Notes under the pieces: model-generated
Databases searched by the model: none
What the model was told of the DNA's origin: nothing
What the model saw: only the letters and a program-made list of their open reading frames with translations
DNA from: Agathobacter sp.
GTDB lineage: Bacteria; Bacillota; Clostridia; Lachnospirales; Lachnospiraceae
NCBI GenBank assembly: GCA_022767075.1
Contig: JALEPP010000127.1
Coordinates: 1 to 35,559, forward strand
Reading direction: 5' to 3'
Length of the DNA stretch: 35,559 nt
Shown here: in pieces, positions 1-35,559 of the stretch
How positions within the stretch are numbered: the stretch's first letter is position 1
How the letters are laid out: each line of letters begins with the position of its first letter
Made by a program: the position numbers and the translations under genes

Positions 1-1
1 T

Positions 2-1924
2 ATGTCGTATGGTTCTATTTCGGAGGAGGCTCATGAGACCCTTGCCATTGCCATGAACAGACTTCACGGTAAGAGCAACTCCGGAGAAGGTGGAGAATCT
101 GATGAGAGAATTTTAAGTGCAGGAACCGCAAATGACAGAAGTTCGGCAATCAAACAGGTTGCCAGCGGACGCTTTGGAGTAACCAGCAAATACCTGGTAA
201 GTGCCAAGGAAATTCAGATTAAGCTTGCCCAGGGAGCAAAGCCGGGTGAAGGTGGCCACCTCCCGGGAAAGAAGGTGTACCCTTGGATTGCAAAGACCAG
301 ACATTCCACACCGGGAGTGAGCCTGATTTCGCCTCCACCACATCACGATATCTATTCCATTGAGGATTTGGCACAGCTTATCTATGATTTGAAAAATGCC
401 AATAAGGATGCAAGAATTTCCGTAAAGCTGGTATCAGAGACAGGTGTTGGAACCATTGCTGCAGGTGTAGCAAAGGCCGGAGCAGGTGTTATCCTGATCT
501 CGGGCTACGATGGTGGTACCGGAGCTGCACCACTTAGCTCTATTCACAATGCAGGACTTCCATGGGAGCTTGGACTTGCAGAGACCCATCAGACCTTGAT
601 TCAGAATGGTCTTAGAAACCGTGTGATCATCGAGACAGATGGTAAGCTCATGAGCGGAAGAGATGTAGCCATTGCTGCAATTCTTGGTGCGGAGGAGTTC
701 GGCTTTGCCACTGCTCCCCTTGTAACCTTAGGCTGCGCCATGATGCGTGTATGTAATCAGGATACCTGTCCGTTTGGCGTTGCCACCCAGAATCCGGAGC
801 TTCGCAAGAAGTTTGCTGGAAAACCGGAGTATGTTGAGAACTTCATGCTCTTTATCGCAGAAGAATTAAGAGAGTATATGGCAAAGCTTGGAGTCAGAAG
901 TGTAGATGAGCTTGTTGGTAGAACGGATCTCATCAAAAAGAGAGAAGGATTGACCGGAGCAGGAAAGAACATTGATTTGAGCAGAATGATTGCTCCTGTA
1001 GTGACAGAGGCCTGCGTCTATGAAGAAAAGCTTCACTATGACTTTGAGCTGTCTTCGAAGAAGGATCAGCAGCTTTTAGATCACGATAAGTCTCTGATTA
1101 GCGCAATTAAAACAGGAAAGCCAAAGAGCTTCCAGGTACAGGTAACCAATATTGATAGAACCTTTGGTACCTTGATTGGAGCAGAAATCACCAGAAATCA
1201 TCCGGACGGACTGGCAGATGACACCATCACCATCCATTGTAACGGTGCAGGTGGACAGAGCTTTGGAGCCTTTATTCCGGCTGGACTGACCTTAAGTCTT
1301 GTGGGCGACAGCAATGATTACTTTGGCAAGGGCTTATCCGGTGGAAAGCTCATACTGAAGGCTCCGGAAGGCGTTGCATATGATGCCGAGACAAACATCG
1401 TTGTTGGTAACGTTGCTCTTTATGGTGCAACCAGTGGAGAAGCCTACATTGCCGGTATGGCAGGGGAGAGATTCTGCGTTAGAAACTCAGGTGCTAAGAC
1501 CGTAGTAGAGGGTGTGGGAGAGCATGGCTGTGAGTACATGACAGGTGGTCTTGCGGTGATTCTTGGACCTACCGGAAAAAACTTTGCAGCTGGAATGAGT
1601 GGTGGAATTGCCTACGTATTAGATGAGGACAATAAACTATATCGCAACCTCAATAAGGAAATGGTTCTTACAGAGAAGCTGGAAAGCAAGAATGATCGTG
1701 AAGAGTTAAAGAGAATGCTTGAAAAACATTTACTGTATACGGGATCATCCAAGGCCAAAGCAATTTTGGAGGATTTTGAAAGCTACCTACCGAAATTCAA
1801 GAAAATTATTCCTGCAGACTATAAAAAGATGATTAGTCTCACTGCAGAATATATGGAGCAGGGAATGAGCAATGAGGAAGCTCAAATCGAAGCATTCTAT
1901 ATGAGTGTCGGAAAGGAAGCTTAA
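2..1924 (+). CDS. gltB: Glutamate synthase large subunit, C-terminal part (5' end outside window)
   Basis: This is the 3' two-fifths of the large subunit that makes glutamate from 2-oxoglutarate and glutamine-derived ammonia. The reading frame is open from the first bases, so the window starts inside the gene. The visible part contains the FMN-binding barrel, with a [10 protein letters not shown]-type segment near residues 24-33 and [10 protein letters not shown] near 168-177. The three cysteines of the [3Fe-4S] cluster lie in [13 protein letters not shown] (residues 245, 251 and 256). The glycine-rich GXGXG beta-helix domain spans roughly residues 400-570. The glutaminase and N-terminal synthase parts lie upstream. 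It ends 11 bases before gltD, whose ribosome binding site overlaps the stop region, so the two are co-transcribed. Identification is firm; only the missing 5' end limits it. Confidence 0.97.
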
Positions 1925-1935
1925 GGAGGAAAATC

Positions 1936-3408
1936 ATGAGTAATTACTTATGCGCAGAGGATAGAATAAAGAATTTTGAAGAATTTCATAGAAGCCTTCC
2001 TATGGAAAAGCAGCGTGAACAGGCATCAAGATGTATGTCCTGTGGAGTCCCATTCTGTCAGTCTGGAATGATGATTTCGGGTATGGCATCAGGATGTCCC
2101 CTTCACAATCTGGTTCCGGAGACCAATGAACTGGTAGCCAGAGGAAATCTGGAACAGGCATATGTGAGACTGAGCAAGACGCATAGCTTTCCGGAGTTTA
2201 CCTCCAGAGTGTGTCCGGCACTCTGCGAGGCCGCATGTACCCAGGGATGTGTATCAGAGGCTGTGAGCACAAAGGCAAACGAGGCAACCATTATTGATTA
2301 TGCATTTGAGCATGGCCTGGTACAGGAGGTCATTCCAAGTGTGAGAACAGGCAAAAAGGTCGCAATCATTGGAAGCGGCCCGGCGGGACTCGCAGCAGCA
2401 CAGCTTTTGAACAAGAGGGGACACAGTGTTACCGTTTTTGAAAGAAATGACAGAGTGGGGGGATTGCTTCGTTATGGCATTCCCAACATGAAACTGGATA
2501 AGAGAACCATTGACAGACGAGTGGCTCTTATGGAGGCAGCAGGAGTTTCCTTTCAAACCAATGTCAACGTGGGAGTGGATCTGTCTGCCAAAGAGCTGTT
2601 AAAGGAGTATGACCGGGTAATTCTCTGCTGTGGAGCATCCAATCCAAGGGATATCAATGCGCCGGGCAGAGATGCAAAGGGCATCTATTTTGCAGTGGAT
2701 TTCCTAAAGGAAGTATCAAAGAAATTGATGGATACGGACTATGACTCCAAGGCAGTGATGGAAGCATCGGATTATTCCTTTAAGAACCTTAAGGGAAAGC
2801 ATGTCATCGTAATCGGTGGCGGAGATACCGGAAATGACTGTGTGGGCACCAGCGTTCGACTTGGTGCAGCATCTGTCACCCAGATTGAGATGATGCCAAA
2901 GGCACCGGAGGTGAGAACCAAAAGCAATCCGTGGCCGGAATGGCCAAAGGTTTTAAAGACCGACTATGGACAGGAAGAGGCAATTCTAACCTATGGACAG
3001 GACCCTAGAGTCTTCGAGACTACGGTTACCGAGTTTTTGAAGGACAAGAGCGGAAAATTAAAGGGAGTAAAAACCGTAAAGCTTGCCAGAAGGCTGGACA
3101 AGGAAACCGGAAGAATGACCTTCGAGCATGTGGAAGGCAGCGAAAAGGAATTAAAGGCAGATATGGTATTAATCGCAGCCGGATTCTTAGGCTCAGAGAA
3201 TTATGTTACCGATGCCTTCAAGGTTGCAGTGAATCCTAGAACCAATGTTGCAACAGAGGAGGGAGCCTACAAAACCAGCGTAGAAAACGTCTTTACCGCA
3301 GGAGATATGCATCGGGGACAGTCCCTGGTGGTATGGGCCATTGCAGAGGGCAGAGCAGTTGCAAAAGAAGTGGATGAGAGTTTAATGGGATATACGAACT
3401 TGAATTAA
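1936..3408 (+). CDS. gltD: Glutamate synthase small subunit (NADPH-dependent, beta)
   Basis: This is the flavoprotein subunit that passes electrons from NAD(P)H through FAD and iron-sulfur clusters to GltB. It has 490 residues, normal for the family. The N-terminus has CMSCGVPFC (cysteines 33, 36, 41) and a later [13 protein letters not shown], the cluster-binding cysteines of the DPYD/GltD adrenodoxin-like domain. The FAD site [10 protein letters not shown] is near residue 146 and the NADPH site GGGDTGNDC is near residue 295. The C-terminal [19 protein letters not shown] is typical of the family. The start has a strong AAGGAGG site 7 bases upstream. It follows gltB directly and precedes glnA by 66 bases with no visible terminator, giving a GOGAT-GS operon. 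Confidence 0.97.
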
Positions 3409-3474
3409 TTGGACGTAAGGAATAAACTAGGCAGTAGAAATAGTCTTGTGACAAATAACATAAGGAGATATGCC

Positions 3475-4746
3475 ATGAACAAACAGGAGATTCTGAATTT
3501 AATTGAAGAGGAAGATGTGGAATTTATCCGACTTCAGTTTGCAGATGTATTTGGAAATTTAAAAAATATTGCAGTGACACCACAACGTTTTGAAAAAGTA
3601 TTAGATAATCTGTATCCAATTGATGGAGCCGGATTTTTTGGTGGAAGATACGATTTTGATGAGGATCTGTATCTCTGCCCTGATTTGGACAGCTTTGTGA
3701 TTTTGCCATGGAGACCACAGCAGAGCCGAGTTGGTAAGTTTATCTGTGATGTGTGCTACAGCGATGGAACTCCATTTGAGATGAGCTCGCGCTATATCTT
3801 AAGGCAGACGGTAAAAGCAGCAGCCGGGGAGGGCTACACCTTTGTAGTCAATCCGGAGTGTGAGTTCTTCCTTTTCCATACAGATGAAAATGGTGCTCCT
3901 ACCACAATCTCTCACGAAAAAGCAGGCTACCTGGAAGCAGGTCCTTCTGATTTTGGTGAAAATGCACGACGTGATATGGTATTGATGCTTCAGGAGATGG
4001 GCTTTGAGATTGAGGCCTCTCATCATGAAAAAGCGCCGGGACAGCATGAAATCAGCTTTAGCGAAGGGGAAGCATTTAAAACAGCAGATGATATCATGAC
4101 CTTTAAGTTTGCCATTCGTTCCATTGCCAAGAGATTTGGATTATATGCTACTTTTATGCCAAAGCCACTCCAGGACGTTGCCGGTTCAGGGATGCATCTG
4201 GATATTTCAGTATATAAGGACGGTAAGAATATTTTTGACGGGGAAAATGGTATGTCTGATGCAGCCAGATACTTTATTGGCGGGATCATGCATTATGCCC
4301 CTGCTATGAGTGCAATCACTAATCCGATTGTGAACTCCTACAAGAGAATTCTCACAGGATTTTCTGCTCCTCGCAGCATCTACTGGGCAACCAAAGGGGA
4401 AAAGGCCTTGATTAAATGCCACAGGGATGTGGAGGGTACCAAGGTGGAACTTAGACATCCGGATTCCGCAGCCAATCCATATCTTGCTATAGCAGCATGC
4501 ATCACTGCAGGAATGAAGGGAATTGAAGAGAAGATGGATCCGGGAGAGGTAAATGAAATTGGAAAGAAGCTTCTCCCTGGAGACTTGAACACAGCGATTG
4601 AGCTGTTTGAAAAGGATTCCTTTATGAAACAGCTTTTTGGAGAAGAATTTGTAAAGATTTACTCTGAAATCAAGAGAAACGAGTGGAATGATTACATGAA
4701 GCAGGTTTCAGACTGGGAGATTGAGAGATACCTTCGTAAGCTGTAG
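3475..4746 (+). CDS. glnA: Glutamine synthetase, type I
   Basis: It ligates ammonia to glutamate using ATP, the partner reaction to GltBD. I place the start at 3475 (MNKQEILNLIEEEDVEF), because AAGGAG lies 7-8 bases upstream and type I enzymes begin this way; the open frame upstream to 3409 has no good ribosome site. That gives 423 residues, slightly shorter than the usual 440 or so. The beta-grasp domain holds RLQFADVFGNLKNI. The catalytic domain shows NPECEFFLF (metal-binding glutamate), GQHEISF, GSGMHLDIS, NPIVNSYKRI and the C-terminal KVELRHPDSAANPYLAIAACI. I see no obvious adenylylation tyrosine motif. It sits between gltD and an ANTAR regulator (12-base gap), so regulation by antitermination or by effector is plausible but not shown. 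Confidence 0.95.
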   Translation: MNKQEILNLIEEEDVEFIRLQFADVFGNLKNIAVTPQRFEKVLDNLYPIDGAGFFGGRYDFDEDLYLCPDLDSFVILPWRPQQSRVGKFICDVCYSDGTPFEMSSRYILRQTVKAAAGEGYTFVVNPECEFFLFHTDENGAPTTISHEKAGYLEAGPSDFGENARRDMVLMLQEMGFEIEASHHEKAPGQHEISFSEGEAFKTADDIMTFKFAIRSIAKRFGLYATFMPKPLQDVAGSGMHLDISVYKDGKNIFDGENGMSDAARYFIGGIMHYAPAMSAITNPIVNSYKRILTGFSAPRSIYWATKGEKALIKCHRDVEGTKVELRHPDSAANPYLAIAACITAGMKGIEEKMDPGEVNEIGKKLLPGDLNTAIELFEKDSFMKQLFGEEFVKIYSEIKRNEWNDYMKQVSDWEIERYLRKL

Positions 4747-4758
4747 GAGGACATACAG

Positions 4759-5307
4759 ATGGGCGCAGTATTAATTGCGATGCCGAAATCAGAGGACTCA
4801 TTACGCATAGAAGGTCTTGTGCAGGGATACGGTCTGATGCTTGATACGAAAATATGTGGCACAGGGGCCGAGATTCTTCGAATTGCCAACGACAGAGACT
4901 TCGGGGTGGTGATTTGCACTAAGCGACTTCGAGATATGTCATATTCTGAACTGGGAGAGTATCTTCCGGAAACCTTCGGAATGATAGTAATGACAAAGGA
5001 TGCTTCCGTGGAGACCTTTACAGACCGCATGGTAAAGCTGATTCTACCCATGAAGTCATCGGAACTGGCTTCTACCATTGATATGCTTCTCTCGGGTTAT
5101 ATGAGACAGAGAAAGAAGAAAAGGAAGGCTCCAAGAGTAAAAAGTGAGGCAGAGAAACAAACCATAGATCAGGCTAAGCTTTTGCTGATGGAGAGAAATG
5201 GAATGAGTGAACCGGAAGCCTTTCGTTATATTCAGAAGATTAGTATGGACACAGGCCGCAGGGCGGTGGAGACCGCAGAGATGATTCTGATTTCGTATGA
5301 CACATAA
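4759..5307 (+). CDS. ANTAR-domain RNA-binding response regulator
   Basis: The 182-residue protein has an N-terminal degenerate receiver-like half (residues 1-115) and a basic linker (RQRKKKRKAPRVK, about 113-126). The C-terminal helical ANTAR domain, about residues 130-180, contains KQTIDQAKLLLMERNGMSEPEAFRYIQ and RRAVETAEMIL. ANTAR proteins bind paired hexaloop hairpins in nascent mRNA and prevent termination, often in nitrogen metabolism. The receiver half lacks a clear DD...D...K phosphorylation set, so it may be a pseudo-receiver. The gene starts 12 bases after glnA behind an AGGAGG site and is surely co-transcribed with it. The link to glutamine or ammonia control is inferred from family and neighbours. 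I did not find a convincing dual-hairpin target inside the window. Confidence 0.9.
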   Translation: MGAVLIAMPKSEDSLRIEGLVQGYGLMLDTKICGTGAEILRIANDRDFGVVICTKRLRDMSYSELGEYLPETFGMIVMTKDASVETFTDRMVKLILPMKSSELASTIDMLLSGYMRQRKKKRKAPRVKSEAEKQTIDQAKLLLMERNGMSEPEAFRYIQKISMDTGRRAVETAEMILISYDT

Positions 5308-5360
5308 GCTGGATACATTCCAATGCTTGTGGGATAGATTTAGATTGGATGGAGATTAAT

Positions 5361-6575
5361 ATGGTAAGTGTAAATGAGAACTATTTAAAATTGAGAGGAA
5401 GTTATCTTTTTTCTGAAATTGGAAGAAAGGTCAATGAATTCCAGAAGGCAAATCCGCAGGAAAAGGTAATTAGACTGGGAATTGGTGATGTGACACAACC
5501 ACTTCCAAAGTCTGTAATTAAGGCTCTCCACTCCGCTGTGGATGAGATGGCGGTTGCTGAGAAGTTTCACGGATATGCGCCGGACCTGGGATATGAGTTT
5601 TTGAGAAAAGCAATTTCAGATTTTGATTACAAGCGTCTGGGCTGTGAGATAGAGCCGGATGAGATTTTTGTGTCGGATGGAGCCAAGAGTGATTCAGGAA
5701 ACATCCAGGAAATATTTGGGAAGGACAACATCATTGCAGTGTGTGATCCCGTATATCCGGTATATGTGGATACCAATGTTATGAGTGGAAGAACCGGTAC
5801 ATTTATGGAGGAGACCGGAACCTGGTCAGATGTAATCTACATGCCATGCACCAAGGAGACTGGCTTTGCCCCGGAGCTTCCAAAGAAAATACCGGATATC
5901 ATTTATCTGTGTTTCCCAAATAATCCAACCGGAGCGACGATAACCAAGGCTGCCCTTCAGGAATGGGTTGATTTTGCCAATAAAAATGGTTCTGTCATTA
6001 TCTACGATGCAGCGTACGAGGCATATATCAGCGAAGGTGATGTACCACATTCCATCTATGAGTGTGAAGGTGCAAGAGATTGCGCCATTGAGATTCATTC
6101 CTTCTCAAAAAATGCCGGATTTACAGGTCTTCGTTTGGGATACACCGTTATTCCAAAGACCTTAGAAAGAGCTGGAGTGAAGCTTCATTCTCTGTGGGCA
6201 AGACGCCATGGAACCAAGTACAACGGAGCACCATACATTGTTCAGAAGGCTGGAGAGGCCGTATACACAGAGGAAGGCCAGAAGGAAGTCAGAGAGTTAG
6301 TTTATTATTATATGAAAAATGCCAGCTATATTTTGGAGCACTTAAATGCAGCAGGGTACACCGTATCAGGTGGTGTCAATGCTCCATATATCTGGCTCAA
6401 AACCCCAGAAAATCTTACCAGCTGGGAATTTTTTGATAAGCTTCTTCACGAGGCAAAGGTGGTAGGAACCCCTGGTGTCGGCTTCGGCCCAAGTGGTGAG
6501 GGCTACTTCAGACTTACCGCATTTGGAAAGTTTGAGGATACTGTGGAGGCAATGGAGAGAATCTCACGGATGTAG
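5361..6575 (+). CDS. dapL: LL-diaminopimelate aminotransferase
   Basis: This PLP enzyme converts tetrahydrodipicolinate to LL-diaminopimelate in one step, for lysine and peptidoglycan synthesis. I choose the second ATG (5361, MVSVNENYLKLRGSYLFSEI) because GGAG lies 6 bases upstream and the family normally begins this way; this gives 404 residues. Fold-type I markers include GIGDVTQPLP (about 33-42), the cofactor-binding DGAKSDSGN, CFPNNPTGA, and the Schiff-base lysine K250 in SFSKNAGFTGLRLGY. The product uses glutamate as amino donor, so its position after the GOGAT/GS genes makes metabolic sense. The 53-base gap from the ANTAR gene has no clear terminator. It is the last gene before the accessory island. 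Confidence 0.96.
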   Translation: MVSVNENYLKLRGSYLFSEIGRKVNEFQKANPQEKVIRLGIGDVTQPLPKSVIKALHSAVDEMAVAEKFHGYAPDLGYEFLRKAISDFDYKRLGCEIEPDEIFVSDGAKSDSGNIQEIFGKDNIIAVCDPVYPVYVDTNVMSGRTGTFMEETGTWSDVIYMPCTKETGFAPELPKKIPDIIYLCFPNNPTGATITKAALQEWVDFANKNGSVIIYDAAYEAYISEGDVPHSIYECEGARDCAIEIHSFSKNAGFTGLRLGYTVIPKTLERAGVKLHSLWARRHGTKYNGAPYIVQKAGEAVYTEEGQKEVRELVYYYMKNASYILEHLNAAGYTVSGGVNAPYIWLKTPENLTSWEFFDKLLHEAKVVGTPGVGFGPSGEGYFRLTAFGKFEDTVEAMERISRM

Positions 6576-6939
6576 TGGGAAGACAAGCAAAGTAATCGTT
6601 ATTTCATAGATGAAGAGGAAAGCCGTGTAATGCCGTGTGAAGCAAGGAAATACATATATTTCATGGCTGGATGAGATTCTGGCATGAAGAAGCTTGCAAG
6701 AAGAACAATCTTTTGCTATCTTTATATACATAATATCTAGAAGTAATCTTTTCTAGATATTATGTATAGGAAATCTAAGTGAAATTGTATTTCACGTCCA
6801 ATATGCACCTAATATGGTTGCAATTCAATCAAATGGTTCATTTGAAAATCCAATTTGTTTTATAGTTTTAGCTTAAATACTTCTGACCTTTCGAAAATAG
6901 GATATAAGTCATCGGTGTATGACATGTATTTGCTGAGTA
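6576..6939. other. Intergenic region between dapL and the repeat array, no gene seen
   Basis: I see no credible coding frame here. Besides the long palindrome at 6725-6768 there are small inverted repeats, such as GAAATA-CATA-TATTTC (6647-6662), and a direct duplication of GCCGTGT around 6623-6638. A weak promoter-like pair, TTGCTG (6930-6935) and TAGAAT (6952-6957) with 16-bp spacing, could start a transcript that runs through the repeat array into the gene at 7672. A further, very degenerate copy of the repeat arms may lie at about 6881-6913. Confidence in the promoter is low. Confidence 0.5.
6725..6768. repeat. Perfect 18-bp inverted repeat (AT-rich hairpin)
   Basis: The arms TATACATAATATCTAGAA (6725-6742) and its exact reverse complement (6751-6768) flank an 8-base loop. 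No T-run follows on either strand, so it is not a textbook intrinsic terminator. It is followed by a second smaller hairpin, GTGAAAT-TGT-ATTTCAC (6779-6795). Together they mark the boundary between dapL and the repeat island. Possible roles are an mRNA 3' stabiliser for dapL, a bidirectional transcription block, or the relic of a small mobile element. Confidence 0.85.
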
Positions 6940-7671
6940 GTTGACCATATATAGAATGTGAGTGAAATAGTCAACAGTGCGAGAGCTGTAAAAGGGAAGA
7001 GGTTGACTACAATAGAGGAAATAGAGAAAAAATCAACGCAGAAAAAGTTGCCTGAGAAAAGGGGATGACTAGGAGAGAGGAAAAGCAGAAAAAGTCAACG
7101 AGGAAAAAGTTGTCTGGGAAAAAGGGATGACTAGGAGGGAGAAAAAGCAGAAAAAGTCAACGAGGAAAAAGATGCTTGAGAAAAGGGGATGACTAGGAGG
7201 GAGAAAAAGCGGGAAAAGTCAACGCAGGAGAAGAGACATGAAAAAGGGGGATGACTAGGAGAGAGAAAAGGCAGAAAAAGTCAACGGTGAAAAAATGCCT
7301 GAGAAAAAGGGATGACTAGGAGGGAGAAAAAGCAGAAAAAGTCAGAAGTGAAAAAGTTGCCTGAGAAAAGGGGATGACTAGGAGGGAGAAAAAGCAGAAA
7401 AAGTCAACGAGGAAAAAGATGCTTGAGAAAAAGGGATGACTAGGAGGGAGAAAAAGCAGAAAAAGTCAACGAGGAAAAAGATGCTTGAGAAAAGGGGATG
7501 ACTAGGAGGGAGAAAAAGCGAGAAAAGTCAACGAGGAAAAGGATGCTTGAAAAAAGGGGGATGACTAGGAGAGAGAAAAAGCAGGAAAAGTCAACGCTGG
7601 AGAAGAGACATGAAAAAGGGGGATGACTAGGGGAGAGAAAAGGCAGAAAAAGTCAACGAGGGGAAAATGTA
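6940..7671. repeat. Tandem array of about twelve 62-bp units with GATGACT/AGTCAAC arms
   Basis: Unit starts (GTTGAC or GATGACT) are at 6940, 7002, 7064, 7126, 7188, 7250, 7311, 7373, 7435, 7497, 7560 and 7622, so the period is 61-63 bp and nearly always 62. The first two units are diverged and carry GTTGACC or GTTGACT; the other ten carry GATGACTAGG or GATGACTAGGG. About 29 bases after each start is AGTCAAC (AATCAAC or AGTCAGA in two units), a (near-)perfect inverted partner. The intervening segment (AGGAGGGAGAAAAAGC-like) is conserved, while the segment between units varies. The + strand is extremely purine-rich outside the arms. Sixty-two bp is close to six helical turns, so the arms would lie on one DNA face. 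The array ends at the start codon of the nuclease-like gene. It is not CRISPR: there are no unique spacers of constant length. Confidence 0.95.
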
Positions 7672-8514
7672 ATGGGGATAGAAGAAATACAAGAAACACA
7701 AGAAAAAGAATTGGAGGGGCACATGGAACAAATTGTAGATTTATTAAAACAAGAACAAGCACGCATGGATGAACTGATTGAAAAGACAAGTAGACAGTTG
7801 AAAAATGCACCGGAAGGAACACTACGAATATCCGTGGATCGAGGGAAAGAAAGATATTATTATTGTACCAAAGAAGATAGTCTGGGAAATTATATTCAAA
7901 AAAAGGATAGAAGAATTGCCGAAAAGCTCGCACAAAAAGAGTATAATCAAAGGATTTTCGCTAGCGCTAAAAAGATGAAGTGTCAAATATCACGACTATT
8001 GTCTAGTTATGAAAAGGAAGGAATTGAGGAATGTTATTATCGCTTGCATAGAGGAAAAAGAAAATTGGTGACGCCCGTAGAACCAGTGTGGGAAGAACTA
8101 GAGCGAGAATGGATAGAAGAGGAATATGAAGGAAAGACTTTTCAGGAGGAAGGTATTGAGATTATTACACAAAGAGGGGAGCGAGTGAGATCGAAATCTG
8201 AGAAGATATTGGCGGACTGCTTTAACTATTACGATATTCCATATAAATACGAGAAACCATTGTACCTAAATGGATATGGTATAGTATATCCGGATTTCAC
8301 ATTTCTTTCTAAAAGAACAGGGAAAGAAATATATTGGGAACATCATGGGATGATGGACTCACCGGCATATGCGGAAAGTGCAGTGAGAAAAATTCATTGC
8401 TATGAAAGAAATGGAATTTTTCCGGGGGAAAGGCTGATATTGACATTTGAAACTCAGCGGGACCCCTTGAATACGGAAATAGTACAATTATTATTGGAAA
8501 AATATATATTATAA
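7672..8514 (+). CDS. PD-(D/E)XK nuclease-like protein next to the repeat array
   Basis: I do not recognise a named gene. The 280-residue protein starts with a charged, probably coiled-coil segment (about 5-45) rich in E, K and Q. A basic middle part follows, with KERYYYCTKEDSLGNYIQKKDRRIAEKL-type sequence. The C-terminal domain resembles PD-(D/E)XK nucleases: E177 in RSKSEKILAD, D208 in YPDFTF, and E223 followed by HH in EIYWEHHGMMD, then a helix ending YERNGI and a strand LILTFET. The canonical lysine is replaced by histidine, as in some families of this fold. The start at 7672 has GAGGGG 8 bases upstream, supplied by the last repeat unit; an ATG-TAA start-stop pair (7667-7672) overlaps it. 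AT-rich codon use differs from neighbours, suggesting transfer. Nuclease activity is inferred, not shown. Confidence 0.8.
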   Translation: MGIEEIQETQEKELEGHMEQIVDLLKQEQARMDELIEKTSRQLKNAPEGTLRISVDRGKERYYYCTKEDSLGNYIQKKDRRIAEKLAQKEYNQRIFASAKKMKCQISRLLSSYEKEGIEECYYRLHRGKRKLVTPVEPVWEELEREWIEEEYEGKTFQEEGIEIITQRGERVRSKSEKILADCFNYYDIPYKYEKPLYLNGYGIVYPDFTFLSKRTGKEIYWEHHGMMDSPAYAESAVRKIHCYERNGIFPGERLILTFETQRDPLNTEIVQLLLEKYIL

Positions 8515-8809
8515 CAAAAGGCAATACCGATAGTCGGTAGCCAGATTTTGATTAAGCTTTGGATAATCAAAGTTCTTGTGGGTATGAGACAGGGCCTGGC
8601 ATAACGAGGGCTAGTCGTCGCGCTAGCGACATGTTACAATAAATCTATGAAAAGCCACAGAATACAGTTGTGGCATGAAAATAGCCTGACATAGCGTCAG
8701 GTAAATTTCGACTTTGAATGGTTTTTTGAGAGTTGTTTTTGAAATAGCCACTCACATCTTTATCAGGACTGGGCGGCTATCAATTTGACTATCAATAATT
8801 AGAAAAACC
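8515..8809. other. Hairpin-rich intergenic stretch after the nuclease-like gene
   Basis: No credible gene is seen. Five short inverted repeats follow one another. They are TACCGA-TAG-TCGGTA (8525-8539), TTTGATTA-9-TAATCAAA (8547-8571), GTCGC-GCTA-GCGAC (8617-8630), GCCACA-9-TGTGGC (8654-8674) and CCTGAC-ATAGC-GTCAGG (8685-8701). A longer pair, ATAGCC and GGCTAT, lies around 8755-8780. None is followed by a long T-run, although TTTTTTGAGAG occurs at about 8722. This may be a structured RNA or transcript 3' end. It could also be decayed mobile DNA. Confidence 0.55.
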
Positions 8810-8838
8810 TTGAAATCTCACCCCAAATCAGGTATGCT
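8810..8838 (+). promoter_or_regulatory. Sigma-A type promoter for the small ORF at 8870
   Basis: TTGAAA (8810-8815) and TATGCT (8833-8838) are separated by exactly 17 bp. Transcription would start near 8845, giving a leader of about 25 bases with AAAGGAG before the ATG at 8870. Confidence 0.6.
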
Positions 8839-8869
8839 TACCAAGTTGAATAATTAAAGGAGATGTGGT

Positions 8870-8968
8870 ATGAACGGATTAGGATATACTCCAATTTGCA
8901 GCAGCAGTTCAGCTCAAAAAACATATGATGCAGCATTTCACGGGATTACTGCGCCCTTTTTTAGGTAA
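8870..8968 (+). CDS. Small 32-residue ORF of unknown function (possibly a frameshifted gene)
   Basis: The ORF reads MNGLGYTPICSSSSAQ, then KTYDAAFHGITAPFFR and stop. It has a good AAAGGAG site 7 bases before its ATG, its own promoter and a strong terminator 44 bases downstream, so the unit looks purpose-built. I do not recognise the peptide. It ends just after a run of six T. Removing one T would extend the frame to end GKLPEEMMVL at 8996, which reads like genuine protein, so this could be a decayed or slippage-controlled gene. It has no transmembrane segment or toxin-like hydrophobic core. A small RNA with an incidental ORF is an alternative. Confidence 0.4.
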   Translation: MNGLGYTPICSSSSAQKTYDAAFHGITAPFFR

Positions 8969-9011
8969 GCTACCGGAAGAAATGATGGTTCTATAAGCAG
9001 TAATTCCAACG

Positions 9012-9053
9012 GCATTTTGATTATTGAAAAATAGTCAAAATGCTTTTTCTTTT
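9012..9053 (+). terminator. Strong intrinsic terminator
   Basis: A 14-bp stem, GCATTTTGATTATT (9012-9025) and AATAGTCAAAATGC (9030-9043), has one wobble pair and a GAAA tetraloop. It is followed by TTTTTCTTTT. It closes the mini-transcription unit that starts at 8810. Confidence 0.9.
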
Positions 9054-9199
9054 GTAAGGAACGCTTAGGTCACAGGAGAGAATGGTCTAAATTACCTCAT
9101 AGGACAAGTAAAAATAAATGTGACAAGGGCGGGATAATGCAACAGTTAAGGCTAAACTATGTAACAGTTGGAGTAGTAAGAGAGAAAAGAGGAATGAAC

Positions 9200-10411
9200 A
9201 TGAATCATACAAATACATTAGAAACAAACAATGAAACAATGATAAAGAAGTGGAAAAGAAATATCCCGTTGGATTATATAGATACCTTTATCGGAAATCT
9301 CAACATGCAGAGCTGCGTGTGGGTTCTTTACCTTGCGTTTCGAGGGATGAATCTGGCGCAGATTGGGATACTGGAGGGAATCTATCACGCAGTCAGTATT
9401 GTCTGTGAAGTTCCATCGGGAGCAATGGCTGATTTGTTGGGACGGAAAAAATGTATGCTCATCAGTCGCGTCCTAATTGCAGTCTCCTGTGTGATTATGC
9501 TTTTTGGAAACAATTTTTGGTGGTTTGCATTAAGCTTTGGAATACAGGCCCTCGGCAATAATATGAATTCGGGCTCAGAGGAGGCGTTAATCTACGACAG
9601 CATGAAGGCTGTTGGGAATGAGGATGCATATATGGGAGTCTATGGAAGACTCAATGTGATTATTGAAGTGTCACAGCAGATTGCAACAGTTGTTGGAGGG
9701 ATTCTGGCAGAGGTTTCATTTGCCTATTGCTATGGTGCAAGCCTGGTGATTGGATGCCTTGCAATTGTTCCGGTTATTTTTATGGAAGAGGTTCCTACCA
9801 ATCAGAAGCTGGAAGTGTCAGTTCCACAGTTGATTCGTCAGCATTTCAAAACAAGCTTTGATATTTTGAAGGAGGACAGACGAATTCTTAAGATTATTGT
9901 ATTTTACGCTGTTGTGTTTACCGGGCACACCCTGCTGTTTTTCTATAGCCAGCAATATTTCAGCGATTTGGGATATAATAAAATACAGCTAAGCTTTATT
10001 ATGCTGGTGGTAGGTCTGGTTTCCTGCGCAGGAGCATTGCTCAGCGAGAAGCTGTATGAAAAGCTTGGAAAGAAAATGGCGTATCTAGGTGCGTTTGGAA
10101 TTGCATTTGCCTTTCTTTGCTATGGGGCAAACAACCTGTGGATTTCCATGGTATCCTTTGGGGTGGCAAGCTTCTGCAACAGCATGCTCTATCCGGTACA
10201 GTCGGAATCCTTAAATGAGCTGATACCATCGGAGCAGAGAGCAACCCTCATATCGATCAACAGCATGTTTTTCTCCATCGGAATGATTGTTCTATTTCCG
10301 TTGGCGGGAGCACTGGCTGATGTGTTTGGCTTAACCAGAATTCTCGTGGCGATTGGTGTATTGTTGGCGGCGTTGGTGGTTGTATTTTGTTTGCGAAAAG
10401 AAGCCGTATAA
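9200..10411 (+). CDS. Major facilitator superfamily transporter
   Basis: This integral membrane protein of about 403 residues has roughly 12 hydrophobic helices and is probably a drug or small-molecule exporter. The loop between helices 2 and 3 has the MFS signature GAMADLLGRKKCMLISR, and the equivalent in the second half is SEKLYEKLGKKMAY. Late helices contain SINSMFFSIGMIVLFPLAGALADVFG. I prefer the ATG at 9200 (MNHTNTLETN) because AGAGGA lies 6 bases upstream. An in-frame ATG at 9137 with a GGGCGGGA run would add 21 residues and cannot be excluded. It sits alone, between the strong terminator at 9012 and a DUF362 gene 190 bases further on. The substrate cannot be read from sequence. Confidence 0.88.
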   Translation: MNHTNTLETNNETMIKKWKRNIPLDYIDTFIGNLNMQSCVWVLYLAFRGMNLAQIGILEGIYHAVSIVCEVPSGAMADLLGRKKCMLISRVLIAVSCVIMLFGNNFWWFALSFGIQALGNNMNSGSEEALIYDSMKAVGNEDAYMGVYGRLNVIIEVSQQIATVVGGILAEVSFAYCYGASLVIGCLAIVPVIFMEEVPTNQKLEVSVPQLIRQHFKTSFDILKEDRRILKIIVFYAVVFTGHTLLFFYSQQYFSDLGYNKIQLSFIMLVVGLVSCAGALLSEKLYEKLGKKMAYLGAFGIAFAFLCYGANNLWISMVSFGVASFCNSMLYPVQSESLNELIPSEQRATLISINSMFFSIGMIVLFPLAGALADVFGLTRILVAIGVLLAALVVVFCLRKEAV

Positions 10412-10601
10412 GAAGTTGAATAGAAGAAGTCAAGCAGACAAGGTTGAAAAGAAAAACTGAATAAAAGTAGCTGAATGGAGAAAGCTTCCCATAGAAAGCT
10501 CGCCACAAAACCCCATATAGGAAGCTCCATAGAAAAATATCTTGATTTTTTACAGATTTTCCCACATGATAAAAACAGCAAACGATGTAGGAGGTACCAA
10601 C

Positions 10602-11729
10602 ATGGAAAAATCACAAGTATATTTCACTACTTTTAAGACAACCGGCTCGGAAAATCTTCTTCAAAAGCTTCACAGACTCATGAAGACAGCCGGATTTGAA
10701 AAAATTGATTTTACAGATAAATACGCTGCCATCAAGATTCATTTTGGCGAATATGGAAATCTTGCATTCCTTCGTCCAAATTACGCAAAGGTAGTGGCCG
10801 ATTATGTAAAGGAGCTTGGAGGAAAAGCTTTTCTTACCGACTGTAACACTCTATATGTAGGTAGCCGTAAGAATGCCTTAGACCATTTAGATACTGCATA
10901 TGTCAATGGATTTTCCCCGCTGCAGACAGGGTGCCATGTGATTATCGGGGATGGACTCAAGGGAACAGATGAAACATTGGTTCCCATTGATGGAGAATAC
11001 GTAAAAGAAGCAAAAATTGGACATGCTATTATGGATGCCGATATATTTATCTCTCTAACCCATTTCAAAGGACATGAGATGGCTGGATTTGGAGGAGCAA
11101 TCAAGAACATAGGTATGGGATGCGGTTCTCGCGCCGGAAAAATGGAGCAGCATCGTGAGGGTAAGCCAAGTGTAGCAAAGGAAGGTTGCGTGGGCTGCGG
11201 TTCTTGCGTGAAAATCTGTGCACACGGAGCTCCTGTGATTGAGAATGGAAAGGCAACCATTAACCATGATAAATGTGTGGGTTGTGGCCGATGCCTGGCG
11301 GTATGCCCGAAAAATGTCATTGATGCGGACGATAACAAAAATATCGCCATGCTGAATTATAAGATGGCGGAGTACGCTTATGCAGTATGTAAGGATCGTC
11401 CATGCTTCCATGTATCTCTGATTTGCGATGTATCACCGAACTGTGATTGTCATTCAGAGAATGATATTCCGATTATTCCAAATGTGGGAATGCTTGCGTC
11501 CTTTGATCCGGTTGCATTGGATCAGGCCTGTGCAGACCTCTGCAACGCGATGCCTCCGATTGACGGAAGTATTTTGGCGGATAACCTTAAGAAGGAAGAG
11601 GAAGCTCATTGTCACCATCATGGAGACCATTTCCATATGACTCATCCGGATACAGAGTGGGAGACCTGCCTGGATCATGCACAGAAAATGGGACTCGGCC
11701 AGCGAGAGTACGAGCTGAAGAGGATATAA
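10602..11729 (+). CDS. DUF362 protein with two [4Fe-4S] ferredoxin motifs
   Basis: The 375-residue protein has an N-terminal DUF362 domain (about 1-190 and again 280-330; markers IKIHFGEYGN, FLTDCNTLY, SLTHFKGHEMAGFGGAIKNIGMGCGSR). Into this a bacterial ferredoxin module is inserted: CVGCGSCVKIC (cysteines 196, 199, 202, 206) and CVGCGRCLAVC (225, 228, 231, 235). Further cysteines follow at CDVSPNCDC. The C-terminal tail has a histidine cluster, HCHHHGDHFH, that could bind metal. DUF362 proteins are thought to be cytosolic electron carriers, often linked to anaerobic redox enzymes; the reaction is unknown. The start has AGGAGGT 6 bases upstream; longer upstream frames lack such a site. The last ten codons are duplicated just after the stop. 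Confidence 0.92.
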   Translation: MEKSQVYFTTFKTTGSENLLQKLHRLMKTAGFEKIDFTDKYAAIKIHFGEYGNLAFLRPNYAKVVADYVKELGGKAFLTDCNTLYVGSRKNALDHLDTAYVNGFSPLQTGCHVIIGDGLKGTDETLVPIDGEYVKEAKIGHAIMDADIFISLTHFKGHEMAGFGGAIKNIGMGCGSRAGKMEQHREGKPSVAKEGCVGCGSCVKICAHGAPVIENGKATINHDKCVGCGRCLAVCPKNVIDADDNKNIAMLNYKMAEYAYAVCKDRPCFHVSLICDVSPNCDCHSENDIPIIPNVGMLASFDPVALDQACADLCNAMPPIDGSILADNLKKEEEAHCHHHGDHFHMTHPDTEWETCLDHAQKMGLGQREYELKRI

Positions 11730-11767
11730 AAGTCGACCAGCGTGCGTACGAGCTGAAGAGGATATAA
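11700..11767. repeat. Tandem 30-bp duplication of the DUF362 gene end
   Basis: Bases 11700-11729 encode the last codons (QREYELKRI, stop) and recur at 11738-11767 with only two mismatches, in a 38-bp period. The second copy would encode QRAYELKRI and stop. It lies outside the gene and appears non-coding, a relic of a small tandem duplication or slippage. Confidence 0.9.
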
Positions 11768-11839
11768 GAGAATAGTAGACAAGTATGCCTGCGAGATGAT
11801 GAAAAAAGGTTGTCTCTGCCGGCTGTGAAAGGAAGTAAC

Positions 11840-12064
11840 ATGGATTTTAGTGAGAAGTTTGAATTACAGGATTGCCCAATCTGTGGAGGGGCCGGTCTTC
11901 TGGAGGATGAGGAGGGCAATAACTATGTAGTGTCCTGCCTGGATTGCGGAAGTCACACCGTAAGTATTGGGTACAAGGAAGAGGCCCAGGCAGAGGATGC
12001 GGCAAGACGTGCTGCAGAATTGTGGAATACCGGCAAGGTGATTTCCAGCCATCCGGGAGAGTAG
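11840..12064 (+). CDS. Lar-like small zinc-ribbon protein
   Basis: The 74-residue protein begins MDFSEKFELQDCPICGG. It has two cysteine pairs, CPICGG (about residues 12-17) and CLDCGS (about 34-39), and a C-terminal EDAARRAAELWN helix. This arrangement matches the restriction alleviation protein Lar family (CPFCGG ... CxxCG ... A..AWN). Many members in Firmicutes are stand-alone zinc ribbons of unknown role, so anti-restriction activity should not be assumed. AAAGGAAG lies before the ATG at 11840; the open frame upstream to 11810 lacks a ribosome site. A strong intrinsic terminator follows at 12113. It stands between the DUF362 gene and enolase with no functional tie visible. Confidence 0.8.
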   Translation: MDFSEKFELQDCPICGGAGLLEDEEGNNYVVSCLDCGSHTVSIGYKEEAQAEDAARRAAELWNTGKVISSHPGE

Positions 12065-12112
12065 TGGAAATTCCCACTGCCCTTGGTTAGAAAAATGAAA
12101 AGTGGACATCAT

Positions 12113-12140
12113 AAGAAGGAGCAAGAGCTCCTTCTTTTTT
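12113..12140 (+). terminator. Intrinsic terminator after the Lar-like gene
   Basis: A ten-bp stem, AAGAAGGAGC (12113-12122) and GCTCCTTCTT (12127-12136), encloses an AAGA loop and runs into six T residues. It separates the Lar-like gene from enolase. Confidence 0.92.
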
Positions 12141-12207
12141 GTTGTGCACCCGGTGGACAGGTGCCCATGAGAACGAGCTTATCAGTTTTGAAATTGGGAG
12201 GAAAGCA

Positions 12208-13518
12208 ATGATTGAAGTAGTACCTACACCGGTAATCAGACAGGTAAAAGCAAGAGAGATACTGGATTCCAGAGGGAATCCTACAGTGGAAGCGGAGGTG
12301 TGGCTTTCGGATGGAACCATAGCAAGAGGTGCTGCCCCTAGCGGAGCATCCACCGGTGTCTATGAGGCAGTGGAGCTTCGGGATGAGGAGCCAAATCGAT
12401 ATATGGGAAAGGGGGTAGCCCATGCAGTGAGCAATGTAAATGAAATTATTACCCATGTACTTGCAGGAAGAATCATTACCCACCAGAGAGAAATCGACAT
12501 GGCCATGGTGGAAAAGGATCACAGCAGCAATAAATCGGTGCTTGGGGCAAATGCCATATTGGCGGTGTCTATTGCCTGCGCCAGAGCGGCTGCAAAAAGC
12601 ATGAATATCCCGCTGTACCGCTATTTGGGAGGGATTCAGAGTAAGCTTATGCCAATTCCAATGATGAATATTTTAAATGGCGGAGCACATGTGTCTGACA
12701 AAAACTCTCAGGATTTTCAAGAGTTCATGATTGTCCCGGTGGGAGCTGGATGCTTTAAGGAAGCTCTTCGCACGGGGACGGAGGTATACCATTCCCTGAA
12801 GAAAATTTTAATTGGAAAGGGATATTCTACAGCAGTTGGGGATGAGGGTGGTTTTGCTCCTGCCATTGCAAGTGTGGACGAAGTGCTTGAAATACTTTCA
12901 GAAGCAGTTAGACAGGCGGGATATGAGCCGGGAAAGGACATTTTGTTTGCCCTTGATGTGGCTGCCAGCGAATGGAAGCCGGACGGAAAATGCCATATGA
13001 TTGATGCGGACCACAAGATTACAGGACAGTTCTGCTACCATCTTCCAAAGGCGGGGCTTGATTACACCACCGATCAGTTGATTCAGATGTATAAGGATTT
13101 GACAGAGAAATACCCTATTTTCTCTATCGAGGATCCTCTGGATGAGGAGGACTGGGAAGGCTGGAGAAGGCTCACGGAGGAACTGGGCAAAAAGGTGCAT
13201 TTGGTTGGAGATGATCTCTTTGTAACCAACACCGGACGTCTGGCAAAGGGAATCGAGAAGGGCTGTGGCAATTCCATTCTGATAAAGCTGAATCAGATCG
13301 GAACTATATCAGAGACCCTGGATGCCATTCAGCTGGCCCATAGTGCTGGATATACGGCAATTGTATCTCACCGTTCCGGTGAAACGGAGGATACGACCAT
13401 TGCGGATCTGGCAGTTGGACTTAATTGTGGATATATCAAGACAGGGGCACCGTGTCGAAGTGAGCGGGTGGCAAAATACAATCAGCTTCTTCGAATCGAA
13501 GAATTGATAGAAAAGTAA
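12208..13518 (+). CDS. eno: Enolase (phosphopyruvate hydratase)
   Basis: It catalyses 2-phosphoglycerate to phosphoenolpyruvate in glycolysis. The 436 residues match the usual size if the ATG at 12208 is used (GGGAGG 7 bases upstream). N-terminal [16 protein letters not shown] and [15 protein letters not shown], then GDEGGFAP with the catalytic glutamate, are present. Magnesium ligands are D250 (ALDVAASE), E308 ([11 protein letters not shown]) and D335 ([10 protein letters not shown]). The catalytic lysine in LIKLNQIGT and SHRSGETED complete the site. The GGxHADN-type loop reads [17 protein letters not shown], somewhat unlike the canonical form, so a second enolase in this genome would not be surprising. 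It follows a terminator, so it probably has its own promoter. Confidence 0.95.
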
Positions 13519-13532
13519 AAAATTGCTATAAT
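13504..13532 (+). promoter_or_regulatory. Promoter overlapping the end of enolase
   Basis: TTGATA (13504-13509) and TATAAT (13527-13532) are separated by 17 bp. The pair lies across the enolase stop codon and would drive the oligoendopeptidase gene at 13573 with a leader of about 34 bases. CGTTCC (13533-13538) and GGAACG (13564-13569) form an inverted repeat around that leader's ribosome site. Confidence 0.75.
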
Positions 13533-13572
13533 CGTTCCTAGATATGTCAAACAGCATTAGGAGGGAACGAAT

Positions 13573-15384
13573 ATGGCAGAACAGCTAAAGAAAAGAAGTG
13601 AGGTTCCGGTAGAGCTTACCTGGGACTTGACCGCATTATACAAGACGGAAGAAGATATGTTTGCTGATATGGACAAGGCAAAAGCACTTTGTGATTCCAT
13701 TGTGGAAAAATATCAGGGAAAGCTTACTTCCCCGGAAGTAATTAATGCCTGCTATCTGGATTACGAGGAGTGGGGCAAAATTATCATTCTTGTGAGTCAT
13801 TATGGAGAGCTTGCCTCTTCGGTGGACTACAGCGACGGAAGACTTCAGGAACTCAATGGCAAAATTATGGCAGAGATTGCAGCCATGGAAAGTAAGCTTT
13901 CCTTTATTGAAAGTGAAGTGCTACAGCAGAGCGAACAGGTTCTGGAAAAGGCAATGGAGCAGGCGACCAACGCGAAACACACCTTGAAGAACCTTCTTCG
14001 TCAGAAGCCTCATATGTTGGCACCGGAGGCTGAGAGGGTCATTAAGGCCATGGGTCAGACATTGGGTACCCCATACGAGATTTACAACATTGCAAAGCTG
14101 GCAGATATGCAGTTTCCAAACTTTACCGTAGATGGAAAGGAATACCCTCTGGGATATTCTCTCTACGAGGATGACTATGAGTATGAGACCGATACGAAGG
14201 TTCGAAGAGCAGCCTTTGCGGCGTTCTCAAAGAAACTGAGGGATTATGAAAATATTACCGCAACCGCCTACAATGCCTGTGTGAGACAGGAAAAAATTGA
14301 AGCGGATTTGAGGGGCTTTGACAGTGTCTTTGACAGCTTGCTGTTTAATCAGCATGTTACCAGGGAGATGTATGATCGTCAGATTGACCTCATCACTACA
14401 AAGCTGGCCCCACATATGAGAAGATATGCAAAGCTCATTCAGAAAGCCTATGGACTGGAAAAAATGACCTTTTGTGATCTGAAGCTTCCTTTGGATGGGG
14501 AGTACAGCCCGAGAGTTACCATCGATGGCTCGAGAGAGTACATTGAAAAGGGACTGGCAGTGATGGGAGAGGATTATGTTGACATGATCCGAACCGCGTA
14601 CAAGGAGCGCTGGGTAGATTTTGCTCAGAATGTTGGAAAATGTACAGGTGGTTTCTGCGCAAGTCCATATGGCAATCATTCCTACATTTTGCTGAGCTGG
14701 AATGAGCGAATGTCTGACGTGTTTACCCTTGCTCATGAGCTGGGACATGCGGGACACTTCAAGAGCTGTAACAGCACTCAGCCAATGTTTGATACCGATG
14801 TATCAACCTATTTTGTAGAGGCTCCTTCTACCATGAATGAGCTGCTTATGGCACATTATCTGTTAAAGACCAATGAGGATAAGCGTTTCCAGAGATGGGT
14901 GCTTTCCTCTATGATTCAGAACACCTACTACCACAATTTCGTGACTCATCTTCTTGAGGCGGATTACCAGAGAAAGGTTTACCGCATTATTGATGAGGGC
15001 GGTTCAGTGAGTGCTGAGGTATTGAATAAGCTCAAGAGAGAGACCTTAGAGAACTTTTGGGGAGATGCTGTGGAAATCACAGAGGGCGCAGAGTTGACCT
15101 GGATGCGCCAGCCTCATTACTATATGGGTCTGTATTCATACACCTACAGTGCAGGCCTTACCGTAGCAACTCAGGTATGCAAACGAATTGAAAAGGAAGG
15201 GCAGCCGGCAGTAGAGGATTGGAAGAAGGTTCTGGCAGCAGGAGGAACCATGGATCCGGTAGAGCTTGCAGCTTTAGCAAAAGTAGATATTACAGGGGAT
15301 GGTCCACTCCTTGATACCATCGAGACCATTGGTCAGATGATTGACGATATTGAGAGACTTACCAAGGAGATGGAAGAAGCCTAA
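13573..15384 (+). CDS. pepF: Oligoendopeptidase F (M3 family zinc metallopeptidase)
   Basis: This 603-residue cytosolic peptidase trims oligopeptides. The zinc site is HELGH at residues 388-392 inside TLAHELGHAGHFKS, with the third ligand expected in the FVEAPSTMNELLMAHYLL segment. The N-terminal half is the helical lid typical of PepF (WDLTALYKTEEDMFADM at the start). The C-terminal part includes YHNFVTHLLEADYQRKVYRI and YYMGLYSYTYSAGLTVA, which line the substrate channel. An AGGAGGG site is 7 bases before the ATG and a consensus promoter overlaps the enolase end. A MATE transporter gene follows after 25 bases, so read-through is likely. The family call is firm; specificity is not visible. 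Confidence 0.94.
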   Translation: MAEQLKKRSEVPVELTWDLTALYKTEEDMFADMDKAKALCDSIVEKYQGKLTSPEVINACYLDYEEWGKIIILVSHYGELASSVDYSDGRLQELNGKIMAEIAAMESKLSFIESEVLQQSEQVLEKAMEQATNAKHTLKNLLRQKPHMLAPEAERVIKAMGQTLGTPYEIYNIAKLADMQFPNFTVDGKEYPLGYSLYEDDYEYETDTKVRRAAFAAFSKKLRDYENITATAYNACVRQEKIEADLRGFDSVFDSLLFNQHVTREMYDRQIDLITTKLAPHMRRYAKLIQKAYGLEKMTFCDLKLPLDGEYSPRVTIDGSREYIEKGLAVMGEDYVDMIRTAYKERWVDFAQNVGKCTGGFCASPYGNHSYILLSWNERMSDVFTLAHELGHAGHFKSCNSTQPMFDTDVSTYFVEAPSTMNELLMAHYLLKTNEDKRFQRWVLSSMIQNTYYHNFVTHLLEADYQRKVYRIIDEGGSVSAEVLNKLKRETLENFWGDAVEITEGAELTWMRQPHYYMGLYSYTYSAGLTVATQVCKRIEKEGQPAVEDWKKVLAAGGTMDPVELAALAKVDITGDGPLLDTIETIGQMIDDIERLTKEMEEA

Positions 15385-15409
15385 GCTTCCCCAGGAAGAG
15401 AGGTTTTAA

Positions 15410-16786
15410 ATGGAAACAAAAGAGAATAAGATGCTGACAGGAACCATCTGGAAGCAGATTCTGGTCTTCTTTTTCCCAATTTTAATTGGTACATTTTTTC
15501 AACAGCTATATAACACCATTGATGCGCTGATTGTAGGTCGGTTTTGCGGAAAAATCGCTCTGTCTGCGGTAGGAGGATCTTCCGCCCAGATTATCAGCTT
15601 CGTGGTGGGATTTTTCACAGGGCTCACAGGTGGTGCCAGTGTCCTGATTTCCCAGTTTTATGGGGGAAAAGACACCAGGCGGCTTCGGGACGCCCTACAT
15701 ACCGCTTACGGATTTGCTACATTAGGCGGAATCGTATTAAGCATACTTTGTTTTTTCTTAACACCGGGGATTTTATCCCTTATGAACACGCCGGAAGATT
15801 TAATGAGCTCGTCAGTTCTCTATATGAGAGTCTATTTTGTGGGACTTATATTTGTGTTTATTTATAATATGGGTTCCTCCGTGCTCAGGGCAATTGGCGA
15901 TTCCAAGAGACCGTTATACTTTTTAATTGTGTGCTCATTGGTAAATATTGTATTGGATTTGTTTTTTGTCCTGGTATTTCGGATGGGGGTTTGGGGAGTT
16001 GGCCTTGCAACCCTGGTGGCTCAGGGGGTCAGCGCATTCTTAGTAACCTGGTGGTTAATGAAAAAGCAGGAGGATGTGCAGCTTCGCATTTCTGAAATTC
16101 GAATTCAGAGAAAGGTGTTAGGCTCCATTCTTCGAATTGGTATTCCCAATGGAATTCAGTCTTCTATGTACTGCATTTCCAACATTATCGTTCAGACTGC
16201 GCTGAACTTATTTGGAGTTGATACGATGGCGGCATGGACTGCCTACGGGAAAATAGACGTGTTATTTTGGATGGTCAATGCCTCCTTTGGCATTGCGGCA
16301 TCCACCTTTGTAGGTCAGAATTATGGGGCAGGGCTCTACCATCGAATGAGAAAGGGCGCAAGAGTGTGCATGTTTATGGCGCTGTTTAGCGCAGTTTTCT
16401 TTACGGTGTTAATGATGTCTGCAGGTCCGTTCCTTCTTGGAATATTTGTGGAGGATGCGCAGGTAGTGGAGATTGGAATGGTGATGATTCGCACCATCGC
16501 GCCGGCGTATTTTCTCTTTGTGTTTATCGAAATCTTCTCCGGAGTGCTTCGTGCCCAGGGGAAAACGGTGGTCAGCACCACCATTTCCATTCTGGGAATC
16601 TGTGTATATCGAATTGCCTGGGTAAATATTCTGGGTACAAAGGCAGAGCTCCAGAAATTGATTTTGTGTTATCCAATCAGCTGGCTCATCTGTGCAGTGG
16701 CCATCGGAATCTACTATCTGGCAGAACAAAAGAAACTGGAAATAAACCACATTCATAATGTACATGACAAGAAAGCTCACGGGTAA
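15410..16786 (+). CDS. MATE family efflux transporter
   Basis: This 458-residue membrane protein has about 12 hydrophobic helices. The start METKENKMLTGTIWKQILVFFFPILIGTFFQQLYNTIDALIVGRF is the classical MATE N-terminus. The segment between has VSAVGG-like residues (LSAVGGSSAQIISFVVGFFTGLTGGASVLISQFYG), and the second half repeats the pattern (IGIPNGIQSSMYCISNIIVQ ... STFVGQNYGAG). MATE proteins export cationic compounds by Na+ or H+ antiport; the substrate is unknown. The stop is 3 bases from the next gene, so it is co-transcribed with the pseudouridine synthase and ABC-F genes. Confidence 0.93.
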   Translation: METKENKMLTGTIWKQILVFFFPILIGTFFQQLYNTIDALIVGRFCGKIALSAVGGSSAQIISFVVGFFTGLTGGASVLISQFYGGKDTRRLRDALHTAYGFATLGGIVLSILCFFLTPGILSLMNTPEDLMSSSVLYMRVYFVGLIFVFIYNMGSSVLRAIGDSKRPLYFLIVCSLVNIVLDLFFVLVFRMGVWGVGLATLVAQGVSAFLVTWWLMKKQEDVQLRISEIRIQRKVLGSILRIGIPNGIQSSMYCISNIIVQTALNLFGVDTMAAWTAYGKIDVLFWMVNASFGIAASTFVGQNYGAGLYHRMRKGARVCMFMALFSAVFFTVLMMSAGPFLLGIFVEDAQVVEIGMVMIRTIAPAYFLFVFIEIFSGVLRAQGKTVVSTTISILGICVYRIAWVNILGTKAELQKLILCYPISWLICAVAIGIYYLAEQKKLEINHIHNVHDKKAHG

Positions 16787-16789
16787 GCC

Positions 16790-17728
16790 ATGGAGAGAAC
16801 GTTGAAATATACCGTGGAACGGGCTCATGAGGGAGAGAAGATCAGCACGTTTCTGAAAAGGTTTCATTACTCTGCAGCCTGTCTTGCAATGCTAAAAAGA
16901 CAGGAGGGCAGTATTAAGAAAAATGGTCAGGTGGCTCACCTGAATTATCCGGTAAAGGAAGCGGATGAGCTGGAAATTCACTTTGTTGAGGAGTCAAGCT
17001 CAGAGCAGATTCTTCCGGTGGCGATGCCACTTGACATTGTCTATGAGGACGAGGACATGCTGGTTGTGAATAAGCCAAGCGGGATGCCGGTACATCCATC
17101 CAGAAAGAATCCGGATAATTCTCTGGCCAATGCTTTGGCATATTATTATCAGGAAAAAAATGAGCGATTTACCTTTCGCTGTATCAATCGACTGGACCGG
17201 GATACCTCAGGTCTTACCATAATCGCAAAGAACCCCTTAAGTGGTGCGATATTGGGGCAGATGGCAGCCGCAAAAACCTGCACATCAAAAGCCAGTGCCA
17301 CAGAGACTAGCGCACTTCCTCCCATCTACCGGGAATACCTGGCTATCGCAGATGGAGAGGTGGAGCCGGAACAGGGGACCATCGAAGCACCTATCGCCAG
17401 ACAAAAGGAATTGGATGTGGAGCGAATTGTGGATTTTGAGAGAGGGGATTATGCCAAAACCCACTACCGGGTTCTTGAGAAAAGAAATGAAAAATCCCTG
17501 GTGTCCTTGGTGTTGGAGACGGGGAGAACCCATCAGATTCGGGTGCATATGAAATATCTGGGTTACCCTTTGATTGGAGATTATCTGTATCATCCAGGGA
17601 ACTCGGATATGACCAGACAGGCGTTACACGCCCATAAGCTAATCGTTACCCACCCAATTACCCGGGAGCAAATGGAGTTTACAGTAGAGATGCCACAAGA
17701 TATGAAGAAGGCATTTTATGGAGAGTAA
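16790..17728 (+). CDS. RluA-family pseudouridine synthase
   Basis: The 312-residue protein has an N-terminal S4-like region (about 14-60; GEKISTFLKRFHYSAACLAMLKR) and the RluA catalytic domain. The active-site motif reads NRLDRDTSG with catalytic D136; the usual leading histidine is asparagine here. VVNKPSGMPVHPSRKN precedes it, and GRTHQIRVHMKYLGYPLIGDYLY follows. A short low-complexity insertion (about 160-180, rich in A, S, T) separates the domain halves and is probably a surface loop. It isomerises uridine in rRNA, but which site cannot be told. It sits 3 bases after the MATE gene and 2 bases before the ABC-F gene. Confidence 0.92.
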   Translation: MERTLKYTVERAHEGEKISTFLKRFHYSAACLAMLKRQEGSIKKNGQVAHLNYPVKEADELEIHFVEESSSEQILPVAMPLDIVYEDEDMLVVNKPSGMPVHPSRKNPDNSLANALAYYYQEKNERFTFRCINRLDRDTSGLTIIAKNPLSGAILGQMAAAKTCTSKASATETSALPPIYREYLAIADGEVEPEQGTIEAPIARQKELDVERIVDFERGDYAKTHYRVLEKRNEKSLVSLVLETGRTHQIRVHMKYLGYPLIGDYLYHPGNSDMTRQALHAHKLIVTHPITREQMEFTVEMPQDMKKAFYGE

Positions 17729-17730
17729 GT

Positions 17731-19500
17731 ATGTTAAAAGTAACCGAAGTATCCTATGGATTTCCCCAGAAGGATTTGTACGAAAAAATCAGTTTTTCTC
17801 TGGAAGCAGGAGAGCATGGGGTATTGATTGGAACCAATGGTACCGGAAAGAGTACCCTGTTCCAATTGATTCTAGATAGAAAAGATGCCCTTTATGATGG
17901 GAAAATTGAGTTGGAGGAGCACTCTACAATCGGATATGTGAGCCAGTTTATGGAGCATTCCCATGATGTGGAGCAGACGGTATTTGACTATATCATGGAG
18001 CCGTTTGTACAGAAACAAAGGGAAATTGATGACATCTGTAAGCAGATGGAGACGGGAGAGGATATCGAGCTTCTCATGGAGGAATATCAAAAGGTATGGG
18101 ATTCATATGAAGCCATGGATGGGGACAACGCTTCCGTGAATATAAGAAAGGAACTGAAGCTTGCAGGGATTGAGGAACTGGCAGAGCTGGCCTTGGGGCA
18201 AATCAGCGGAGGAGAGTTTAAGCTGGTGCAGATTATCAGAGAAATGCTCCTGTGTCCAAAGCTTCTGATGATGGATGAGCCGGACGCTTTTTTGGATTTT
18301 GAACGCTTGATTGGTCTGGGTGAGCTTATCAACCATCACAAGGGAACGCTACTTGTGATTACCCATAATCGCTACCTGTTGAATCACTGCTTCAACAAGG
18401 TTCTTCACTTGGAAAATAAGGAGCTGGAGGAGTATGAGGGGACCTATCCGGAATACAGGCTTTTGACTCTGGAGACAAAGGTTGAGCAGCAGGCACAGCG
18501 CGCCAAGGAACAGGAAGAGATTGATAGAAATCAAAAGATTGTGGAGCGTATGCGCAACCAGGCCACCAGGGTAATCAGTGCGTCAAGGGGACGTGCTCTT
18601 CACGCAAGGGTGTCCTACCTGGAGCGCCTGGAGAAGAGACAGACTCCTTCCCCGTTTTTAAATGTGCCGGAACCAAAGATCACTCTTTGCAGTGCAATGA
18701 CGGTGGAAAACCAGGAAGAACAGACGGGGGAGGGGAAGGCCCTTCTTACGATATCCCCATTTGAAGTAGGATATGAAGAGACTCTGCTTAGGGGAGAGGG
18801 CTTCGATCTATCCATGGGAGAAAAAATAGCTTTCGTAGGTGCCAACGGAACCGGAAAAACAACGTTGCTTCGAAATATCAAAGAAGCCTTTTTCGGGAAA
18901 AAGGATTTTCCGGTAGCTTTTTCAAAGGAGACAAAGGTCGCGTATCTTTCTCAATATCAGGGGGAAACCCTGAATGAAGGTCAGACTCTCAGCCAGTGCA
19001 TGGAAGAGCACGGAATACAGGATCCCAAAGAGGCGGTGGAGCTTCTGGCACGTTACACTCTTTCGCCGGAGCTTTTGGACAGAACCATCGGGACCTTGTC
19101 CGGAGGAGAGAAAAACCTGTTTCAGTTACTACTACTTTCCAAAAGTGATGCCAATGTGTTGCTTTTAGATGAGCCGACCAGCCATTTGGATCTCTACGCC
19201 CAGGAAGCATTGGAGACAGCGTTGAGTCAGTACCGGGGAGCAATCCTCATGGTATGTCATGATTTCTATACCATTGCAGGTGTGGCAGACAAGGTGTTGT
19301 ATGTCCGGGATGGAACGGTGAATTTACTTGCGGCAAGAACCTTCCGCAAGAAAATGTATGAGGGGACTTTCGAGGCGTCCGAGCTGGAAAAGGAAAACAG
19401 GAAACGTCAGCTGGAGCAGAGAATCCAGACTTGTCTGGAAAAGAGTAAGACGGAGGAAGCCAGAAATCTGCTTCAGGAGCTGTCGGAAAATATGGAATAA
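17731..19500 (+). CDS. ABC-F family ATPase (ribosome-associated)
   Basis: The 589-residue soluble protein has two ABC domains and no membrane segments, the ABC-F plan. Walker A motifs are GTNGTGKST (34-42) and GANGTGKTT (from 370); signature motifs are ISGGEFKLVQ and LSGGEKNLFQ; Walker B motifs are LLMMDEPDAFLD and VLLLDEPTSHLD. The interdomain linker (about 250-310) is charged, with EQQAQRAKEQEEIDRNQKIV. The C-terminal tail is a charged coil. ABC-F proteins act on the ribosomal E site, either as translation factors or antibiotic protectors. Pairing with a MATE exporter and an rRNA modification gene fits a ribosome or drug-response role, but resistance is not demonstrated. A bidirectional terminator follows. 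Confidence 0.93.
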   Translation: MLKVTEVSYGFPQKDLYEKISFSLEAGEHGVLIGTNGTGKSTLFQLILDRKDALYDGKIELEEHSTIGYVSQFMEHSHDVEQTVFDYIMEPFVQKQREIDDICKQMETGEDIELLMEEYQKVWDSYEAMDGDNASVNIRKELKLAGIEELAELALGQISGGEFKLVQIIREMLLCPKLLMMDEPDAFLDFERLIGLGELINHHKGTLLVITHNRYLLNHCFNKVLHLENKELEEYEGTYPEYRLLTLETKVEQQAQRAKEQEEIDRNQKIVERMRNQATRVISASRGRALHARVSYLERLEKRQTPSPFLNVPEPKITLCSAMTVENQEEQTGEGKALLTISPFEVGYEETLLRGEGFDLSMGEKIAFVGANGTGKTTLLRNIKEAFFGKKDFPVAFSKETKVAYLSQYQGETLNEGQTLSQCMEEHGIQDPKEAVELLARYTLSPELLDRTIGTLSGGEKNLFQLLLLSKSDANVLLLDEPTSHLDLYAQEALETALSQYRGAILMVCHDFYTIAGVADKVLYVRDGTVNLLAARTFRKKMYEGTFEASELEKENRKRQLEQRIQTCLEKSKTEEARNLLQELSENME

Positions 19501-19543
19501 CACAGTTTTGAAACATTTAAAATAGTTTGTAATCATTTAAAAA

Positions 19544-19584
19544 CAAAACTCCAACCATGCATTTTTTGGTTGGAGTTTTGTGGT
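19544..19584 (+). terminator. Bidirectional-looking terminator after ABC-F gene
   Basis: A 14-bp stem, CAAAACTCCAACCA (19544-19557) and TGGTTGGAGTTTTG (19567-19580), has a 9-base loop. An A-run precedes it and a T-rich tract is built into the 3' arm. It separates the ABC-F operon from the arabinan locus. Confidence 0.8.
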
Positions 19585-19681
19585 TATTGTTAATAAAGTG
19601 GCAAATAGTCAGAAAGTCATATATAAAATGCACAATACAACATAAAATTATTTATAAATTATTGACGAAAAGGGTGCTTAA

Positions 19682-19697
19682 TTTAGAAAAATCTAAA
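19682..19697. promoter_or_regulatory. Palindromic operator candidate upstream of the arabino-oligosaccharide operon
   Basis: TTTAGA-AAAA-TCTAAA is a perfect 6-4-6 palindrome ending 18 bases before the -35 box at 19716. A near-identical site (TTTGGA-AATA-TCTAAA) overlaps the start of the regulator transcript at 30637-30652. Its place upstream of the -35 box would suit an activator or an upstream co-repressor site. Confidence 0.55.
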
Positions 19698-19715
19698 ATA
19701 TTTTGGAAAAAGGTA

Positions 19716-19745
19716 TTGAAAAATGGAAACCACTTGTGATACTAT
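19716..19745 (+). promoter_or_regulatory. Promoter of the transport/arabinofuranosidase operon
   Basis: TTGAAA (19716-19721) and an extended TGATACTAT -10 (core 19740-19745) are separated by 18 bp. The leader to the ATG at 19835 is about 80 bases. It contains two copies of AATCAATT (19790-19797, 19806-19813) and an inverted pair, CCCAAT (19787-19792) and ATTGGG (19818-19823). The second arm overlaps the GGGAGG ribosome site. Confidence 0.7.
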
Positions 19746-19834
19746 ACAAGAGGATTGAGACGGGGATACAAAAAATGGTCAAAATACCCAATCAATTCGG
19801 TTATGAATCAATTTTTTATTGGGAGGAAAGGAAC

Positions 19835-21286
19835 ATGAAGAAAAAGTTAGTTAGCTCACTGTTGTGTCTGACAATGCTTGCAGGATGCCTTACAGGCTGC
19901 GGCGGCGGGGGAAATGAAGCCGGCGGAACCAACGGAGGAACAGAAGCAAGTGGAACTGCTGATGAAGCAGGCGATGAGGAAAGCACTGAGGTACAGGGTG
20001 TAAGCTCAAGTGCTGGTGACGAGAACGGAACCAAGATGGAGCTTTGGACATTCGTAGATGCTCATGCAGAGTTTTACCTCAAGATGGTTGATGAGTGGAA
20101 TGCTCAGAACCCAGATGAGACTATCTACTTAACCGCAACCACATATCCATATGGAGATATGCACAACAAATACCTTATGTCATTACAGGCAGATACTGGT
20201 GCTCCAGACATCTGTGACGTAGAGGTTGGACAGTTCCCTAACGTAGTAGCATACGAAGACAGCCAGTTATATGCATTGGATGATGCGGCAGCACCTTACA
20301 TGGAGACCATGGTACAGGCTCGTATGGATACCTACGCTGGAGCAAACGGAAAACATTACGGCGCTCCATTCCACGTTGGTGCAACTGTTATGTATTACAA
20401 CGTAGATCTTATCTCTCAGGCACTTGGCTGCACATACGATGAAGCAATCGCTAAGATCGATGCAGTTAAGACTTGGGAAGATTACGAGGCTCTTGGAAAA
20501 GAGTATGTAGAAGCTAAGGGCGAAGAAGGAAAATACTGGACCTCTGTTGATACAGGCGGAACAGACTGGTTATGGCTTGCAATGGCTGAGTACGGCGATG
20601 ACTGGACCGGCGGATTTGACGGAGAGCCAAATGTACAGTTAGAGTCAGTATCAAGCATGCTGAAAATGCAGCAGAGCTGGTTAAATGACAACCTTGCACA
20701 GGTTTCACCAGACGGACATGTAGACTTAGAGGCTGGATACCAGAACATCTTAGACGGAAACATCGTTTCCTTCCCTAAGGCAATGTGGTACATGAGCCGT
20801 TTCAAAAACTACATGGATGGAGAAGAAGACAGCCAGAAGGGCAAATGGTACATCGCAAAATGTCCTGTATTCAAAGAGGGACAGGATTGCTCTGTAGGTA
20901 TCGGTGGAACTGGTACAGTAGTTAGCCAGCAGTCTTCTAACCCAGAACTCGCAGCTAAATTTGTTTGCTGGGCTAAGATGTCAGAGGAAGGTGAAGCTTA
21001 CATCTGGAACGAGCTTGGATTCGACGTATGTAACACAGCATACTGGACAGATCCGGCATTTGCTCAGGATGAGAACAACTACTACAACACATTCTTCTTA
21101 AATAAGCCATATGATGTATTGGCAGATATTGCAGGACAGATTGGAAAAATCTCTGTTGTACCTGCAAGCCCAACCATCAATGAGCAGTTATGCACCATTA
21201 CATTAAACGCAGTTCTTGAAGAGGGACAGGACGTTGACGAGGCACTTCAGGAAGCTCAGGATGAGATTATGCTTAACGTAGAATAG
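19835..21286 (+). CDS. ABC sugar transporter, solute-binding lipoprotein
   Basis: The mature protein binds oligosaccharides at the outer face of the membrane. The ATG at 19835 follows GGGAGGAAAGG and gives 483 residues. MKKKLVSSLLCLTMLAGCLTG is a lipoprotein signal, with lipobox LAGC (C18) or LTGC (C22). A glycine/glutamate/serine-rich linker (about 23-60) follows, then the type 1 extracellular binding protein fold (KMELWTFVDAHAEFYLKMVDEWN, LQADTGAPDICDVEVGQFP). Neighbouring permeases and arabinan glycosidases suggest arabino-oligosaccharides, comparable to AraN of Bacillus; that is inference. Codon use leans to C-ending codons unlike the neighbours, consistent with high expression. A stem-loop after the stop could keep its mRNA more abundant than that of the permeases. 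Confidence 0.9.
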   Translation: MKKKLVSSLLCLTMLAGCLTGCGGGGNEAGGTNGGTEASGTADEAGDEESTEVQGVSSSAGDENGTKMELWTFVDAHAEFYLKMVDEWNAQNPDETIYLTATTYPYGDMHNKYLMSLQADTGAPDICDVEVGQFPNVVAYEDSQLYALDDAAAPYMETMVQARMDTYAGANGKHYGAPFHVGATVMYYNVDLISQALGCTYDEAIAKIDAVKTWEDYEALGKEYVEAKGEEGKYWTSVDTGGTDWLWLAMAEYGDDWTGGFDGEPNVQLESVSSMLKMQQSWLNDNLAQVSPDGHVDLEAGYQNILDGNIVSFPKAMWYMSRFKNYMDGEEDSQKGKWYIAKCPVFKEGQDCSVGIGGTGTVVSQQSSNPELAAKFVCWAKMSEEGEAYIWNELGFDVCNTAYWTDPAFAQDENNYYNTFFLNKPYDVLADIAGQIGKISVVPASPTINEQLCTITLNAVLEEGQDVDEALQEAQDEIMLNVE

Positions 21287-21294
21287 TTTACTTA

Positions 21295-21340
21295 TGGATT
21301 GCCCAAGCAGCATCGGAAGATTCTCTTGGGCAATTCCTTT
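21295..21340 (+). other. Stem-loop between binding-protein and permease genes
   Basis: ATTGCCCAAG (21298-21307) and CTTGGGCAAT (21325-21334) form a 10-bp stem around a 17-base loop. Flanking GGA and TCC extend it past a one-base offset, and TTTAT follows. Its position suggests partial termination or a 3' stabiliser that raises binding-protein expression over the permeases. Confidence 0.7.
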
Positions 21341-21386
21341 ATAAGGCAATCCGGTGGGAGACGCCTGGGGAAAAGGAGAGATTGTT

Positions 21387-22304
21387 TTGGAAAAAGGAAA
21401 GAAAAAGAATATTATCACAAGATTCTTATATTCACAGAAGACAGCTCCGTATGTGTTTGTTTTACCGTTTATTTTAAGTTTCGCAATCTTTTGGATTTAT
21501 CCGCTTATCAGCACGGTTGTCATGAGTTTTCAGTCAATCAAGCCTGCAGGAACAGAGTTTATCGGTTTAAGAAACTATGAGAAGCTGCTTGCAGATTCGG
21601 TGTTTAGGCAGGCTGTTGGAAACAGCTTCCGCTATATGATTTGGACACTGTTACTTTTGATTCCATTCCCATTGCTTTTTGCAGTGCTGATGGATAGTAA
21701 TTTGGTAAAGGCCAAGGGTGTATGGAAAGCTATTTTGTATATGCCGGCTTTGACCTCTGTTGTTATTTCCGGTACGTTATTCCGTCTGATGTTTTCGGAG
21801 TACTCTACTGGACAGATGAACATTATTTTGCAGTTCTTCGGCTTAGAACCATATAAATGGCTGAAGAATTCCGGAACGGCAATGTTCGCATTGCTGCTGT
21901 TATGCTGCTGGAGATGGACGGGTGTGAATATGCTTTATTTCCTGTCGGGACTAAAGAGCATTGACCGAAGTCTGTATGAATCCGCAGATATTGATGGGGC
22001 TAGTGCATGGCAGAAATTCTGGTTTGTGACTGTGCCACTTTTGAAACCAACCATCATTTATGTTTTGACAATTTCCATTTACGCTGGTCTGGCCATGTTC
22101 CTGGAGAGCTTCATGCTGTGGGCAGGAAACGCATCACCAAAGAATATCGGTCTTACCATCGTTGGTTACTTATATCGAAGAGGTATCGAGAAAAACCAGC
22201 TGGGATATGCTTCAGCGGTTGGACTTGTGCTTCTTGTAATCGCTTTGGCTATCAATATTGTACAGTTGATCCTCAGTGGAACATTTAAGAAGGAGGAGAA
22301 CTAA
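21387..22304 (+). CDS. ABC sugar transporter permease (AraP/MalF-like)
   Basis: This integral membrane subunit has about six helices. The likely start is the TTG at 21387 (reading MEKGKKKNIITRFLYSQKTAPYVFVLPFILSF), with AAGGAG 8 bases upstream, giving 305 residues. A GTG at 21354 in the same frame lacks a ribosome site. The cytoplasmic EAA loop, which docks the ATPase, is in YESADIDGASAWQKFWFVTVPLLKPTI. The pattern matches the MalF/UgpA group of carbohydrate importers. It overlaps nothing but is only 1 base from the second permease. The ATPase for this transporter is not encoded nearby, so a shared MsmX/UgpC-type ATPase elsewhere is expected. Confidence 0.92.
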   Translation: MEKGKKKNIITRFLYSQKTAPYVFVLPFILSFAIFWIYPLISTVVMSFQSIKPAGTEFIGLRNYEKLLADSVFRQAVGNSFRYMIWTLLLLIPFPLLFAVLMDSNLVKAKGVWKAILYMPALTSVVISGTLFRLMFSEYSTGQMNIILQFFGLEPYKWLKNSGTAMFALLLLCCWRWTGVNMLYFLSGLKSIDRSLYESADIDGASAWQKFWFVTVPLLKPTIIYVLTISIYAGLAMFLESFMLWAGNASPKNIGLTIVGYLYRRGIEKNQLGYASAVGLVLLVIALAINIVQLILSGTFKKEEN

Positions 22305-22305
22305 G

Positions 22306-23178
22306 ATGGCAAAGAATAAAAAGAGCCGCATCGGCGGAACCAAGACAACGATATTTACAATTTTGTCTACAGGATTGTTTGCGGTGTTAAGCTTTTTGAT
22401 CGTCTTTCCTGTATTTGCAGGACTGATCGCCAGCTTTAGACCTGGCCGCGAGCTGATTCGAAAGGGGCTTAGCATCAACCTGGATATCTCGACCATGAGT
22501 CTTGATAACTACATTTATTTGCTCAGTGGCAATGAGGACTCGCAGAAATACTTTATGTGGTTTAAAAACAGTCTGGTTTTAACCGTATTGACTGTAGTAT
22601 TGACGCTTTTAATCTGCTATTTCGTAGCATACGGACTTAGCATGTACGATTACAAGCTGAAGAACTTCCTGTTTTTCCTTGTAATTGCAACCATGATGGT
22701 GCCATTCGAGATTTTGATGCTTCCACTCTACAGAGAGGTCATCAACCTGAAGCTCATTGATTCTATTTGGGGGGTTATGCTTCCTGGCCTGTGTGGAGCT
22801 TCCACGATCTTTTTCTTCCGTCAGTATATGATTGGACTTCCAAAGGAGCTTTTGGATGCGGGACGTATTGATGGAGCCACAGAGTACGGAATCTGTATTA
22901 AAATCATGCTTCCGATTACCAAGCCTGCATTTGCTTCTATGGCAATTCTGTGCTCAATGGGTGCATGGAACAATATGCTCTGGCCTTTGATGGTATTCAG
23001 AAGCGCAGAGAAATTCACACTTCCGATTGGTCTCAACAGCTTGTTGACACCATACGGAAATAACTATGATGTATTGATTGCCGGATCAATGTTCTCCATT
23101 ATTCCGGTATTGGTAGTATTCCTTTGCTTCCAGAAGTATTTTATCGATGGAATGACAGCTGGAGCAGTAAAGGGTTAA
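22306..23178 (+). CDS. ABC sugar transporter permease (AraQ/MalG-like)
   Basis: This is the partner permease of the importer, with 290 residues and about six helices. I take the ATG at 22306 (MAKNKKSRIGGTKTT), 1 base after the preceding stop, with AGGAGG 9 bases upstream inside the end of the first permease gene. A frame start at 22276 is only a read-back. The EAA motif is in ELLDAGRIDGATEYGICIKIMLPITKPAFASMAI, and the C-terminus ends in FQKYFIDGMTAGAVKG, the usual ending of MalG-group permeases. It acts with the upstream permease and binding lipoprotein. The GH43 gene begins 12 bases downstream. Confidence 0.93.
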   Translation: MAKNKKSRIGGTKTTIFTILSTGLFAVLSFLIVFPVFAGLIASFRPGRELIRKGLSINLDISTMSLDNYIYLLSGNEDSQKYFMWFKNSLVLTVLTVVLTLLICYFVAYGLSMYDYKLKNFLFFLVIATMMVPFEILMLPLYREVINLKLIDSIWGVMLPGLCGASTIFFFRQYMIGLPKELLDAGRIDGATEYGICIKIMLPITKPAFASMAILCSMGAWNNMLWPLMVFRSAEKFTLPIGLNSLLTPYGNNYDVLIAGSMFSIIPVLVVFLCFQKYFIDGMTAGAVKG

Positions 23179-23190
23179 TGAGGCAATAAA

Positions 23191-24150
23191 ATGGACGAGA
23201 AACAGTTATACAATGAGCCATGGATTCTACAAAGAGCAGATCCTTATGTGTATCGACATACCGATGGAACCTACTATTTTACGGCATCGGTACCGGCATA
23301 CGATGGAATTTATCTGAGAAAATCAGATACACTCTTAGGACTTAAGGATGCTAAGGAAGTTGAAGTATGGCACAAGCATGATGAAGGAATCATGAGCATC
23401 CACATCTGGGCTCCGGAAATCCATTATCTGGACGGTGCGTGGTACATTTACTATGCGGGAGGAGACAAGGATGACATCTGGGCAATTCGACCATATGTCC
23501 TGCGATGCACAGATCCGGATCCAATGACCGGAAAATGGGAAGAGCTTGGCAAGATGAACAGGGCCCCGGAGGATGAATTTTCCTTCGAGCAGTTCTCCCT
23601 GGATGCAACAGTGTTTGAAAACAAAGGGGAGTACTTCTATATCTGGGCAGAAAAGACAGGGGTTGGAAAACAGATTTCCAATCTGTATATTGCCAAAATG
23701 GAGAGCCCATACCAGCTGAAGACGGTACAGGTGCTTTTGACAACGCCGGACTACGACTGGGAACGACACGGCTTCTGGGTAAATGAAGGACCTGCGGTGT
23801 TGAAAAAGGACGGCAAAATCTTTATAACCTTCTCAGCCAGCGACACCGGTGTGAACTACTGCATCGGAATGCTTTCGGCAGATGAGAATTCTGATCTTTT
23901 GGATCCAAAATCCTGGGAGAAGGAGCGCTATCCGGTGCTGCAGTCAGATTGGGATCTGGGCATCTATGGGCCTGGACATAACTCCTTTACCAAGGACGAG
24001 AATGGTGAAGATGTTATGGTATTCCACGCCAGAACAGAGACTGAAATTGTGGGAGATCCCCTTTACAATCCAAATCGACATGCATTCCTATGCAGGGTGA
24101 AATGGGACGAGAATGGAAAACCAGTATTTGATTTTAGAGAAAAAATGTAG
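23191..24150 (+). CDS. GH43 family glycoside hydrolase (intracellular, arabinofuranosidase type)
   Basis: The 319-residue protein has no signal peptide, so it should act on imported oligosaccharides. The five-bladed propeller carries the GH43 catalytic triad: base D17 in RADPYVY, the pKa-modulating aspartate in SLDATVFE, and acid glutamate in [29 protein letters not shown] and YGPGHNSF are further family landmarks. Activity is likely an exo-alpha-L-arabinofuranosidase or xylosidase; with GH51 next door, arabinose release from arabino-oligosaccharides is the best guess. It follows the second permease by 12 bases, with a weak ribosome site (GAGGCAATAAA), and precedes the GH51 gene by 13 bases. 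Confidence 0.9.
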
Positions 24151-24163
24151 GAGGAACTGCATT

Positions 24164-25666
24164 ATGGCAAGACTTTTGGTAAATACCAAAAATAAAAAAG
24201 AAACCATCGCTCCGGAAATTTACGGACATTTTTCAGAGCATCTTGGCAGATGTATCTACGAGGGCCTCTATGTAGGAGAGAACTCAGATATTCCAAATGT
24301 CAATGGAATGCGTAAGGATGTTGTAGATGCCTTAAGGGAGATTCAGGTTCCGGTACTTCGCTGGCCGGGCGGATGCTTCGCAGACGAGTACCATTGGAAG
24401 GATGGGATCGGACCAAAGGAAACCAGAAAGAAAATGATTAACACCCATTGGGGTGGAGTGACCGAGGACAACAGCTTTGGAACTCATGAGTTTATGGAGC
24501 TTTGTGAACAGATTGGATGTAAGACGTACATCAATGGTAATCTAGGAAGTGGCACCGTTCAGGAAATGTCTGAATGGGTTGAATATATGACCTTCAATGG
24601 AATGTCCCCTATGGCAGACCTGAGAAAAAAGAATGGTCATGAGAAACCATGGAAGGTGGATTTCTTTGGCGTAGGCAATGAGAACTGGGGTTGTGGTGGC
24701 AATATGACACCAGAGCATTATGGCAACGAGTATCGCAGATATCAGACCTACGTGAGAAACTATGATGCTGAACGTGCCATTCAAAAGGTATGCTGTGGCT
24801 CCAATGTAGATGACTATCACTGGACAGAGGGCGTTTTAAAAACCTGCTTTGACCATACTCCGGAACAATTCCACGGTTTCATGGATTTCCTCTCTTTACA
24901 TTACTATGTATTTACCGATGGATGGGACAAAAAGGGTAGTGCGACACAGTTTACAGACCTGGATTGGTTCAAGGTTATGAAGCGTGCTCTGTACATGGAT
25001 ACCTTAATTAAAGGGCACTCAGCAATTATGGATCAGTATGATCCGGAGAAGAAGATTGGAATGAGTGTGGATGAATGGGGTAACTGGTTTGATGTAGAAC
25101 CGGGAACCAATCCTGGCTTCTTATATCAGCAGAACACCGTTCGCGATGCCCTTGTTGCAGGCATTACGCTGAACATTTTCAACAAGCACTGTGACCGCGT
25201 GAAGATGGCTTGTCTGGCACAGATGGTAAATGTATTGCAGTCGGTAATTCTTACCGAGGGACCAAAGATGGTGAAGACCCCTACCTATCACGTGTTCCAT
25301 ATGTATCGCCATCATCAGGGCGGAAAGCTTTTGGACAGTGCCCTTACAGGTGTCAATGAGGTAGGACCGGATGAGTGGAAGGTTCCACACCTCACAGAAT
25401 CTGTATCTGAGAAGGATGGAGTGGTAACCATTACCATCAACAACTTAAGCGTATCTGACACAGAGAATGTTGAGGTTACCTTAGATGGTATGGAGAATGT
25501 GACACTGGTTGAGGCCAACATTGTTACAGGTGCAAAGGACAGCTACAACACCTTTGATAACCCTGAACAGGTTAAGGAAGAGAAGTTCGAAGCAGTAACC
25601 GTAGCCGGAAATCAGCTCAGTTTACAGATTCCGCCTTGCAGTGTAGTAGAAATTCGCGTAAAATAG
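24164..25666 (+). CDS. Alpha-L-arabinofuranosidase, GH51
   Basis: This intracellular enzyme removes terminal alpha-L-arabinofuranosyl units. The ATG at 24164 has AGGAGG 9 bases upstream and gives 500 residues, the usual GH51 length; the upstream frame is spurious because it overlaps the GH43 end. Residues 1-370 form a (beta/alpha)8 barrel: [35 protein letters not shown], acid/base E173 in [10 protein letters not shown], and nucleophile E304 in [11 protein letters not shown]-terminal beta-sandwich follows ([22 protein letters not shown]). It closes the transporter-GH43-GH51 operon and is followed by a strong hairpin terminator. Similar to AbfA of Bacillus, but paralogy cannot be settled here. 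Confidence 0.95.
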
Positions 25667-25720
25667 CATAGAAAAGCAAGAGGCTATCCCAGAGCAACTG
25701 CTGAGATAGCCTTTTCTATG
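25667..25720. terminator. Long hairpin terminator after GH51 gene
   Basis: GGCTATC (25682-25688) pairs with GATAGCC (25705-25711), followed by TTTTCT. An outer pair, CATAGAAAAG and CTTTTCTATG, lengthens the structure and gives it near symmetry, so it may work in both directions. A further inverted repeat, TTTCCTA-16-TAGGAAA (25726-25755), lies ahead of the next gene. Confidence 0.85.
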
Positions 25721-25788
25721 AGCGATTTCCTACGGGTGAATACCAATATAGGAAAACACTCTTGTTAGAAGGTTTGGAGGAAAGACAC

Positions 25789-26448
25789 ATGAAGATTAAC
25801 TGGGAAAACAAAGCCTTTCGAGGGATTAATAAGCTGTTGGATTTGTATTTGGCTGGATTTCTTTGGGTTGTATTTTGTATCCCGGTAGTGACAGTGGGAG
25901 CTTCTACTACCGCACTTTACTATACGGTTCGAAAGAGTATCAAAGGGGACCGGGGCTACGTCTGGGGAAACTTTTGGAGCGCCTTTAAGGACCATTTTTT
26001 GGATTCCGTCAAGATTACGGTAATCTTTGAAATTCTTCTGGGATTTGTGGTGTTGGACCGCAAAATTATGGAAAGCTTTTTGCAACAGGGAAGTAAGCTT
26101 GGACTGTTTTACTATTTCTTTTTGGTGCTTCAGTTTCTAATGATTGCATGGTGGCTATGGACGGCATTCTATCGCGCCCGTTTCACACAGACCTGGAAGC
26201 TGTCCATCAAAAACGCAGCCATCTTAACCTTTGCACATTTGCCGTGGACCATCGCCATGGTTGCCATCGTTATCCTGGTATCCATTGTGGTGTGGGCATC
26301 CATTTTTTACATGTTTATGATGCCATTGCTTCCGATGGTGCCATCCTTAGTGTGCTTTGGCTGTGATATCTTCCTGGAGCCAATCTTTAGACGCTATATG
26401 TCAGAGGAGGATTTAAAGGCTCAGGAGGAATTGGATAAGGAAAGATAA
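25789..26448 (+). CDS. DUF624 (YesL-like) membrane protein
   Basis: This 219-residue integral membrane protein has about five hydrophobic helices. MKINWENKAFRGINKLLDLYLAGFLWVVFCIPVVTVGASTTALYYT is the typical DUF624 N-terminus. The ATG at 25789 has GGAGG 8 bases upstream; the longer frame to 25762 starts on TTG without a ribosome site. These proteins occur next to polysaccharide ABC importers and glycosidases in Firmicutes (for example YesL beside rhamnogalacturonan genes), but their role is unknown, possibly helping transporter assembly. It stands alone between a terminator and a convergent gene. Confidence 0.88.
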   Translation: MKINWENKAFRGINKLLDLYLAGFLWVVFCIPVVTVGASTTALYYTVRKSIKGDRGYVWGNFWSAFKDHFLDSVKITVIFEILLGFVVLDRKIMESFLQQGSKLGLFYYFFLVLQFLMIAWWLWTAFYRARFTQTWKLSIKNAAILTFAHLPWTIAMVAIVILVSIVVWASIFYMFMMPLLPMVPSLVCFGCDIFLEPIFRRYMSEEDLKAQEELDKER

Positions 26449-26469
26449 AGAAGAGATTTACAGAAAAGG

Positions 26470-26503
26470 AAGGCCCTTATCTCCTACTGGGAGGTAAGGG
26501 CTT
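26470..26503. terminator. Shared terminator of the convergent genes
   Basis: The imperfect stem AAGGCCCTTATCTCC with GGGAGGTAAGGGCTT has a TACT loop. T-rich sequence follows on the minus strand (TTCCTTTTCT) and, weakly, on the plus strand. It lies between the DUF624 gene and the stop codon of the minus-strand hydrolase, whose TAG falls within the hairpin. Confidence 0.75.
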
Positions 26504-27566
26504 CTGTTATGGATTTCCGCAGGGCTGACAGGGTGGAGCCAATCATTTCCTTGGTCTGCATGTCAGCCTGATTTAATTTCTTAAGAATGCTCATGATGGT
26601 CTGAGGCTTGGTAAGATCTGTGATTTTTTCGGGCTTTGCATCCATAATAATTCCATATACGGCGGTGACAAATTCCTCTCTATCCTCCTTGGAAAGTCCC
26701 GCGAGCCAGGACCGGAGGGAGGTGTCTACAAATCGGCTTCCGGAATCTACGGAGTCTACCGTAAGGAAAGCGGGACCCTCCATTTCCCAGGAATATGGTT
26801 CATGCTGGGAGATTCCCATGTTGGAGCTCTTTACCACCTGATAAGGCTCCTCATGTTCCAATAGCATCCCCACAACGGAGGATTGTGGAACAAAGGTGTG
26901 AATCTTTGGAATAATGGCCTGATAACCAGGGGTTTCCAGGAATTTCTGCACAAAACCCGGACCGTCGTAATTATATACATCAACCAGACGCTTCTGGGTG
27001 CGTCCGTCCAGAGAAGCACCGGAGTAGAGCGAAAGATTTCCGCCCTTGGAGTGGCCACAGACAATAAATCTTCCCCGAAGAGCTCTGGTGGCTTCTTTTA
27101 GATATTCCATAGCATACTTCTGTCCGGGAAGCTCATCCATAAATCCAAGGTTCATGTCCTCCTTCCAGCCTACCAGAGTATGGTCGGTGCCGCGAAAGAT
27201 GACTGCGTAAAGCCCCCTCTCCAATCCAATGGTATAGGCGGCAAATTGCACCTCAATCTCCTGGTCAAGAATGGATCTGTGAGAAATCACAGGGAGGGAG
27301 CCATAGCGCTTGCTGTTTCCCATAAGCTGTAAAAGCATCTTGTCTTTCTCGGTTCGAATGCGTGAATTCTGTTCCTCCTGGGAACCGCTGAAGAACTGCC
27401 TGGAAAGCTCCTGAATGGTCACGAATGACTGAAAATCGTCACCGACCAAATCCCCAAAGCGGAGATAGGAAAAAGCAGAGAACACCAGTCCGTCCACTTC
27501 ATTGAAACCATCCACAGATAAGTCTAAATCCCCACGCCACTTGATATAGTCTAAAAGATTCCCCAT
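26484..27566 (-). CDS. DUF2974 (Mbeg1-like) alpha/beta hydrolase
   Basis: I place the start at 27566 (MGNLLDYIKWRGDLDLSVDGFNEVDGLVFSAFSYL), because AGGAGG is 5 bases upstream and the family begins with this motif. A longer frame to 27635 has no ribosome site. The 360-residue protein has the lipase-type nucleophile elbow GHSKGGN with catalytic serine, preceded by an FRGTDHTLVGWKEDMNLGF strand and oxyanion region. The later PYSWEM segment is typical of the family. Its substrate is unknown; no signal peptide is visible. It is the only gene other than the regulator on the minus strand of this locus. Nothing in its sequence ties it to arabinan, so it may be a bystander. Confidence 0.88.
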   Translation of the reverse strand: MGNLLDYIKWRGDLDLSVDGFNEVDGLVFSAFSYLRFGDLVGDDFQSFVTIQELSRQFFSGSQEEQNSRIRTEKDKMLLQLMGNSKRYGSLPVISHRSILDQEIEVQFAAYTIGLERGLYAVIFRGTDHTLVGWKEDMNLGFMDELPGQKYAMEYLKEATRALRGRFIVCGHSKGGNLSLYSGASLDGRTQKRLVDVYNYDGPGFVQKFLETPGYQAIIPKIHTFVPQSSVVGMLLEHEEPYQVVKSSNMGISQHEPYSWEMEGPAFLTVDSVDSGSRFVDTSLRSWLAGLSKEDREEFVTAVYGIIMDAKPEKITDLTKPQTIMSILKKLNQADMQTKEMIGSTLSALRKSITEALTSQ

Positions 27567-27698
27567 AAACGCCTCCTGAACAGGTATCTGTTCGCTAAGT
27601 CTTTCTGTTACTTCTATCATACTACGAATATCCATTTTGGGTAGTGGTTTTCACAGAAAAATTAGTCTAAATTTGGTTATATTTAACGAAATGTAAAA

Positions 27699-27754
27699 TA
27701 GTTTAGGGAAAAGTAAATAAAATCATTGAACCCAGGGTGAGAACCTATTATAAT
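27699..27754 (+). promoter_or_regulatory. Promoter and half-operator of the endo-arabinanase gene
   Basis: TTGAAC (27726-27731) and TATAAT (27749-27754) have ideal 17-bp spacing. Upstream, TAGTTTAGG (27699-27707) matches exactly, in reverse, the nine bases CCTAAACTA (30792-30800) before the GH127 gene; read as TTTAGG-GAAA-AGTAAA it is a degraded copy of the 6-4-6 palindrome. Another TCTAAA half-site is at 27666-27671. The leader to the ATG is about 60 bases. Confidence 0.6.
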
Positions 27755-27822
27755 AAGAAGGAAAAGAATGATATGTGCATGGCGAAAGGGATACGCTGCA
27801 CATAGGGAAAGGGGATTTTACC

Positions 27823-29385
27823 ATGAAAAAGAAGACTGTAATAGGAGGAATCCTGGGGGTTGCCATAGTAGCTGTGGCGGGGATTTTGATTTTTACAAAC
27901 AAGGATCGGTTTCTAAAGGAGGATACCAGTGGGATGGACTTTACCGTGAGCTATGAAGGGATTGCAACAAAGGATATCAGCTCAGGGGCGGCGGTTCATG
28001 ATCCGTCCATAGTAAAGGATGAGGATACCTACTATATTTTTGGCTCTCATATGGTGGGGGCAGCATCCACCGATCTGAGAGATTGGGATCAGTTTGGGGG
28101 AGGATATACCAAGAAAAATAGCATTTATGGAGATATTCTTACCAGAAACGAAGATATTTTCGCATATTCAGGAAATCGTAAGAGCGCCATTCCTACCGAT
28201 GACAAGAAGACACATGTGTGGGCGCCGGATGTGGTGTACAACCCTGTTATGGGAAAATGGATGATGTATTACTGTACCACCTCCACCTGGAACGCATCCA
28301 ACCTTTGCTTTGGGGTGTCAGATGCAGTGGATGGACCGTACGAATGGCAGTCGGCTTTGATCTACTCCGGCTTTACCAAGAAGAACATAGAGGACACCAA
28401 TGTGCTGGATGTGGTGGACGAAAAGTGGGTAAATGACCACTACTATTTCAGTGGGGAATACAATTATACCCAGTATCCAAATGCTATTGATCCGTCTATC
28501 TTTTTTGATCAGGATGAGAGAATGTGGATGGTATACGGCTCCTGGTCAGGAGGCATTTATCTGTTGGAGTTAGATCCGGCAACAGGCCAGGTGATTTTCC
28601 CGGAGGCGGACGAAGAGAACCAGGTTGACCCATACTTTGGAAAAAGACTTTTGGGCGGCGGACACAAATCCATTGAAGGACCGTATATCCAGTATGATGA
28701 GGCTACCGGTTACTATTACCTGTTCGTGTCTTATGGTGCCCTTACCAGTGATGGGGGATATCAGATTCGCGTGTTCCGATCAGAAACGGTAGACGGAGAG
28801 TATCTGGATATGAATGGAAAGAAACCACAGCTGATGGACGAGGAGCACAAGGCCTTCGGATTAAAGCTATCCGGCAACTACAACCTTCCAAGTCTTGCAC
28901 TTCCATATATGGCAACAGGCCACAACTCTGCGTTTGTGGATGACGATGGAAAGTTCTATGTGGTATATCATACCAGATTTGCCGATGGCACAGAGAACCA
29001 CTCTCCAAGAGTAAAGCAGGCTATTATGAACAAAGAAGGATGGCCTTGCATGCTTCCTTATGCAACGGACGGAGAGACCGTGTCAGAGACCGGCTATGAC
29101 AAGGATGAAGTAGTGGGAAGATACTACATGATCAATCAGGGAACCTCTATCAGCAATAAGATTGCAGAGCCGGTTATTGTATACCTGACCAAGAAGGGAA
29201 ATGTATTTGGAGAGGGAATAGAAGGAACCTGGGAGATGGAAGAAGGCACTTATTATATGAACCTGACCTATGGAGATGTTACCTACAGCGGAGGCTTCTG
29301 TCAGATGAAGGATGAAGCCGGTACAGAGGTTATGACATTTTCTGCAGTGGGAGAGAACAAGAGTATCTGGGGTGTAAAGTATTAG
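27823..29385 (+). CDS. Membrane-anchored GH43 endo-arabinanase
   Basis: This is an extracellular endo-1,5-alpha-L-arabinanase-type enzyme that would start arabinan breakdown at the surface. The ATG at 27823 (GGGAAAGGGG upstream) gives 520 residues. MKKKTVIGGILGVAIVAVAGI with hydrophobic residues 6-24 is an uncleaved signal-anchor or signal peptide without a lipobox. GH43 markers are base VHDPSIVKDEDTYYIFGSH, WAPDVVYNPVMGKWMMYY, AIDPSIFFDQ, acid SIEGPYIQYDEATGYYYLF, and GHNSAFVDDDGKFYVVYHTRF. The last 120 residues form the beta-rich C-terminal domain typical of AbnA-like enzymes (YYMINQGTSISNKIAEP onward). It has its own promoter. A small zinc-binding protein gene follows after 4 bases. Confidence 0.92.
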   Translation: MKKKTVIGGILGVAIVAVAGILIFTNKDRFLKEDTSGMDFTVSYEGIATKDISSGAAVHDPSIVKDEDTYYIFGSHMVGAASTDLRDWDQFGGGYTKKNSIYGDILTRNEDIFAYSGNRKSAIPTDDKKTHVWAPDVVYNPVMGKWMMYYCTTSTWNASNLCFGVSDAVDGPYEWQSALIYSGFTKKNIEDTNVLDVVDEKWVNDHYYFSGEYNYTQYPNAIDPSIFFDQDERMWMVYGSWSGGIYLLELDPATGQVIFPEADEENQVDPYFGKRLLGGGHKSIEGPYIQYDEATGYYYLFVSYGALTSDGGYQIRVFRSETVDGEYLDMNGKKPQLMDEEHKAFGLKLSGNYNLPSLALPYMATGHNSAFVDDDGKFYVVYHTRFADGTENHSPRVKQAIMNKEGWPCMLPYATDGETVSETGYDKDEVVGRYYMINQGTSISNKIAEPVIVYLTKKGNVFGEGIEGTWEMEEGTYYMNLTYGDVTYSGGFCQMKDEAGTEVMTFSAVGENKSIWGVKY

Positions 29386-29389
29386 GAAT

Positions 29390-29644
29390 ATGACAGAGCA
29401 AAAAAAGAAGGTCTGCAAACGCTGTCTCCTTAGGGAGATGGCGGAAGCAGACCGGGTAATGATTGAAAAATACAAAGCAGCAATCAAGGGAGAGGACCGG
29501 GTGCCGGAAGAACTCTACGAAAAGCGCCTGGCCACCTGCAAGGAGTGTGAGCACTTAAATGAAGGCACCTGCGGAGCCTGTGGCTGTTACGTGGAGCTTA
29601 GAGCCCTGGCGGAGGTGAGCCACTGCCCTTATAGCCGCTGGTAA
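29390..29644 (+). CDS. DUF6171-like small cysteine-rich protein
   Basis: This 84-residue protein has four cysteine clusters: CKRC (9-12), CKEC (about 50-53), CGACGC (about 61-66) and C79 near the end (HCPYSRW). It probably binds zinc or an iron-sulfur centre. The start MTEQKKKVCKRCLLREM overlaps no ORF and lies 4 bases after the arabinanase stop, with a weak GGA ribosome site, so it is probably translated by coupling. The family occurs widely in Clostridia; its function is unknown. The regulator gene on the opposite strand ends 17 bases downstream, and no terminator is evident between them. Confidence 0.8.
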   Translation: MTEQKKKVCKRCLLREMAEADRVMIEKYKAAIKGEDRVPEELYEKRLATCKECEHLNEGTCGACGCYVELRALAEVSHCPYSRW

Positions 29645-29661
29645 ATGTACGGATGAATTGC

Positions 29662-30609
29662 TTACTGTAAATGGTCGCCGTTTGTGGCCTGAGGATTGTC
29701 GATTGGGACATAATGGATGTTTACCTTGATGTCCTGTCCGTAGTTTCCGAAGGACTTACCGAAAATGGTGAGACCACCAACATTGGCAGCACTTTCATCT
29801 ATGCCGAGACGGAAACGGATATTGCTTCTGGAGTCCAGATGGAAGCTGTCGATGGTAACGTCGGAAATCTGAAGACCGTCGATGAAGGTTCCTTTGCGGT
29901 TAATTACTAACAGCTTCAATAAACCATATTGATTCCAGTTGGAATACCACCAGTCAGGGGTAAAAATGCCTCGGACATCTCCAAAATCTCCAGGGCTGGT
30001 CCACTGACCGATGCATACGTCATTGAGATAGAAGCTGATATCACTAGGCCAGTCGTTGTTGATACCGGGTGCTTCGGAGCTGAGCTCCATAGACATGGTA
30101 ATCTGAGTGATGCGCTGGGATGCAGGGATAAAATTCGGAATGACATATTCTACATATCCCTTTGTAAACCAGAGGATATCTGCATTGAAGCGATCCGGAT
30201 GCTCGAAATACCGAGGATCATCTACCTCTCCCACAATGTTCTGGGAAGAGGCTAATCCACAGGTAGGAGATATGCTGTGATCACAGTAGTGTCCGATCTT
30301 GATTTCGGTGCTGTACACATTGGCTTTGTCCTCCTTTTGAAGCTCCACAAGAATACTGTCGTGGGCCGGAGTGCAAAGCTTTTGGTTGCCATGACCTTCC
30401 GCTTCATTAGAGATTCGAACAAGGCCGGTGGATTCTAATTTCTTCATATGGCTTGTCAGAGCTCCGTTGGTAATGGAGAGGCGACTGGCCAATTCATTCA
30501 TGTTCATTGGACCATTCTCTAAGAGAATATTTAAAATTTCGATTCGTACTTCGGAACCTAAGGCTTTGAATACTTCAAGCCCGTCCGTTAGGGATGTAAT
30601 ACGTAACAT
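29662..30609 (-). CDS. ArsR-type HTH regulator with an unusual C-terminal ligand domain
   Basis: The N-terminal 75 residues are a winged helix of the ArsR/MarR-like type: VFKALGSEVRIEILNILLENGP, then MNELASRLSITNGALTSHMKKLESTGLVRI. Residues about 100-315 form a beta-rich domain with tryptophans and aromatic residues (RFNADILWFTKGYVEYVIPN, SFYLNDVCIGQWTSPGDFGD, DWWYSNWNQYGLLKLLVI) that resembles a carbohydrate-binding sandwich rather than a classic sensor. Cysteines in HYCDHSISPTC may bind metal. The ATG at 30609 has AGGAGG 4 bases upstream; the frame extends to a weaker TTG at 30624. Location and operator sites argue that it controls this arabinan locus. Its ligand, presumably arabinose or an oligomer, is inferred. 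Confidence 0.85.
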   Translation of the reverse strand: MLRITSLTDGLEVFKALGSEVRIEILNILLENGPMNMNELASRLSITNGALTSHMKKLESTGLVRISNEAEGHGNQKLCTPAHDSILVELQKEDKANVYSTEIKIGHYCDHSISPTCGLASSQNIVGEVDDPRYFEHPDRFNADILWFTKGYVEYVIPNFIPASQRITQITMSMELSSEAPGINNDWPSDISFYLNDVCIGQWTSPGDFGDVRGIFTPDWWYSNWNQYGLLKLLVINRKGTFIDGLQISDVTIDSFHLDSRSNIRFRLGIDESAANVGGLTIFGKSFGNYGQDIKVNIHYVPIDNPQATNGDHLQ

Positions 30610-30636
30610 ACGACCTCCTAACAATCTTACGTATAG

Positions 30637-30652
30637 TTTGGAAATATCTAAA
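30637..30652. promoter_or_regulatory. Operator palindrome at the regulator promoter
   Basis: TTTGGA-AATA-TCTAAA (30637-30652), with outer TAG and CTA extensions (30634-30655), matches the 6-4-6 palindrome at 19682-19697. It overlaps the start point of the regulator gene. Confidence 0.6.
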
Positions 30653-30656
30653 CTAA

Positions 30657-30684
30657 ATTATACTGAATCCCGTAAAAATGTCAA
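30657..30684 (-). promoter_or_regulatory. Promoter of the ArsR-type regulator gene
   Basis: On the minus strand, TTGACA (30684-30679) and TATAAT (30662-30657) have 16-bp spacing. The predicted start point, around 30650, falls in the operator palindrome at 30637-30652, a layout typical of autorepression. Confidence 0.7.
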
Positions 30685-30781
30685 TGTAGGTCATTATATG
30701 TTTACAAAAACTTAAAATAAAAGTAATAAATCGAAAAAGTGTATACAGGAAAATGCGTAAAATCGTTATTTGCCAAGATAC

Positions 30782-30797
30782 TTAAGATATACCTAAA
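30782..30797. promoter_or_regulatory. Operator candidate before the GH127 gene
   Basis: TTAAGA-TATA-CCTAAA (30782-30797), extended by CTA, is a degraded copy of the same palindrome. It would overlap the -35 element of a possible GH127 promoter (TTAAGA, then TATAAA at 30804-30809, 16-bp spacing). The rest of the divergent region 30610-30879 is AT-rich, and I see no gene in it. Confidence 0.5.
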
Positions 30798-30879
30798 CTA
30801 ATTTATAAATATTAAAAACTAACAACTGTTGCCTGTGGAATAAGCAAAAGAAATTCCAAGAAGCAAAGAAAGGGGAAAC

Positions 30880-32823
30880 ATGAGAAAAAGCAAATTACAG
30901 ACCATGGAACTCAACAAAGTCAGGGTAGAAGATTCCTTTTGGAATAAATACACTCGTCTGGTGACCAAGGAAATCATACCCTATCAGTGGAAGGCCTTAA
31001 ATGATGCCATACCGGACGCAGAGAAAAGCCATTGTATGGAGAATTTTCGTGTGGCGGCAAAGGAGACGGAAGGAACCTTTGAAGGCTTTGTTTTTCAAGA
31101 TACAGATTTGGCTAAATGGTTGGAAGCGGTGGCTTATTCTCTTTCCTATGAACCAAATCCAAAGCTGGAGGAGGTGGCAGATGAGGCCATTGAACTTGTA
31201 GGAAGGGCTCAGGAGGAAAATGGATATCTGGACACCTACTTTAGTATTCTCTATCCGGGAAAACAGTTCTGTAACCTGAAGGAGGGTCACGAGCTCTACA
31301 CCGCAGGGCATTTTATGGAGGCAGCGGTGGCCTATTATAAGGTCACAGGGAAAAGAAGGCTTTTGGAAATCATGGAGAAAGAAGCAGATCTGATCTGTCA
31401 GGTGTTCCATACAAAAGAGTATGAAAATGCGGTGCCGGGTCATGAGGAAGTGGAATTGGCGTTGGTGAAAATGGCTGAGGTTACCGGCAAAAATAAGTAC
31501 CTTCAGATGGCGAAGGATTTTGTGGAGCGCAGAGGCTGTGAGCCAAATTATCTGCGCCATGAACACGAGAAGGAAACCTATATTGATGTGTGGCATGATG
31601 TCAATATGTACAGGGATGCCTATGGTCAAAATCATTTGCCTGTAAGGGAACAAAAAACAGCAGAGGGTCATGCGGTGCGTGCGGTATATCTGTATTCCGG
31701 AATGGCAGACGTGGCATACGGATATGGGGATGAGAGCCTGTTTGACGCCTGTGAAACCCTCTATAACAACATTGTGGAGAAGCGTATGTACCTTACCGGA
31801 GGAATTGGTAGCTCCGGGATATTGGAACGGTTTACCACAGATTATGACCTCCCAAATGACAGGAATTACTCCGAAAGCTGTGCCTCCATCGGTCTTGCAA
31901 TGTTCTGCAGAAGAATGGCTCAGATTACCGGAGACGCAAAATATGTAGACACCATGGAACGGGCACTGATGAATACGGTGCTGTCCGGAATAGCCATGGA
32001 TGGAAAAAGCTTTTTCTATGTAAACCCGCTGGAGGTGTGGCCGGACAACTGTATGGATGGAACCTCCCTGGAACACGTAAAACCGGTGCGGCAAAAATGG
32101 TTTGGCTGCGCCTGCTGTCCGCCAAATATTGCCAGAACCCTGGCATCTCTGGGTGAATATCTGGCATTTACAGGGGAAAATGAGCTTTGGATCAATCTGC
32201 TGGTGGGTGGCCGGTTAGAGGTTACGTTTTCCGGAAAACAGGTAAGGGTGAAAATGGAAAGTCAATTTCCGTGGGAAGGAAGCTACGACCTTTCTTTTGA
32301 CGGGGAGGAGGCCGCAGAAGGGGTTCTTTATCTAAGAATTCCGGAGTATGGGCAAAATCCAAGAATCACCATAGATGGAGAATCGATTGCCTATACTGTG
32401 GAAAAAGGATATGCGGTATTGAGACAACCGTGGAAAAATCAGAAGGTATCCCTTCGGTTTGACATGCCGGCTCAATTTGTGCGGGCAAACCCAAGGGTGC
32501 GGGCGGATATCGGAAAGGTTGCAGTGGTAAAGGGACCATTGGTCTATTGCCTGGAGCAGCAGGACAATGGAGAGAACCTTCCGGGTATCTGGGTAGATAC
32601 CAAGGAGCCGCTACAGGAGGTGTTTGACAGCGAGCTTTTAGGTGGAGTCGTCAAAATTACCGCCAAAGGAAAGCGAATTCAGGAACAGGAGTGGACAGGA
32701 AGAAAGCTGTACGGAACGGGAAAGGTGTCATGGAAGGAGACCACGCTGACCTTGGTACCGTACGCAAACTGGGGAAATCGGATACCGGGAGAAATGCTGG
32801 TTTGGATGAAGGAACTGCACTAA
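30880..32823 (+). CDS. Beta-L-arabinofuranosidase, GH127
   Basis: The 647-residue protein has no signal peptide and should act inside the cell on beta-L-arabinofuranosides. The catalytic barrel carries the Zn-cysteine site of this family: E332 and C334 in SESCASIG, and the paired C412-C413 in FGCACCPPNIAR, equivalent to E338, C340, C417 and C418 of HypBA1. FEGFVFQDTDLAKWLEAVAYSL and GIGSSGILERFTTDYDLPNDR are also typical. Residues about 430 onward are the beta-sandwich (KVAVVKGPLVYCLEQQDN). AAAGGGGAAAC precedes the ATG. It is divergent from the regulator gene. Its neighbours degrade alpha-linked arabinan, so a beta-linked substrate widens the locus to other plant arabinosides. Confidence 0.93.
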   Translation: MRKSKLQTMELNKVRVEDSFWNKYTRLVTKEIIPYQWKALNDAIPDAEKSHCMENFRVAAKETEGTFEGFVFQDTDLAKWLEAVAYSLSYEPNPKLEEVADEAIELVGRAQEENGYLDTYFSILYPGKQFCNLKEGHELYTAGHFMEAAVAYYKVTGKRRLLEIMEKEADLICQVFHTKEYENAVPGHEEVELALVKMAEVTGKNKYLQMAKDFVERRGCEPNYLRHEHEKETYIDVWHDVNMYRDAYGQNHLPVREQKTAEGHAVRAVYLYSGMADVAYGYGDESLFDACETLYNNIVEKRMYLTGGIGSSGILERFTTDYDLPNDRNYSESCASIGLAMFCRRMAQITGDAKYVDTMERALMNTVLSGIAMDGKSFFYVNPLEVWPDNCMDGTSLEHVKPVRQKWFGCACCPPNIARTLASLGEYLAFTGENELWINLLVGGRLEVTFSGKQVRVKMESQFPWEGSYDLSFDGEEAAEGVLYLRIPEYGQNPRITIDGESIAYTVEKGYAVLRQPWKNQKVSLRFDMPAQFVRANPRVRADIGKVAVVKGPLVYCLEQQDNGENLPGIWVDTKEPLQEVFDSELLGGVVKITAKGKRIQEQEWTGRKLYGTGKVSWKETTLTLVPYANWGNRIPGEMLVWMKELH

Positions 32824-32837
32824 GCAGTTCCTTTTTT
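32809..32837 (+). terminator. Intrinsic terminator overlapping the GH127 stop
   Basis: AAGGAACTGC (32809-32818) pairs with GCAGTTCCTT (32824-32833) around ACTAA, then four more T. The stop codon begins in the loop, so termination is very tight behind GH127. Confidence 0.92.
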
Positions 32838-32850
32838 GCGATTTTTTCGG

Positions 32851-32856
32851 TATAAT
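32851..32856 (+). promoter_or_regulatory. -10 box immediately before the methyltransferase start
   Basis: TATAAT at 32851-32856 ends only 7 bases before the ATG at 32864, and no ribosome site is present between. The expected start point coincides with the initiator ATG. The -35 is weak (TTCCTT at 32828-32833, 17-bp spacing) and lies in the terminator's T-run. Confidence 0.6.
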
Positions 32857-32863
32857 AGTACCT

Positions 32864-33646
32864 ATGACAGAGTTAGAAAATTACTACAACAAATTTAATG
32901 AGGAAAAAAGATTGGATAGCAGGCATGGACAGGTAGAGTATATTACTTCCATGAAATACATCCACAAATATCTGGAACAGCTGGGAAAGAAGCCGGAGGA
33001 GATAAAGCTTCTGGACATAGGAGCAGGAACCGGCCGCTATAGCGTGCCCCTTGCAGAGGAAGGCTATGATGTCACCGCAGTGGAGCTGGTAAAGCATAAC
33101 CTGGGAAGACTCAAGCAGAAAAGTGATAAGGTGAAAGCGTACCAGAGAGATGCCAGAAAGCTCAATAAGATTCCGTCGGATACCTTTGATCTGACCCTGG
33201 TATTTGGTCCCTTGTATCATCTCCACAGCAAAGAGGACAAGGTAAAAGCGCTGATGGAGGCAAAGCGCGTCACCAGGCCGGGAGGATACATTCTGGTAGC
33301 CTATATTATGAACGAGTTCAGCGTCATTACCTATGGATTAAAGGAGCGTCACCTTTTAGAAGCAGTCCGGGAGGGAATGCTGGACGAGAGCTATCATACC
33401 ACCGATAAGGGAAATTCACTTTACAGCTTTGTACGTCTGGAGGATATTGATGCGCTCAACGAAGAGGTGGGGCTTACCAGATTGCAGATTATTGCGGCAG
33501 ATGGCATGGCGAACTATTTTCGGCCATTTTTAAATGCATTAACGGAGCCGGAGTTTGAGGAGTATGTGAAATATCATTTGTCTACCTGTGAGCGTATGGA
33601 TCTGATGGGAGCAAGCAGCCATACCGTGGACATTTTGCAAAAATAA
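32864..33646 (+). CDS. Class I SAM-dependent methyltransferase
   Basis: This 260-residue protein has the Rossmann-like SAM fold: motif I LLDIGAGTGRYSVPLA (about residues 45-60), an acidic motif II DVTAVELV, and FDLTLVFGPLYHL for motif IV. MTELENYYNKFNEEKRLDSRHG agrees with family N-termini, so the start at 32864 is right although no Shine-Dalgarno site precedes it. The substrate is unknown. It is separated from GH127 by a terminator and followed after 25 bases by a CapA-like gene, possibly in one transcript. Initiation is probably leaderless or coupled to an unusual start signal. Confidence 0.9.
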   Translation: MTELENYYNKFNEEKRLDSRHGQVEYITSMKYIHKYLEQLGKKPEEIKLLDIGAGTGRYSVPLAEEGYDVTAVELVKHNLGRLKQKSDKVKAYQRDARKLNKIPSDTFDLTLVFGPLYHLHSKEDKVKALMEAKRVTRPGGYILVAYIMNEFSVITYGLKERHLLEAVREGMLDESYHTTDKGNSLYSFVRLEDIDALNEEVGLTRLQIIAADGMANYFRPFLNALTEPEFEEYVKYHLSTCERMDLMGASSHTVDILQK

Positions 33647-33671
33647 ATCGCAAAGAGGGGAACTTTGAGGA

Positions 33672-34892
33672 ATGAGTTCAGGAAAAAAGAGGAAAAAGAA
33701 GGCCACAGTCCGGGTGTTGGTAAGCCTATTGTTTCTGGCGGCTGTGCTGATTCTGGTGCTTTTATTTGAACCTGCATCGGACGGGATGAGTCTGTTTCAA
33801 AAGCTATGGGAGAAGGACACTCCCACAGAGACACAGACTCAGGAAACCCAGGAAGCACTAGACACGGAGACGGAGCTTGCAGAAGTGTCCGAAGTCTATG
33901 AACCAAAGATTGTTACGGTGACAATAAGTGCAGCAGGAGATTGTACCTTTGGTCCTACCCACAGGAGAGGCTATGAAGGCACCTTCCACGAATACTATGA
34001 CAATTATGGAAAAGACTATTTCTTTAAAGGCGTAAAGGAACTGTTTGAAAAAGATGATTTTACACTGGTGAATCTGGAGTGTGCATTGACCAATGCAGAA
34101 GCCCATATGGATAAAGAATTCTGCCTAAAGGGAAGACCGGAATATGCCCAGATTCTCCCGGCGGCATCCATTGAGGGTGTCACCATGGCCAACAATCACA
34201 CCCAGGATTATTTTGAGCAGGGACTGGAGGATACCAAGAACGCCGTGACCCAGGCAGGAGTCGAGTATGCTTTTTACGACAAGGATGGCACATATACCAC
34301 GGAGGATGGAATTACCATCGGCTTTGTATCCAGCAGCTTTTTGTCCTATGGGGCAGACAGGGAAGAGCATATGAAAAATGGAATAGCCCGGTTAAAGGAA
34401 CAGGGGGTAGATCTGATTATCGCCTGCTGTCACTGGGGCATCGAAAGAACCTATTATCCGGAGGACTATCAGAAAAATATGGCCCATAATTGTATTGACT
34501 GGGGCGCCGATCTGGTTCTGGGGTGTCATCCTCACGTGATACAGGGGGTAGAGGTATATCAGAACAAACCGATTATCTACAGCATGGGTAACTTCTGCTT
34601 TGGCGGAAACACCAATCCTTCCGACAAGAACAGCTTTGTCTATCAGCAGACCTTTACCTTTGTGGATGGGATGCTGCAACCGGACATTCAGGCAAAGCTG
34701 ATTCCGTGCACCATAAGCAGCACGCTGGCATATAATGATTACCAACCAACCATTGCTGCGGGAGATAAAAAGCAAGAGATTATCGATTTATTAAATACAT
34801 ATTCCAAGGATTTGTCCGATGCTTACCTGGATGAAGAGGGTAACCTTGTGGTAAATTCCTCAGATATGGAACTACAATCTGAAATGGAATAA
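33672..34892 (+). CDS. CapA-family (poly-gamma-glutamate-type) membrane-anchored metallophosphatase-like protein
   Basis: This 406-residue protein has one transmembrane helix (about residues 14-32) behind a very basic N-terminus, then a T/E-rich linker (about 45-75), then an extracellular CapA domain. Family motifs: SAAGDCTFGP, LVNLECALTN, MANNHTQDYFEQGLEDT, CCHWGIE, LGCHPHVIQGVEVY and SMGNFCFGG. CapA domains have a calcineurin-like fold with metal-binding D, N and H residues; some help make poly-gamma-glutamate, others have unknown surface roles. The rest of a pgs/cap operon is absent, so capsule synthesis is not supported. TTGAGGA precedes the ATG. The debranching enzyme starts 13 bases further on. 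Confidence 0.9.
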   Translation: MSSGKKRKKKATVRVLVSLLFLAAVLILVLLFEPASDGMSLFQKLWEKDTPTETQTQETQEALDTETELAEVSEVYEPKIVTVTISAAGDCTFGPTHRRGYEGTFHEYYDNYGKDYFFKGVKELFEKDDFTLVNLECALTNAEAHMDKEFCLKGRPEYAQILPAASIEGVTMANNHTQDYFEQGLEDTKNAVTQAGVEYAFYDKDGTYTTEDGITIGFVSSSFLSYGADREEHMKNGIARLKEQGVDLIIACCHWGIERTYYPEDYQKNMAHNCIDWGADLVLGCHPHVIQGVEVYQNKPIIYSMGNFCFGGNTNPSDKNSFVYQQTFTFVDGMLQPDIQAKLIPCTISSTLAYNDYQPTIAAGDKKQEIIDLLNTYSKDLSDAYLDEEGNLVVNSSDMELQSEME

Positions 34893-34905
34893 AAGGAGAA
34901 AAGCC

Positions 34906-35559
34906 ATGTTTTTTGGTAAGGAAGATTTAAATGTGATTCACGGGGCAGACCCGTTGAAGCCGTTGGATGTAATTGAAGGATTTCAGGTGAGACCCGGTCT
35001 GTTTCGAATGGTAGGAGCCTATAAGACCGGCGTGGGAGTAAGCTTTACGATTTATTCTCATGGAGCCACCAGCTGTACCTTGCTTTTGTTTCGACCAATG
35101 GAGCAGGAGCCCTATGCGAAAATCCCTTTTCCGGACCGCTACCGAATCGGAAACACCTGGTCCATGATCGTCTATGGATTGAGCGAGGATTTTGAATATG
35201 CCTTCCAGATGGACGGACCATACGACCCACAGAAGGGAAAGATATTTAACAAGGAGCACATTTTGCTGGATCCATATGCCATGGCTGTTACCGGTCAGAG
35301 ACATTGGGGAGAAAAACCGGAAGGAGGAAAAGACTTTGTCTACAAGGCGAGAGTGGTGGAGAATACCTTTGACTGGGGCAAGACCTCCTCTCCTCAGCTT
35401 CCTTTTTCGGATCTGGTTATCTATGAGACCCATGTAAGAGGATTTACCAAAGACTCATCCTCCAAGGTAAATGGTCCTGGTACCTTCGAGGGACTTAGAC
35501 AGAAAATCCCATATCTGAAGGACTTGGGAATCAATGCGGTAGAGCTTATGCCAATCTTT
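34906..35559 (+). CDS. glgX: Glycogen debranching enzyme GlgX/isoamylase-like, N-terminal part (3' end outside window)
   Basis: The first 218 residues are visible and the frame stays open to the window end. MFFGKEDLNVIHGADPLKPLDVIEGFQVRPG is followed by a GH13-linked N-terminal beta-sandwich (CBM48; GVGVSFTIYSHGATSCTLLLFRP, FEYAFQMDGPYDPQKGKIFN). The start of the GH13 barrel reads DLVIYETHVRGFTKDSSS, then LKDLGINAVELMPIF. This order matches GlgX/isoamylase and some type I pullulanases; catalytic residues lie beyond the window, so the exact specificity stays open. AAAGGAG is 8 bases upstream of the ATG and the gene is 13 bases after the CapA-like gene. Confidence 0.88.
   Translation, partial: MFFGKEDLNVIHGADPLKPLDVIEGFQVRPGLFRMVGAYKTGVGVSFTIYSHGATSCTLLLFRPMEQEPYAKIPFPDRYRIGNTWSMIVYGLSEDFEYAFQMDGPYDPQKGKIFNKEHILLDPYAMAVTGQRHWGEKPEGGKDFVYKARVVENTFDWGKTSSPQLPFSDLVIYETHVRGFTKDSSSKVNGPGTFEGLRQKIPYLKDLGINAVELMPIF

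Follow-up and report, generated by a model that had tools for sequence, protein, structure and literature searches.

The question raised by this locus is what reads a phased array of tandem repeats that runs up to the start of a nuclease-like gene, and whether it is read as DNA or as RNA. The array lies in a stretch of 35,559 nt from Agathobacter sp. (assembly GCA_022767075.1, contig JALEPP010000127.1), which as a whole is called the window here. A first-pass annotation, made from the letters of the window, had described about twelve 62-bp units of near-invariant spacing ending at that gene and had proposed either an iteron-like protein-binding array or an RNA of repeated hairpins. We have compared the array with the DNA beside homologues of the gene and with further arrays in the same genome. 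The reading that we favour, at a probability of roughly 0.6, is that dimers of the linked nuclease bind it as a phased landing array of double-stranded DNA; the effect of such binding is something that we infer.

The features concerned are collected in Table 1. Module starts at 6940, 7002, 7064, 7126, 7188, 7250, 7311, 7373, 7435, 7497, 7560 and 7622 give successive spacings of 62, 62, 62, 62, 62, 61, 62, 62, 62, 63 and 62 bp, so that the number of units, their spacing and their ending at the gene were all described correctly. Tandem Repeats Finder (TRF) reports 7018-7661 with a period of 62, 10.4 copies, 86% matches and a score of 881, and the lag-62 score of the array lies 140 SD over 40 Markov shuffles. 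Ten of the twelve units are alike along their whole length, while diverged units 1 and 2 match the others mainly in their arms and spacing. The arms GATGACT and AGTCAAC are found in most units (that at 7311 ends AGTCAG), with arm centres 29 bp apart inside a module and the next arm 33 bp on. The arm pairs given by the annotation therefore hold, GTTGAC/GTCAAC for unit 1 and GATGACT/AGTCAAC for most units; their palindromic character holds less well, because most modules carry an A-A mismatch within the latter pair, so that the window arms do not form a perfect stem. The + strand between the arms is strongly purine-rich, as had been noted.

Table 1. Position and content of the array, its modules, the linked gene and the arrays found elsewhere in the same genome
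Feature	Location	Strand	Description
Phased array	6940..7657	+	Twelve 36-bp modules at intervals of 61-63 bp (six helical turns); a pair of inverted half-sites per module
Module 1	6940..6975	+	GTTGAC ... GTCAAC, diverged spacer
Module 2	7002..7037	+	GTTGACT ... AATCAAC, diverged spacer
Module 3	7064..7099	+	GATGACT ... AGTCAAC, first of ten alike units
Last module	7622..7657	+	Ends 14 bases 5' of the start codon at 7672
Linked gene (280 aa)	7672..8514	+	Predicted helical N-terminal part and C-terminal Vsr/EDxHD-like PD-(D/E)XK nuclease domain
Gene-less array C1	own genome		6 modules at 52 bp
Gene-less array C4	own genome		8 modules at 61-63 bp
Gene-less array C29	own genome		7 modules at 60-62 bp
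Gene-less array C119	own genome		9 modules at 62-63 bp

Some smaller features of the window may be recorded here. In most units between 7100 and 7600 a tiny open frame, such as ATG CTT GAG AAA AAG GGA TGA, comes after AGGAGGG or GAGGAAAAAG, which resembles a ribosome-binding site; by eye, frames and start codons differ among units, and a mini-ORF reading was set aside because the tiny frames, although they occur, vary. A coding repeat was rejected because 62 is not divisible by three. Between an aminotransferase gene and the array, at 6725-6768, two 18-bp arms form a perfect inverted repeat around an 8-nt loop, and 1.9 copies of a 38-bp direct repeat stand where a ferredoxin-like gene ends, at 11695-11767.

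In the N-terminal part of the 280-aa protein, helices are predicted at residues 3-44, 80-112, 115-125 and 140-149, and the nuclease domain spans about 150-280. The protein matches nothing in NCBIfam and, below 0.01, nothing in Pfam; among 33 family members Pfam matched four families (DegS, DUF4358, TetR_C_26 and APOBEC_C), each in one member, and no Y1 transposase. The fold list for the protein contains Vsr/EDxHD-like domains (the absence of a ToxN-like endoribonuclease fold from this list carries no weight), and the catalytic core fold of the EDxHD/Vsr type, with its acidic residues and histidine, is present. Residues E177, D208, E223 and H224 are invariant across 117 full-length homologues. 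As judged from these residues, the protein has an intact Vsr/EDxHD-like PD-(D/E)XK site, for which DNA cleavage is predicted. Residues 150-277 are homologous to the nuclease domain of RecD-like helicases (PADLOC PDC-S68, E 2.2e-28), and viral and plasmid helicases also match this domain. The genes flanking the array and the nuclease gene read as metabolic and transport genes, and at the gene upstream of the array the best relatives within the genus are at most 72% identical to the window. An iteron replication origin was rejected because the adjacent gene is nuclease-like, without a Pfam or NCBIfam match to a Rep protein, and because of these flanks. Among the 60 of 221 neighbour ORFs of the nuclease loci that were scanned, no partner recurred and no family was found in more than two, on which ground a defence-island or prophage setting was also rejected; single matches to an integrase, a DNA methyltransferase and a HerA-like protein and two to phage tail proteins were present.

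Homologues of the protein were found, up to 8 in a genome, in 82 of 250 genomes of the window's family, in 30 of 62 genomes of the genus and in 24 of 291 genomes of the class, where some matches cover the nuclease domain alone and full-length homologues also occur in other families (f5, f18, f34 and f45). In a 398-genome sample of the phylum, full-length matches were confined to the window's own family; the remaining matches were mainly to the nuclease domain, often within ORFs of about 650-1270 aa. The 124 loci compared consist of 120 homologues fetched down the E-value rankings of the matches listed (100 from the family and 20 from the genus), from which several matches, most near a contig end, are left out, together with loci L001 and L031-L033. 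Some of the loci form close pairs (L047/L119, for example); full-length proteins from 117 loci entered the count of invariant residues and the tree, and the upstream region was tested in 123.

A significant upstream repeat, i.e. one that no more than 1 in 100 shuffles attained, was present in 99 of these 123 homologues and in 95 of the 99 ended within 400 bp of the gene start, as against 7/95 for a control stretch at -2400..-1700 in the same loci. A strict test for exact inverted 6-mers in at least three modules, which misses imperfect arms, the window's own included, was positive in 56/123 upstream and 9/123 downstream regions and in 61-63 of 124 loci on either side, and shuffles (20 per upstream and 5 per downstream region) never gave more than two modules. 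Arrays with the same arms stand on both sides of the gene at L117, L080 and L163 and downstream only at L086, L156 and L171, and in one homologue clade (L132-L134) no array was detected. The suggested association of array and gene holds for the family at large, yet an array does not always precede the gene and homologues without one do occur. The arms differ from locus to locus, and inverted half-sites 24-33 bp apart were found in 64/82 arrays. By eye, L133 and L134 carry a promoter-like sequence immediately 5' of the gene; upstream repeats of 21, 35 or 38 bp replace the 53/63/74-bp array near the gene at L093, L138 and L126 and at -566..-376 at L123.

The spacing of the modules obeys a common rule. 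In 87 of 95 adjacent arrays the period is 51-54, 61-64, 72-75 or 85 bp (38, 26, 20 and three arrays, respectively), which correspond to 5, 6, 7 or 8 helical turns, the remainder being three at 41-42 and five others (70 twice, 76, 87 and 100). These periods cluster on multiples of 10.5 bp with a phase near zero (R 0.81), as do arm-level spacings (n=643, R 0.78) and exact-module spacings (n=271, R 0.86). The class sample supplied 17 of the twenty held-out loci. These twenty gave 15 significant upstreams (three barely so), 14 of which fall at 53-54, 61-65, 72-74 or 83-85 (53, 54 twice, 61, 62, 64, 65, 72, 73, 74, 83 three times and 85; the exception is 44). Three arrays combine period classes at a fixed module width, namely L097 (52 with 61-62, also 135), L137 (51 with 62-63, also 251) and L173 (63 with 96). 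The period class tracks the protein tree, with 20 changes as against 38.8 when labels are shuffled, and the six-turn array of the window nests in a mostly five-turn clade of the nuclease tree, which indicates that the period changes by whole turns.

In the window's own genome (84% complete) we found one nuclease homologue, with its linked array, and four gene-less arrays with the same arms, although the module pattern used in this search itself imposes TGAC and TCA. A search for the consensus unit, which the annotation had recommended for related genomes, was thus productive for the arms, which recur in the gene-less arrays, but not for the full unit pattern, which was found at the window array alone. 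Of 62 genomes of the genus, this one exceeds the reversed-pattern control by the widest margin (40/40 vs 8/5). Of the four sites, where genes were named by reading translations, one follows a gene for an S1-domain protein, one precedes a PadR-type regulator, one lies between two converging genes and one abuts a MerR-type gene. Apart from its linked array, genome G221 has an interior gene-less module pair and one single module, and six other genomes gave no match. Two more arrays occur in G073, without a match in five other genomes; both are near contig ends, so a gene may sit across the break. In G213 a strict pattern search found the linked array alone. At 5460-5620 of L196, short direct repeats (CCTCCGTCCCCGTGGAAAG-like) lie in the intergenic region past the MerR-type gene.

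Whether such arrays act as DNA or as RNA can be judged from how the arms vary. If transcripts of the array formed repeated hairpins and, as a leader or antitoxin, controlled or neutralized the nuclease in the manner of a type III toxin-antitoxin system, the frequency of upstream repeats would be accounted for, as would a window array that abuts the start codon with, in a simple consensus scan of 6560-8700, no promoter-like site on the + strand 5' of 7778. The sense strand is also purine-rich in 65/87 arrays, array RNA folds better than 20/20 shuffles (z -3.1), and 52-nt repeats of Bacillus coagulans have been reported, in the available parts of two accounts, to be transcribed (PMC8161180; PMC8625621). 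However, with an RNA stem, two-sided changes should outnumber those of shuffled arms and G-T mismatches should exceed A-C ones, and we saw neither. Two-sided changes numbered 21 in 56 arrays (478 paired columns), as against 16.3±3.1 in shuffles, with G-T mismatches at 103 vs 103.0 and A-C at 110 vs 111.0. In a set of 49 arrays (425 columns) without the doubtful arms of L001, L032, L064 and L065, of which the larger set keeps those passing its filter, two-sided changes numbered 17 vs 13.2±3.1, a value reached by 146/1000 shuffles, with G-T at 91 vs 91.4 and A-C at 87 vs 88.9. Neither set thus gave RNA covariation above shuffles or a G-U preference in the arms. Conservation in 46 arrays was 0.90 for arms, 0.79 for spacer and 0.76 for linker, a contrast mildly biased by the choice of arms from the consensus, and in L105, L106 and L137 it is mainly the arms and the spacing that survive. 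Judged by these patterns of change, the modules behave as independent DNA half-sites and not as RNA stems. Periods locked to multiples of 10.5 bp, which no RNA requires, arrays downstream, on both sides or away from the gene, and the A-A mismatch in most window modules point the same way, and an RNA element, not our first choice given its arms and quantised spacing, is unlikely. Of the two functions first proposed for the array, it is the protein-binding one, and not the RNA one, that is supported, by the whole-turn spacing across homologues and the independent variation of the arms.

If the arrays are DNA sites, they could be read by a host DNA-binding protein that organizes the chromosome, the nuclease gene being an incidental neighbour. 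Gene-less arrays in intergenic DNA beside ordinary genes would fit this, as would the want of a recurring partner among the nuclease neighbours scanned. On the other hand, six homologues in G073 (L095, L100, L110, L116, L154 and L165) each have an arm sequence of their own, with partial resemblance among L100, L116 and L154, so that a single host protein is unlikely as the reader of all. Over all pairs, arm similarity is independent of protein identity (Mantel 0.037), and L031/L032, a close protein pair, have visibly different arrays. For the 98 protein pairs at least 50% identical, mean arm similarity was 3.97 as against 3.37±0.14, a value reached by 0/5000 permutations (55, 0, 0 and 2 of 5000 at thresholds of at least 0.45, 0.50, 0.55 and 0.60); arm lists were made automatically and some were wrong, those of L001, L032, L064 and L065 being corrected by hand for these tests. 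This signal among close pairs would be expected if the linked protein reads a code that changes fast, although it falls short of proof. Together with a period class that follows the nuclease tree and repeats concentrated just upstream of the nuclease gene rather than in the control stretch, it makes host nucleoid sites distinctly improbable. That replication slippage made an array unread by anything is suggested by the ten alike units, which look as they would after recent tandem duplication. Such a phase-independent satellite is already contradicted by quantised spacing in adjacent arrays, exact modules and held-out loci; the occurrence of more than one spacing among modules of fixed width, and the retention of arms in arrays whose spacers drift (e.g. 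L105 and L106), also tell against it, and we regard its chances as almost nil.

We therefore return to the landing array bound by nuclease dimers, for which quantised spacing, inverted modules, arms kept over spacer, closer arms between close homologues and gene-less arrays with the same arms are seen directly. Our working model is that the linked nuclease reads the arms, which we consider probable. A homodimer joined via the helical N-terminus would set two half-site readers about 24-33 bp apart and leave the spacer between half-sites unconstrained. Modules repeated every 5, 6, 7 or 8 whole turns would align the bound dimers on one face of the helix, along which neighbouring dimers may pack cooperatively. 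Binding near the start codon may in addition regulate the nuclease gene, and the chances that an array in this position also sets the gene's own expression seem to us evenly balanced. More speculatively, occasional cutting at modules, followed by repair, could multiply and spread them, in which case gene and arrays would form a REPIN-like self-spreading element, a suggestion that is doubtful at present. Alternatively, the arrays may have a standing host function and the nuclease may maintain them.

The first-pass annotation knew of no described element with these features, which was too strong. Subirana and Messeguer (2021; PMC8161180), in the sections available, report from Bacillus and other Firmicutes 'enigmatic' tandem repeats whose size is constant (52 or 20-21 nt) and whose sequence varies and is species-specific, with short signals and their reverse within one repeat and with 20-21 nt equal to two helix turns; they found no interacting protein, suggested nucleoid proteins or small RNAs and proposed chromosome organization for the 52-nt repeats. 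Of 27 units in their Table 1 we tested 19, and in 16 the inverted arms were reached by no more than 3/100 shuffles, so that the window array is a relative in kind of the published puzzle; the arm distance in these 16 Bacillus units, 16-24 bp, is on the shorter side. The two also share a constant period with sequence unrelated between arrays, dispersed arrays within a genome that share signals and their reverse (five arrays in the window's genome) and, for the 52-nt repeats, a period near five turns. They differ in that the window period is 62 and the nuclease family has further classes at 61-64, 72-75 and 83-85, whereas 52 and 20-21 nt are the sizes given in those sections, and in the dedicated nuclease gene found here. 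Dispersed non-coding satellites of Leptospira interrogans and Methanocella conradii (Subirana and Messeguer 2019; PMC6749651) are likewise related copies scattered in one genome, but the sections available mention neither inverted modules nor a link to a nuclease nor a rule of helical turns. The literature searched contained no link of such arrays to a nuclease gene, no six-, seven- or eight-turn classes and nothing on PDC-S68. The constant-size repeats are thus already known, while the nuclease link, the turn-quantised periods and the module anatomy appear to be new. The arrays described here gain a concrete candidate protein family, a site anatomy and a whole-turn rule, which makes the question testable, and, should the array prove to be read by the nuclease, the numerous natural homologues with known adjacent targets would form a set for learning how a DNA code changes in a small nuclease.

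Among nuclease systems, the RecD-like helicases (PDC-S68) have a homologous C-terminal domain, but here a helical N-terminal part replaces the helicase and arrays are present. EDxHD/Vsr-type homing endonucleases such as I-Bth0305I differ in that the present genes are chromosomal, were not seen in an intron or phage and have their presumed target array beside them. Type III toxin-antitoxin systems (ToxIN, CptIN) have tandem repeats upstream of the nuclease gene with sequences variable between loci, a likeness that extends to the loci described here; these differ in the lack of RNA covariation, in turn-quantised spacing, in their gene-less arrays and, in the window, in the absence of a + strand terminator pattern from the simple scan of 6560-8700, which covers the stretch between array and gene. 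The RAYT/REPIN (BIME) system also combines a nuclease-type gene, cognate inverted repeats alongside it and dispersed gene-less intergenic copies. The RAYT is a transposase of the HUH (Y1) type that acts on hairpins, REP hairpins carry a GTAG or CGTC tag, and RAYTs are thought to multiply and spread REPINs, whereas here the domain is PD-(D/E)XK, the hairpin signal is absent and the spacing follows helical turns. Tentatively, and at somewhat less than even odds, we suggest a new selfish or domesticated class in which phased arrays are built, maintained and spread by a dimeric Vsr/EDxHD-like nuclease that recognizes inverted half-sites, each paralogue with its own code. The satellites of five turns (52 nt) and two turns (20-21 nt) in Bacillus and Paenibacillus would then stem from analogous proteins. 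If this is true, the family would be a PD-(D/E)XK counterpart to RAYT/REPIN as a source of dispersed chromosomal repeats.
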